A stretch of 50,615 nt of DNA from Bacteroides sp. Its GTDB lineage: Bacteria; Bacteroidota; Bacteroidia; Bacteroidales; Muribaculaceae. The stretch's first letter is position 1. Each line of letters starts with the position of its first letter. Positions 1-50,615 of the stretch are shown here, one piece after another. The notes beneath the pieces are model-generated. The model was not told the DNA's origin. It saw nothing but the letters and a program-made list of their open reading frames with translations, and ran no database searches. A program made the position numbers and the translations under genes. The stretch spans positions 881,281 to 931,895 of the forward strand of contig JAMPBJ010000001.1 of NCBI GenBank assembly GCA_023666835.1, written 5' to 3'.

Positions 1-37
1 CGTCGGAGTGTAGGGAAATAGTGGGGGATGATGCTGT

Positions 38-1693
<1,656 letters not shown>

Positions 1694-1729
1694 CTATATA
1701 TAAATATATGTGTAAGCGGGGGCGGTTGA

Positions 1730-2002
1730 TCAGCCGATGACGGCTAAAACATCGCTCTGACGCATGATGAGGTATTTTTCGCCTTCAAATTCGATTTCTG
1801 TTCCGGAATATTTGCCGAAAATCACAGTATCGCCGGTTTTAAGCACCATTTCTTCATCTTTAGTGCCGCCACCAACGGCCACAACCTGACCTTTGAGAGG
1901 TTTTTCTTTGGCAGAATCGGGAATGATAATGCCGGCTACGGTCACTTCTTCAGCCGGAGTGGGAAGAATCAGAACTCTGTCGGCTAATGGTTTGATGTTC
2001 AT
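1730..2002 (-). CDS. groS: Co-chaperonin GroES (Hsp10)
   Basis: GroES is the heptameric lid of the GroEL folding chamber in the cytoplasm. The 90-residue length is typical. The N-terminus [12 protein letters not shown], the central [20 protein letters not shown] and the terminal [13 protein letters not shown] are all hallmark segments. It is the first gene of the groES-groEL operon. The start is the only plausible ATG, and no Shine-Dalgarno precedes it, as is normal in Bacteroidota. The 165 bases upstream hold two inverted repeats (annotated separately) but no CIRCE element, so heat-shock control must use another operator or a sigma-factor route. Confidence 0.99.
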
Positions 2003-2067
2003 ACTTGTTTGGTTTTGATTAGGTTATGTTGATTGTTATTGAATTCTTGTCAATGCCTGTGTCAGCA

Positions 2068-2093
2068 CATGAAATATATCTGCATATTTCATG
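2068..2093. promoter_or_regulatory. Inverted repeat upstream of groES (possible operator)
   Basis: A perfect 10-bp inverted repeat, CATGAAATAT and ATATTTCATG separated by ATCTGC, lies 66-91 bp upstream of the groES start. It is too AT-rich and lacks a T-tract to be a convincing terminator. Its position between groES and plsC makes a stress-response operator possible. This is inference from symmetry and position only. Confidence 0.4.
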
Positions 2094-2107
2094 CCAAAGT
2101 GGAAAGA

Positions 2108-2125
2108 TGTCAGTTGTGACTGACA
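2108..2125. promoter_or_regulatory. Second inverted repeat upstream of groES
   Basis: TGTCAGT and ACTGACA are separated by TGTG, giving a perfect 7-bp dyad 106-123 bp upstream of groES and 15 bp outside the first dyad. It may be a regulator site or part of the promoter region. No clean TAnnTTTG element could be placed for groES, so the promoter itself is unassigned. Confidence 0.3.
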
Positions 2126-2170
2126 AATTGTCGTACATCTATAACAATATACGAGGGTAAAAGTTGCCCC

Positions 2171-2887
2171 TTACTTGGGCAGGGCGCTCTCGATGGCTCG
2201 CTGCGAGTCGCTGATCAGGCGCGTCATGTCGTGACCGGCGTCGGAGGCCTCGATGGGATGGTGGATGGTAAGCACGATTTTGCCCGGGCGAGGCAATTTT
2301 TTAAAGCGGGGGAGAATTTGGAATGCGCCGTCGATGGTGATGGGGATAACGGGTAGTTTGAACTCCTGTGCCAGCAGGAAGGCGCCACGCTTGAACGGGC
2401 GCATCTTGCCGTCCCATGTGCGTGCGCCTTCGGGGAAGACGACGATCGACATGCCGTCAGACAACAGATGCTCGGCGCGATCCATGGTGTGGCGCAAAGC
2501 CGATGGCGATGATTTGTCGACATAGATCTGATGCGACTTCTCGCAGGCGAATCCAACAAGGGGAATTGAGCGAAGACCCTGTTTCATCATCCATCGGAAA
2601 TTGTGGTTGAGGTAGCCATAGACGCTGAATATGTCGAAGGCGCCCTGATGGTTGGCCACGAACACATAGCTCGTGTCGGCCGAAATGTTTTCGCGGCCGT
2701 GAACCTTGACCCTGACAAGAGTGAGCACACATATGGACCGGGCCCAGATGTGAGCCGGCCAGTAGCCAAACCAGCCTCCGCCCCCGAGTGAGCATCCGAC
2801 AATGGTGAGCAACGCTGCGATGATGGTCGACAGCAAAGCCAGCGGCAAAGCTATGCAGAAAAAATAGATGCGATAGAGAAACAGCAT
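2171..2887 (-). CDS. plsC: 1-acyl-sn-glycerol-3-phosphate acyltransferase (PlsC-like)
   Basis: This inner-membrane enzyme probably acylates lysophosphatidic acid to phosphatidic acid in phospholipid synthesis. Residues 1-31 are hydrophobic (membrane anchor). The acyltransferase signature NH(x4)D is present as NHQGAFD at residues 79-85, and the substrate-binding block FPEGARTWDGKM begins at residue 151. A 7-codon longer frame from a TTG exists, but that TTG lies inside the TATCTTTG promoter element, so the ATG at 2887 (238 aa) is the credible start. The closely related O-acyltransferases of lipid metabolism share the same motifs, so the precise acceptor is inferred. Confidence 0.9.
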   Translation of the reverse strand: MLFLYRIYFFCIALPLALLSTIIAALLTIVGCSLGGGGWFGYWPAHIWARSICVLTLVRVKVHGRENISADTSYVFVANHQGAFDIFSVYGYLNHNFRWMMKQGLRSIPLVGFACEKSHQIYVDKSSPSALRHTMDRAEHLLSDGMSIVVFPEGARTWDGKMRPFKRGAFLLAQEFKLPVIPITIDGAFQILPRFKKLPRPGKIVLTIHHPIEASDAGHDMTRLISDSQRAIESALPK

Positions 2888-2905
2888 GATTCGTGGTCTT
2901 TTCTG

Positions 2906-2936
2906 CAAAGATACACACCCCGGGCTTAATATACAA
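2906..2936 (-). promoter_or_regulatory. plsC promoter (Bacteroidota type)
   Basis: On the minus strand, TTG (2936-2934) is followed after 20 bases by TATCTTTG (2913-2906), matching the Bacteroidota -33/-7 pattern TTTG-N19-21-TAnnTTTG. Transcription would begin about 10 bases before the ATG at 2887, giving a very short leader. Confidence 0.75.
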
Positions 2937-2973
2937 TAATGAACTCATTTAAACTTTTTACCGAATGTAAAAA

Positions 2974-3858
2974 TTGGAAGTGCAGCAACCCAATGGAGTC
3001 ACGGCCCGATTCACCCACAATACGCCCGAAGAACTGTCGACACTTCAGCGCGAATGGCTGGTGGATCAGTTTGAAAAGATGACTGAAGCGATATATTGCT
3101 CTGACAAGACATCGCGCGAGTGGGAAGAATATATCGACATCCATTCGCTGGCAAAGTATTATGTGATACAAGAATTTACCGGAAACTGGGATGCATTCAT
3201 CGGCAGTTCGTATCTGCACAAGGATCTCGGCAAGAAGTGGACATTCGGCCCCATATGGGATTCGGGATGGACATTTTGCTATGACCGGCGCAAAGGCACC
3301 TTCTTCGAAGAGCGCTATGATGCCTATGGGAAATCCGGTATAAATTATATATGGATTGAAGAGCTTCTGAAATTTCCGCATTTCCGCGAAGTGGTGGCAG
3401 AGCAGTGGCATGAATTTGAGCCCAAGATCGATGTGCTCAGCGAATATATGGACTCGCTGCACGCAGTTGTCGGGCCGGCAATAAAACTGAGCTATGACAG
3501 CATATGGACACAGTATAATCCCGGTTGGCACGACGCAAACAGAGTGAAGGAGGTAATTAAAAAGTTTTTACCTGTCAGCCGCGAATGGTTCAACAGCTAT
3601 ATCGACGACACATTGCTTGACATCGACGAAATAGAGGCCGACAAGCGAAAACTCGAGTTGACGATCGCCGACGGCAGCATTGTGGTTTCGACGGCTGGCG
3701 AATTGAAGACATTGCGCGTATATGACATATTCGGTCGGCAGTGTCAGACTCGACAGAGGGCTGACAACAGCTGGAGCGTGCTTTCGGGCCCCGGGCTTTA
3801 TGTGGTGCAAGTGACCTTGTCCGATGGTACTCGAGTGGCTAAAACCGTAAGATTATGA
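2974..3858 (+). pseudogene. 5'-deleted CotH-family protein with C-terminal sorting-like domain
   Basis: The frame is open from a TTG directly after an in-frame TAA (2968-2970) and encodes about 294 residues. It begins in the middle of a CotH-type protein: the first residues (EVQQPNGVTARF) and the later WTFGPIWDSGWTFCYDR block belong to the central and C-terminal parts of CotH-fold proteins. No signal peptide or N-terminal half is present. The last 75 or so residues (VYDIFGRQCQTRQ, GPGLYVVQVTLSDG, KTVRL) resemble the C-terminal sorting-type beta domain common on secreted Bacteroidota proteins. The plsC promoter occupies the sequence just upstream, so the 5' half has been lost. It is probably not expressed as a functional protein. 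The alternative is a genuinely short domain protein started at TTG, which I consider unlikely. Confidence 0.75.
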
Positions 3859-5439
<1,581 letters not shown>

Positions 5440-5459
5440 TATTAGGTTGGCGGCCATTC

Positions 5460-5809
5460 GTCACGCATCTTTGGCCTGACAGCATCGGTCACATAGTCCA
5501 CTATGCTCCCTCTTTGTCAAGCCAAACCTGCGCAACGACTGACCGTCTCCAATACCAAAGAGATTAGTCACGCATCTTTGGCCTGCCTGCATCGGTCACA
5601 TAGTCCACTATGCTCCCTCTTTGTCAGGCCAAACCTGCGCAACGACTGACCGCCTCCAACACCAAAGAGATTCGTCACGCATCTTTGGCCTGCCTGCATC
5701 GGTCACATAGTCCACTATGCTCCCTCTTTGTCAGGCCAAACCTGCGCAACGACTGACCGCCTCCAATACCAAAGAGATTAGTCACGCATCTTTGGCCTGA
5801 CAGCATCGG
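5460..5809. repeat. Three and a quarter tandem copies of a 107-bp structured repeat
   Basis: Full units begin with GTCACGCATCTTTGG at 5460, 5567 and 5674, each exactly 107 bp, and a partial fourth copy begins at 5781 and ends near 5809. Copies differ by only a few substitutions. Each unit can fold: in units 2 and 3 TTTGGCCTG pairs with CAGGCCAAA (5577-5585 with 5625-5633 in unit 2), enclosing CATAG-TCCA-CTATG. A further CCAAAGA/TCTTTGG dyad spans each unit boundary. No ORF of note is encoded. The array lies between guaB and a prolyl isomerase gene. Units are too long and lack spacers for CRISPR. Confidence 0.9.
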
Positions 5810-5980
5810 ATTTTGTCGGCGGTCATTAACGCGGGATAAGATTTATAAGATTTATAAGTTTTATAAGTCGTATATTATGTGATTCTTTGGTTCGCATTAT
5901 ATAATAAATTGCATGGTCAGTTCGTTATATATGCGGACCGCTTGTTTTGCGGCCATCTCCCCTTCATTCAATAACCCCCT
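5810..5980. other. Leader region of the prolyl isomerase gene
   Basis: This AT-rich stretch follows the repeat array. It holds short near-direct repeats of AGATTTATA around 5839-5867. A TTTG at 5887-5890 could be a -33 element, but no matching TAnnTTTG was found. No coding potential is seen. Confidence 0.4.
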
Positions 5981-7915
5981 ATGAAAAAAACAGCTATCTG
6001 GTTTCTCGGTGCATTTATGACAATTCCGGTGGCATTCGGTGCCGTAAAGACCGCCACGACCGATCCAACCGTGATGACCATCGCCGGCACTGATGTGAAA
6101 CTCAGTGAATTTGAATATCTCTACAGAAAAAACAACACTCAGCAGCAAGCTGATCTGACGCTTGACCAATATATCGATATGTTTGTCAACTATAAGCTGA
6201 AGGTGGCTGCGGCCAAGAGTCTCGGACTTGACACCGTGAGCGAGTATCTGAAAGACATGGAGCGATACCGCATGGAGCTTGTCGAGCCATACACATTCGA
6301 TGTGGCCACGCGCGACAGTCTTGTCAATGTTGCGTATCAACATGCCGGTAAGGTGGTGAAGGTCACACATCTTACACTGCCCGTGGCCTATGGACAACAA
6401 CCGGGCAAAGAACTGTATACCACACTCGACAGTGTGCGTCGCCTGGCCATGGCCGGAGAAGATTTTGCATCGCTGGCTGCCGGCACGGTATCCTCTTTTC
6501 ATGGAGTGGCCTTTTCGGGACAGGTGTCGGTGTGCAACGGCAATGTGCCCTATCGCTTTGAGGATGTGGCATGCAACTTAGATAAAGGTGAGATATCTGA
6601 AGTGTTCACCACTCCGGTCGGTGTTCATCTGATCAAAGTTGACGACATTGTGGCACATCCCGGTGAAGTCAAGACCCGCCACATACTTAAATATACAGCC
6701 GGGAAGAGTGCTGAATATGATTCGCTGCAGGCACTTGCCATCGACTCGATACACGGACTGTTGCTTCATGGTGCCAACTTTGAGGAACTTGCATCGCGGC
6801 TTACCGACGACCCGTCAGGGATAGGTCACGGCGGCGATTTGCCCTGGTTCGGACCCGGCCGGTTTGCTCCGGAATTCGAGCAGGCAGCCTACGGCCTTGG
6901 CGATGGCGAGATGTCCAAGCCAGTGAAGACCCAGTTTGGCTACCACATCATATTGCGCGAAGGCTGGCGTCCGCTTCCCGAGCTGTCGCAACTTCAGTCC
7001 GATATAGAAAATGCCATTTCGAGCGACTATCGCAAGCAATTATGCCACACTCGCGCCATGGAAAAATATGCCTCGGCTGTCGGATTCAAGATCAACAGCA
7101 AGACGGTGAAGAAAGCAAAGAAAATCATCGAGAAGCGTGGGTCGCTCAGCCCTGCCGTGGTCAGTGAAATAGTGGCTCTGAAGGATGAAGCCTTCACCCT
7201 CTCAGGCAAGAAGTATTCGTTTGCCGGATTGGATGTTGCAGGTGCTGAAACAGGGTCGATCGACGAATTGCTGACCGCTTTCGACGGCGCATTGCTCAAG
7301 CTGTGCAATCAGGCAGTGTCCGACGATTTCCTTGCCACACTTCCCGATCGCGAGCCTGAATACCGTAACTTGATCAACGAATATTCCGATGGTATGCTGC
7401 TTTTTGAGGTCAGCAACCGCGAGGTGTGGGATCGCGCCAATAAGGATATCGAGGGGTTGACGGCATACTTTGAGTCGCATCGAGTTGATTTTGCCTGGGA
7501 GCGTCCGCACTATGTGGGCTATATTGTCAGTGCTGTCAATGACTCTGTGGCAGATGCCGCTACGGCCTACCTGGCAACGATCGATGCCGATGCCTCGCAA
7601 CTCCCTACCGAACTTCGCAAGAAATTTGGCAAAGACGCCAAGATCGACCGCGTCAATGGTCAGCAAGGCGATTATCCCATAATCGATTACGTGGCATTCG
7701 GTGGCGAACTGCCGACTACCGACAAACGCTGGAAATCATTTCGCGGATTCAACGGTCGAGTAGTTGAGCAGCCCGAAGAGATGACCCACGTCAAAGGCAA
7801 GGTGGGCGTGGCATATCAGCAGCAACTCGAAGAAGAGTGGATCGAGCGTCTGCGCGCCAACTTTCCCGTCAGCATCGACCGCGAACTGATCGGCAGCCGT
7901 CTCGGCAATATATAA
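5981..7915 (+). CDS. Exported parvulin-type peptidyl-prolyl cis-trans isomerase with two rotamase modules
   Basis: This is a 644-residue periplasmic folding factor for outer-membrane or secreted proteins. Residues 1-20 form a signal peptide (MKKTAIWFLGAFMTIPVAFG). A SurA/PpiD-like helical chaperone region follows, then two parvulin repeats at roughly residues 120-225 (ends GEISEVFTTPVGVHLIKVDD) and 225-330 (begins KTRHILKY, ends GEMSKPVKTQFGYHIILREG). The remaining 300 residues are helical with no recognised domain. The next gene is a second SurA-like isomerase and the one after is OstA-like, so the three form an envelope-biogenesis group. It is longer than E. coli SurA (about 430 aa), mainly through the C-terminal extension. 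Confidence 0.93.
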   Translation: MKKTAIWFLGAFMTIPVAFGAVKTATTDPTVMTIAGTDVKLSEFEYLYRKNNTQQQADLTLDQYIDMFVNYKLKVAAAKSLGLDTVSEYLKDMERYRMELVEPYTFDVATRDSLVNVAYQHAGKVVKVTHLTLPVAYGQQPGKELYTTLDSVRRLAMAGEDFASLAAGTVSSFHGVAFSGQVSVCNGNVPYRFEDVACNLDKGEISEVFTTPVGVHLIKVDDIVAHPGEVKTRHILKYTAGKSAEYDSLQALAIDSIHGLLLHGANFEELASRLTDDPSGIGHGGDLPWFGPGRFAPEFEQAAYGLGDGEMSKPVKTQFGYHIILREGWRPLPELSQLQSDIENAISSDYRKQLCHTRAMEKYASAVGFKINSKTVKKAKKIIEKRGSLSPAVVSEIVALKDEAFTLSGKKYSFAGLDVAGAETGSIDELLTAFDGALLKLCNQAVSDDFLATLPDREPEYRNLINEYSDGMLLFEVSNREVWDRANKDIEGLTAYFESHRVDFAWERPHYVGYIVSAVNDSVADAATAYLATIDADASQLPTELRKKFGKDAKIDRVNGQQGDYPIIDYVAFGGELPTTDKRWKSFRGFNGRVVEQPEEMTHVKGKVGVAYQQQLEEEWIERLRANFPVSIDRELIGSRLGNI

Positions 7916-7983
7916 TACGCCGGTCGTATGTTAACTGATGCTAAAAACTTAAGTCGGGTGTCAGCTATATGACTAAAAAATAG

Positions 7984-7991
7984 TAATTTTG
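7984..7991 (+). promoter_or_regulatory. Promoter -7 element before the SurA-like gene
   Basis: TAATTTTG matches TAnnTTTG and lies 18 bp before the TTG start (30 bp before the alternative GTG). The second isomerase gene can therefore be transcribed independently of the first. Confidence 0.6.
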
Positions 7992-8008
7992 GCGAGATAA
8001 ACCAATAA

Positions 8009-9412
8009 TTGTACAAATCAGTGAATATCATCAGGACAGTTGTGACCGCATTTTATGCTGTTTTGGCATTGGTTGCGGTTGGACAAAACAATATAGCTGA
8101 GGAAGTTGCCTGGGTAGTAGGCGACCAGCCCATATGGAAATCTGAGATCGAAGAGCAATACAACAATCTTCAGTATGAGAAGGTTGATCTCGGAGGCGAT
8201 CCCTATTGTCTGATCCCGGAACAGATGGCTGTGGAGAAACTGTTTCTTCATCAAGCCGACATCGACACCATCACGGTACCCGACGCATCGGTGATGGCAG
8301 AAGTCGACGCTCGATTGAACTTCTACATCAGTCAGCTCGGATCGCGCGACAAAGTGGAGCAATATTTCCGCAAATCCCTTCCCGAGATGCGCGAGCAGAT
8401 GATCGACATGGTGCGCAACTCCTATAGAGTGCGCAGTGTGCAGCAGGCACTGACCAAGAACATATCTGCCACTCCGTCGGATGTGCGCCGCTATTTCAGC
8501 ACGCTCCCGGCCGACAGTGTTCCTTTTGTACCCATGCAGGTTGAAGTTCAAATACTGACCTTCAATCCCGTCATCCCCCAGCAGGAGATCGAAGATGTCA
8601 AGGCTCGCCTGCGTGAGTTTACCGACCGTGTCAACTCCGGCGAGAGCGACTTCTCCACGCTTGCCATCCTCTATTCGGAGGACAAAGAGAGCGCGCTAAG
8701 AGGCGGTGAGGTCGGTTTCCTCGGCCGAGCCCAACTCGATCCCGAATATGCTGCAGTGGCATTCAACCTCAACGATCCCAAAAAGGTGTCGAAGATCGTG
8801 GAGTCGCAATATGGCTACCACATCATACAGCTGATTGAGAAACGTGGCGATCGCATCAATACACGTCACATACTTCTGCGTCCGAAGGTGTCGGAAAATG
8901 ATCTTGTCGATGCCGTGAACCGTCTGGATTCTCTTCGTCACGACATCGTTGACGATAAGAAATTCTCATTTGAAGATGCAGTGGCCGTGCTTTCGCAGGA
9001 CAAGGATACGCGCAACAACCGCGGTACGATGGTCAACCAACAGACCGGCACACCTCGCTTCGAAATGTCGCAGCTTCCGCAGGAAGTGGCCAAGATGGTC
9101 AACGATCTGCAGGAAGGCGAAATCTCCGCTCCGTTCATCATGATCGATCCCAAGCAGAACCGAGAAGTGGTGGCAATGGTCAAGTTGACCCACCGCATCG
9201 ACGGGCATCGCGCAAATATGTCGGACGACTATCAGCTCGTCAAGGACATGTATGAAAACGCCGAGCGCGAAAAGGTGCTGGCCAAGTGGCTTGAGAAGAA
9301 AATCCAGGACACATATGTGCGCATCGAGGACGGATGGCGCAATTGCGACTTCAAGCATCAGGGTTGGATTAAAACCGCGCCGGCTGGTGCCAAAACTCAG
9401 GCGCAGGACTAA
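8009..9412 (+). CDS. surA: SurA-like periplasmic peptidyl-prolyl isomerase/chaperone
   Basis: This is a 467-residue exported chaperone with a SurA layout. It has a hydrophobic signal (about residues 8-26), the N-terminal motif EEVAWVVGDQPIWKSEIEEQY typical of SurA family members, a helical chaperone core, then two parvulin domains: residues 175-285 (ILYSEDKESALRGGEVGFLG, SQYGYHIIQLIEKRGD) and about 290-400 (INTRHILLRPK). No in-frame ATG occurs before 8225, beyond the signal peptide, so translation must begin at a non-ATG codon: TTG at 8009 or GTG at 8021. It ends 9 bp before the OstA-like gene, so the two are co-transcribed. Confidence 0.93.
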   Translation: MYKSVNIIRTVVTAFYAVLALVAVGQNNIAEEVAWVVGDQPIWKSEIEEQYNNLQYEKVDLGGDPYCLIPEQMAVEKLFLHQADIDTITVPDASVMAEVDARLNFYISQLGSRDKVEQYFRKSLPEMREQMIDMVRNSYRVRSVQQALTKNISATPSDVRRYFSTLPADSVPFVPMQVEVQILTFNPVIPQQEIEDVKARLREFTDRVNSGESDFSTLAILYSEDKESALRGGEVGFLGRAQLDPEYAAVAFNLNDPKKVSKIVESQYGYHIIQLIEKRGDRINTRHILLRPKVSENDLVDAVNRLDSLRHDIVDDKKFSFEDAVAVLSQDKDTRNNRGTMVNQQTGTPRFEMSQLPQEVAKMVNDLQEGEISAPFIMIDPKQNREVVAMVKLTHRIDGHRANMSDDYQLVKDMYENAEREKVLAKWLEKKIQDTYVRIEDGWRNCDFKHQGWIKTAPAGAKTQAQD

Positions 9413-9421
9413 CGCAGGTAC

Positions 9422-11371
9422 ATGACGCTATCGGAACTTAAATTGAAGACTCTGGCTTCGGCCAGGTTGCTGACTGTGGCTTTGGCCATGGCGATTTGTT
9501 TGCCGTCGATACTTGTGTCGTATGCGCAGAAGCCGGCCAAAACCTCTACGCGTCCGGCTCCGAAAAAGGTGCAGCGGCCCGAGCCCGGGAAGAAGATGGT
9601 CAATCCGACGATTCCGAAGGCTGACCGCAACCAGGCCAACAAAGTATTTCTCGAATATGCTGACCGATTGTCGTATCAGGCCGATCCCCAGGTTCCGGCC
9701 GAGGATCAGTATCAGATAGTCAGCGGCAATGTCAAACTGCGCAAGGGCGGTATGTTTATGTACTGTGACAGTGCCTACGTCTACGAAAAGATCAACTCGG
9801 TGGAAGCATTTGGTAATGTGCGCATGGAGCAGGGCGACACACTCTTTGTCTATGCCGACTATCTTGACTACGACGGCCTGAACCAGGAAGCGGTGCTCTA
9901 TGCCGACGCCGGCAAGAAGGTGCGTCTGCGCAACCGCGATGTCACGCTGACCACCGATGTGTTTCACTACGATCTGGTCAGCGAGGTTGGATTCTATGAC
10001 GTCGGTGGCGAACTGACCGACAATCAGAACAAACTGACATCGTGGGAAGGAGAGTATTATTCGCGCACCAAACAGTCGTATTTCACTGGCGATGTGCACC
10101 TGACATCGCGACGCAAGAACGATGTGCTTTTCATCACCACAGATTCGCTTGAATATAACACGGCCACTCACATTGCGCAACTGGTGAGTGAAAGTACGAT
10201 CCGCAACAAAGACGGCATCATCACCACGACGTCGGGCGTTTACAATACCAACAGCGGTGTGGCCGATCTGTATGAACGGTCGACCGTTGTGACCGAACGC
10301 GGCAACACGCTCACGGGCGATACGCTCATCTACGACCGCCAGAAACAGCAAGGTTGGGCCTACGGCAATATGGTGCTTACGGATTCGGCACGCCAGAGCT
10401 CGCTGCTTGGCGACTACGGATTCTACGATGAGTTGCGCGACAGTGCTTTTGTGACCGGACGTGCCCTTGCAAAGGAATATTCGAAGGGCGACACGCTCTA
10501 TCTGCATGGCGACACTATTGAGGCATATCTTGACCTTTCGGATTCGACAAAGGTGACCAACGCTTATCATCGTGTTCGCTTCTATCGCTTCGATATCCAG
10601 GGACTTTGCGATTCGCTGAGCCTGACCGAGCGCGATTCGATGATGTGGATGTATCGCGCCCCGATCGTGTGGAGCGGCGAACGTCAGATTTTGGGCAATC
10701 AGATCAATGTGCATCTGGCCGATTCGACGGTCGACTGGGCCCGATTGCCGCGAACCGGACTGATGGCCGAACATATTGCCGAGGACTGCTACAACCAGTT
10801 GAGCGGCGATGACATGACGACATGGATGAACGATTCGACCGTGCGTCGCCTTTATGCCGAGGGTAGTGTACAGCTGATAGTGTTCCCGATGGAGTCTGAC
10901 TCCACATATAATAAATATGCCTATATCGAGAGTAGCTATATGGATGCATACTTCAACAATAATTCCGTAGAAAGCATTCATTTCTGGCCCGAAACCACAT
11001 CGAAAATCACGCCACTCTATCTTGCCAAGCGCAATTCTTACTTTCTGCCGAAGTTCAGATGGTATGAAGATCTGCGTCCGATATCGCCCGAAGATGTGTT
11101 CTATCTGCCGGATGGTATGGAGTTACTGCTGAGCAGTGCTCCGCCGGTGCAGTCAGGTCCTTCAGGACCGGGAGAGCCCAAGCGCGATGTCGGGGAGCCC
11201 AACCCCAATGCACCGGCTGATCGGATTGTTCCCGAACTCGATGGCGACGACATGCCCACTCCGAAGCACCAGCGCAGCGATGAGACACCGCGTCTTGGAC
11301 GCAGTCCCCGAGCCATGTCGCCCGGTGCCAGCGGACCCTCCGTCGTAGGTCGGAAAAAGATAGGACAATAG
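9422..11371 (+). CDS. OstA/LptA-like lipopolysaccharide transport protein
   Basis: This 649-residue protein has an N-terminal signal (residues 14-36, LLTVALAMAICLPSILVSYA). It carries a long series of OstA-type beta-jellyroll strands with repeating units such as YQIVSGNVKLRKGGMFMYCDSAYVYEK and VEAFGNVRMEQGDTLFVYADYL. The family bridges LPS across the periplasm (LptA) or forms the N-domain of LptD. Here there is no LptD barrel, so an LptA-like bridge extended to large size is most likely. The last 80 or so residues are Pro/Gly/Ser-rich and low-complexity. It lies 9 bp after the SurA-like gene, matching the cell's need for chaperones and LPS export together. Confidence 0.85.
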   Translation: MTLSELKLKTLASARLLTVALAMAICLPSILVSYAQKPAKTSTRPAPKKVQRPEPGKKMVNPTIPKADRNQANKVFLEYADRLSYQADPQVPAEDQYQIVSGNVKLRKGGMFMYCDSAYVYEKINSVEAFGNVRMEQGDTLFVYADYLDYDGLNQEAVLYADAGKKVRLRNRDVTLTTDVFHYDLVSEVGFYDVGGELTDNQNKLTSWEGEYYSRTKQSYFTGDVHLTSRRKNDVLFITTDSLEYNTATHIAQLVSESTIRNKDGIITTTSGVYNTNSGVADLYERSTVVTERGNTLTGDTLIYDRQKQQGWAYGNMVLTDSARQSSLLGDYGFYDELRDSAFVTGRALAKEYSKGDTLYLHGDTIEAYLDLSDSTKVTNAYHRVRFYRFDIQGLCDSLSLTERDSMMWMYRAPIVWSGERQILGNQINVHLADSTVDWARLPRTGLMAEHIAEDCYNQLSGDDMTTWMNDSTVRRLYAEGSVQLIVFPMESDSTYNKYAYIESSYMDAYFNNNSVESIHFWPETTSKITPLYLAKRNSYFLPKFRWYEDLRPISPEDVFYLPDGMELLLSSAPPVQSGPSGPGEPKRDVGEPNPNAPADRIVPELDGDDMPTPKHQRSDETPRLGRSPRAMSPGASGPSVVGRKKIGQ

Positions 11372-11395
11372 ACATAGGGGGAGCAGATTTCTAAG

Positions 11396-11415
11396 TTATC
11401 AACATTTTATCAACA
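11396..11415. repeat. Pair of TTATCAACA direct repeats (DnaA-box-like)
   Basis: TTATCAACA occurs at 11396-11404 and 11407-11415, an 11-bp period. It differs from the classical DnaA box TTATCCACA at one position. It lies about 95 bp before mutL and just upstream of its promoter. Function is unproven. Confidence 0.35.
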
Positions 11416-11444
11416 TTTCCTGTCGGCTGCTGTTGAAAGAGCGG

Positions 11445-11476
11445 TTTGGTCGGGGTGTGTTTCTGTTGTAACTTTG
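11445..11476 (+). promoter_or_regulatory. mutL promoter
   Basis: TTTG (11445-11448), a 20-bp spacer, then TAACTTTG (11469-11476): a complete match to the Bacteroidota housekeeping promoter, 33 bp before the mutL ATG. Confidence 0.8.
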
Positions 11477-11509
11477 CATGGATAAAGAATCCGTATTAAA
11501 GAACCTCAT

Positions 11510-13387
11510 ATGCTTGATATAATCCGACGTCTTCCCGATTCAGTGGCCAATCAGATTGCGGCCGGCGAAGTTGTGCAATGCCCGGCTTCGGTGGTCAAAG
11601 AGTTGGTTGAGAACGCTGCTGATGCAGGAGCCACTTCCATTGAGGTGATCATCCGCGATGCGGGCAGGTCGCTGATTCAAGTGGTCGACAATGGCAAAGG
11701 TATGTCGGAGCGCGACTCCAGGATGGCATTCGTGCCACACGCCACGTCGAAAATCGAGCAGGCCGACGATCTCTTTTCGCTCCACACCATGGGATTTCGT
11801 GGTGAAGCCCTCGCATCGATATGCGCTGTGGCGCAAGTGGAGATGAAAACGCGTCAGGCCGACAGCGAAGTGGGCACTAAGATTGAGATCAACGGGTCCA
11901 AAATCGAGTCGCAAGAACCGGCGGCTTGTGCAAAAGGGACTAATATAATGGTGAAAAACCTTTTCTACAATGTGCCGGCTCGCAGAAAATTTCTCAGAAA
12001 GGATTCGGTTGAGTTCACCTATATAGCTCGTGAATTCGAACGGATGGCTCTTGTCAACCCCGATCTTGAGTTGACATTGATCCATAACGACACGGTAGTG
12101 CACCAGCTAATGCGCGGATCTTTGAAGCAGCGCATATCCGACCTGTTCGGCAAGACGGTCGAAAAACAGCTTGTGCCCGTAGCGACTGAAACGTCGATAG
12201 TGAAAATCGAGGGATTTGTGGGCGCTCCCGAGCATGCCCGTCGGCGCAATGCATTGAAATATTTGATGGTCAACGGCCGGCATATCCGCCATCCGTATTT
12301 TCATAAAGCAATCATGCTGTGCTACGAAACCTTGATATCAGCTGATTGCGAGCCCAATTATTTTTTGAATTTCACCGTTGACCCCTCCACGATTGATGTT
12401 AACATACATCCCACCAAGGACAAGATAAAATTTGAGAACGAATCTGCCATATGGCAAATCCTTGTGGCGGCTATCCGCGAGGCTTTGGGTCGGTTCAGTG
12501 CGATGCCCGGCATCGACATCAATTCGGCTGACACGCTCGACCTGCCCGTTGAGATTCCGGCTTTCAATCCCAATGCCCAAAGCTCGCACGATATCACGGT
12601 CGACACATCTTACAATCCATTCTCATCGTCGGCTCCTAAGGGCAGGGGAGCGGGTGTTTTCGGCTCTACTCCGGGATGGCAGAAAAAAGTGACCGGAGAT
12701 TGGCAGGCGCTCTACGATGGATTTATGTCGCCCGGAGAGAAAGGCAACAATGATGTGAACGTACCGTCGGAAAGTGGGTTCATGGAATCGCTTATCGACG
12801 ACTCCGACCGCGAGCAACCGGTTCAGGACGGAGCGTTGTCGATACAGGTTAAGGCCCGGTTCATACTGACACCTTCCAAAAGCGGTGTGATGATCATCGA
12901 TCAGCACCGTGCCCACGTTTTGGTGCTCTACGAGCGTTATCGTAAATCATTGTCGGCCGACAATGTCGGCGTGCAGCAGGTGATGTTTCCTGAAGTGATG
13001 AACCTGTCGCCCCAGCAGAATATCACAGTGCGGTCCATCGAAGAAAGTATTCGCCGGATGGGATTTGACCTGTCATTCCTTGGCGACAATGCCTGGAGCG
13101 TGGTGGCAGTGCCGTCGGTGCTCGGCGATGCCAATGCCTCGGAGGTGCTGATGAATCTCATATCAGATGCCGAATCAAATATAGAAGCCGACACGGATCG
13201 GCTGATTGATCGAATGGCTCTGTCGATGGCCCGCAGCGCGGCCATCAGAGGAGGCCGGGTGCTGACCGATCAAGAGCGTGAGCAGCTTCTTGCCGATTTA
13301 TTGAGTCTTCCGGCTCCGGGATATACGCCCGATGGGTTGCCGGTGATCCGCATGATGTCGGACAAAGAGTTGGAGGCTCTTTTTTAG
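11510..13387 (+). CDS. mutL: DNA mismatch repair protein MutL
   Basis: MutL is the ATP-driven coordinator of mismatch repair. The 625-residue protein has the GHKL ATPase motifs: NQIAAGEVV (about 15-23), the catalytic ELVENAADAGA block, VDNGKGM, and HTMGFRGEALASI. These are followed by the LFYNVPARRKFL segment and the DVNIHPTKDKIKF transducer domain. A low-complexity linker (about 350-440) leads to the C-terminal dimerisation domain. In that domain the endonuclease motif DQHA(x2)E(x4)E appears as DQHRAHVLVLYE from Asp464, so the first glutamate is replaced by Val. No CxHGRP motif is seen near the C-terminus. It has its own promoter. Confidence 0.97.
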   Translation: MLDIIRRLPDSVANQIAAGEVVQCPASVVKELVENAADAGATSIEVIIRDAGRSLIQVVDNGKGMSERDSRMAFVPHATSKIEQADDLFSLHTMGFRGEALASICAVAQVEMKTRQADSEVGTKIEINGSKIESQEPAACAKGTNIMVKNLFYNVPARRKFLRKDSVEFTYIAREFERMALVNPDLELTLIHNDTVVHQLMRGSLKQRISDLFGKTVEKQLVPVATETSIVKIEGFVGAPEHARRRNALKYLMVNGRHIRHPYFHKAIMLCYETLISADCEPNYFLNFTVDPSTIDVNIHPTKDKIKFENESAIWQILVAAIREALGRFSAMPGIDINSADTLDLPVEIPAFNPNAQSSHDITVDTSYNPFSSSAPKGRGAGVFGSTPGWQKKVTGDWQALYDGFMSPGEKGNNDVNVPSESGFMESLIDDSDREQPVQDGALSIQVKARFILTPSKSGVMIIDQHRAHVLVLYERYRKSLSADNVGVQQVMFPEVMNLSPQQNITVRSIEESIRRMGFDLSFLGDNAWSVVAVPSVLGDANASEVLMNLISDAESNIEADTDRLIDRMALSMARSAAIRGGRVLTDQEREQLLADLLSLPAPGYTPDGLPVIRMMSDKELEALF

Positions 13388-13394
13388 CAATGGC

Positions 13395-13425
13395 TTTGCC
13401 AATTGAAAAAAACTGATTAAATTTG
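13395..13425 (+). promoter_or_regulatory. Promoter of the HU-like/SPOR gene
   Basis: TTTG (13395-13398), a 19-bp spacer and TAAATTTG (13418-13425), 8 bp before the ATG. It starts just after the mutL stop, so the gene is independently transcribed with an almost leaderless mRNA. Confidence 0.75.
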
Positions 13426-13433
13426 TAACCGTT

Positions 13434-14435
13434 ATGTCCATAGCAGACCACATAAAATATCTCGTTTCATGCCACGATTGTGTTGTAGTGGCCGGTCTTG
13501 GTGCCTTTGTGGCACAGTATCGTCCGGCTCGCATTTCAACCGATGGACTGATGCTGTTGCCGCCTGAAAGAACGCTCGTGTTCAACAGTGTCATATCTCA
13601 TGACGATGGTCTGCTTGCAGGCTCTGTCGCAAAAAAGAAGGGCATATCCTGCGATGCGGCAAAAGTCGAGGTTGCATCTGAAGTGGAAACCTTGCGCGGA
13701 TTGCTCGAACTCCAGGGAAGCTACGATATACCACGTGTCGGACGTCTGACACTTGTCGATGGGAGGATGCAGTTCGTGCCGGCAACCGACAATCCGATTG
13801 TCAACGCCCGCTATGCCTGCTATCAACCGGCTCAGCTGCTGATAGCATCGTCCGAACTTGAGACCGCCGAGTCGACCAATGTGATGGAATTCGTGCCGGA
13901 GAAACGCTCGGGACGTGTCGTTCGCATGCTTCGCTCTGCCGGACGTTATGCAGCTGCCGTGGTTGTGCTCGCTGCTGTGGGGCTTACGCTCTCAACGCCT
14001 ATCATTCTTGACCGCACGGTCGACAAGGCTTCACTGTCCATTCCCGAAGTCAAGCCTGCCCGTAAGGCAGTTGTTCCATCACCGGTTGTTGCACCGGTAA
14101 AACCTGCTGCTGTTGTTTCGAAAGAAGTTGTTGAACCATCCGCTGCAGAACCGGCTAAGGAAGTGAAGCCCATCATGATGGTGTCCGAACTGGGTGAGTC
14201 GGCCGATCAGTCGTATGATTGCTATATCATCGTGGCTTCATGTGCCAGTCGGGGCGAAGCTCGCCGCTTTATTGCAAACCACGGCGGCAACAATACATTG
14301 CAGATCCTTCCGAGCGACGGTCGCTACCGCGTATACGCTGCTGTGGCCAATGATTACGACGCAGCTTTCGAATTTAAGACCAGCGATCCGACGTTCAAAA
14401 AGAGATACCCCACGGCGTGGGTGTATAAAAAATAA
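13434..14435 (+). CDS. HU-CCDC81-like N-terminal and SPOR C-terminal single-pass membrane protein
   Basis: This 333-residue protein has three parts. Residues 1-135 resemble the paired HU-like (CCDC81-type) domains of Bacteroidota proteins (motif VVVAGLGAFVAQYRPARIS, and GSYDIPRVGRL). One transmembrane helix lies at about 171-192. A Pro/Ala/Val/Lys-rich linker follows. The C-terminus, about 262-333, is a SPOR-type domain (YIIVASCASRGEARRFIANH) that in known families binds denuded peptidoglycan at division sites. The arrangement puts the HU-like part in the cytoplasm and SPOR in the periplasm, consistent with a link between cell envelope or septum and DNA or protein partners inside. The exact role is unknown. 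Confidence 0.85.
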   Translation: MSIADHIKYLVSCHDCVVVAGLGAFVAQYRPARISTDGLMLLPPERTLVFNSVISHDDGLLAGSVAKKKGISCDAAKVEVASEVETLRGLLELQGSYDIPRVGRLTLVDGRMQFVPATDNPIVNARYACYQPAQLLIASSELETAESTNVMEFVPEKRSGRVVRMLRSAGRYAAAVVVLAAVGLTLSTPIILDRTVDKASLSIPEVKPARKAVVPSPVVAPVKPAAVVSKEVVEPSAAEPAKEVKPIMMVSELGESADQSYDCYIIVASCASRGEARRFIANHGGNNTLQILPSDGRYRVYAAVANDYDAAFEFKTSDPTFKKRYPTAWVYKK

Positions 14436-14443
14436 CAAATGAG

Positions 14444-15178
14444 TTATTGGCCATCCGACGGGGTGGCCGATTTTGTTTTCTGGTTGAAGATACCGGTCAC
14501 AAAATTTGTCAGATAGACGGTGAAGAGCGGAAACATGATCATGCCGCAGATCGGGAGGATCACCGCGATGATCTTGCCGGTCGGAGTCACAGGCGAGATG
14601 TTGCATCCCACCGTCGTCATGTTCATGGCCGACCACCACAGAGCATCCCAATAATCCTTAACGCCGGTGTTGACGCCGGCCTCTCGCTGAAAAAATATCA
14701 GCGAACAAAAATAGGTGATGAAAATGATGATGGTTAGATATGATATGCACAGACTGGTGACAGCATTTTGCGACAGGTAGCCTACAACAATCGACATGGC
14801 CAGCGCTGCTCGAGCCAGCGGCACGAATCGCAAAAAATAGAGTGCGTCGGGGCCGGGATGGATACCGATGTAGTTGATGATGCTGATATAGGGGATCGAC
14901 ACCAGCAGGAAAAACCAGCGGTGCTTGATGTAGTGCCACTTCTTTGGGGCGAAGACCAAACCTGCGAAAAAGTCGAATATGAACACTATGCACACCCATA
15001 GCTGGAATTTCATATATGGACTGCGGTCAAGATAGTCGATTTTCTTGAACGTGTCGATCGAAATCCACACAATGAGGATGGCCGACAAAACGAAGACCGC
15101 AAAATTCAGAAATCGCATGAAATCACGGGCGGCCTTGTCATGGGTCGGTTTTATTTGTGATGTTTTGCTGGTAGACAT
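14444..15178 (-). CDS. Six-helix ion channel (potassium-channel-like) with altered selectivity filter
   Basis: This 244-residue protein looks like a voltage-gated-type cation channel subunit. It has hydrophobic helices near 22-42, 58-76, 88-105, 113-135 (with only two arginines in the S4-like part, LRFVPLARA), and 142-163. A pore loop and the last helix lie at 175-230 (YWDALWWSAMNMTTVGCN, then the final TM to FVTG). The filter reads TVGCN at 189-193, where K+ channels have TVGYG. Known relatives in Bacteroidota are annotated only as ion transporters, so ion specificity is open. It converges with the SPOR gene, the two stops being 8 bp apart. A GGCCATCC/GGGTGGCC stem plus T-rich tract at 14449-14480 within its 3' end could terminate the SPOR transcript. 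Confidence 0.85.
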   Translation of the reverse strand: MSTSKTSQIKPTHDKAARDFMRFLNFAVFVLSAILIVWISIDTFKKIDYLDRSPYMKFQLWVCIVFIFDFFAGLVFAPKKWHYIKHRWFFLLVSIPYISIINYIGIHPGPDALYFLRFVPLARAALAMSIVVGYLSQNAVTSLCISYLTIIIFITYFCSLIFFQREAGVNTGVKDYWDALWWSAMNMTTVGCNISPVTPTGKIIAVILPICGMIMFPLFTVYLTNFVTGIFNQKTKSATPSDGQ

Positions 15179-15258
15179 GGCTTTGGCGACGTTTTATCGG
15201 AGTCTGTCCAAAACGCAGGCTCTTCATGAATCAAACACCCCCCAAGGCTGATATGTTC

Positions 15259-16026
15259 TAAGAGCCTATTTCATAAATTTTCAGGGCCGTTGGGGTCGTA
15301 TCCTTGGAGTGATTTTATTCCTGCAGGTTATGGAGCATAGCGGGCTATGCGACTGAACCAAAGGTGTAAAAGCGCCCAAGGATACGAGGCCGACGGTAAC
15401 TTCACGACATTGGCAAGATTTTTTCCTGATTACATAATAATTTAACCAAATTAGACATAAAGTGTCAATCAATCCTAATTTTAGACCTGAGAATGCTCGC
15501 CGTTGCCCACTTTTCAAAATCTCAGATAAAACTGCTCCGATAGGTCTTACCTCCGCTTGCCTCAAAACTGTGCCGGCACGACCCGGTTGACATATTCGAG
15601 ACCATATTCCTCATTGTAAAGACCGACATGCAGCGGGCGTGTCTGCTGACAGGCTATCCTCCTTACCAGATTGTCTACCACAATTACCGGACTTGGAGCT
15701 AGGGTTCAGGCCTTGGCATCGCGTTGCATGTGCTGGTGGTAATGAATAGACAGGCTGCCGAACTGGAGGCGGAACCCGTGATGGAAGTCGTGGCCAGCCA
15801 GAGTGTTAGGACCGGGTTTGTCGGGAGAACATGTCGTGTTCATAGGAGAACATAATCAGAATCCTTCCTCCTTGAGGGAACTAAGATTAGTACCAAACCG
15901 GCTCTCGGGAGTGCTTTTTGAGGCTTTCGTCTGTCACATAGCCCGCTATGATCCATCCTCAACCCTCAAAAGTCTCGTCCCGATAGCCGCCCCAACGGCC
16001 CTGAAAATTTATGAAATAGGCTCTTA
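15259..16026. mobile_element. Decayed IS5-family-like element with perfect 37-bp inverted ends
   Basis: Positions 15259-15295 and 15990-16026 are exact reverse complements (37 of 37), beginning TAAGAGCCTATTTCATAAAT at the outer edge. The outermost bases are TA on each side, compatible with a TA target duplication. The 768-bp interior holds a broken transposase N-terminus on the plus strand. It also holds two copies of a CATAG-CCCG-CTATG palindrome, at 15332-15353 (inverted) and 15933-15954, and an inner TCGTATCCTTGG/CCAAGGATACGA pair (15296-15307, 15377-15388). The C-terminal catalytic half of the transposase is missing, so the element would be non-autonomous. Family assignment rests on the peptide resemblance below. 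Confidence 0.75.
15589..15830 (+). pseudogene. Remnant of an IS5-family (DUF4096-type) transposase N-terminus
   Basis: The plus-strand frame reads DIFETIFLIVKTDMQRACLL, then TGYPPYQIVYHNYRTWS, then a TAG stop at 15700-15702. It resumes in the same frame through EVVASQSVRTGFVG. This order matches IS5-type N-termini (ilyiLKTGCQWRmLP, then fPPyQtVYyyfrkW, then DSQSVKT). The expected GYDGGKKvKGRKRH segment and the DDE core are absent. The in-frame stop and missing C-terminus show it is inactive. Confidence 0.7.
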
Positions 16027-17058
16027 CATCAGCACCGGCACCAGGTATTTAGCCATGACCCAACCACCTGCTATCAGCCAGATGTAGAGCATGAAAGCGA
16101 GCAAAAATGGTTTGGGACCCGCCTTTTTGAATTTGTCGAAACTCGTTTCTGCACCTAATGCCACCATGGCCATGGTGAGCAGAAATGTGTCGATATATTC
16201 GATGGTATCGACCACTCCGGCCGGAAGCAGATCGAATGAGTTGAAAGCGATCACAGCAAGGAATCCAAGTGCGAACCATGGAATTGCCACTTTGCCTCCG
16301 GAGTTTTTCGTGGTGGCTCCACGCGATTTCATGGCCACCCATGCGCCAAGCACAAAAAGCACCGGTATCAGAAGCATCACTCTGATCATCTTGACTATGA
16401 TTGCAACCGCTGCTATATCCTCGCCCATTGCATTGCCGGCACCTACGGCATGAGCCACTTCGTGGAGTGTCGAGCCGGAATAAATGCCCATTTCGGTAGG
16501 AGATAATCCCAAGATTCCTGCGCGATATGCTATCGGATATAAAAACATTGAGATCGTGCCGAAGATCACGACTGTGGCCACTGCCACTGCAGTCTTGTAC
16601 GGTTTGGTCTGGATGGTGGATTCTGCGCCAAGCACGGCTGCTGCTCCGCATATTCCACTTCCAACTGAGGTCAGAAGAGCAGTCTCGCTGTCCATTTTCA
16701 ACAGCTTGCCAAGATATATACCTCCGATTATGGTGATGGTCACCACGATGGCATCGATTGCGATACCGGCAGTGCCAACGTTCATGACGTCTTGAAATGT
16801 CAATCGGAATCCGTATAGAATGATCCCGAGTCGCAACAGCTTTTTGGAGCAAAACAATATTCCGGGCACCCATGTGGCCGGCAAATGATTGCGAAGAGAA
16901 TTGGCGTATATCATACCCAGTATGATGCCAATGATCATTGGGCTGAACGACAGGTCTTTGAAAAACTGTGCGCTTCCTATGTAGAAAGCCGCGCACGAAA
17001 ACAGTGCTATCAAAAGCACTCCGTGGAGCATGCTGCTGCGTGATTCGGTCAGTTTCAT
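16024..17058 (-). CDS. YeiH-family (UPF0324) putative sulfate exporter membrane protein
   Basis: This 344-residue polytopic protein has about 10 hydrophobic helices. Diagnostic segments are SPMIIGIILGMIYANSLRN, KKLLRLGIILYGFRLTFQDV, TSVGSGICGAAAVLGAES, the SGSTLHEVAHAVGAG block, and the C-terminal MAMVALGAETSFDKFKKAG. YeiH relatives have been proposed to move sulfate or other small anions, but the substrate here is inferred only from the family. Length is near normal (about 340). Its TAA stop (16026-16024) is made from the last bases of the adjacent IS-like inverted repeat, so the natural C-terminus may have been slightly altered by the insertion. Confidence 0.92.
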   Translation of the reverse strand: MKLTESRSSMLHGVLLIALFSCAAFYIGSAQFFKDLSFSPMIIGIILGMIYANSLRNHLPATWVPGILFCSKKLLRLGIILYGFRLTFQDVMNVGTAGIAIDAIVVTITIIGGIYLGKLLKMDSETALLTSVGSGICGAAAVLGAESTIQTKPYKTAVAVATVVIFGTISMFLYPIAYRAGILGLSPTEMGIYSGSTLHEVAHAVGAGNAMGEDIAAVAIIVKMIRVMLLIPVLFVLGAWVAMKSRGATTKNSGGKVAIPWFALGFLAVIAFNSFDLLPAGVVDTIEYIDTFLLTMAMVALGAETSFDKFKKAGPKPFLLAFMLYIWLIAGGWVMAKYLVPVLM

Positions 17059-17123
17059 ATGAGTTTGTTTGTTGTTGTCAAATAAAAGAGTATGCGGGAT
17101 TCAGTCTTATAGAAAAATGCAAA

Positions 17124-17149
17124 AAAGAGATGTTTCACAACATCTCTTT
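17124..17149 (-). terminator. Hairpin upstream of the yeiH-like gene (attenuator or terminator on minus strand)
   Basis: AAAGAGATGTT and AACATCTCTTT (11-bp perfect stem, loop TCAC). On the minus strand the stem is followed by TTTTTTGCATTTTTC, the look of an intrinsic terminator, 66 bp before the yeiH-like start. As no minus-strand gene lies upstream, a leader attenuator or a small minus-strand RNA is possible. Confidence 0.45.
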
Positions 17150-17392
17150 CCCTTTAAACCTTTATCTTAATCTAATACTATGAAAAACACACATGCAAAT
17201 GTAAAACATTATTCTTAAATAAAAAAAACAATTGGATTCAATTTAACAGTATTTTAACAAATTTCTTTAAAATCTCCCAAAAAATATCTACGAAATCCGA
17301 TGCAGTGTCTATCAAAATGTTTTTTCATAAGCCATTTCTCATCGCCGGTCCTGATGTTTGACTTCGACTGATGCTTTATGCAATATTTTTTG

Positions 17393-17400
17393 TAAATTTG
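17393..17400 (+). promoter_or_regulatory. cvpA-like gene promoter -7 element
   Basis: TAAATTTG, a perfect TAnnTTTG, 85 bp before the ATG. No TTTG was found at the ideal spacing upstream. Confidence 0.5.
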
Positions 17401-17485
17401 CCACGAATTAACCTGATATATATATGTGTGTAGAGAACGGGCTGACCTCCCGGCTCTATTGTCAATAAAATAAACTTTGGTAGAC

Positions 17486-17962
17486 ATGCTGGATCTGATA
17501 ATTTGTGTGGCCGTAGGCGTGAGCCTTTTTGCTGGCTATCGACGCGGCATTCTGCGCCAGATTGCTTCACTTGTGTCGATTGTTGTGGCTTTCATTGCCT
17601 GTCGATTGTTTGGCGGAGCATTCAGTTCGTTGGTCGCATCGATGATGGGGGAGGGATCTTCAACAGCGCTCATGGCACCGTTGATTGGCAATATCCTTCT
17701 CTTTCTGATCGTGTGGTGGGGACTGGCTCTTGTGGCCGGCACACTTCGCTCACTGCTTAAAGCAGTCAAGCTCGGTGTATTCGACAATATTCTCGGAGCC
17801 CTCTTCATGGCTTTCAAAGTCATGATAGTGGCAAGCCTTCTTTTGAATTTCTACGACATCGTCACATCGCATGATATCACCGCTTCCAATCCCGGGCCGA
17901 TAGTCCGGCTTACTGTCGGATTTGCACCTGCAATGTTGGGTGTGGTCAGAAGCAACTTTTGA
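17486..17962 (+). CDS. CvpA-family inner-membrane protein
   Basis: This 158-residue protein has four hydrophobic segments: MLDLIICVAVGVSLFAGYRRG start, 26-44, 65-88 and 105-127. It carries the family features GYRRGILRQIASLVS near the N-terminus and a mid-protein VWWGLALVAGTLRSLLKAVKLG helix. CvpA of E. coli is needed for colicin V export and envelope resistance, and in Bacteroidota its job is undefined. A TTG three codons upstream also opens the frame, but ATG at 17486 fits the family start. It precedes the suf genes by 87 bp on the same strand. Confidence 0.85.
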   Translation: MLDLIICVAVGVSLFAGYRRGILRQIASLVSIVVAFIACRLFGGAFSSLVASMMGEGSSTALMAPLIGNILLFLIVWWGLALVAGTLRSLLKAVKLGVFDNILGALFMAFKVMIVASLLLNFYDIVTSHDITASNPGPIVRLTVGFAPAMLGVVRSNF

Positions 17963-18049
17963 TGCCGCTTGATTGTTCTTATTAATGTCTTATGACATGG
18001 AGTGACTCTGCACAATACACTCAAACCACAATCGATAACTATACATCGT

Positions 18050-19564
18050 ATGAGTAAGATTGAATCTAAAGATAAACCGAATAAAGACAAACCGACCTCT
18101 GCTTCTTCGCAGGGAGAGGCACCCGACTCCGCCGACATTATCAACGACGTGACCAAGGGTGACTATAAATATGGTTTCACGACCGACATCGACACCGAGA
18201 TCATTCCTCGAGGGTTGAATGAGGATGTGATCCGATTCATATCGGCACGCAAAGGAGAGCCGGATTGGCTACTCGAATTCCGCCTTAAGGCCTATCGCCA
18301 CTGGTTGACGCTCGATCCCCCGAAGTGGGCGCATCTTGATATACCTGAGATTGATTTTCAGGCCATCAGCTACTACGCAGCTCCGCGTCAAAAGACCGGG
18401 CCGAAAAGCCTCGATGAGGTCGACCCCGAACTGATTGACACCTTCAACAAACTCGGCATTCCCCTCGAGGAGCAAAAGCAACTTTCCGGTATGGCTGTCG
18501 ATGCGGTAATGGACTCAGTCAGTGTCAAGACAACCCATCGGGAAAAACTCGCCGAGCTCGGCGTCATCTTCTGTTCCATATCGGAAGCCGTCAAGGATTA
18601 TCCCGATCTGGTAAAGAAATATCTCGGCAAGGTGGTGTCGTATCGCGACAACTTTTATGCCGCTCTCAATTCGGCTGTGTTCTCCGACGGATCATTTGTC
18701 TACATCCCCAAAGGCGTAAGATGCCCGATGGAATTGTCGACATATTTCCGTATCAACGCTTCCGGAACGGGTCAGTTTGAACGTACGCTCATCGTGGCCG
18801 ACGACGATGCCTACGTGAGCTATCTCGAAGGATGCACGGCGCCGATGCGCGACGAAAACCAGCTCCATGCAGCCATCGTAGAGATAATCGTAGAGGACCG
18901 CGCCGAAGTGAAGTATTCAACGGTTCAGAACTGGTATGCCGGTGATGCCGAAGGTCGAGGTGGTGTCTATAATTTCGTCACCAAGCGCGGATTGTGTCGA
19001 GGAGACTACTCGAAACTTTCGTGGACGCAGGTTGAGACCGGTTCGGCAATCACATGGAAATATCCGAGTTGTGTGCTTGCGGGCGAAGGATCGGTAGGTG
19101 AATTCTACTCGGTGGCCGTCACCCGCAACTATCAGCAGGCCGACACCGGCACAAAGATGATACATCTCGGTCGCAACAGCCGTTCAACCATCGTGTCAAA
19201 AGGCATCTCGGCCGGGCACAGCCAGAACTCCTACCGCGGGCTTGTCAAAGTGGCTCCCGATGCTGACGGGTGTCGCAACTACACTCAGTGCGACAGCCTG
19301 TTGCTCAGCTCAACGTGTGGTGCGCACACATTCCCTTATATCGACGTGCTCAACCCCACGGCAGTGCTTGAACATGAAGCCACCACATCAAAGATATCCG
19401 AAGACCAGATATTCTACTGCAATCAGCGCGGCATTCCCACCGAGGAGGCCATAGGTCTGATTGTCAACGGATATGCTAAGGATGTCATGAACAAACTCCC
19501 AATGGAGTTTGCCGTCGAGGCTCAGCGCCTTCTTGCCATCACGCTTGAAGGATCGGTGGGATAA
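18050..19564 (+). CDS. sufB: Fe-S cluster assembly scaffold SufB
   Basis: SufB is the scaffold subunit of the SufBCD complex on which [Fe-S] clusters are built in the cytoplasm. The product is 504 residues. A charged, low-complexity first 40 residues precede the conserved [27 protein letters not shown]. The C-terminal beta-helix core contains [42 protein letters not shown] and [18 protein letters not shown]. The frame is open 16 codons further upstream, but ATG at 18050 is the first ATG and gives the right length. It heads a same-strand cluster sufB-C-D-S plus an E1-like gene. Confidence 0.98.
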
Positions 19565-19606
19565 ATACGGCACACAGTTAGAAACAAGAAAAATCTACAG
19601 ACTGCA

Positions 19607-20368
19607 ATGAACGATATATTATTAGAAGTCAAAGATCTCCACGCTTCAGTGGATGGAAAGGAAATCCTCAAAGGCATCAATCTGACAGTGGGTCGCGGAG
19701 AGGTGCATGCAATCATGGGTCCCAACGGGTCGGGCAAGAGCACGTTAAGCGAAGTGCTTGCCGGCAATCCGGCTTTCACGGTCACTTCAGGGTCGGCTAC
19801 TCTTCACGGTGTCGATTTGCTGTCGCTGTCTCCGGAGGACCGGTCGCACGAAGGACTCTTCCTTTCATTTCAGTATCCGGTGGAAATACCCGGAGTTTCG
19901 ATGGTCAATTTCATGCGTGCGGCACTCAACGCCAAGCGTAAGTATCTCGGACTTGACCCCATGTCGGCCACCGACTTTCTGAAACTCATGCGTCAGAAAA
20001 GAGCCATTGTCGAGCTTGACAACAAGCTTGCATCCCGGTCGGTCAACGAAGGCTTCTCCGGCGGCGAGAAGAAACGCAATGAAATATTCCAGATGGCAGT
20101 GCTCGAACCGCAGCTTTCGATACTTGATGAAACCGACAGCGGCCTCGACATAGATGCGTTGCGAGTGGTGGCCGGCGGTGTGAACAAGCTTAAGACCGAT
20201 CGCAATGCCACAATTGTCATTACCCACTATCAGCGACTGCTTGATTATATCAAGCCCGATTTTGTGCACGTGCTCTACAAGGGTCGCATCGTGCGCACCG
20301 GTGGACCCGAGCTCGCCCTCGAACTTGAAGAGCGGGGCTATGACTGGATCAAGGAAGAAGTGGATTGA
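19607..20368 (+). CDS. sufC: Fe-S cluster assembly ATPase SufC
   Basis: This is the ABC-type ATPase of SufBCD, 253 residues. Walker A GPNGSGKST is at residues 38-46, a Q-loop lies in LFLSFQYPVEIPG, the ABC signature reads FSGGEKKRNE, and Walker B is LSILDETDSGLDIDAL. The final H-motif is in IVITHYQRLLDYI. All are intact and of SufC type rather than of a transporter. It lies 42 bp after sufB and 21 bp before sufD. Confidence 0.98.
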   Translation: MNDILLEVKDLHASVDGKEILKGINLTVGRGEVHAIMGPNGSGKSTLSEVLAGNPAFTVTSGSATLHGVDLLSLSPEDRSHEGLFLSFQYPVEIPGVSMVNFMRAALNAKRKYLGLDPMSATDFLKLMRQKRAIVELDNKLASRSVNEGFSGGEKKRNEIFQMAVLEPQLSILDETDSGLDIDALRVVAGGVNKLKTDRNATIVITHYQRLLDYIKPDFVHVLYKGRIVRTGGPELALELEERGYDWIKEEVD

Positions 20369-20389
20369 TTCAAAAAAACTCATTTGACT

Positions 20390-21742
20390 ATGAATAGTCT
20401 TTCGCAATATCTCGAACTGTATCGTCTGAATCGTCAGGCCATAGATGCCGGCTCGGCGCCCGTGCTCAACCGACTTCGTCAGGAAGCCTTTGAGATGCTG
20501 GCAAATGCACGGCTGGCCGAACGTGGCGACGAAGATTTTGAGCGCACATCGCTCAACGATATGTTTGCCGCCGACTACGGTGTCAATGTCAATCGTGTCA
20601 ACTTCACTGCTGACCCGGCTGCTTCTTTTCGTTGCGATGTGCCCAACATGAGCACTTTGCTTGGTGTTGTGGTCAACGACGAGTTCCATCCGACCCGTAC
20701 CCTGCTCGGCTCTTTGCCCGAAGGGGTTAGATTCATGTCGTTGCGACGGGCGGCAGAGGAATTCCCCGAATTGGTGGGCAGCCAATATGCCACTCTGGCA
20801 CCATTGACCGATCCGGCTGTGGCCTTGAATACGATGCTTGTCCAGGACGGAGTGCTAATCCATGTAGCCAAAGGCGTGAAAGTGGACAAGCCGCTACAGT
20901 TGGTCAACATTTTCAATGCCCCCACATCGTTGCTTGCACCACGCCGTGTGCTTATCGTCATGGACGACAACAGCGAAGCGCGACTTCTTGTGTGTGATCA
21001 CACGCAGGATCTTGCCAATCCATATCTGGCGTCGGAAGTGGTCGAAGTCATTCTTGGCAGCAATGCACGCTTCGACTATTGCAATATCGAGGAGTCGTCG
21101 GCCAACACCTCACGCCACAGCCACATATATTGCCGCCAGCAGCAAGGATCGTCATTTACTGCCGGTTCCGTCACGCTCACATGCGGCACCACGCGCAATG
21201 ATTTCAGCATCGACCTGTGTGGACAAGATGCCGAGTGCCGCTTGTCGGGCATGGTAATAGGGTCTGACAGTCAGCATATCGACAACTCGGTAGTGCTTCG
21301 CCACCTTGTTCCTCATTGCCGCAGCAACCAGTTGTTTAAATATGTGCTCGACGGAAATTCAACAGGTGCTTTCGGAGGCCGCATCCTCGTGGCTCCTGAT
21401 GCACGCTTCACCGATGCCATGCAGACCGACCGCAACCTTCTGGCTTCTACCGGTGCAAGAATGCACAGCAAACCCCAGCTTGAAATCTACAACGATGATG
21501 TCAAGTGTTCGCACGGTGCCACTACAGGTCAGCTCGACGCTGAGGCTCTGTTCTATATGCGTACGCGTGGCATACCCGAAGCTGAGGCACGCACCATGCT
21601 CATGCAGGCATTCATGTCCGATGTCATCGACTCCATAGCTATGGAAGAGTTGCGCGACCGACTTCGCCATCTCGTTGAAAAACGTTTTAACGGTTCTGCC
21701 GCCGGATGTGCCGATTGCAGTGCCACATGTCCGAAATTATGA
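20390..21742 (+). CDS. sufD: Fe-S cluster assembly protein SufD
   Basis: SufD is the partner of SufB in the SufBCD scaffold, 450 residues. The N-terminal part is helical (SQYLELYRLNRQAIDAG). The C-terminal beta-helix carries the SufB/SufD family signatures ILVAPDARFTDAMQTDRNLLAST, IYNDDVKCSHGATTGQLD and FYMRTRGIPEAEARTMLMQAF. The C-terminus has an unusual cysteine cluster (CADCSATC in the last 11 residues). A TTG two codons upstream also opens the frame, but ATG at 20390 is preferred. It overlaps the sufS start by 4 bp (ATGA), which suggests translational coupling. Confidence 0.97.
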   Translation: MNSLSQYLELYRLNRQAIDAGSAPVLNRLRQEAFEMLANARLAERGDEDFERTSLNDMFAADYGVNVNRVNFTADPAASFRCDVPNMSTLLGVVVNDEFHPTRTLLGSLPEGVRFMSLRRAAEEFPELVGSQYATLAPLTDPAVALNTMLVQDGVLIHVAKGVKVDKPLQLVNIFNAPTSLLAPRRVLIVMDDNSEARLLVCDHTQDLANPYLASEVVEVILGSNARFDYCNIEESSANTSRHSHIYCRQQQGSSFTAGSVTLTCGTTRNDFSIDLCGQDAECRLSGMVIGSDSQHIDNSVVLRHLVPHCRSNQLFKYVLDGNSTGAFGGRILVAPDARFTDAMQTDRNLLASTGARMHSKPQLEIYNDDVKCSHGATTGQLDAEALFYMRTRGIPEAEARTMLMQAFMSDVIDSIAMEELRDRLRHLVEKRFNGSAAGCADCSATCPKL

Positions 21743-22956
21743 TCTACGACGTAGAAAAATATCGCGAAGCCTATCCGATCCTCAGCCGGGAGATCTACGG
21801 CCGGCCACTCGTCTATCTTGACAATGCCGCATCGACCCAAACCCCCCGTTGTGTCATCGATACGATCAATGACGGATACACGAAATACAAAGCCAATGTG
21901 CACCGCGGAGTCCATACGCTATCGCAGGAGGCCACGGCCCGCATGGAGAGAACCCGATCACGTGTAAAGGAATTCATCAACGCATCATCAGATTCGGAGA
22001 TCATCTTCACCCGTGGCACAACCGAGGCAATCAATCTCGTGGCCTCGAGCTACGGATCACTGCTTCGTAGTGGGGATGAGGTTGTGCTGTCGGTCATGGA
22101 GCATCATGCCAACATAGTGCCGTGGCAACTGCTTCGCGACCGAATAGGCATAGTGATCCGCGTAGTTCCCATGACGGCCGACGGTTCGCTCGATATGGAG
22201 GCTTATAAATCGATGCTCAATGAGCGCACCCGTGTTGTCGCAATTACCCATGTATCCAACGTGCTTGGCACTGTCAATCCAGTAGGTGAGATCATACGAC
22301 TTGCTCACGAAGCAGGAGCCGTTGCACTCATCGACGGTGCACAGGCCATTGCCCATATCGAAGTCGATGTGCAGGCACTTGATGCAGATTTCTACGTGTT
22401 TTCTTCCCACAAAATGTATGGTCCTACCGGTACAGGTGTTCTCTATGGCCGCAGGTCGTTGCTCGAAAAGATGCCGCCATATCAGGGAGGTGGTGAGATG
22501 ATAAGCCATGTCACTTTCGAACATACCACCTATGCCGAACTTCCCTTCAAGTTTGAGGCCGGAACACCTGACTATGTAGGTATTGCAGCCCTGCACAAAG
22601 CCATCGACTATCTGACAGCAATCGGTATACGCCGCACAGCCGACCATGAAGAAGACTTGATGCAATACACCACGGCGCAGATGCTCGAAATACCGGGCAT
22701 ACGTATCTTTGGCACTGCGCCCGGAAAGAGCGCCATCATATCCTTCCTGATAGGCAACGCTCATCATTACGACACAGGCATGCTTCTCGACAAGCTCGGG
22801 ATCGCTGTGCGTACGGGACATCACTGTGCCCAGCCTCTTATGCATGCACTCGGTGTGGAAGGGACTGTCAGAGCGGCGTTCGCACTCTACAATACCCGCG
22901 AAGAGTGCGATGCATTGATAGCGGCACTTCAACGCATAGCACCGATGTTGACGTGA
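21739..22956 (+). CDS. sufS: Cysteine desulfurase SufS
   Basis: This PLP enzyme takes sulfur from cysteine and hands it to the SufBCD scaffold. At 405 residues it is the normal size for group II desulfurases. Seen motifs are YLDNAASTQTP, HHANIVPWQ, ITHVSNVLGT and IDGAQA. The PLP lysine is in SSHKMYGPTG (Lys225), and the catalytic Cys363 is in RTGHHCAQPLM. I chose ATG 21739 for its ATGA overlap with the sufD stop. ATG at 21727 (four codons longer) is equally in frame. No sufE or sufU sulfur-relay gene is adjacent. Confidence 0.97.
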   Translation: MIYDVEKYREAYPILSREIYGRPLVYLDNAASTQTPRCVIDTINDGYTKYKANVHRGVHTLSQEATARMERTRSRVKEFINASSDSEIIFTRGTTEAINLVASSYGSLLRSGDEVVLSVMEHHANIVPWQLLRDRIGIVIRVVPMTADGSLDMEAYKSMLNERTRVVAITHVSNVLGTVNPVGEIIRLAHEAGAVALIDGAQAIAHIEVDVQALDADFYVFSSHKMYGPTGTGVLYGRRSLLEKMPPYQGGGEMISHVTFEHTTYAELPFKFEAGTPDYVGIAALHKAIDYLTAIGIRRTADHEEDLMQYTTAQMLEIPGIRIFGTAPGKSAIISFLIGNAHHYDTGMLLDKLGIAVRTGHHCAQPLMHALGVEGTVRAAFALYNTREECDALIAALQRIAPMLT

Positions 22957-23669
22957 TGGAACTTTCAAAAGAACAACGCATCCGCTACGCTCGCAACATC
23001 TCCGTTGCACCCATTGGTGCCGAAGGTCAACGGCGTTTGCTTGAGTCATCGGTGTTTGTGCTCGGAGCCGGTGCTCTGGGCTCAGTCGTGGCTTCTTATC
23101 TTGTCGGTGCAGGGGTGGGGCGAGTGATTATAGCCGACTATGACACCATCGACATATCCAATCTGCAGCGCCAGATTCAATACACGGAGGCCGATGCCGG
23201 ACGGTCGAAGGTGCTCACTCTTGCCGATCGACTGCGAGGACTGAATTCCGACGTAGATGTAGTGGCGATTGAAGAACTTGTCACCCCCGCTCGGGCTGAA
23301 GCGCTTTTTGCAGGAAATGATTTTATTATCGATGCGTCGGACAATCCCGACACCAAATATATGGTCGACCGCGTGTGTCATCGCCTCGGTTTGCCCTATT
23401 GCATCGCCGGAGTGCTTGCCATGCGCGGGCAGGTCATGACTCATGTACCCGGATCGACACGCTACAGCGATCTTTTCCCCGAAAGTGCCGGAAGTGGCTA
23501 CACCCCATGCCGTATAGGTGGAATTATAGGCCCCATGGCCGGTATGGCAGGAAGTATTCAGGCGCTTGAGGCTATCAAATATCTTACCGGAGCGGGGCAA
23601 TTGCTCACCGATCGGTTGCTGATAATCGACGGGGAGAATATGACATTCACCACGCTCCCCATCGGGTAG
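22956..23669 (+). CDS. ThiF/MoeB/HesA-family E1-like adenylating enzyme lacking the zinc-binding cysteines
   Basis: This 237-residue Rossmann-fold enzyme is of the family that adenylates the C-terminus of ubiquitin-like sulfur carriers (ThiS, MoaD). The nucleotide-binding VLGAGALGSVVASYLVGAGVG is at about 30-50, then the DISNLQRQIQY block, and the DASDNPDTKY loop with the key Asp. One cysteine remains in TPCRIGGIIG. The paired cysteines expected before LFPE (here RYSDLFPE) and in a final CPxCG tail are absent, because the protein ends at TFTTLPIG. The ATG shares its A with the sufS TGA, so it is coupled to sufS. A role in sulfur transfer is suggested by context only. No carrier-protein gene is adjacent. 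Confidence 0.85.
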   Translation: MELSKEQRIRYARNISVAPIGAEGQRRLLESSVFVLGAGALGSVVASYLVGAGVGRVIIADYDTIDISNLQRQIQYTEADAGRSKVLTLADRLRGLNSDVDVVAIEELVTPARAEALFAGNDFIIDASDNPDTKYMVDRVCHRLGLPYCIAGVLAMRGQVMTHVPGSTRYSDLFPESAGSGYTPCRIGGIIGPMAGMAGSIQALEAIKYLTGAGQLLTDRLLIIDGENMTFTTLPIG

Positions 23670-24332
23670 TTACTGATAAAGAGTCCAACGGAAGTTGCGT
23701 GCACTGCACCATCGGCTGAAGATGCTTTGGGCAAGCGTCACAACCTCAGCGGCATCAATATTGCTGTCGAAGAGGTGGATGGTCATGAGCAGACGTCGTG
23801 TGTCGAGCGAGATTTTGGTGCGCTCGTTGTCCGACGTCGGAGTGCCTATTCCGCCGAAAGAGTCGCGGAAAACCGGCAGCCCGGCTATGTTCAGCGGCCC
23901 GCGACCGATGCCTTCGTATGGTTCACCCTCCCGACCTATGCCGAGTGTCAGATGATCGCCGACCACTTTGTCGGCATCGAAACACCCTACCGAACACCCG
24001 GCCTTGAGCGACAATTCGTTGCCGGCATCTACCACTGCATTCACGTTGTACAATCCAAGTCCACGCACTATGCGACGCATCATTTGTTCTTGCGAGGGCC
24101 GGTAGCGGTTGGGATCTTTGCCACAAGCCTTGTATGCTCTACGGGTTGCGGCTATTGACGGTATTGTGTTGATTTGCTCTATTTTATAGGCGGAAGCTAT
24201 TTCTGAGGCCAGATTGTCCATGGCCGATTTCTGATCGTCTGGTGTCGGAGAGTTGACCACATCGGTCTCAATTATGAGCGCGCGATAGCCATCGACAACT
24301 TCGCTGAAAATTTGATCTATGGTGAGTGTCAT
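23670..24332 (-). CDS. B3/B4 (PheT editing-like) domain protein
   Basis: This is a 220-residue stand-alone B3/B4-type domain, the fold found in the editing region of phenylalanyl-tRNA synthetase beta chains. Typical segments are ACGKDPNRYRPSQEQMMRRI, NAVVDAGNELSLKAGCSVGCFD and LPVFRDSFGGIGTPTSDNERTKI. Relatives are presumed to clear mis-charged tRNA or bind amino acid-like ligands, but no activity is established. The longer open frame includes the promoter, and ATG at 24332 begins MTLTIDQIF. Its stop codon abuts that of the E1-like gene with no bases between. Confidence 0.85.
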   Translation of the reverse strand: MTLTIDQIFSEVVDGYRALIIETDVVNSPTPDDQKSAMDNLASEIASAYKIEQINTIPSIAATRRAYKACGKDPNRYRPSQEQMMRRIVRGLGLYNVNAVVDAGNELSLKAGCSVGCFDADKVVGDHLTLGIGREGEPYEGIGRGPLNIAGLPVFRDSFGGIGTPTSDNERTKISLDTRRLLMTIHLFDSNIDAAEVVTLAQSIFSRWCSARNFRWTLYQ

Positions 24333-24352
24333 TGTTTCTTTGCTGTTTATCG

Positions 24353-24360
24353 CAAAATTA
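24353..24360 (-). promoter_or_regulatory. Promoter -7 element of the B3/B4 gene
   Basis: The minus strand reads TAATTTTG (TAnnTTTG), 21 bp before the ATG. The divergent region to the oxidoreductase gene also has TAACTTCG on the plus strand (24408-24415), one base from consensus. Confidence 0.6.
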
Positions 24361-24499
24361 GTGAAAAATATTGAGCCGACTATGCTGAGGTTTAACGATT
24401 TTTTCGTAACTTCGCGGTGCGGATTGTGTGTCTCTGTCAAGGAGCTCCACAGTCGGCATGGAATCGAATAATTATTTTCCACAAATAGATTACAAACAA

Positions 24500-27400
24500 A
24501 TGAGTAAAGAAAAAAAATTCTTGACTTGCGATGGTAATCAAGCCGCTGCACATATTTCATATATGTTCTCGGAAGTTGCTGCCATCTATCCTATCACGCC
24601 CTCGTCGACAATGGCTGAATATGTCGATGAATGGGCTGCTGCCGGACGTAAAAACATTTTTGGTGAAACTGTTCTTGTGCAGGAAATGCAATCTGAAGGC
24701 GGTGCCGCAGGTGCCGTTCACGGATCGCTTCAGGCCGGTGCTTTGACCACCACATACACAGCTTCGCAGGGTCTTCTGCTGATGATCCCCAACATGTATA
24801 AGATTGCGGGCGAATTGCTCCCGTGTGTGTTCCATGTATCGGCCCGTACGATTGCCTCTCATGCTCTGAGCATCTTCGGCGACCACCAGGACGTGATGTC
24901 GGTTCGTCAGACCGGTTTTGCAATGCTCGCTGAAGGCTCCGTGCAGGAAGTGATGGATCTCGCCGGTGTTGCACACCTTTCAACCATCAAGAGCCGCGTG
25001 CCCTTCGTCAACTTCTTCGACGGATTCCGCACATCGCACGAAATTCAGAAAATCGAAGTAGTGGATCAGGAAGATCTCGCTCCGCTTCTCGACATGGAGG
25101 CTCTTGCTGAATTCCGCAACCGCGCCCTCACTCCCGAAGCTCCCGTGGCTCGTGGTATGGCTGAAAACGGCGACGTCTTCTTCCAGCACCGCGAATCATG
25201 CAACAAATACTACGATGCCGTTCCTGAAATCGTTGAGGACTACATGGGCAAGATTTCGGCCATCACCGGTCGCGAATACCACCTCTTCAACTACTATGGC
25301 GATCCGAATGCAGAGCGCATCATCATCGCCATGGGCTCAGTGACCCAGGCCGCTCAGGAGGCCATCGATCACCTGATGGCACAGGGCGAAAAGGTCGGCA
25401 TGGTGTCGGTTCACCTCTATCGTCCGTTCTCGGCCAAACATTTCCTCAAAGCCGTGCCTGCATCGGTTAAGCGCATCGCTGTTCTGGACCGCACCAAAGA
25501 GCCCGGTGCCAACGGCGAACCCCTCTATCTCGACGTGGCAGAATGCTTCTACGGTCAGGAAAACGCTCCCGAAATCGTATCGGGACGCTACGGTCTGGCT
25601 TCAAAGGACACCACTCCCGCCCAAATCATCTCGGTGTTCGACAACCTCAAACTTCCCGAACCCAAAACCGGCTTCACCGTGGGTATCGTCGACGACGTCA
25701 CCTTCAAGTCGCTTCCTCCGGTGGATGAAATCGCTCTCTCGGGTGAAAGCACCTACGAAGCCAAATTCTACGGCCTCGGTGCCGACGGTACGGTGGGCGC
25801 CAACAAGAACTCCGTGAAGATCATCGGCGACAACACAAAAAAATATTGCCAGGCCTACTTTGCCTACGACTCGAAGAAATCGGGCGGCTTCACCTGCTCG
25901 CACCTCCGTTTCGGCGACGATCCCATCCGCTCGACCTACCTGGTGACCACCCCCAACTTCGTGGCTTGCCACGTACAGGCTTACCTGCACATGTACGACG
26001 TGACCCGCGGCCTGCGCGACGGCGGCACTTTCCTTCTCAACACCATCTGGGAAGGCGAAGAACTCGCAAAGAATCTTCCCAACAAGATTAAGAAATATTT
26101 TGCCGACCACAATATCACAGTCTACTACATCAACGCCACCAAGATTGCTCAGGAAATCGGCCTTGGCAACCGCACCAACACCATTCTCCAGAGCGCATTC
26201 TTCCGCATCACTGAAGTGATCCCCGTTGACCTCGCCATCGAGCAGATGAAGAAATTCATTGTTAAGTCTTACGGCAAGAAAGGCAACGATGTGGTTGAAA
26301 AGAACTATCAGGCCGTTGATCGCGGTGGCGAATACAAACAGCTCACCGTCGACAAAACTTGGAGCAATCTTCCCGCCGACGAAAATGCCGAAAACAACGA
26401 TCCGGCATTCATCAACGATGTGGTTCGCCCCATCAATGGCCAGGTTGGCGACGACCTGAAGGTATCGGCTTTCGTGGGTCGCGAAGACGGCACCTGGGAA
26501 CAGGGCACCGCCGCTTACGAAAAACGTGGTGTGGCTGCTTTCGTTCCGCAGTGGTTGCCTGAAAACTGTATCCAGTGCAACAAGTGTGCCTACGTTTGCC
26601 CCCACGCTGCCATTCGTCCGTTTGTTCTCGACGCCAACGAGATGTCGTGCGCTCCCATGGGCGAGGACCAGACCATTGCAGCCATCGGCAAGACATTCGC
26701 CGGCATGCGCTTCGTGCAGGCTGTCGACGTGCTCGACTGTCTCGGCTGCAGCAACTGTGTCGACGTTTGTCCCGGCAAGAAGGGCGTGAAGGCTCTCGAA
26801 ATGAAACCGCTCGAAACCCAGCTCGACAAGCAGGCCGAATGGGACTACTGCGTGGCCGACGTGGCTTCGAAGCAGGATCTGGTCGACATCAAGCAGAATG
26901 TCAAGAACAGCCAGTTTGCCACTCCACTCTTCGAATTCTCCGGCGCATGCTCCGGTTGCGGTGAAACTCCTTATGTGAAACTGATCACGCAGCTCTTCGG
27001 CGACCACGAAATGGTAGCCAACGCCACCGGTTGCTCTTCGATCTACTCAGGTTCTGTTCCCTCGACACCCTATACCACCAACGCCAAGGGCCACGGTCCG
27101 GCATGGGCCAACTCACTGTTTGAGGACTTTGCTGAATTCGGTCTCGGTATGACTATTGCCGGAGAAAAACTCCGCGCACGTCTAGCCGACTGCATGACCA
27201 AAGCCACCACTTGCCCCTCTTGCAGCGATGAAATCAAGGCTCTCGCACAGCAGTGGCTCGACAACCGCAACGATGCAGCCATCACTCGCGAAGTGGCTGA
27301 AAAGATCGTTCCGCTCTGCGAAGCATGCGGTTGCGACGTGTGCAAGTCGATCCTCACACTCAAGGGCTATATCGCCAAGCGTTCGCAGTGGATCATCGCC

Positions 27401-28069
27401 GGCGACGGTGCTGCCTACGATATCGGCTTCGGTGGTCTTGACCACGTGCTCGCTTCGGGCAAAAACCTCAATGTGCTCGTTGTCGACACTGAAGTATACT
27501 CCAATACCGGCGGTCAGGCTTCGAAGGCCACTCCGCTCGGCGCCATCGCCAAATTTGCCGCATCGGGCAAGCGTATCCGCAAGAAAGACCTCGGTCTGAT
27601 CGCTTCGACCTATGGCTACGTATACTGTGCACAGGTTGCCATGGGCGCTGACCAGGCTCAGACTCTCAAGGCCATCCGCGAAGCCGAGGCCTACGACGGT
27701 CCGTCGATCATCATCGCCTACGCACCCTGTATCAACCACGGCATCCGCTCCGGTATGGGTAAATCGCAGGCTGAAGAAGCCAAGGCTGTTGAATGTGGCT
27801 ACTGGCACCTATGGCGCTACAATCCCGCTCTCGAAGAAGAAGGCAAGAATCCGTTCTCGCTCGACAGCAAAGCCCCGGATTGGGATAAGTTTGAAGACTT
27901 CCTCAAGGGTGAAGTGCGCTACGCTTCAGTAGTGAAACAGTATCCTGAAGAAGCTGCCGAACTCTTCGCCGCTGCCAAAGCCAACGCCCAGTGGCGCTAC
28001 AACAACTATCGCCGCCTTGCCCAGCAGCAATGGGGCGTGGATCCTGAAGTAGGCCATCTGCCCGAATAA
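24500..28069 (+). CDS. nifJ: Pyruvate:ferredoxin (flavodoxin) oxidoreductase
   Basis: This single-chain 1189-residue enzyme converts pyruvate and CoA to acetyl-CoA, CO2 and reduced ferredoxin, central to anaerobic catabolism. Domains follow the standard order: an N-terminal pyrimidine-binding domain (SEVAAIYPITPSSTMAEYVDEWA), domain II, the gamma-type domain (about 430-620), and the ferredoxin-like domain with two 4Fe-4S motifs CIQCNKCAYVCP (about 691) and CLGCSNCVDVCP (about 748). A third cluster site is at SGACSGCGETPYVK (about 816). The TPP motif starts GDGAAYDIGFGG (about 969) and continues to YSNTGGQASKATP. The longer frame upstream of MSKEKKF is leader. It is the likely major user of the neighbouring SUF products. 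Codon use is strongly biased, suggesting high expression. Confidence 0.98.
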   Translation: MSKEKKFLTCDGNQAAAHISYMFSEVAAIYPITPSSTMAEYVDEWAAAGRKNIFGETVLVQEMQSEGGAAGAVHGSLQAGALTTTYTASQGLLLMIPNMYKIAGELLPCVFHVSARTIASHALSIFGDHQDVMSVRQTGFAMLAEGSVQEVMDLAGVAHLSTIKSRVPFVNFFDGFRTSHEIQKIEVVDQEDLAPLLDMEALAEFRNRALTPEAPVARGMAENGDVFFQHRESCNKYYDAVPEIVEDYMGKISAITGREYHLFNYYGDPNAERIIIAMGSVTQAAQEAIDHLMAQGEKVGMVSVHLYRPFSAKHFLKAVPASVKRIAVLDRTKEPGANGEPLYLDVAECFYGQENAPEIVSGRYGLASKDTTPAQIISVFDNLKLPEPKTGFTVGIVDDVTFKSLPPVDEIALSGESTYEAKFYGLGADGTVGANKNSVKIIGDNTKKYCQAYFAYDSKKSGGFTCSHLRFGDDPIRSTYLVTTPNFVACHVQAYLHMYDVTRGLRDGGTFLLNTIWEGEELAKNLPNKIKKYFADHNITVYYINATKIAQEIGLGNRTNTILQSAFFRITEVIPVDLAIEQMKKFIVKSYGKKGNDVVEKNYQAVDRGGEYKQLTVDKTWSNLPADENAENNDPAFINDVVRPINGQVGDDLKVSAFVGREDGTWEQGTAAYEKRGVAAFVPQWLPENCIQCNKCAYVCPHAAIRPFVLDANEMSCAPMGEDQTIAAIGKTFAGMRFVQAVDVLDCLGCSNCVDVCPGKKGVKALEMKPLETQLDKQAEWDYCVADVASKQDLVDIKQNVKNSQFATPLFEFSGACSGCGETPYVKLITQLFGDHEMVANATGCSSIYSGSVPSTPYTTNAKGHGPAWANSLFEDFAEFGLGMTIAGEKLRARLADCMTKATTCPSCSDEIKALAQQWLDNRNDAAITREVAEKIVPLCEACGCDVCKSILTLKGYIAKRSQWIIAGDGAAYDIGFGGLDHVLASGKNLNVLVVDTEVYSNTGGQASKATPLGAIAKFAASGKRIRKKDLGLIASTYGYVYCAQVAMGADQAQTLKAIREAEAYDGPSIIIAYAPCINHGIRSGMGKSQAEEAKAVECGYWHLWRYNPALEEEGKNPFSLDSKAPDWDKFEDFLKGEVRYASVVKQYPEEAAELFAAAKANAQWRYNNYRRLAQQQWGVDPEVGHLPE

Positions 28070-28093
28070 TCAATTGATCCATAGATACTGAAT

Positions 28094-28130
28094 CAGAGGC
28101 TGCGGCAATTGTCGCAGCCTCTGTTTTTTG
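28094..28130 (+). terminator. Intrinsic terminator of the oxidoreductase gene
   Basis: CAGAGGCTGCG (28094-28104) pairs with CGCAGCCTCTG (28113-28123), followed by TTTTTTG. It is a strong GC-rich stem directly after the stop codon. Confidence 0.9.
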
Positions 28131-28150
28131 CACATTGATTTATTTATTGC

Positions 28151-28158
28151 TAATTTTG
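28151..28158 (+). promoter_or_regulatory. Promoter -7 element of the dGTPase-like gene
   Basis: TAATTTTG lies 18 bp before the ATG at 28177, just past the preceding terminator. The ORF that reaches further upstream through this element is not coding. Confidence 0.65.
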
Positions 28159-28176
28159 CTGAAAATAGTTCAACCC

Positions 28177-29529
28177 ATGGCAAACGAACGTATGGAATGG
28201 TCGCGTCTGATTTGCGACACACGCTTTGGTCTCGAAGAGTATCATGATGACAAGCGCGAGGTGCGCAGCGATTTTTTGCGCGACTACGACCGTCTTGTGT
28301 TTTCGTCGCCTTTCCGAAGGCTGCAGAACAAGACTCAGGTGTTTCCGCTTCCGGGCAGCGTCTTTGTGCACAACCGTCTGACCCACTCTTTGGAAGTGGC
28401 ATGCGTGGGCCGTTCGCTTGCCACTGAAGTTGGACTTCGGCTTAAGGTCAAATATGCCGGTCAGACATGGCTTTCGGCACTCGACAATATCGGTGAAATA
28501 GTGTCGGCGGCATGTCTTGCCCACGATCTGGGCAACCCTCCGTTTGGTCATTCGGGTGAAAAGGCCATTGCCACTTTCTTCAGCGAGGGTGCAGGACGTG
28601 AGCTCAAGGAACTGCTGACACCGCAGCAATGGTCGGATCTTACGTGCTTCGACGGCAATGCCAATGCCTTTCGGCTTCTTACCCATCGTTTCAACGGACG
28701 TCGTCCCGGTGGATTTGCCATGACCTATTCGATGCTTGCATCGATCGTGAAGTATCCCTATGCGTCAACATTGGCCGGCGATAAGAACAAATTCGGTTTT
28801 TTTGAATCGGAGGAAGCCGACTTTGTCAAGGTGGCCGATACGCTGGGAATGATCCGTCGCGACGATCCGCAGCAGCGCGTCAGCTATGCCCGACATCCAC
28901 TGGTCTATCTGGTCGAGGCGGCCGATGATATATGCTACGAGGTGATGGACATTGAAGATGCCCATAAACTTGGTTGGCTACCGACAAATCAGGTGATCGA
29001 TCTGCTTTTGAGTTTTTTTGCGCCCGAACGCATTGCCCACATGCGCGAGGTGATGAGCCATGTTGAGGATCCAAACGAAAAAATAGTCTATCTTCGTTCG
29101 GCTGTGATCGGATGCCTGGTGCGCGAGTGTGCCGAGGCATTTTTCCGCAACGAGGACGCCATACTTCGCGGCGAATTCAAGGGCACGCTCCTCGATCATA
29201 TCAGCCCACTCGAGCGTGAGGCTTATGCGAGATGCAACGATCTGTCGTGGAACAAGATCTATCGCGCCGGCGACGTTGTCGACATCGATCTTGCAGGTAC
29301 ACGGATCATCACCTTCCTGCTCGAAAAACTTGTGGAGGCCGTGCGCCGTCCACATTTCAATTATTCGCAGTTGCTGCTCTCGAAGGTGCCGCAGCAATAT
29401 GAGGTCGATGCCCCGACGCTCTACGGCAAAATTCAGGCCGTGGTCGACCACGTCAGCGGCATGACCGATGTCTATGCTCTCGACTTGTATCGCAAGCTCA
29501 ATGGCATGAGCCTAAAGATCAACAACTGA
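28177..29529 (+). CDS. dgt: Deoxyguanosinetriphosphate triphosphohydrolase-like HD protein
   Basis: This 450-residue HD-domain enzyme probably cleaves dGTP (or other dNTPs) to deoxynucleoside and triphosphate, tuning dNTP pools. The metal-binding residues are visible in RLTHSLEVACVG and AACLAHDLGNPPFGHSGEKAI, and YLVEAADDICYEVMDIEDA supplies the downstream Asp. Arg/Gln-rich FSSPFRRLQNKTQVFPLP at residues 40-57 is the usual N-terminal signature. The length agrees with the type-2 dGTPase group. Its 3' end overlaps the convergent small gene by 11 bp. Confidence 0.93.
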   Translation: MANERMEWSRLICDTRFGLEEYHDDKREVRSDFLRDYDRLVFSSPFRRLQNKTQVFPLPGSVFVHNRLTHSLEVACVGRSLATEVGLRLKVKYAGQTWLSALDNIGEIVSAACLAHDLGNPPFGHSGEKAIATFFSEGAGRELKELLTPQQWSDLTCFDGNANAFRLLTHRFNGRRPGGFAMTYSMLASIVKYPYASTLAGDKNKFGFFESEEADFVKVADTLGMIRRDDPQQRVSYARHPLVYLVEAADDICYEVMDIEDAHKLGWLPTNQVIDLLLSFFAPERIAHMREVMSHVEDPNEKIVYLRSAVIGCLVRECAEAFFRNEDAILRGEFKGTLLDHISPLEREAYARCNDLSWNKIYRAGDVVDIDLAGTRIITFLLEKLVEAVRRPHFNYSQLLLSKVPQQYEVDAPTLYGKIQAVVDHVSGMTDVYALDLYRKLNGMSLKINN

Positions 29530-29839
29530 TATTGGAGTTGTCCTTGTCTTCCATCATTTCGCGGATCTTTTTTATATTAGATCCGATATGCAGTATGAAT
29601 ATAATGACCGCAAACGAAATATATGAGCCAAAGACTCCGGCAACAATGACAATTAAAGCTAAAAGATCGTTGATGTAAGGATTGTCGAGTATTGCATACG
29701 CGCCAACCAAACTATAGAGTATTCCAAATGCAAAGACCACATAAGCAAAAATTTTAATTCCGGTCCCGACTGAATTTTCAAGTTTTTGAAAAAAGGTTTC
29801 GTCTTTTTGGTCGTCCTCAAATTCTTCAAATTCTTCCAT
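29519..29839 (-). CDS. Small two-helix membrane protein of unknown function
   Basis: This 106-residue product has a highly acidic N-terminus (MEEFEEFEDDQKDE) and two hydrophobic helices, about 29-49 (IFAYVVFAFGILYSLVGAYAI) and 58-86 (LLALIVIVAGVFGSYISFAVIIFILHI). It ends in a charged tail. I recognise no family. It lies 34 bp downstream of the glycosyltransferase on the same strand and may share its transcript. A shadow frame also exists here, but only this one has a consistent membrane-protein pattern. Confidence 0.6.
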   Translation of the reverse strand: MEEFEEFEDDQKDETFFQKLENSVGTGIKIFAYVVFAFGILYSLVGAYAILDNPYINDLLALIVIVAGVFGSYISFAVIIFILHIGSNIKKIREMMEDKDNSNISC

Positions 29840-29873
29840 GGTAATTTATTGAGTAGATTAGATGATGTGATCT

Positions 29874-30827
29874 TCAAGCCCGAGGAGTCGGAATCAGTTT
29901 CGATAACGCTCCACGGATGCGGCTGACAAGGCGTCGGTGGCCAGGTTGGGTCGCGCTTTCCTGTGACAAAGTGATATTCAATTGCCGGGCTTTGTCAGCA
30001 ACGAACTGTTTGCGCTGTTCGCTGTCGGCACATCCTGACATGGCGTTGAGTATCGAGCCGGTAGCAGCCAGCAATCCTTTTTCCACTTCATGGATTCCGG
30101 TAAATTCTGTCAGAAGGTTTAGCCTTACGGTCAACGACATTCTCAACCGTTCGTATTGCTCAGTCATGCTCCAGGCGCTACCTGCCGCCTGGCGATATAC
30201 GCCCATCGGCCGGCTGAAATAGTGGATCGAACCATGGGCGGCGTGAAGCATGTGGAATGCATAGTCGGGTGAGCGGTCGGTGCGGATCCAGTCGGGCAGT
30301 TTTTTCAGGTCCACTTTGCCGGTGCGATACATCACCGACAAGTTGGTGATATAGTTACCCCGGGCCAGATCCTCGATGCCGGTATCGGACTTTTGGCCGC
30401 CGTTGCTAAGACTCATCTCGCCTGAGGATTCATAGAGGTTGACCACGCGATGGAAGGTGATCATGCAGTTGGGGTGGCTTTCCATATAGGCCGTCTGGCG
30501 GGCTATCTTTTTGCGGCTTATCCAATAGTCGTCAGCATCGCAGATGGCCACGTAGTCGGCACTACACAGAGCGAATGCCGCCAGGTAGTTGCCTTGCAGT
30601 CCGAGATTGTGTTCGTTGCGGTGATAATCCACGATGTCGGGATGACGGCGCTGCCATTCCTGTGCTATTGCGCCGGTGGAGTCGGTGGAGCAGTCGTCCA
30701 TGACGATGAGACGCAGCTTGAAGCATCCTTTCTGCTTGACTACTCCGCGTATGGCCTCGTCGATGGTCGATGCCTTGTTGTAGGCTATCATCACCACATC
30801 CACCGCTGGGATTCTTCGAGTGTCCAT
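29874..30827 (-). CDS. Family 2 (GT-A) glycosyltransferase
   Basis: This 317-residue GT-A fold enzyme transfers a sugar from a nucleotide donor, probably onto a surface glycan. The nucleotide-binding start DVVMIAYNKASTIDEAI, the MDDCSTDSTG acidic motif and the metal-binding DxD in ICDADDYW (about residue 100) are intact. There is no transmembrane helix at the C-terminus, so it is cytosolic or peripheral. It starts 10 bp after the GH109 stop on the same strand, implying an operon with that enzyme. The acceptor cannot be told from sequence. Confidence 0.9.
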   Translation of the reverse strand: MDTRRIPAVDVVMIAYNKASTIDEAIRGVVKQKGCFKLRLIVMDDCSTDSTGAIAQEWQRRHPDIVDYHRNEHNLGLQGNYLAAFALCSADYVAICDADDYWISRKKIARQTAYMESHPNCMITFHRVVNLYESSGEMSLSNGGQKSDTGIEDLARGNYITNLSVMYRTGKVDLKKLPDWIRTDRSPDYAFHMLHAAHGSIHYFSRPMGVYRQAAGSAWSMTEQYERLRMSLTVRLNLLTEFTGIHEVEKGLLAATGSILNAMSGCADSEQRKQFVADKARQLNITLSQESATQPGHRRLVSRIRGALSKLIPTPRA

Positions 30828-30837
30828 TCTTCGGAGA

Positions 30838-32229
30838 TTATTTGTCGGCTACGAATGCGTGTCGGTAGCCCTTTACTTTGTTCCAGCCTCCGCGGGTGAA
30901 ATCGGGCACTTCAACCGGTGCTGAGCCGTTTTCGATCGACAGCGCGGTCAGCGGTATCAGTGAGCACCATTCGGCAAGGTCATACACGTCCATGTCGAGT
31001 GGCAGACCGTTGTTGAGGCAGTAGATGAGGCGGTAGTCCATGATGTAGTCCATGCCGCCATGACCGCCTACTTTCTTTGCCACTTCGCCCACCTCGGTGA
31101 TGATCGGATGGGTGTATTTTTCGGTCAGCGATTTGCGCTGGTCGTCGGAGATGAATCCGTGGGCTGTCAAGTTTTCGTGGTCGGGCATATCGTCGGAGGC
31201 GAGTTGCTCGGGTTCGAATGCATAGCCCTCCGAGGGATATTTGTTGGCAAAGCCTTTGGTTCCGGTCAACTGATACATGCGGGAGTAGGGGCGGGGATTG
31301 ACCACGTCGTGCTGAATATGGAGGGTTTTGCCGTTGGCGGTGCGTATCATTGTCATGGTGTGGTCACCGTTGGCAAACGATTGCGGAGCCGTGCCGGTGG
31401 TGCGTTCTATGTATGCCGGGGCGTTGACGGCTTTGGTGTCCATGGCCACAAGGGTGGTCATGCGGTCGCCTCGGTGCATGTCAAGCAACTGGCAGGCCGG
31501 TCCGGTGCCGTGAGTGGGATAGACGTCGCCGCGGTGGGTTTGGTTGAAATCCATGCGCCAGTTGTTCCAATAGTATGGCCAAAATTCCTCGAGATTGTGA
31601 ATGTAGCTTCCCTCGACGTGGAGCACTTCGCCAAACAGACCCTTTTGAGCCATGTTGAGCGTGTTGAGCTCAAAAAAGTCGTAGACGCAGTTTTCGAGCA
31701 TCATGCAGTGGCGGCGTGTGCGCTCCGAAGTCTCGATCAGTGCCCATATTTCGTCGAGCGACGTGGCGGCGGGCACTTCGATGGCCACATGCTTTCCCTG
31801 CTCCATGGCGTAGAGGGCCATCGGGGCATGGTTTTTCCAATCAGTGGCTATGTACACGAGGTCGATATCGGGTCGTTCGCACAAGGCTTTCCATGCATCT
31901 TCGCTGCCGCCATAGCCGACGGCTGTCAGTCCGTGATCGGCCAGGTTTTTTTGCGATTTCTCCAACCGGGGCATCTCGATATCGCACACGGCCACTATCT
32001 TTGCACCGGGAATGTGGATGAACCGATCGACGGCATCAGCGCCGCGCATACCAAGCCCGATGAAGCCGACTCGCACCGTGTCGATAGGCGCGGCAGCAAA
32101 TTGGATCATATCTTCAACGCCGTCCGGGCGTTGGGGTACCACAGTACGGATAGGTTCATAATCGGCGCCAGCAGAGGAGATCGATGTAAGTGCTGCCAGC
32201 GACAGCATGATTTTCTTAAAAAACTTCAT
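30838..32229 (-). CDS. Gfo/Idh/MocA-fold GH109 enzyme, probable alpha-N-acetylgalactosaminidase
   Basis: This 463-residue exported protein has a signal (MKFFKKIMLSLAALTSISSAGA). It also has the NAD-binding motif VGFIGLGMRGADAVDRF (about 54-70), IYIATDW/HAPMALYAMEQGKHVAIEVPAATSLDEIW, and YPTHGTGPACQLLDMHRGDRM, which carries the conserved His of GH109. GH109 enzymes remove terminal alpha-GalNAc by an NAD-dependent oxidation-elimination mechanism, as known for blood-group A-cleaving members. The substrate here is inferred from family. Start ATG 32229 gives the signal peptide, and an ATA/ATG-rich extension upstream is ignored. A near-consensus -7 (TTACTTTG on the minus strand) lies about 80 bp upstream. 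Confidence 0.9.
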   Translation of the reverse strand: MKFFKKIMLSLAALTSISSAGADYEPIRTVVPQRPDGVEDMIQFAAAPIDTVRVGFIGLGMRGADAVDRFIHIPGAKIVAVCDIEMPRLEKSQKNLADHGLTAVGYGGSEDAWKALCERPDIDLVYIATDWKNHAPMALYAMEQGKHVAIEVPAATSLDEIWALIETSERTRRHCMMLENCVYDFFELNTLNMAQKGLFGEVLHVEGSYIHNLEEFWPYYWNNWRMDFNQTHRGDVYPTHGTGPACQLLDMHRGDRMTTLVAMDTKAVNAPAYIERTTGTAPQSFANGDHTMTMIRTANGKTLHIQHDVVNPRPYSRMYQLTGTKGFANKYPSEGYAFEPEQLASDDMPDHENLTAHGFISDDQRKSLTEKYTHPIITEVGEVAKKVGGHGGMDYIMDYRLIYCLNNGLPLDMDVYDLAEWCSLIPLTALSIENGSAPVEVPDFTRGGWNKVKGYRHAFVADK

Positions 32230-32599
32230 AGCAGGAAGAATGATAGACAATGATTGTCGGTACGCATTATTATAATATGGGCGGTGGACCGACCTTTACT
32301 CACTGACAAAGTAATAAAAAAAATCTAAACATTGCAAGTGCCCCCTGCACGACCTCCGACAGAAAAGAATATAACCGGCATATTTTTTATCGATTTTGGG
32401 CTCAAACAAGTCTTTGCAATACTATCTTTGCACGTGTGTTTCGTTGTGGTGCTCTCGTGGCATCGCTGACAAAAAGGGGCGAAAACAAGTGGGCGTTGTT
32501 TTTTTATGAATGAAATGTGATGTCATAGTGCCGGAAAGTGTTATATTTGTATTTATAACCCAACGTATGGAAAAGTAAAACTACAAAACGATAATCATT
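32230..32599. other. Divergent intergenic region with two plus-strand promoter-like sites
   Basis: There is no coding ORF. TATCTTTG at 32423-32430 and TATATTTG at 32542-32549 both fit TAnnTTTG. Between them, AAAACAA/TTGTTTT with a T-run (32482-32506) could end a short RNA started at the first site. The second box is the likely promoter of the 32600 gene. Confidence 0.45.
32542..32549 (+). promoter_or_regulatory. Promoter -7 element for the 32600-35947 gene group
   Basis: TATATTTG, 51 bp before the ATG at 32600. Downstream genes are closely packed, so this may drive all three up to the GH84 gene. Confidence 0.6.
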
Positions 32600-33025
32600 A
32601 TGTACAGCAATGGAAATGGCAATATCAATGCCAAGTATGTGAAAGGTGCAATTTGGGGAGTGGCCGGCATAGTGCTGCTCGTGGTGGCAATGGCTTTCAT
32701 TCGTCCGTGGTACAACGTCTGGTCGCAGGAGATGGAGGGCAAAGCCGAGTTTGCCAAGGCAGAGCAAAACCGCAAGATCAAAATTGAGGAGGCTAAGGCC
32801 AACCTTGAAGCCGAAAAACTCAACGCCCAGGCCGAAGTGGAACGTGCGAAAGGCGCAGCCGAAGCAATACGCATCGAAAACGGCTCGATCACCCCGACCT
32901 ACATCCAGTATCTGTGGGTGCGCCAGCAAGGCGATCTCAACAACAAGACCGTCATCTACATCCCCACCGAAACCAATCTTCCCATCCTCGAATCCACCCG
33001 ATCCCTCTCCATTCCCAAGGAATAA
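32600..33025 (+). CDS. Small membrane protein resembling the tail of SPFH/prohibitin-type proteins
   Basis: This 141-residue protein has one transmembrane helix (about 15-34) and a highly charged, heptad-like Ala/Glu/Lys coiled coil (about 45-93). Its C-terminus, SITPTYIQYLWVRQQ then TVIYIPTETNLPIL, resembles the end of stomatin/prohibitin-like proteins. The globular SPFH (band 7) domain that should lie between membrane helix and coiled coil is absent. It may oligomerise at the inner membrane. It precedes a small membrane protein and the GH84 gene in one transcription direction (10-bp gap). The family call is by resemblance only. Confidence 0.65.
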   Translation: MYSNGNGNINAKYVKGAIWGVAGIVLLVVAMAFIRPWYNVWSQEMEGKAEFAKAEQNRKIKIEEAKANLEAEKLNAQAEVERAKGAAEAIRIENGSITPTYIQYLWVRQQGDLNNKTVIYIPTETNLPILESTRSLSIPKE

Positions 33026-33035
33026 CGACCATTGA

Positions 33036-33422
33036 ATGTGTATGGACGAATATTGCAGTTTGTTGGATGAATATGGGAATTCGTCTGTTAAGTATAGGAC
33101 AACGTCATTCTTGAAAGAGAAGTTTCCTGATGCGTATGAATTACTACAGGGATTAAAGATGGCCGCCCTTATTTACGGACTGGTTCTCGTACTTATGGTA
33201 TTCCTGTCGTTATTCTTCAAAAATGGATTCATAGAATTCTTTATCAAACCTATGATGGGGTGGACACTCTTCTCAATTGCATTTGTATGTGTGATAGTTG
33301 TGTGTCTTGGACAAATAACGATAGGCGGCAGATTAATGTATGAGTTCCTCAGAAGGATTGCTGTTGCATATTCGAAGGGGATTGTTTATCTTTGTTGCAG
33401 TAACAAAAATATACCTATATGA
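33036..33422 (+). CDS. Small two-helix membrane protein of unknown function
   Basis: This 128-residue protein has hydrophobic helices at about 43-63 (AALIYGLVLVLMVFLSLFF) and 76-95 (LFSIAFVCVIVVCLGQITI). A soluble N-terminal 40 residues and a short Cys-containing tail flank them. The stop overlaps the GH84 start as ATGA (33419-33422), so the two are translationally coupled. Start may be ATG 33036 or ATG 33042. I recognise no family. Coupling to an exported hexosaminidase is odd for a membrane protein of this size. Confidence 0.6.
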   Translation: MCMDEYCSLLDEYGNSSVKYRTTSFLKEKFPDAYELLQGLKMAALIYGLVLVLMVFLSLFFKNGFIEFFIKPMMGWTLFSIAFVCVIVVCLGQITIGGRLMYEFLRRIAVAYSKGIVYLCCSNKNIPI

Positions 33423-35947
33423 ATCTAACAAAGCATGTGATGGCAACGACTTTAGTTGCCTTCGCTACCATGATGCCTGCATGGGCTCAGGACGACGAGT
33501 TTGACCTGTCGGCCCAGCGCGGGGAGGTGCAGCAGTACAACCCAGTCGACGGTCACAAGATTGACCACGGCGGCCTGGTGATTAATCCTACTCCCCGCAA
33601 TATCGATATGCCGCTTAACGGAGGCGTGCTCAACATCAGCGGTGGTTTTAAGGTCGACGACAAGCAGCACAAGCTTGCCGACGCCCTCGGTTTTCTGAAA
33701 CAAGAGCCCAAAGGCGTGAAACTCGTGATCGATTTCGGCGCGAAGGTTGCTTCAAAGGCCGGTGTAAAACCAGTAGAAGGTGCCTATCTGCTTCAGGTGA
33801 CCGGCAAAGATGTGAAAATCACGGGCTATGACGAGCGTGGCGCGTTCTACGGACTGCAGACTCTACGCCAGATTCTCGACAGCGAGCTGGTGAAAGAAAA
33901 AGGCGGACTGCCCATGATGGAGATCAACGACTATCCGTCGATGAAATATCGCGGCGTTGTCGAAGGCTTTTACGGTACCCCGTGGAGCCACGATGTGCGC
34001 ATGTCGCTGATCGACTTCTATGGTCGCAATAAGATGAATGACTATCTATACGGCCCCAAGGACGACCCCTACCACAGCTCGCCCTACTGGCGTCTGCCAT
34101 ACCCCGAAGATCAGGCCAAAAACATCCGCGAACTCGTTGAAGCTTCAAAGAAGGCCCGCGTCAATTTCATTTGGGCTATTCATCCGGGCAAAGACATACG
34201 CTGGAACAAGGAGGACTACGACAGCCTGGTGTCGAAATTCAATATGATGTATGATCTGGGTGTGCGCTCGTTTGCCATATTCTTCGACGACATCGAGGGC
34301 GAGGGTACCAATCCCGTGAAGCAGGCCCAACTGCTCAACGACCTGACCAATGACTTCGTAAAGGCAAAAGGCGACGTCACCAATCTCATCGTGTGTCCCA
34401 CCGACTATTCGCAGCTGTGGGCCAAGCCGGGTCCCGACGGCCCGCTCGCCGTCTATGGCCGCGACCTCAATCCTGATGTCGAAGTGTTCTGGACAGGAGC
34501 TGTGGTGTGTAGCGACCTGACGCCCGAGACTCTCGAGTTTATCGACACGCGCATCAAACGCCCGGCACTTTACTGGTGGAACTATCCGGTGACCGACTAT
34601 GTGAAGCACATTCTGCTCCAGGGTCCGGTCTACGGCCTTGACACTTCACTCACCGCCGAGCAGGTGGCCGGCATCGAAAGCAACCCCATGGAGCACGGCG
34701 AGGCTTCGAAACTGGCTCTCTACGGTGTGGCCGACTATGCATGGAACACTCCAGCCTACAATCCTCTCGACAACTGGGAGCGCGGCCTTGTTGAGATCGT
34801 GCCCGAAGCCCCGGATGCCTACCGCACCTTTGCTATCCACTCCTGTGATACAGAAAACGGCTACCGCCGCGACGAATCATGGGAAACCGTCACCTTCCCC
34901 TACAACGACTACAGCAATGCACAGTTCGACTCGCTGCGCAACGAATTTACAAAGATAACCGGCGTCGAACAGATCCTTACCGAAAAGGCCAATCCGGCTC
35001 TCGTCAAAGAGATGGCTCCCTGGCTCACACAGTTCACAGCACTGGGTCAGCGCGGCCTTCGCACCCTCGATCTGATCAAGACCTTCGAATCGGGCGACAG
35101 CGCTGCCTTCTGGACCGCATATCTTGCCAATATCATGACCCCCGAACAGCGTGCAGCTTACGATGCTCACAAGATCGGCACCCTCAAGCTGCAGCCGTTC
35201 TACGAAAAAGCCATGGAGCAGATGGCCATCGACTTCTACCACGGACTGACCGGCCAAAAACCCACTATGTTCCGCGGCGTGGGTACCTATCCCAACCTGT
35301 CGACAAGCCAGATGCGCGCCATGATCGACGGCGATCCCACCACCTTCTACACCTCGGCTGAAAGCCAGAAAGACGGCGACTGGATCGGCATCGACATGCT
35401 TCAGGCTCGCCCTGTTGTCAGCGTGAAGATGATCCAGGGACGCAACTCTGTCGACGACGGCGACTACTTCGACAACGTGATAATCGAAGGATCGGCCGAC
35501 GGCAAGAACTGGATTGCACTCAGCCCCGAGATGGCCACTACATACGAATATGAATGGACCGGCGACGCCACCCCAATGCGATACGTGCGCCTGCGTCGAC
35601 TCGACACCGAGCGCAAGAGCTGGGCAGCCGTTCGCGAACTTGCTATCACCACCGCCACAAATCCCGTGTGCACCGATACCAAAGCGGCCGAAGTGTTCGA
35701 CGAAAACCCGTTGACCTCGATGACTCTCGACGGCACCGTCGATTTCACTCGCGCAGCCGACGTAGCCTCACTGCTGATCCTCAGCTCCGGCGACAAGGAC
35801 CTCAAGCTCGTACAGCTCGACAAGAAAGGCAAAACACTGAGCACAACTTCAATCACTGCCGACTTCCAGCAAGTGAAACTCGACCCCAAAGCCGTTCGTT
35901 TCCAGCTCGAAGGCAAAGCCCAACTCTACGAGCTGATCCAGCGCTAA
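33419..35947 (+). CDS. GH84 beta-N-acetylglucosaminidase (O-GlcNAcase-like)
   Basis: This 842-residue secreted enzyme probably removes terminal beta-GlcNAc, using substrate-assisted catalysis as known for GH84. A signal peptide covers residues 1-23 (ends MMPAWA). A GH84 N-terminal alpha/beta domain lies at about 50-165. The catalytic TIM barrel begins at about 175 with KYRGVVEGFYGTPWSH, and the catalytic Asp pair lies in FAIFFDDIEGEGTN (about 288-289). The C-terminal part (about 615-745) looks like a discoidin or CBM32-type beta-sandwich. The total is larger than the Bacteroides BtGH84 (about 740). It is coupled to the preceding small membrane gene and ends with a strong terminator. Confidence 0.93.
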   Translation: MNLTKHVMATTLVAFATMMPAWAQDDEFDLSAQRGEVQQYNPVDGHKIDHGGLVINPTPRNIDMPLNGGVLNISGGFKVDDKQHKLADALGFLKQEPKGVKLVIDFGAKVASKAGVKPVEGAYLLQVTGKDVKITGYDERGAFYGLQTLRQILDSELVKEKGGLPMMEINDYPSMKYRGVVEGFYGTPWSHDVRMSLIDFYGRNKMNDYLYGPKDDPYHSSPYWRLPYPEDQAKNIRELVEASKKARVNFIWAIHPGKDIRWNKEDYDSLVSKFNMMYDLGVRSFAIFFDDIEGEGTNPVKQAQLLNDLTNDFVKAKGDVTNLIVCPTDYSQLWAKPGPDGPLAVYGRDLNPDVEVFWTGAVVCSDLTPETLEFIDTRIKRPALYWWNYPVTDYVKHILLQGPVYGLDTSLTAEQVAGIESNPMEHGEASKLALYGVADYAWNTPAYNPLDNWERGLVEIVPEAPDAYRTFAIHSCDTENGYRRDESWETVTFPYNDYSNAQFDSLRNEFTKITGVEQILTEKANPALVKEMAPWLTQFTALGQRGLRTLDLIKTFESGDSAAFWTAYLANIMTPEQRAAYDAHKIGTLKLQPFYEKAMEQMAIDFYHGLTGQKPTMFRGVGTYPNLSTSQMRAMIDGDPTTFYTSAESQKDGDWIGIDMLQARPVVSVKMIQGRNSVDDGDYFDNVIIEGSADGKNWIALSPEMATTYEYEWTGDATPMRYVRLRRLDTERKSWAAVRELAITTATNPVCTDTKAAEVFDENPLTSMTLDGTVDFTRAADVASLLILSSGDKDLKLVQLDKKGKTLSTTSITADFQQVKLDPKAVRFQLEGKAQLYELIQR

Positions 35948-35973
35948 TCCCCCACACTTAAAGGAACTTTAAG

Positions 35974-36011
35974 AAAACTGCGTCAAGAAAATTGACGCAG
36001 TTTTTTTGTTT
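35974..36011 (+). terminator. Intrinsic terminator of the GH84 gene
   Basis: AAAACTGCGTCAA (35974-35986) pairs with TTGACGCAGTTTT (35992-36004), loop GAAAA, followed by a long T-run. Confidence 0.9.
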
Positions 36012-36095
36012 TTTATAGTGGGCGGAATTGTATCGGATTTGGGCAATAATGGTGAACTTTTGGGGTGGTGGGGTGTTGATTTGGTAGTATTAATC

Positions 36096-36103
36096 TAAAT
36101 TTG
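36096..36103 (+). promoter_or_regulatory. Promoter -7 element for the 54-residue ORF
   Basis: TAAATTTG, 10 bp before the ATG. A TTG (36076-36078) sits 17 bp upstream as a possible -33. Confidence 0.6.
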
Positions 36104-36113
36104 AGTATTTGTT

Positions 36114-36278
36114 ATGAAAAACCACAAACATGAAGATTGCCATCTGTGTGTCAAGATAATATGCGAGGTGGCTAAGTTCGCGTTGATCGGATTGGCAACG
36201 ACTATCGGTTTCAAAGCTCTTAAAGAAGCTGAGAAGGCCAAAAGATATGTTGAAGAACGTCTTGAAGAGAGAGAATAA
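36114..36278 (+). CDS. 54-residue small protein, possible membrane-associated peptide
   Basis: ATG 36114 to TAA 36276-36278 encodes a peptide starting MKNHKHEDCHLCVKIICEV. A hydrophobic stretch follows (about 18-34, with ALIGLATTIGFKAL), then a charged helical end (KEAEKAKRYVEERLEERE). His/Cys spacing near the start (HKHEDCHLC) could bind a metal. It has its own promoter and stands alone between the GH84 terminator and the efflux operon. It resembles small unnamed Bacteroidota proteins in layout, but no family can be claimed. Confidence 0.55.
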   Translation: MKNHKHEDCHLCVKIICEVAKFALIGLATTIGFKALKEAEKAKRYVEERLEERE

Positions 36279-37019
36279 GGCAATCAATGGCTGATTGTCA
36301 GTGTCCTCTTATTCTTACAAACCCTTTCGCCAGGCTTTGCGATGTGCCGACGGGAGGGTTTGTTCGTGTATGGTTGGGATTCTACACATGGCGAGTTTGG
36401 GGCGGTGGAGGGCGTGGTTGTAAATTGGCGTCCTGGCCGGACGCCAGCCTTGTTGCTGTGGGATGCTTTGATAATTCGGTTTAACGGCGATTACAAATCC
36501 CCTTTCCATTGGGGCGGTGTGCAGGGTTATTAGGAATCGGCGTCATGCTCGGACGCTTCGAAGTGGCGAGGCTCGAGTTGGACGCATAAAGTAATATTAA
36601 GTAAGTCAAGTTGTAGGAGTGTTGGCGTCTTCGCCGACACGCAGCAGAATATTTAGGTTGGGCTATGAAGTTGGTTTGCATAAAAAATGTTAATAGAGAG
36701 ATGTTTTATGATATATATCATATTTTGAGAGGTAGATGTTTGGTATTTTTGCACTTTGAAAATATGTATATAGCAAAAATTGCTAATTGTGTGGCGCATA
36801 GGCGCGATCTGCTCGAATGGGCTTGATGTGCGCGCCGTTGCAAAATGGTTCAGACTGCTGTGTATAATATAATGTGTATCTGACACTTTAAAATGAGAGA
36901 TGAGGGCAAACGTTTCGAAAGATGGTCGCGGTGCGGATTGAATACCGGCCGGTCATGGACGAAGCCCGAAATCGCAGAGAGATGACAAGAAATAGGAAAA
37001 ATTAAGGTAAATAAAAGAA
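36279..37019. other. Gene-free region before the efflux operon with extragenic palindromes
   Basis: About 740 bp without a supported gene. It holds three related GGCGTC-type palindromes: 36427-36445 (GGCGTCC-TGGCC-GGACGCC), 36539-36556, and 36619-36640 (GTGTTGGCG-TCTT-CGCCGACAC). A promoter-like TATTTTTG (36744-36751) is followed by short frames (ATG 36764, 20 codons; ATG 36893, 30 codons). Confidence 0.5.
36744..36751 (+). promoter_or_regulatory. Candidate efflux-operon promoter -7 element
   Basis: TATTTTTG, with TTTTG about 17 bp upstream (36722-36726). If used for the operon it leaves a leader of about 260 bases before 37020. Confidence 0.4.
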
Positions 37020-38249
37020 ATGATCAAAAGAAAAGTTATGAAAATCAGAAAGATCAGAAGCCTGAGCATTGTAGCAGGGCTCGCTTTGTGTGTTGCCGGC
37101 ACATCGTGTGGTGGTGACAAAGAGAAGGAAGCGGCTGCTGCGGCTGCCATGGCACAGCAAGTGCCTGAAGTGGCTACGATGACCGTAGAGCTCAGCAATG
37201 CAGACAATCAGAAAGAGTATCCTGCCACACTGGAAGGTAAGACGGATATTGCCATCCGTCCGCAGGTGAGTGGATTTATAACCAAAGTTCATGTCGACGA
37301 AGGTCAGCGTGTGAAAAAAGGCCAGGTGCTTTTTACTATTGACCAGGTGCAATTCCAGGCAGCAGTCGACAATGCTCGTGCGGCAGTCAACAGCGCCCAG
37401 ACGGCAGTGAACACCGCCAAGATGACCGCTGACACAAAGCGTCAGCTTTTCGAAAAGAACATCATCAGTGCCTATGACTATCAGTTGGCACAGAACAATC
37501 TGCAGACCGCCATGGCCGGACTTTCACAGGCCAAGGCTGCGCTGACACAGGCTCAGAAAAATCTGACCTACACAGTGGTTACCGCTCCGTCGGACGGCGT
37601 GGTTGGCACAATCCCCAATCGTGAAGGCTCGCTTGCTTCTCCCTCATCGGTTGAGCCGTTGACCACCATTTCCGACAACTCGAAAGTGTATGCCTACTTC
37701 TCGCTGACCGAGAAGGATCTTCTTGACATGACCGACAACGGCAGCCGCTCGCTCGATGAAGCTATTGCCGCCATGCCCGACGTGCAGCTCAAACTGTCGA
37801 ATGGTTCGATCTACGGCTACCCCGGCGATGTAGCAACAGTGTCGGGTGTGATCAACACTTCGACCGGCGCTGCAAGCGTGCGTGCACTTTTCGACAACCC
37901 CAGCGGAATGCTTCGCTCGGGTAGCACCGGCACCATCATCATCCCCATCCAGTCGCAGAACGTGATTGTGATTCCTCAGAAGGCTACCTTCGAAATCCAG
38001 GATAAGAAATTCGTTTATGTCGTGGGCAAGGACAACAAGCTTCAGTCGAAAGCTGTCACAGTGCTTCCGCAGAGCGATGGCCAGAACTACGTGGTGCTTT
38101 CCGGTCTTGACCCCGGCGAACGCATCGTGGTTGAAGGCGTTGGCACTCAATCGATCCGTGAAGGCGGAGAGATCAAGCCTGTAGATGCAGCAAAGAAAGC
38201 CGAAGCAGCTGCACAGGCAGCCCAGGCTCAGCAGGCCCAGCAGAAATAA
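37020..38249 (+). CDS. RND efflux periplasmic adaptor (MFP) lipoprotein
   Basis: This 409-residue adaptor links an inner-membrane RND pump to its outer-membrane channel. It has a lipoprotein signal ending AGTSC (Cys30), then an Ala-rich spacer. The lipoyl half IAIRPQVSGFITKVHVDEGQRVKKGQVLFTID is followed by an alpha-hairpin (about 115-180), the second lipoyl half VVTAPSDGVVGT, and a beta-barrel and membrane-proximal domain. The C-terminal tail is Ala/Gln-rich. ATG at 37020 is taken; ATG at 37038 is also possible. First gene of an operon with pump and channel (52 bp gap). Confidence 0.95.
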   Translation: MIKRKVMKIRKIRSLSIVAGLALCVAGTSCGGDKEKEAAAAAAMAQQVPEVATMTVELSNADNQKEYPATLEGKTDIAIRPQVSGFITKVHVDEGQRVKKGQVLFTIDQVQFQAAVDNARAAVNSAQTAVNTAKMTADTKRQLFEKNIISAYDYQLAQNNLQTAMAGLSQAKAALTQAQKNLTYTVVTAPSDGVVGTIPNREGSLASPSSVEPLTTISDNSKVYAYFSLTEKDLLDMTDNGSRSLDEAIAAMPDVQLKLSNGSIYGYPGDVATVSGVINTSTGAASVRALFDNPSGMLRSGSTGTIIIPIQSQNVIVIPQKATFEIQDKKFVYVVGKDNKLQSKAVTVLPQSDGQNYVVLSGLDPGERIVVEGVGTQSIREGGEIKPVDAAKKAEAAAQAAQAQQAQQK

Positions 38250-38301
38250 TGTGTCGTAAAGCTCAAATAGACAATAATCCAATCTGTCGAAACAATAGAA
38301 A

Positions 38302-41300
38302 ATGAAATTAGATACGTTTATTAACCGCCCGGTACTATCGACGGTTATCTCGATATTTATCATATTACTGGGTCTGATCGGTCTTGTATCGCTTCCGATC
38401 ACTCAGTATCCCGATATTGCACCTCCTACAATTTCTGTGACCACGACCTATCAGGGTGCCAATGCCCAGGCCGTGCTTAACTCGGTGATCGCTCCTCTCG
38501 AGGAGTCGATCAACGGTGCGGAGGGCATGACATATATGGAATCGACCGCCACCAACACCGGCTCGGCTACGATTAATGTGTATTTTGAACAAGGCTTTAA
38601 CCCCGACATGGCGGCCGTGGATGTGCAGAACCGTGTGGCCAAAGCACAAAACCTTCTGCCTGCAGAAGTGACGAAAGTGGGCGTGCTGACACAGAAACGC
38701 CAGACTTCGATGCTTCTGGGTATTGCACTCTACTCCGACAAGGGCGATGAATACTCGCCAGAGTTTATCGACAACTATATGAAGATCAACGTGATCCCGG
38801 TGATCCAGCGTGTGCAGGGTGTGGGTGATGTGTTGAGCTTCGGCGGCGACTACTCGATGCGTATTTGGCTCAAGCCTGAGGTGATGGCCCAGTATCACAT
38901 GATGCCCGACGATGTCACCAGGGCATTGGCCGAACAGAACATCGAGGCTGCGCCCGGTGCGTTCGGCGAACAGGGCAACCAGTCGTTCCAGTACACAATG
39001 AAATATAAGGGACGTCTGAGTACGCCCGAAGAATTCGGTGATATCGTCATCAGAGCCACCGACAACGGTGAAGTGCTCCGACTCAAGGATGTGGCCGATA
39101 TCGAATTAGGTAAAGTGACCTACGGCTTCGGCAACTCTATCAACGGACATCCGTCGACAATGGCAATCGTATTCCAGACCGCAGGCTCCAATGCAACCCA
39201 GATCATCGAAGACTGTCTCCTGCAGGTGAAGAACCTCGAGAAGAGCCTGCCCGACGGACTGCACTTTGCCATCCCGATGAACAACAATGACTTCCTTTAT
39301 GCCTCGATCCACCATGTGATCCAGACCCTCATCGAGGCCTTCATCCTTGTGTTTATCGTGGTCTACATCTTCCTTCAGGACTTCCGTTCGACAATCATCC
39401 CGGCCATCGCCATCCCGGTAGCGTTGATCGGTACGTTCTTCGTGCTTAACCTGATCGGCTTCTCCATCAACCTTATCACCCTTTCGGCTCTCGTGCTTGC
39501 GATTGCGATTGTGGTCGATGATGCCATTGTGGTGGTCGAGGCTGTGCACGCAAAACTCGACGTGGGCTATAAGAGTGCACGCAAGGCCTCGATAGATGCT
39601 ATGAACGAAATCGGCGGTGCTATCATCTCGATCACGCTCGTCATGATGCTTGTGTTCATCCCCGTGTCGTTCATGCCCGGCACTTCAGGCGTGTTCTATC
39701 AGCAGTTCGGTCTGACGATGAGTATCGCCATTGCATTCTCGGCCATCAACGCCTTGACGCTGTCGCCTGCACTATGTGCCGTGTTCCTCAAACCGCACAA
39801 GACTGAGGGCGGCGAGGAGATCCCCCTTAAGCAACGACTTGGCGAGGCATACTCCGAAGCTGCTTCGACAGTGAAACAGCAATACAAAAAACGTTTCTCG
39901 CTCGGTTTACCCCCGATTGTGACATTCATTTTCGTGGTAGCTGCCGTGACATTCATGGTGCTCGGATGGTATACCGACGACAATGCAGTGCACATGTCAA
40001 TAGCAATTATTTGTGCAGTAGTTGCGCTGATCGGAGTCTTCAGCAAGCGCTTCCATCAAGGCTTTGAAAAAGGCTACAATGCAGTGCTGAAAGTATATAA
40101 GAAGGCCACCAACTTCTTCATCGGCCATAAGATCACTTCGTTTGCAATTGTAGCCGTGGTGATCGGGGTGCTTGTGTGGCTTATGGGTCGCACGCCTACA
40201 GCACTTGTGCCCAATGAAGACACCGGCGTGGTATTCGCCATGGTCGATATGCCCCCGGGCACATCGCAGGAACGCACCGAAGCCGTGCTCGAGCAGGTTG
40301 ACGACATCATCCGCAACACACCGGGCGTGGCCTACAGTAACAAGATCCTCGGCTACAGCTTCATTGCCGGTCAGGGTGCTACTTATGGTACGTTTATCAT
40401 CAAGCTTAAGGACTGGGCCGAACGCGATGCTTCGGAAAGTTCGGATGCTATCATCGGGCGTCTGTATGGCGCCACGGGCCAGTTGGTCAAAGACGGACGT
40501 GTCGTGATCTTTGCTCCGCCTATGATCACGGGCTATTCGGCAACCAACGGTTTTGAAATCAAGATGCAGGACAAGACCGGCGGTGATATCAACGACTTCT
40601 TTGCTGTGGTGCAGACATTCCTCGGTGCGCTCAACCAGCGACCGGAAATCCAGCTTGCATATACAACGTTCAACCCTACGTTCCCGCAGTATCTGGTCGA
40701 CGTTGATGCAGCCAAGGCTAAGCAGGCCGGCATTTCGCCCCAGACCATACTTTCGACCCTTCAGGGCTACTATGGTGGTATGTATGTGTCGAACTTCAAC
40801 CGCTTCGGCAAGATCTATCGTGTGATGATGCAGGCTTCGCCCGAAGCCCGTGTATCGCCCGAGACACTCTCATCGATCAAGGTGCGCAACGGCAATGAGA
40901 TGGCATCCATCGCCAACTTCGTGACACTCAAACGTGTCTACGGCCCTGACTTGCTCAACCGATTCAACATGTTCCAGTCGATTTCTGTCAACGGTAACCC
41001 GGCTGAAGGCTATTCGTCGGGCGACGCCATCGCTGCCATCGAAGAAGTGGCCAACGAGGTGCTCCCCCAGGGCTACGGCTTTGAGTATGCCGGTATGACC
41101 CGTGAAGAAGGCAATTCGTCGGGCAACTCCACAGCCATGATCTTCGGTCTGTGTCTGCTGTTCGTCTATCTGCTTTTGTCAGCACAGTACGAAAGCTACA
41201 TTCTGCCGTTCGCAGTTATCCTTTCGGTGCCCTTCGGTTTGATGGGAACATTCATCTTCGCTGACCTTCGCGACATCTCCAACAATATCTATCTGCAGAT

Positions 41301-41688
41301 TGCATTGATCATGCTTATCGGCCTCTTGGCCAAGAATGCAATTCTTATCGTGGAATTTGCGCTTGACCGCCGTCGCAACGGCATGTCGATTGCCAAAGCA
41401 GCACTCGACGGAGCTGTGGCCCGTCTGCGACCGATCCTCATGACTTCGCTCGCACTCATCATCGGACTGTTGCCTCTGATGTTTGCCCACGGCGTAGGCG
41501 CCAACGGCAACAAGGCACTCGGTACCGGTTCAGTGGGCGGTATGCTTGTCGGTATGATATTCCAGGTGCTGATCGTGCCTGCAATGTTTGTGGTGTTCCA
41601 GAAGATTCAGGAGAAATTCACTCCGATGCAGTGGAAAGACACCGACAACCAGGAGATCCAGAAAGAGCTCGAGCAGTATTCGAGATAA
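38302..41688 (+). CDS. RND (HAE1-type) efflux pump permease
   Basis: This 1128-residue proton-driven exporter is of the AcrB type. Typical segments are the start MKLDTFINRPVLSTVISIFI, the TM4 proton-relay Asp pair in LAIAIVVDDAIVVVEAVH, AFSAINALTLSPALCAVFLK, and the matching C-terminal repeat (GLLAKNAILIVEFAL, RPILMTSLALIIGLLPLMF). It is about 80 residues longer than AcrB because of an insertion between the two halves (about 510-610) with extra hydrophobic stretches (IVTFIFVVAAVTFMVLGWY and others), common in Bacteroidota pumps. The substrate is not predictable. Confidence 0.97.
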   Translation: MKLDTFINRPVLSTVISIFIILLGLIGLVSLPITQYPDIAPPTISVTTTYQGANAQAVLNSVIAPLEESINGAEGMTYMESTATNTGSATINVYFEQGFNPDMAAVDVQNRVAKAQNLLPAEVTKVGVLTQKRQTSMLLGIALYSDKGDEYSPEFIDNYMKINVIPVIQRVQGVGDVLSFGGDYSMRIWLKPEVMAQYHMMPDDVTRALAEQNIEAAPGAFGEQGNQSFQYTMKYKGRLSTPEEFGDIVIRATDNGEVLRLKDVADIELGKVTYGFGNSINGHPSTMAIVFQTAGSNATQIIEDCLLQVKNLEKSLPDGLHFAIPMNNNDFLYASIHHVIQTLIEAFILVFIVVYIFLQDFRSTIIPAIAIPVALIGTFFVLNLIGFSINLITLSALVLAIAIVVDDAIVVVEAVHAKLDVGYKSARKASIDAMNEIGGAIISITLVMMLVFIPVSFMPGTSGVFYQQFGLTMSIAIAFSAINALTLSPALCAVFLKPHKTEGGEEIPLKQRLGEAYSEAASTVKQQYKKRFSLGLPPIVTFIFVVAAVTFMVLGWYTDDNAVHMSIAIICAVVALIGVFSKRFHQGFEKGYNAVLKVYKKATNFFIGHKITSFAIVAVVIGVLVWLMGRTPTALVPNEDTGVVFAMVDMPPGTSQERTEAVLEQVDDIIRNTPGVAYSNKILGYSFIAGQGATYGTFIIKLKDWAERDASESSDAIIGRLYGATGQLVKDGRVVIFAPPMITGYSATNGFEIKMQDKTGGDINDFFAVVQTFLGALNQRPEIQLAYTTFNPTFPQYLVDVDAAKAKQAGISPQTILSTLQGYYGGMYVSNFNRFGKIYRVMMQASPEARVSPETLSSIKVRNGNEMASIANFVTLKRVYGPDLLNRFNMFQSISVNGNPAEGYSSGDAIAAIEEVANEVLPQGYGFEYAGMTREEGNSSGNSTAMIFGLCLLFVYLLLSAQYESYILPFAVILSVPFGLMGTFIFADLRDISNNIYLQIALIMLIGLLAKNAILIVEFALDRRRNGMSIAKAALDGAVARLRPILMTSLALIIGLLPLMFAHGVGANGNKALGTGSVGGMLVGMIFQVLIVPAMFVVFQKIQEKFTPMQWKDTDNQEIQKELEQYSR

Positions 41689-41728
41689 ACTAACAGACCA
41701 TCAGACAGACTACACACGACTTTCAAAT

Positions 41729-43126
41729 ATGAAATTAAATAAACTGATATTGCTTCCGGCGTCGACAGTGATTCTGCTGTCGTCGCTCGGCAGCTGCGGT
41801 CTCTACAAAAAATATGAGACCCCTACCGACACAGCTCTTCTGGCCGAATACAAGCAGGCACAGGAGGCTGAGATCGACTCAATGGCCTATGGCAACCTGC
41901 GGTGGCAGGATGTGTTCACTGATCCAGTGCTTGCCGGAATCATTGATCAGGCATTGACCAACAATGTGAATCTGCGCAACGCCAAACTCAACATCGACAT
42001 CGCGCACGCCCAGCTTAAGGGCGCCAAGTTGAGCTATTTCCCCTCGGTTGCTCTCGCACCCAACGGGTCAGGTTCCAAATTTTTCACCGATCCTTCGACT
42101 TCAATGTCGTGGGGCTATCAGATTCCGCTCTCTGTAAGCTGGGAAGTGGATGTGTTCGGTAAACTTCTCAATTCGAAGCGTGGTGCCGAAGTGGCTGTGG
42201 AACAGAGCAAAGATTATGCTCAGGCAGTGCGTTCGCAGATCATAGCCGGCGTGGCCAACTGTTACTATGCAATAGCCACCCTTGAAGCACAGCTGCAGGT
42301 CAGCCGCTCTACTGCTGAGATCTGGAAGCAGAACGTACAGACGATGAAAGACCTCAAGGAGGCCGGAACCGTGACCGAGGTTGCTGTGGTTCAGAGCGAA
42401 GCTCAGTACTACGGAATTCTCGGTTCGATCACGGATCTCGAAGTGAGCCTTGATGAAATGCAAAACACCCTTTCGCTCCTCGTGGGCGTGATGCCTCAGA
42501 AGTGGACCGTTTCGCCCGAGGCCATTTTCACAGCTCCTTCGATCATCCGCTCTTCGGTGCCTATGTACGAGTTGGCCATGCGTCCCGATGTGGCAGCTGC
42601 CGAACGTGCGATGGCCGTGGCATATTACTCGACCAACAGTGCACGCGCAGCATTCTACCCCGGACTTAATATCACCGCCAACGGAGGATTTACCAATCTG
42701 TTGGGATCGATGGTGGTCAATCCCGGTAAATTCTTTATAAATCTTGCCGGATCACTGACAGCTCCTATCTTCTCGCGCGGTCAGAACATTGCTCGTCTTG
42801 AGGCTGCCAAGGCCCAGCAGGAGCAGGCCATGAACACATTCGAGTATACTCTGATGAGTGCAGCCGCTGAAGTGAGCGATGCAATGACTCTCTATGAGAA
42901 GAGTGTCGAAAAACAGCTGTATCTTGAGAAACAGGCCGAACAGCTCACGCTGGCTTGCGATTACACTCAGGAATTGTTGAAACTCGGTTCGTATAACACT
43001 ACATATCTCGATGTGCTGACCGCCCAGCAATCGTTGCTCTCAGCACAAATTTCGGCCATCACAGCCCGCAACAGCGAAACCCGCGCATTGATCAACCTCT
43101 ATCAAGCGCTTGGCGGTGGCAGATAA
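41729..43126 (+). CDS. Outer-membrane efflux channel lipoprotein (TolC/NodT type)
   Basis: This 465-residue outer-membrane factor completes the tripartite pump. The lipobox LGSC gives Cys23. Two repeats of long helices plus beta-barrel strands follow (WQDVFTDPVLAGIIDQALTNNVNLRNAK; LGSYNTTYLDVLTAQQSLLSAQ). The longer upstream frame overlaps the permease and is rejected in favour of ATG 41729. It is separated by 40 bp from the permease. Confidence 0.95.
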   Translation: MKLNKLILLPASTVILLSSLGSCGLYKKYETPTDTALLAEYKQAQEAEIDSMAYGNLRWQDVFTDPVLAGIIDQALTNNVNLRNAKLNIDIAHAQLKGAKLSYFPSVALAPNGSGSKFFTDPSTSMSWGYQIPLSVSWEVDVFGKLLNSKRGAEVAVEQSKDYAQAVRSQIIAGVANCYYAIATLEAQLQVSRSTAEIWKQNVQTMKDLKEAGTVTEVAVVQSEAQYYGILGSITDLEVSLDEMQNTLSLLVGVMPQKWTVSPEAIFTAPSIIRSSVPMYELAMRPDVAAAERAMAVAYYSTNSARAAFYPGLNITANGGFTNLLGSMVVNPGKFFINLAGSLTAPIFSRGQNIARLEAAKAQQEQAMNTFEYTLMSAAAEVSDAMTLYEKSVEKQLYLEKQAEQLTLACDYTQELLKLGSYNTTYLDVLTAQQSLLSAQISAITARNSETRALINLYQALGGGR

Positions 43127-43173
43127 ACGAAGTGAAATCAAAAAGCATACAACTACACCAAAATCTATAGCTT

Positions 43174-43968
43174 ATGTCAACCATGATCAGCCCAATGGCC
43201 TATGTGGATCCTTCGGCCCGCATCGGTGAAAATGTAAAAATCCATCCGTTTGCCTATATAGACGGCGACGTGGAGCTCGGCGATGGCTGCGAGGTTATGC
43301 CTTATACAAGCATTCTCCGCGGCACGCGTATGGGCAAAAACAACAAAGTGTACCAAAACACCGTAATAGGTGCCGAACCCCAGGATTTTCGATGGAAGGG
43401 TGAGGATACATATTGCTATATTGGCGACAACAACGTGATCAGAGAGCATGTGATCATCAATCGTGGAATCCGTCCGGAAGATGGCACACGCATCGGCAGC
43501 GATTGTTTTATCATGGCTGAGACCCATATCGGCCACGATACCCACATCAAGGGCAAGTCGGTGATAGGCAACCGCGTGACCATAGCCGGTGATGCCGAGA
43601 TTGATGAATGTACCATCCTTTCATCGGGCGTCATCCTGCATGAGGGCTCGAAGATCGGCCAATGGGTGCTCGTGAAGGGAGGTTGCCGCATCGGTGGAAA
43701 CGTTCCTCCTTATGTAGTGATGGCTCATAATCCGGTGGAATATATCGGTGTAAACGCCGTGGTGCTTCGTAAGCACGGGTATACCGATGATCAGATCAAC
43801 GATATTGCCAAGGCCTACCGTCACGTGTTCCAGAGCCAGACTTCGGTGTTCAATGCACTGAAGCGCATCGATGCCGACCTTGATCCGAGTGAAATCCGCT
43901 CGAATATTGTGGACTTCATCGAGGGCGTGGATCTGAAGCTCGTGGCCATACCGCGCGATCTGGAATAA
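43174..43968 (+). CDS. lpxA: LpxA-type UDP-N-acetylglucosamine O-acyltransferase
   Basis: This 264-residue left-handed beta-helix protein has repeating hexapeptides (from VDPSARIGENVKIHPFAYI). LpxA transfers a hydroxyacyl chain from ACP to UDP-GlcNAc, the first step of lipid A synthesis. Residues aligned with the catalytic region are present: HIGHDTHI with His118/His121 and a further His in SSGVILHEGSKIG. The C-terminal helical part is typical (HGYTDDQINDIAKAYRHVF). It stands alone after the efflux operon, not beside lpxC/fabZ, so it may be a second copy or a relative acting on a different sugar. Confidence 0.85.
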   Translation: MSTMISPMAYVDPSARIGENVKIHPFAYIDGDVELGDGCEVMPYTSILRGTRMGKNNKVYQNTVIGAEPQDFRWKGEDTYCYIGDNNVIREHVIINRGIRPEDGTRIGSDCFIMAETHIGHDTHIKGKSVIGNRVTIAGDAEIDECTILSSGVILHEGSKIGQWVLVKGGCRIGGNVPPYVVMAHNPVEYIGVNAVVLRKHGYTDDQINDIAKAYRHVFQSQTSVFNALKRIDADLDPSEIRSNIVDFIEGVDLKLVAIPRDLE

Positions 43969-44019
43969 CAACAGCATCAGATAAATGACATCCGGTGACT
44001 CCAACGATGACCGGAATAC

Positions 44020-44054
44020 AAAGAGAGGCCGTGCAGTGCGTACGGCCTCTCTTT
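44020..44054. terminator. Bidirectional terminator hairpin between lpxA and cdd
   Basis: AAAGAGAGGCCGT (44020-44032) pairs with ACGGCCTCTCTTT (44042-44054). The A/T flanks allow use from both converging genes. Confidence 0.8.
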
Positions 44055-44074
44055 GTGTGGTATGGAGAATTGTA

Positions 44075-44551
44075 TCAGTTGAATTCAGTGAAGGCGAGGG
44101 GAAGGGTTGAAGCCACGGAGGGAAGGATGAAAATCTCGTCGCGTCCAACGAGGATCATCTTGACCGGATGTTGGGCAAGCACTTCGTATTCAAGCAGTGA
44201 CTGTCGGCATGATCCACAGGGAGCCACGGGCTCGGCAACGAAATTGCCGTCGGTGTCGCGAGCTGCAATGGCTATGGTTTTGAATTTGGCATCGGGATAT
44301 TGAGCGTGGGCATAGAAGCATGCCGAGCGTTCGGCGCAGGTGCCCGAGGGGTATGCCACGTTTTCCTGATTGGCTCCGGTGATGATTTCGCCGTTGTCGA
44401 GCAGTATGGCAGCTCCGACCCTGAAATGGCTGTAAGGAGCATAGGAGCGGAAGGTGGCATCGCGGGCAAGTTCAACCAGATGCCGGTCGGTCGGGTCAAG
44501 TTCGTCGAACTTGGCCACTTTGATCAGTGTGGTTATTTCTTTCTGTTTCAT
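44075..44551 (-). CDS. cdd: Cytidine deaminase
   Basis: This 158-residue zinc enzyme deaminates cytidine and deoxycytidine to uridine forms in pyrimidine salvage. The zinc and proton-shuttle residues are intact: TCAERSA (Cys72, Glu74) and PCGSCRQ (Cys112, Cys115). YAPYSHFRVGAAI and the GANQENVAYPSGTC region are classical. It follows the dipeptidase gene by 2 bp on the same strand, so they are co-transcribed although their functions differ. Confidence 0.97.
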   Translation of the reverse strand: MKQKEITTLIKVAKFDELDPTDRHLVELARDATFRSYAPYSHFRVGAAILLDNGEIITGANQENVAYPSGTCAERSACFYAHAQYPDAKFKTIAIAARDTDGNFVAEPVAPCGSCRQSLLEYEVLAQHPVKMILVGRDEIFILPSVASTLPLAFTEFN

Positions 44552-44553
44552 GT

Positions 44554-46197
44554 TCAGTCGATAGTTCCAAATGTTTTGAGGCGTTCACCGCCGGCCGGAT
44601 CAGTGGCAATCGAACGGTAGTAGCGCGAATCATAGCCGGGGAAGGCGGGATAGGCGGGCATACCGTGTTCGTTGCGTTCGAATTGTCCGTCCTTTTCACG
44701 TTTGACGTTGCCGTCGAGGTATTTGACGAGGAGATATTCTCCCAACTGACGATAGCGTTCGGTGTATTTTTTTGACCAGTCGGCGGCATGATCGTTGAGG
44801 AATTTGACGGCCACTTCGGGATCGAGTCCGGCAACTTCGGTGTAGAGGATGTTGACTTCAGTGTCGATGCTGTCCTCGATGGCGCACTGCACCCGACGAA
44901 TGTCAGGGATCATCTGGGAATAGCGGTTGTAGGCCTGATTGGCCACGAAGTTGTTGACCCAGAAGGCGGCGTCCCATTTGAGGTTGTAAAGGTCGCCGTT
45001 GCCCACGGCAAATTCGTGGGGAGCTGAGGTCAGACAGCTGTACATTGGTATGTAGACGCAGGTGTTGGCATCGTCGACACCAAACCACAGTATACCCTTC
45101 ATCTGCTCGGGAGCATCTTTTTTCAGTTGTGCAACGAGCGAGAAACCGGTCTGTTGTGTGGCGATGGCGCGTTCGTGGGTATATTCCACTGAATCGACAG
45201 TGAATGTCAGCGGGCGCCAACGGTAGGGAACCTTGTATGGGCCGGCACCGACATCGGCGGTCATATCGAGCGGGGTGTCTTCAAAATGATCGCGCATCAT
45301 CCATTTCATGTCTTTGGCAGTCAGCGGAGCCTTCGGTTTTACCCACAGCGGCAGAGGTTCGCCCTTGCCTTCGAGAATCCATGAGAGATAAGGAGTCATG
45401 TCGTCGGCAGCATATTTGTTGTAGAAAGCCCATACGCGTCCGTCGCAGCCACGGAGAGCGCCGCCGTCGGTCACGGCATAAGCGCGCGAGAAGTCGAAAT
45501 CCTCATCCTTGCCGGTGAAGTATCCGCACTGGCGGGCAAATTTGATGACGTCAGGCGAGTAGATCGTTTCTCCGGATTTGTCCTTTATGGGGAACTTGTG
45601 GATGCGGCTATGATTGGCATGACCCGATATGCATCCGTCGGGGATGCGGCGTGCAACCCAAACGGCGCCTTTGTCGGTTTTGCCCTTGCCGATCATTTCC
45701 ATGATCCAGACTTCGTTTGGATCGGCTATGGTGAACGATTCGCCTTCGCTTGCATAGCCATGGGTTTTGACAAGGTCGGTCATGATCTTTATGGCTTCGC
45801 GTGCGGTTTTGGCTCGTTCGAGTGTGATATATATGAGCGAACCGTAGTCGATCATGCCCGATCCGGCCAGTTCTTCACGACCACCCCATGTGCTTTCGGT
45901 GATGGCCAGACCATGTTCGTTCATGTTGCCTATGGTGGTGTAGGTGTGGGCAACTTCAGGGATTTCGCCGAGCGGTTTGCCGGTGTCCCATTCCACCACT
46001 TTGCGCACGGAGCCTTTCGGATGGTCGGCGGCCGGTTTATGATATAATTCGCCATAGAGAGTGTGGCTGTCAGCGGCATAGGTGATGAGTGTCGATCCGT
46101 CGGCGGTGGCGCCGGGAGCAGCGATAAGCCCGGTGCAGGCAAGAGCTGCTGACGACGACAGAAGCGCCATGGCCGACAATATGTTTCTAATATTCAT
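44554..46197 (-). CDS. Exported C69-family dipeptidase (N-terminal nucleophile)
   Basis: This 547-residue secreted peptidase cleaves dipeptides using an N-terminal cysteine exposed after processing. The signal peptide ends at Ala20, and the predicted nucleophile is Cys21 in ALACTGLIAAPG. Further family features are DGSTLITYAADSHTLYGELY, NMNEHGLAITESTWGGREEL and GHANHSRIHKFP. It is the first gene of a two-gene unit with cdd and is divergent from the GH89 gene across an 80 bp promoter region. Confidence 0.93.
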   Translation of the reverse strand: MNIRNILSAMALLSSSAALACTGLIAAPGATADGSTLITYAADSHTLYGELYHKPAADHPKGSVRKVVEWDTGKPLGEIPEVAHTYTTIGNMNEHGLAITESTWGGREELAGSGMIDYGSLIYITLERAKTAREAIKIMTDLVKTHGYASEGESFTIADPNEVWIMEMIGKGKTDKGAVWVARRIPDGCISGHANHSRIHKFPIKDKSGETIYSPDVIKFARQCGYFTGKDEDFDFSRAYAVTDGGALRGCDGRVWAFYNKYAADDMTPYLSWILEGKGEPLPLWVKPKAPLTAKDMKWMMRDHFEDTPLDMTADVGAGPYKVPYRWRPLTFTVDSVEYTHERAIATQQTGFSLVAQLKKDAPEQMKGILWFGVDDANTCVYIPMYSCLTSAPHEFAVGNGDLYNLKWDAAFWVNNFVANQAYNRYSQMIPDIRRVQCAIEDSIDTEVNILYTEVAGLDPEVAVKFLNDHAADWSKKYTERYRQLGEYLLVKYLDGNVKREKDGQFERNEHGMPAYPAFPGYDSRYYRSIATDPAGGERLKTFGTID

Positions 46198-46233
46198 GAA
46201 ATGTGTGATTTTTTTAACTGATTGTTATTTATG

Positions 46234-46241
46234 CAAAGATA
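46234..46241 (-). promoter_or_regulatory. Promoter -7 element for the dipeptidase-cdd unit
   Basis: The minus strand reads TATCTTTG, 36 bp before the dipeptidase ATG. Confidence 0.65.
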
Positions 46242-46263
46242 ATCGATTTCGGCGAAAAAAGAG

Positions 46264-46271
46264 TAAATTTG
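46264..46271 (+). promoter_or_regulatory. Promoter -7 element for the GH89 gene
   Basis: TAAATTTG, 21 bp before ATG 46293. It is back to back with the dipeptidase promoter (22 bp apart), so the two genes may share control. Confidence 0.65.
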
Positions 46272-46292
46272 CGATATATGCAGCTAAATAAT

Positions 46293-48431
46293 ATGATAAA
46301 GATATATTTGTTAACGATTCTTTCGTTAATGCCGGTCGTGATTGAGGCTAAGCCGACACCGGTGTTGGATTCACTTTTGGAGCGAATCGACCCCGGTTTG
46401 TCAGCAAAGATGATAGTGGAGGTGGATGCTAAAATGAAGCTCGGCACGGTTGAGATAAGTCAGGCCGGGATATTCCCTGTTGTCAAGGGCGCATCGCCTG
46501 TCGAGGCGGCGTATGGCATCAATCAGTATTTGAAATACACGGCCGGAGTGCCCCTTGCGTGGAATAATATGTCGGCAGCTTTGCCCGACACATTGCCGCA
46601 GGTCGGTGAGACCGTGACGTTTTCCACGCCATATGATATGCGATATTACCTGAACTATTGTACTCATTCTTATTCCACGGCATTCTGGGATTGGGAGCGA
46701 TGGCAGCGCGAAATTGACTGGATGGCACTACATGGTATCAACATGCCGCTTGTGATTGAGGGTATGGCCGGTGTTTGGCGAAATGTATTGCTGCGGCTTG
46801 GCTACGACGAGCAATCTGTCGGTGAGTTTGTGGCCGGTCCCGGATTCAGGGCCTGGTGGCTGATGAACAATCTCGAGGGGTGGGGAGGACCGAACAGTGT
46901 AGAATCGTATGAGCGAGACATCGAGCTTGGCCGACGCATCGTCGATAGGATGGAGGAGTATGGAATGCAGCCGGTGGTGCCCGGCTACAGTGGCATGGTG
47001 CCTTCGGATGCTGCTGTGCTGCTGGGGTTGAATGTCAGCGATCCGGGACTGTGGTCGGGATTTCGTAGGCCCGCCTTCCTTCAGCCCGGCGATGAAAATT
47101 TTGACATAATAGCTGATATGTATTATGAGGAACTGCGTCGGCTATTTGGCGGTGTGAAATACATGAGTGCCGACCCATTCCATGAAGGAGGCAACAGCGA
47201 CGGGGTGGATCTTGCCTCGGCCGGTCGAAAAATACTTGACGCGATGAAGCGTGCCAACCCCGATGCAGTGTGGGTGATACAGGGATGGCAGGAAAATCCC
47301 CGACGAGATCTGATAGCCGGACTTCCGGCAGGTGATGTTGTCGTGCTCGACCTGCAGTCGGAAAATGCCGACGGCTGGGGAGCGCATGAAAATTATGGCG
47401 GCCATCCACGCCTATTATGTATGCTTCTCAACTTTGGGGGCAACGTTGGGCTGTATGGTAAAATGAATGCATTGGTCGACAATTATCGACAAGCGGTGGA
47501 AAACGACAGCCTCCTTGCCGGCGTCGGACTGACGATGGAAGGGATCGAAAACAATCCCGTCATGTATGAGCTTATGAGCGAATTGCCATGGACGGCCGAA
47601 AAAGTCGATAAAGATGAGTGGGTGAAACGCTATGCGCGGATGAGATATAACATTGATAGCGATAGTCTTGTGGAGAGAGCATGGACAATACTTGCCAACA
47701 GCGTATATAATTGCCCGGCTGACAGTGTGCAGCAAGGCACCCGTGAGTCGATTTTCTGCGCACGACCATCCGATTCACCTCGCAATGTGTCGGCGTGGGC
47801 TGCTTCGACCGATTATTATTCGACCGACGATGTGAAAGAAGCCGCACGGCTTCTCTATGCAGCAGCTCCGCTATTGGCTGATAACGCCAACTATCGTTAC
47901 GATCTTGTCGACGTGACCCGTCAGGCTGTGGCTGATCATGGCAGGAAATTGATGGCAGGGATTGAAGCTGCTTTCCGGAGTGGAGATAAGGAAGGGTATA
48001 AAGCGCTGACCGACAGCTTTGTGTCGCTGATATATTTGCAGGACAGACTTGTTGGAACGCTCCCGGATTTCAGAGTCGGACGATGGATTGAGGACGCACG
48101 ACGTTGTGGAAAGGACACGGCTGAAAGCGACCTGATGGAATGGAATGCGCGCGTGCAGATTACTACCTGGGGCCCTCGCGCAGCATCAGAGCAAGGGCAT
48201 CTCCACGACTATTCGCATCGCGAATGGCAGGGACTGTTGTCAGACCTGTATGCCCCCAGATGGCGCAAATGGTTTGATGCACGCCTGAACGCATGGGGAA
48301 GTGGAGCCATCCCCGAGATCGATTTCTATGTCATGGAAGAAGAATGGGCAACCGGCCACAACACTTACGATCCCAATCCCGAAGAAGATGCAATCGAAGT
48401 CGTCGGTGAGGTCTTGAACATGGTGTATTAG
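46293..48431 (+). CDS. GH89 alpha-N-acetylglucosaminidase (NAGLU-like)
   Basis: This 712-residue secreted enzyme removes terminal alpha-linked GlcNAc, known from gastric-type mucin and heparan. A short signal (MIKIYLLTILSLMPVVIEA) is followed by a small N-domain, then the TIM barrel with WDWERWQREIDWMALHGINMPLV. The acid/base Glu298 is in ADPFHEGGNSDG, and the nucleophile region is GVGLTMEGIENNPVMYELMSE (Glu416/Glu419). A helical C-terminal domain ends EVLNMVY. ATG 46278 would begin 7 bp after the promoter box, so ATG 46293 is preferred. Confidence 0.94.
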   Translation: MIKIYLLTILSLMPVVIEAKPTPVLDSLLERIDPGLSAKMIVEVDAKMKLGTVEISQAGIFPVVKGASPVEAAYGINQYLKYTAGVPLAWNNMSAALPDTLPQVGETVTFSTPYDMRYYLNYCTHSYSTAFWDWERWQREIDWMALHGINMPLVIEGMAGVWRNVLLRLGYDEQSVGEFVAGPGFRAWWLMNNLEGWGGPNSVESYERDIELGRRIVDRMEEYGMQPVVPGYSGMVPSDAAVLLGLNVSDPGLWSGFRRPAFLQPGDENFDIIADMYYEELRRLFGGVKYMSADPFHEGGNSDGVDLASAGRKILDAMKRANPDAVWVIQGWQENPRRDLIAGLPAGDVVVLDLQSENADGWGAHENYGGHPRLLCMLLNFGGNVGLYGKMNALVDNYRQAVENDSLLAGVGLTMEGIENNPVMYELMSELPWTAEKVDKDEWVKRYARMRYNIDSDSLVERAWTILANSVYNCPADSVQQGTRESIFCARPSDSPRNVSAWAASTDYYSTDDVKEAARLLYAAAPLLADNANYRYDLVDVTRQAVADHGRKLMAGIEAAFRSGDKEGYKALTDSFVSLIYLQDRLVGTLPDFRVGRWIEDARRCGKDTAESDLMEWNARVQITTWGPRAASEQGHLHDYSHREWQGLLSDLYAPRWRKWFDARLNAWGSGAIPEIDFYVMEEEWATGHNTYDPNPEEDAIEVVGEVLNMVY

Positions 48432-48477
48432 GATACCAATATTCACAATTGGAAATTATAGTTACTCAAAACGAATG

Positions 48478-49086
48478 CTAAAAATTCAATATCTCTCGTG
48501 TAGGAAATTTTGAGGGGAACACGTTTTTGTGAAATAGAATTATCTTTAAACCGTCTGAATCATATTCAGCTATGAAACAAGTATATGGGGGGATTTTTAC
48601 TTTCGGTTTTGCCGGATAAAAGCTAAGTTTAACATTGAGTACATCACCGGAAGGATTGAATAGTAATTTGTTATCGATATTGTCAGTTGTAATATCGTCG
48701 GGCACTTGTATGATAAAATATTTTGAATTGCCGTTGTGATAATGACGATAGACACCGGCTATAGAGTGTGGGTAACGTTCGGTAATTGCAGAAAATTTGA
48801 AATCCCGGATGTGGAAACTTAATGTCGATTCAGATAATCTATCTATGTCCCATAGGAAAACTTCCACAGAGGGAATCGATGTTAATGAATCAAGTGTCTC
48901 CTGCATTGATTGATAAATGCTGCAGGTGGTGTCAATGGTCAAAATCTCATACTTTTCATAAGGTGTAGTTCCATAGTGCGGATCTTGATCAATCGTTATA
49001 TCATTGTCTTTAATCGAATTTGCATTGCATAAAAACACAGTACTCGCCAAATGGACTATAGTTGTTAGCAGGAGCAGTTTTTTCAT
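48478..49086 (-). CDS. Exported 202-residue protein, second of a paralogous pair (candidate immunity or partner of the RHS tip)
   Basis: A hydrophobic signal (MKKLLLLTTIVHLASTVFL) is followed by a beta-rich domain with no recognised family. It aligns along its length with the preceding gene: KYEILTIDTTCSIYQSM against KYLILKIDTTAPFYNSI, IRDFKFSAI against IRDWSFSLI, GVYRHYHNGNSKYFII against GVYCHKYANHKKWFVI, and LLFNPSGDVLNVKLSFYP against SLFSPTGNHLNIDFVLYP. Its start overlaps the paralogue's stop by 4 bp (ATGA), so translation is coupled. AT-rich composition differs from the GC-balanced genes to the left. Position after an RHS gene suggests an immunity role, which is inference. Confidence 0.7.
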   Translation of the reverse strand: MKKLLLLTTIVHLASTVFLCNANSIKDNDITIDQDPHYGTTPYEKYEILTIDTTCSIYQSMQETLDSLTSIPSVEVFLWDIDRLSESTLSFHIRDFKFSAITERYPHSIAGVYRHYHNGNSKYFIIQVPDDITTDNIDNKLLFNPSGDVLNVKLSFYPAKPKVKIPPYTCFIAEYDSDGLKIILFHKNVFPSKFPTREILNF

Positions 49087-49691
49087 GGTTTTAGAAGTAT
49101 CGGTCGGTTGTCAATTATATACTCTACTGTAGTTAATTTATTAGATCGGTAGATCCCCTGGTAGCTCGATACTGTGTCGTAGTAAGTTATAAATGCTCCT
49201 GGAGGAAGAGGCGGATATAAAACAAAATCGATGTTTAAATGATTCCCTGTAGGAGAAAATAAGGATTCTATGTCCGTTGATTGATCAGGTTTGCAATCTT
49301 TGTAGTTCATGATTACAAACCATTTTTTATGGTTGGCATATTTGTGGCAATACACGCCATGTATGTCCGGTTTTAGTTTTTGATTGATAAGGCTGAAGCT
49401 CCAATCTCGAATGCAAGTAAAAGAGATTGAGTCTTGAACTGTTCCAAACATCCAAACATAGTTAGCAGAGTTGTCAATAGTAGAAAGAGTATCAAGGACA
49501 CCCTTAATAGAATTATAGAATGGAGCCGTTGTATCGATTTTCAGAATTAAATATTTGTTGATGACTGTGCTGTCGTGCTCAGATGTTGTATATTCTATAT
49601 AGGTTTCATCCGAGCATATAATGGAGTGACCTTTCTGGAAACCAAAGGCAATCAAAAATATCAAGGTTGTTAATGATAGCGATAATCTCAT
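49083..49691 (-). CDS. Exported 202-residue protein, first of a paralogous pair after the RHS gene
   Basis: A signal peptide (MRLSLSLTTLIFLIAFGFQKGHS) is followed by a mature part that parallels the next gene, including IDTTAPFYNSIKGVLDTLSTI and SLFSPTGNHLNID. It starts 15 bp after the RHS stop and ends in a 4-bp overlap with its paralogue, so the three genes form one transcription unit. No known domain is recognised. The signal implies action in the periplasm or at the surface. Low GC content matches the RHS tip, not the RHS core. Confidence 0.7.
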   Translation of the reverse strand: MRLSLSLTTLIFLIAFGFQKGHSIICSDETYIEYTTSEHDSTVINKYLILKIDTTAPFYNSIKGVLDTLSTIDNSANYVWMFGTVQDSISFTCIRDWSFSLINQKLKPDIHGVYCHKYANHKKWFVIMNYKDCKPDQSTDIESLFSPTGNHLNIDFVLYPPLPPGAFITYYDTVSSYQGIYRSNKLTTVEYIIDNRPILLKP

Positions 49692-49706
49692 GTCTATGTA
49701 ATTAAT

Positions 49707-50615
49707 TTACTTAGGGGTGACAGTAAGACCAGAAAGTTCATTGATATATGTGTTCCTGTCGTATTTCAATTTTTTTCCATCAGATGTTATAATGTAGAGC
49801 AATGCATTAGGGTAAAGTTCTTGGATTTTAATAGCCATTTTGTTGTCTCCTTTAGAAACAGACAGGTTCCCATTTGTGTGATTATGTGTCGCTTCGATAA
49901 GGCCATAATTGTATAAAATACAAGATTCAAATATGATCTCCATGGAGTAATCACTGTTTTTTTTATGGGATGTTCCCAAGTAATATTTAATTTTTCCGGA
50001 ATCGTCTATCTGAACATAAGACCATTCCACGATAGTGTTTTTATATAGGAATTCAAATAATCGATCAATATTATATCCTGAGCCATATATTTCAACATGG
50101 GTAGAACCTGCCTCTTCTTGATTGGTATCAACTGAAGCATCAACATCACTCTCGAATAATTTCTGAAATGCCCCCTTTTTAGTTTGTATAGAGTTATTAA
50201 AATCTCCGTTAGAATATATGGTGTCAAAATCATCATTTGTAACTTGAATCATAGTGTAATTCCCTAACGAATCCACAGAATAGATGTTCATGCCGGAGGG
50301 GTCGATGAGGTTTATTGGGTCTGCGGCGCAGTAGGTGTAGGGTGAGATGAGGTGGTAGTCGGTGGCGAGGGGATCGGGAGTGGTGAAGTGGGGTAAGACG
50401 GGGTTTTGGTAGCGGGCTTCGAAGTCGTAGAGGTTGAGGCCGAGGTCGGTCTGGAGCTCTTTGGCGCCGTATTTGCGGCGGTTGGTTGCGGGGGAGGATG
50501 TTGTATAATTTGTCGATGTGGCGTGTGGCAGACCGTAGGGATAGTAGTCTGTTGTCTGCACGAGAGTTTGGGTGGCTGTGTTGTATACCGCCACGATATT
50601 TCCCTGCAGATCGTA
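49707..50615 (-). CDS. RHS-repeat protein, C-terminal end (partial), with JAMM-motif tip
   Basis: The frame runs off the window's right edge, and 302 C-terminal residues are visible. The first hundred or so are RHS core: YDLQGNIVAVYN (YD repeat), TDYYPYGLPHA, GLNLYDFEARYQNPVLPHFTTPDPLA, and the boundary DPINLIDPSGM. After this motif the variable tip begins, about 190 residues and distinctly AT-rich. The tip contains THNHTNGNLSVSKGD (49892-49845), an exact H-x-H-x7-S-x2-D pattern of JAB/JAMM metallopeptidases, followed by a plausible strand LLYIITSDG. The upstream catalytic Glu cannot be placed with certainty (candidate in TIVEWSYVQI). Polymorphic RHS toxins are known to end in such swappable domains, and JAB-type tips have been described. 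Toxicity here is inference. Confidence 0.8.
   Translation of the reverse strand, partial: YDLQGNIVAVYNTATQTLVQTTDYYPYGLPHATSTNYTTSSPATNRRKYGAKELQTDLGLNLYDFEARYQNPVLPHFTTPDPLATDYHLISPYTYCAADPINLIDPSGMNIYSVDSLGNYTMIQVTNDDFDTIYSNGDFNNSIQTKKGAFQKLFESDVDASVDTNQEEAGSTHVEIYGSGYNIDRLFEFLYKNTIVEWSYVQIDDSGKIKYYLGTSHKKNSDYSMEIIFESCILYNYGLIEATHNHTNGNLSVSKGDNKMAIKIQELYPNALLYIITSDGKKLKYDRNTYINELSGLTVTPK

Follow-up and report, generated by a model that had tools for sequence, protein, structure and literature searches.

The window analysed here is a stretch of 50,615 nucleotides from a Bacteroides sp. assembly of the Muribaculaceae (GCA_023666835.1, contig JAMPBJ010000001.1). The features described below lie at its right end, all on the minus strand: an RHS core, a C-terminal tip, and two genes that each encode a protein of 202 aa. 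The RHS frame (49707-50615) is still open at the window end. Its upstream portion, 50304..50615, is the C-terminal part of an RHS core whose 5' part is missing; frame residues 24-109 match TIGR03696 with 53.3 bits (cut-off 32.5), and the core ends, as the initial annotation stated, at DPINLIDPSGM. The toxin tip follows at 49710..50303 and is AT-rich, again as stated there, with a GC content of 0.343 versus 0.561 for the core. The first downstream gene, P0002 (49083..49691), begins 15 bp after the RHS stop, and the second, P0003 (48478..49086), overlaps P0002 by 4 bp in the same direction, an arrangement that had been described correctly.

The tip matches Pfam PF15659 (Toxin-JAB1) with 51.6 bits when the whole frame is used and 52.4 bits when the tip is used alone (cut-off 21). 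In the survey of Zhang et al. (2012; PMC3482391), the passages on Tox-JAB-1 describe it as an RHS tip confined to Bacteroidetes, and Table 2 lists its motifs as NxxxE, HxH, S, and D. These motifs are found in the window: the tip contains N-x-x-x-E as NTIVE, with the conserved Glu codon (E93 of the tip) at 50025..50027 (minus strand), and H-x-H-x7-S-x2-D, a predicted zinc-site motif, as HNHTNGNLSVSKGD at 49845..49886 (minus strand). Additionally, the TIGR03696 core directly precedes the tip. Judged by sequence, the tip is a member of the Tox-JAB-1 family of Zhang et al. (2012). The initial annotation had recognised the exact motif but placed its end at 49892 rather than 49886. It had also called the combination of tip and partner little described; that view has to be given up, as Tox-JAB-1 RHS tips and their exported partner Imm65 have been in print since 2012 (PMC3482391). 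The candidate reading of an undescribed tip was rejected on the same ground, the family being already covered by PF15659/Tox-JAB-1. In the open-licence literature, the 2012 survey is the only work found with a Tox-JAB-1 toxin as the subject of its title or abstract; a single mention of Tox-JAB occurs in PMC9635880.

Conservation within the family was assessed in an alignment of 38 tips, drawn from 42 without internal stops by excluding four that were partial or oddly framed (L038, L056, L064, and L074); three matches in genome G062 were also excluded. The Glu (E93) and both His residues (H140 and H142) are present in 38/38 tips, S150 in 32/38, and D153 in 27/38; that PF15659 matches all 38 is by construction. 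No second H-x-H-x7-S-x2-D occurs in the six reading frames of the window, counted as stop-to-stop stretches of 60 aa or longer (48,166 residues), and the motif appears in 7 of 20,000 shuffled versions of the tip. An AlphaFold2 model of the tip (pLDDT 71.2, pTM 0.67) was used for a fold search of the PDB, in which MPN/JAMM chains dominate among the matches listed; the domain matched in structure lies at about 49719-50081 (minus strand). The tip is thus predicted by modelling to have the MPN/JAB fold, and this, with the invariance of the Glu and both His, upholds the earlier proposal of a JAMM-type tip. We take the Glu and the His-x-His to be the JAMM zinc-site residues. The same residues and the predicted fold link the tip to the JAMM deubiquitinases (AMSH, Rpn11, BRCC36, archaeal JAMM1, and bacterial BubCD), but the structural alignments to MPN chains have only 6-16% identity to the tip, and we know of no ubiquitin-like substrate for it. 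Zhang et al. (2012; PMC3482391) describe the toxin JABs as devoid of the residues that line the ubiquitin-tail tunnel. As far as its sequence can tell, the tip is real and intact-looking, with its conserved residues in place.

The genome contains four RHS cores, the window's included. Three of them, again including the window's, are 93.8-97.5% identical (the window core is 97.5% and 95.3% identical to the two others), whereas the tips of these three share 20.8-25.6% identity in global alignments, which is the level of unrelated sequences. A constant core with unrelated tips in one genome is the signature of RHS polymorphic toxins. The other RHS tips of the genome lie at C3:415802, C3:1112337, and C3:168272 (L157, L164, and L177). 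Two of these three contain H-E-x-x-H when read from the sequence (HEADH and HENAH), and one H-E-x-x-H tip matches Peptidase_M91 with 26.2 bits (cut-off 25); the RHS tips of this strain may be mainly of metallopeptidase type.

The high identity of the cores is also a plausible cause of an assembly gap. Extension of the contig, which the initial annotation had proposed as a way to see the N-terminus of the RHS gene, leads directly after the last base of the window (50615) into a scaffold gap of 100 N (L002 5002-5101). Because this gap adjoins the window end, the RHS N-terminus and repeat part fall within a stretch that cannot be read, and past the gap, no minus-strand open reading frame (ORF) of 100 aa was found that would continue the RHS gene. 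A second gap of 100 N lies at L003 9525-9624, and each of the two gaps is inside or beside a repeated RHS core. Near-identical RHS cores probably broke the assembly at both places, and RHS genes in such assemblies may therefore be truncated and undercounted.

The missing 5' part bears on the question of whether the locus is alive at all. The tip and its partners could be an orphan, silent cassette that has no RHS N-terminus and in which the tip serves only as recombination material; no 5' part is assembled, no minus-strand ORF of 100 aa resumes the frame beyond the gap, and in relatives, many JAB-1 tips belong to short frames of 200-400 aa. Set against this, a core that is 95-97.5% identical to two others is an assembly-breaking repeat, so that a gap would be expected for an intact gene too, and the tip has kept its conserved residues. 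We consider the orphan cassette unlikely.

The two downstream genes are candidate immunity genes. The initial annotation regarded their products as exported paralogues, and both parts of that description agree with our results: P0002 and P0003 align over 179 columns with 32% identity (E 5e-22), and both have hydrophobic, signal-peptide-like N-termini, with best nine-residue hydropathies of 2.93 (P0002) and 2.14 (P0003), the latter just below the line of 2.2 used in our survey. Neither has a lipobox (by pattern for P0002 and by reading for P0003, in which Leu precedes Cys20). At E<=0.001, homologues were found in 0/396 other genomes of the family with P0003 as the query and in 0/33 genomes of the genus and 0/392 of the order with an alignment of the pair as the query, the three genome sets overlapping. 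A scan of contigs with P0002 gave 30 pattern matches, of which none was confirmed. The annotation's test of whether the 202-aa family occurs mostly without an RHS gene had nothing to act on, because no homologue was found beyond this locus.

Comparison with the partners of other JAB tips gave a hint of kinship. In a pool of 55 proteins with signal peptides removed, P0002 matches the partner of the tip in genome G121 with E 4e-5, a better value than the top hit of any of 200 shuffled P0002 sequences. This partner also ranks first, with a probability of 23.7%, when profiles are compared pairwise. P0003 had no significant match, and a profile of the pair compared with 34 pooled partners gave no significant match (probability 1.1%, with 1/100 shuffled controls equally high). 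The G121 tip is one of four that were grouped with the window tip by eye; these four are 27-29% identical to it overall, a value that does not clearly separate them from some others. The kinship of the pair to other JAB partners is, on these sequence comparisons, suggestive.

Searches of PHROGs and, with partner alignments, of the PDB gave no convincing match, and the predicted structure of P0002 has a pLDDT of 33. Nor did the curated immunity families of Pfam and NCBIfam convincingly match any of 64 partners (P0002, P0003, and 62 others); Imm48 came up with E 0.076 in one member (for Pfam among the matches listed, 25 of 36 families). The partner side of JAB loci is therefore very diverse and unnamed. 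For Tox-JAB-1, Zhang et al. (2012; PMC3482391) report a strict association with Imm65, which in their account is the only apparent lipoprotein among the immunity proteins. The window resembles that system in having an RHS core ahead, a tip with NxxxE, HxH, S, and D, and an exported partner directly downstream, but differs in having two paralogous partners, neither of which has the lipobox of Imm65. The window's partners are either divergent Imm65 proteins or members of a different family.

Elsewhere, two or three linked, exported-like partners stand in tandem behind one JAB-1 tip at L039, L043, L045, L050, and L051, and partners from the same locus cluster together in genomes G003, G176, G199, G204, and G367. 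Duplicated partner genes recur at JAB-1 loci.

We surveyed the export of partners across RHS loci, calling a protein exported-like by N-terminal hydropathy only (line at 2.2), with starts chosen so as to favour a hydrophobic start; by this measure, 17/44 background ORFs pass. In the window's genome, an exported-like protein lies within 30 bp after the tip at 4/4 RHS loci. In the family, PF15659 has 45 matches. One of them (G062:C27:34565-34675) repeats a match within a single broken gene and was not counted; of the remaining 44, three loci with no more than 60 bp left to a contig end were removed, which leaves 41 testable loci. At 39 of these 41, the tip is followed within 100 bp by the start of an exported-like protein, and the lipobox pattern is present in 6/39 first partners. 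The two misses are a locus in G288, where the first ORF is 184 bp away and not exported-like and the second is exported-like, and G062:C21, a frame with a stop. At the level of the order, 21 of 66 match rows were examined, and 16/21 have an exported-like partner that starts within 100 bp; the misses are L085 (with 311 bp left), L086, L090 (a frame with a stop), L097, and L099, the last of which is by its sequence a RadC gene and not an RHS tip.

As a control, we used non-JAB RHS tips of the family: of 87 rows, 75 were over the cut-off, and the removal of 15 known JAB tips left 60, that of L162 and L184 left 58, and that of truncated loci left 52 (Pfam scan of 50/52, L154 and L166 excluded). 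L162 and L184 are of JAB type by our own tip profile and are absent from the PF15659 search, L184 being a stub of 40 aa; the PF15659 model may miss divergent members. Exported-like partners lie within 100 bp of 40/52 control tips, a lower rate than at JAB-1 loci (Fisher 0.019). The control tips include envelope enzymes with exported-like or membrane partners, namely M23 (L178), CHAP (L188), YkuD (L196), and Lipase_3 (L197). M91 tips above the cut-off have such partners in 5/7 cases and lack them at L153 and at L168, where a signal-type partner stands at a distance of 115 bp; the partner of the MPTase2 tip L144 misses the line at 2.18. The RHS arsenal of the family seems to be rich in envelope-directed enzymes. 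The YkuD domain of L196 is that of an L,D-transpeptidase.

These rates also help to weigh what the 202-aa proteins do. They might be accessory or co-secreted toxin proteins instead of immunity proteins, a reading that would suit the dearth of curated immunity-family matches for them and the 62 other partners, as well as the failure of the 34-partner profile comparison to establish that they are homologous to other partners. Their position directly behind a swapped tip and their tandem paralogy nevertheless fit immunity genes, as does the presence of an exported-like partner at 39/41 JAB-1 loci, and Zhang et al. (2012; PMC3482391) list an exported protein as the immunity partner of this tip. 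An accessory role thus appears highly improbable.

The initial annotation had argued that, since both partners have signal peptides, the tip acts in the periplasm or outside on peptide or isopeptide substrates. An exported partner is a weak argument when taken alone because exported-like partners are common among other RHS tips (40/52), and we rejected it as the sole basis for a periplasmic tip; for the same reason, the step from signal peptide to a peptide or isopeptide substrate is premature. The extracytoplasmic site itself gains some support from a comparison with nuclease tips. AHH (PF14412) is present in 7/297 genomes, at seven loci, one of which (L205) is unreadable with 273 bp left. 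At the six readable loci, the distance between the tip stop and the first downstream ORF is -4 to 26 bp, and the product of this ORF is exported-like in 0/6 cases (hydropathy 0.36-1.71); ATG starts were used in the first pass and ATG, GTG, and TTG starts in a repeat on the AHH loci. The contrast with 39/41 at JAB-1 loci has a Fisher value of 2.6e-6, for a small set of loci that are not independent. An RHS core is present at 4/6 readable AHH loci (L207 and L208 are without one within the 1.5 kb examined), and restriction to these four gives 0/4 versus 39/41, about 1e-4 by a hypergeometric calculation by hand, again for a small set of non-independent loci. At L203 and L204, each of two AHH-nuclease RHS tips is followed by a pair of similar proteins in succession, both lacking export signals.

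By partner export, JAB-1 tips group with envelope-acting tips and not with nucleases, from which a peptide substrate does not follow. As the AHH partners are without export signals and the JAB partners have them, the target of Tox-JAB-1 is probably extracytoplasmic, and the pattern of partner export fits a periplasmic hydrolase. This grouping speaks against a nuclease role, which Zhang et al. (2012; PMC3482391) suggested for the two clades of toxin JABs. For the window, that suggestion would make the tip a cytoplasmic nuclease of JAB/RadC type, with the exported partners stopping it before it crosses the inner membrane of the producer. RadC-like JAB (PF04002), of the same fold class, is indeed the second Pfam match of the tip and ranks first among the PDB sequences matched by the tip profile, but the tip scores 16.1 bits, under the cut-off of 22.1, and RadC is not an RHS tip. 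Given exported-like partners at 0/6 AHH loci of the same bacterial family (four with an RHS core) and at 39/41 JAB-1 loci, we regard a cytoplasmic nuclease as quite unlikely.

We therefore propose, with a probability of roughly two in three, that the locus is an RHS polymorphic-toxin locus with a zinc-hydrolase tip acting in the periplasm or at the envelope and with two exported 202-aa proteins that block it; the window would contain its toxin end and, probably, its immunity end. Delivered to neighbouring cells by the RHS shell, the tip would work there as a zinc-dependent hydrolase of the envelope or periplasm, and most likely as a peptidase or isopeptidase. On the producer's side, both 202-aa proteins would be secreted to the periplasm, where they would bind tip molecules that arrive and block them; the second copy may be a spare or may also protect against a variant tip.

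In itself, the locus adds one more example to a toxin family that has already been described. A wider reading, which we offer tentatively and at somewhat less than even odds, is that Tox-JAB-1 tips in general are zinc peptidases or isopeptidases of the target periplasm, part of a family RHS arsenal aimed mainly at the envelope and matched by fast-diverging, largely unnamed exported immunity proteins. If this is true, JAMM-type enzymes serve as envelope-directed weapons, a use that we did not find in print in the open-licence literature. A useful by-product is that the comparison of partner export makes the site of action of Tox-JAB-1 testable.

With regard to delivery, the genome, in an assembly estimated to be 79% complete, contains GldK of the type IX system (535 bits), and a search for VipB, a type VI component, found no match; for another class of Bacteroidetes polymorphic toxins, TANFOR, type IX export is hypothesised in PMC7073777. 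At L037 and L043, successive RHS-core fragments form short arrays with differing tips, each with its own partner, and these arrays look like reservoirs for tip exchange.
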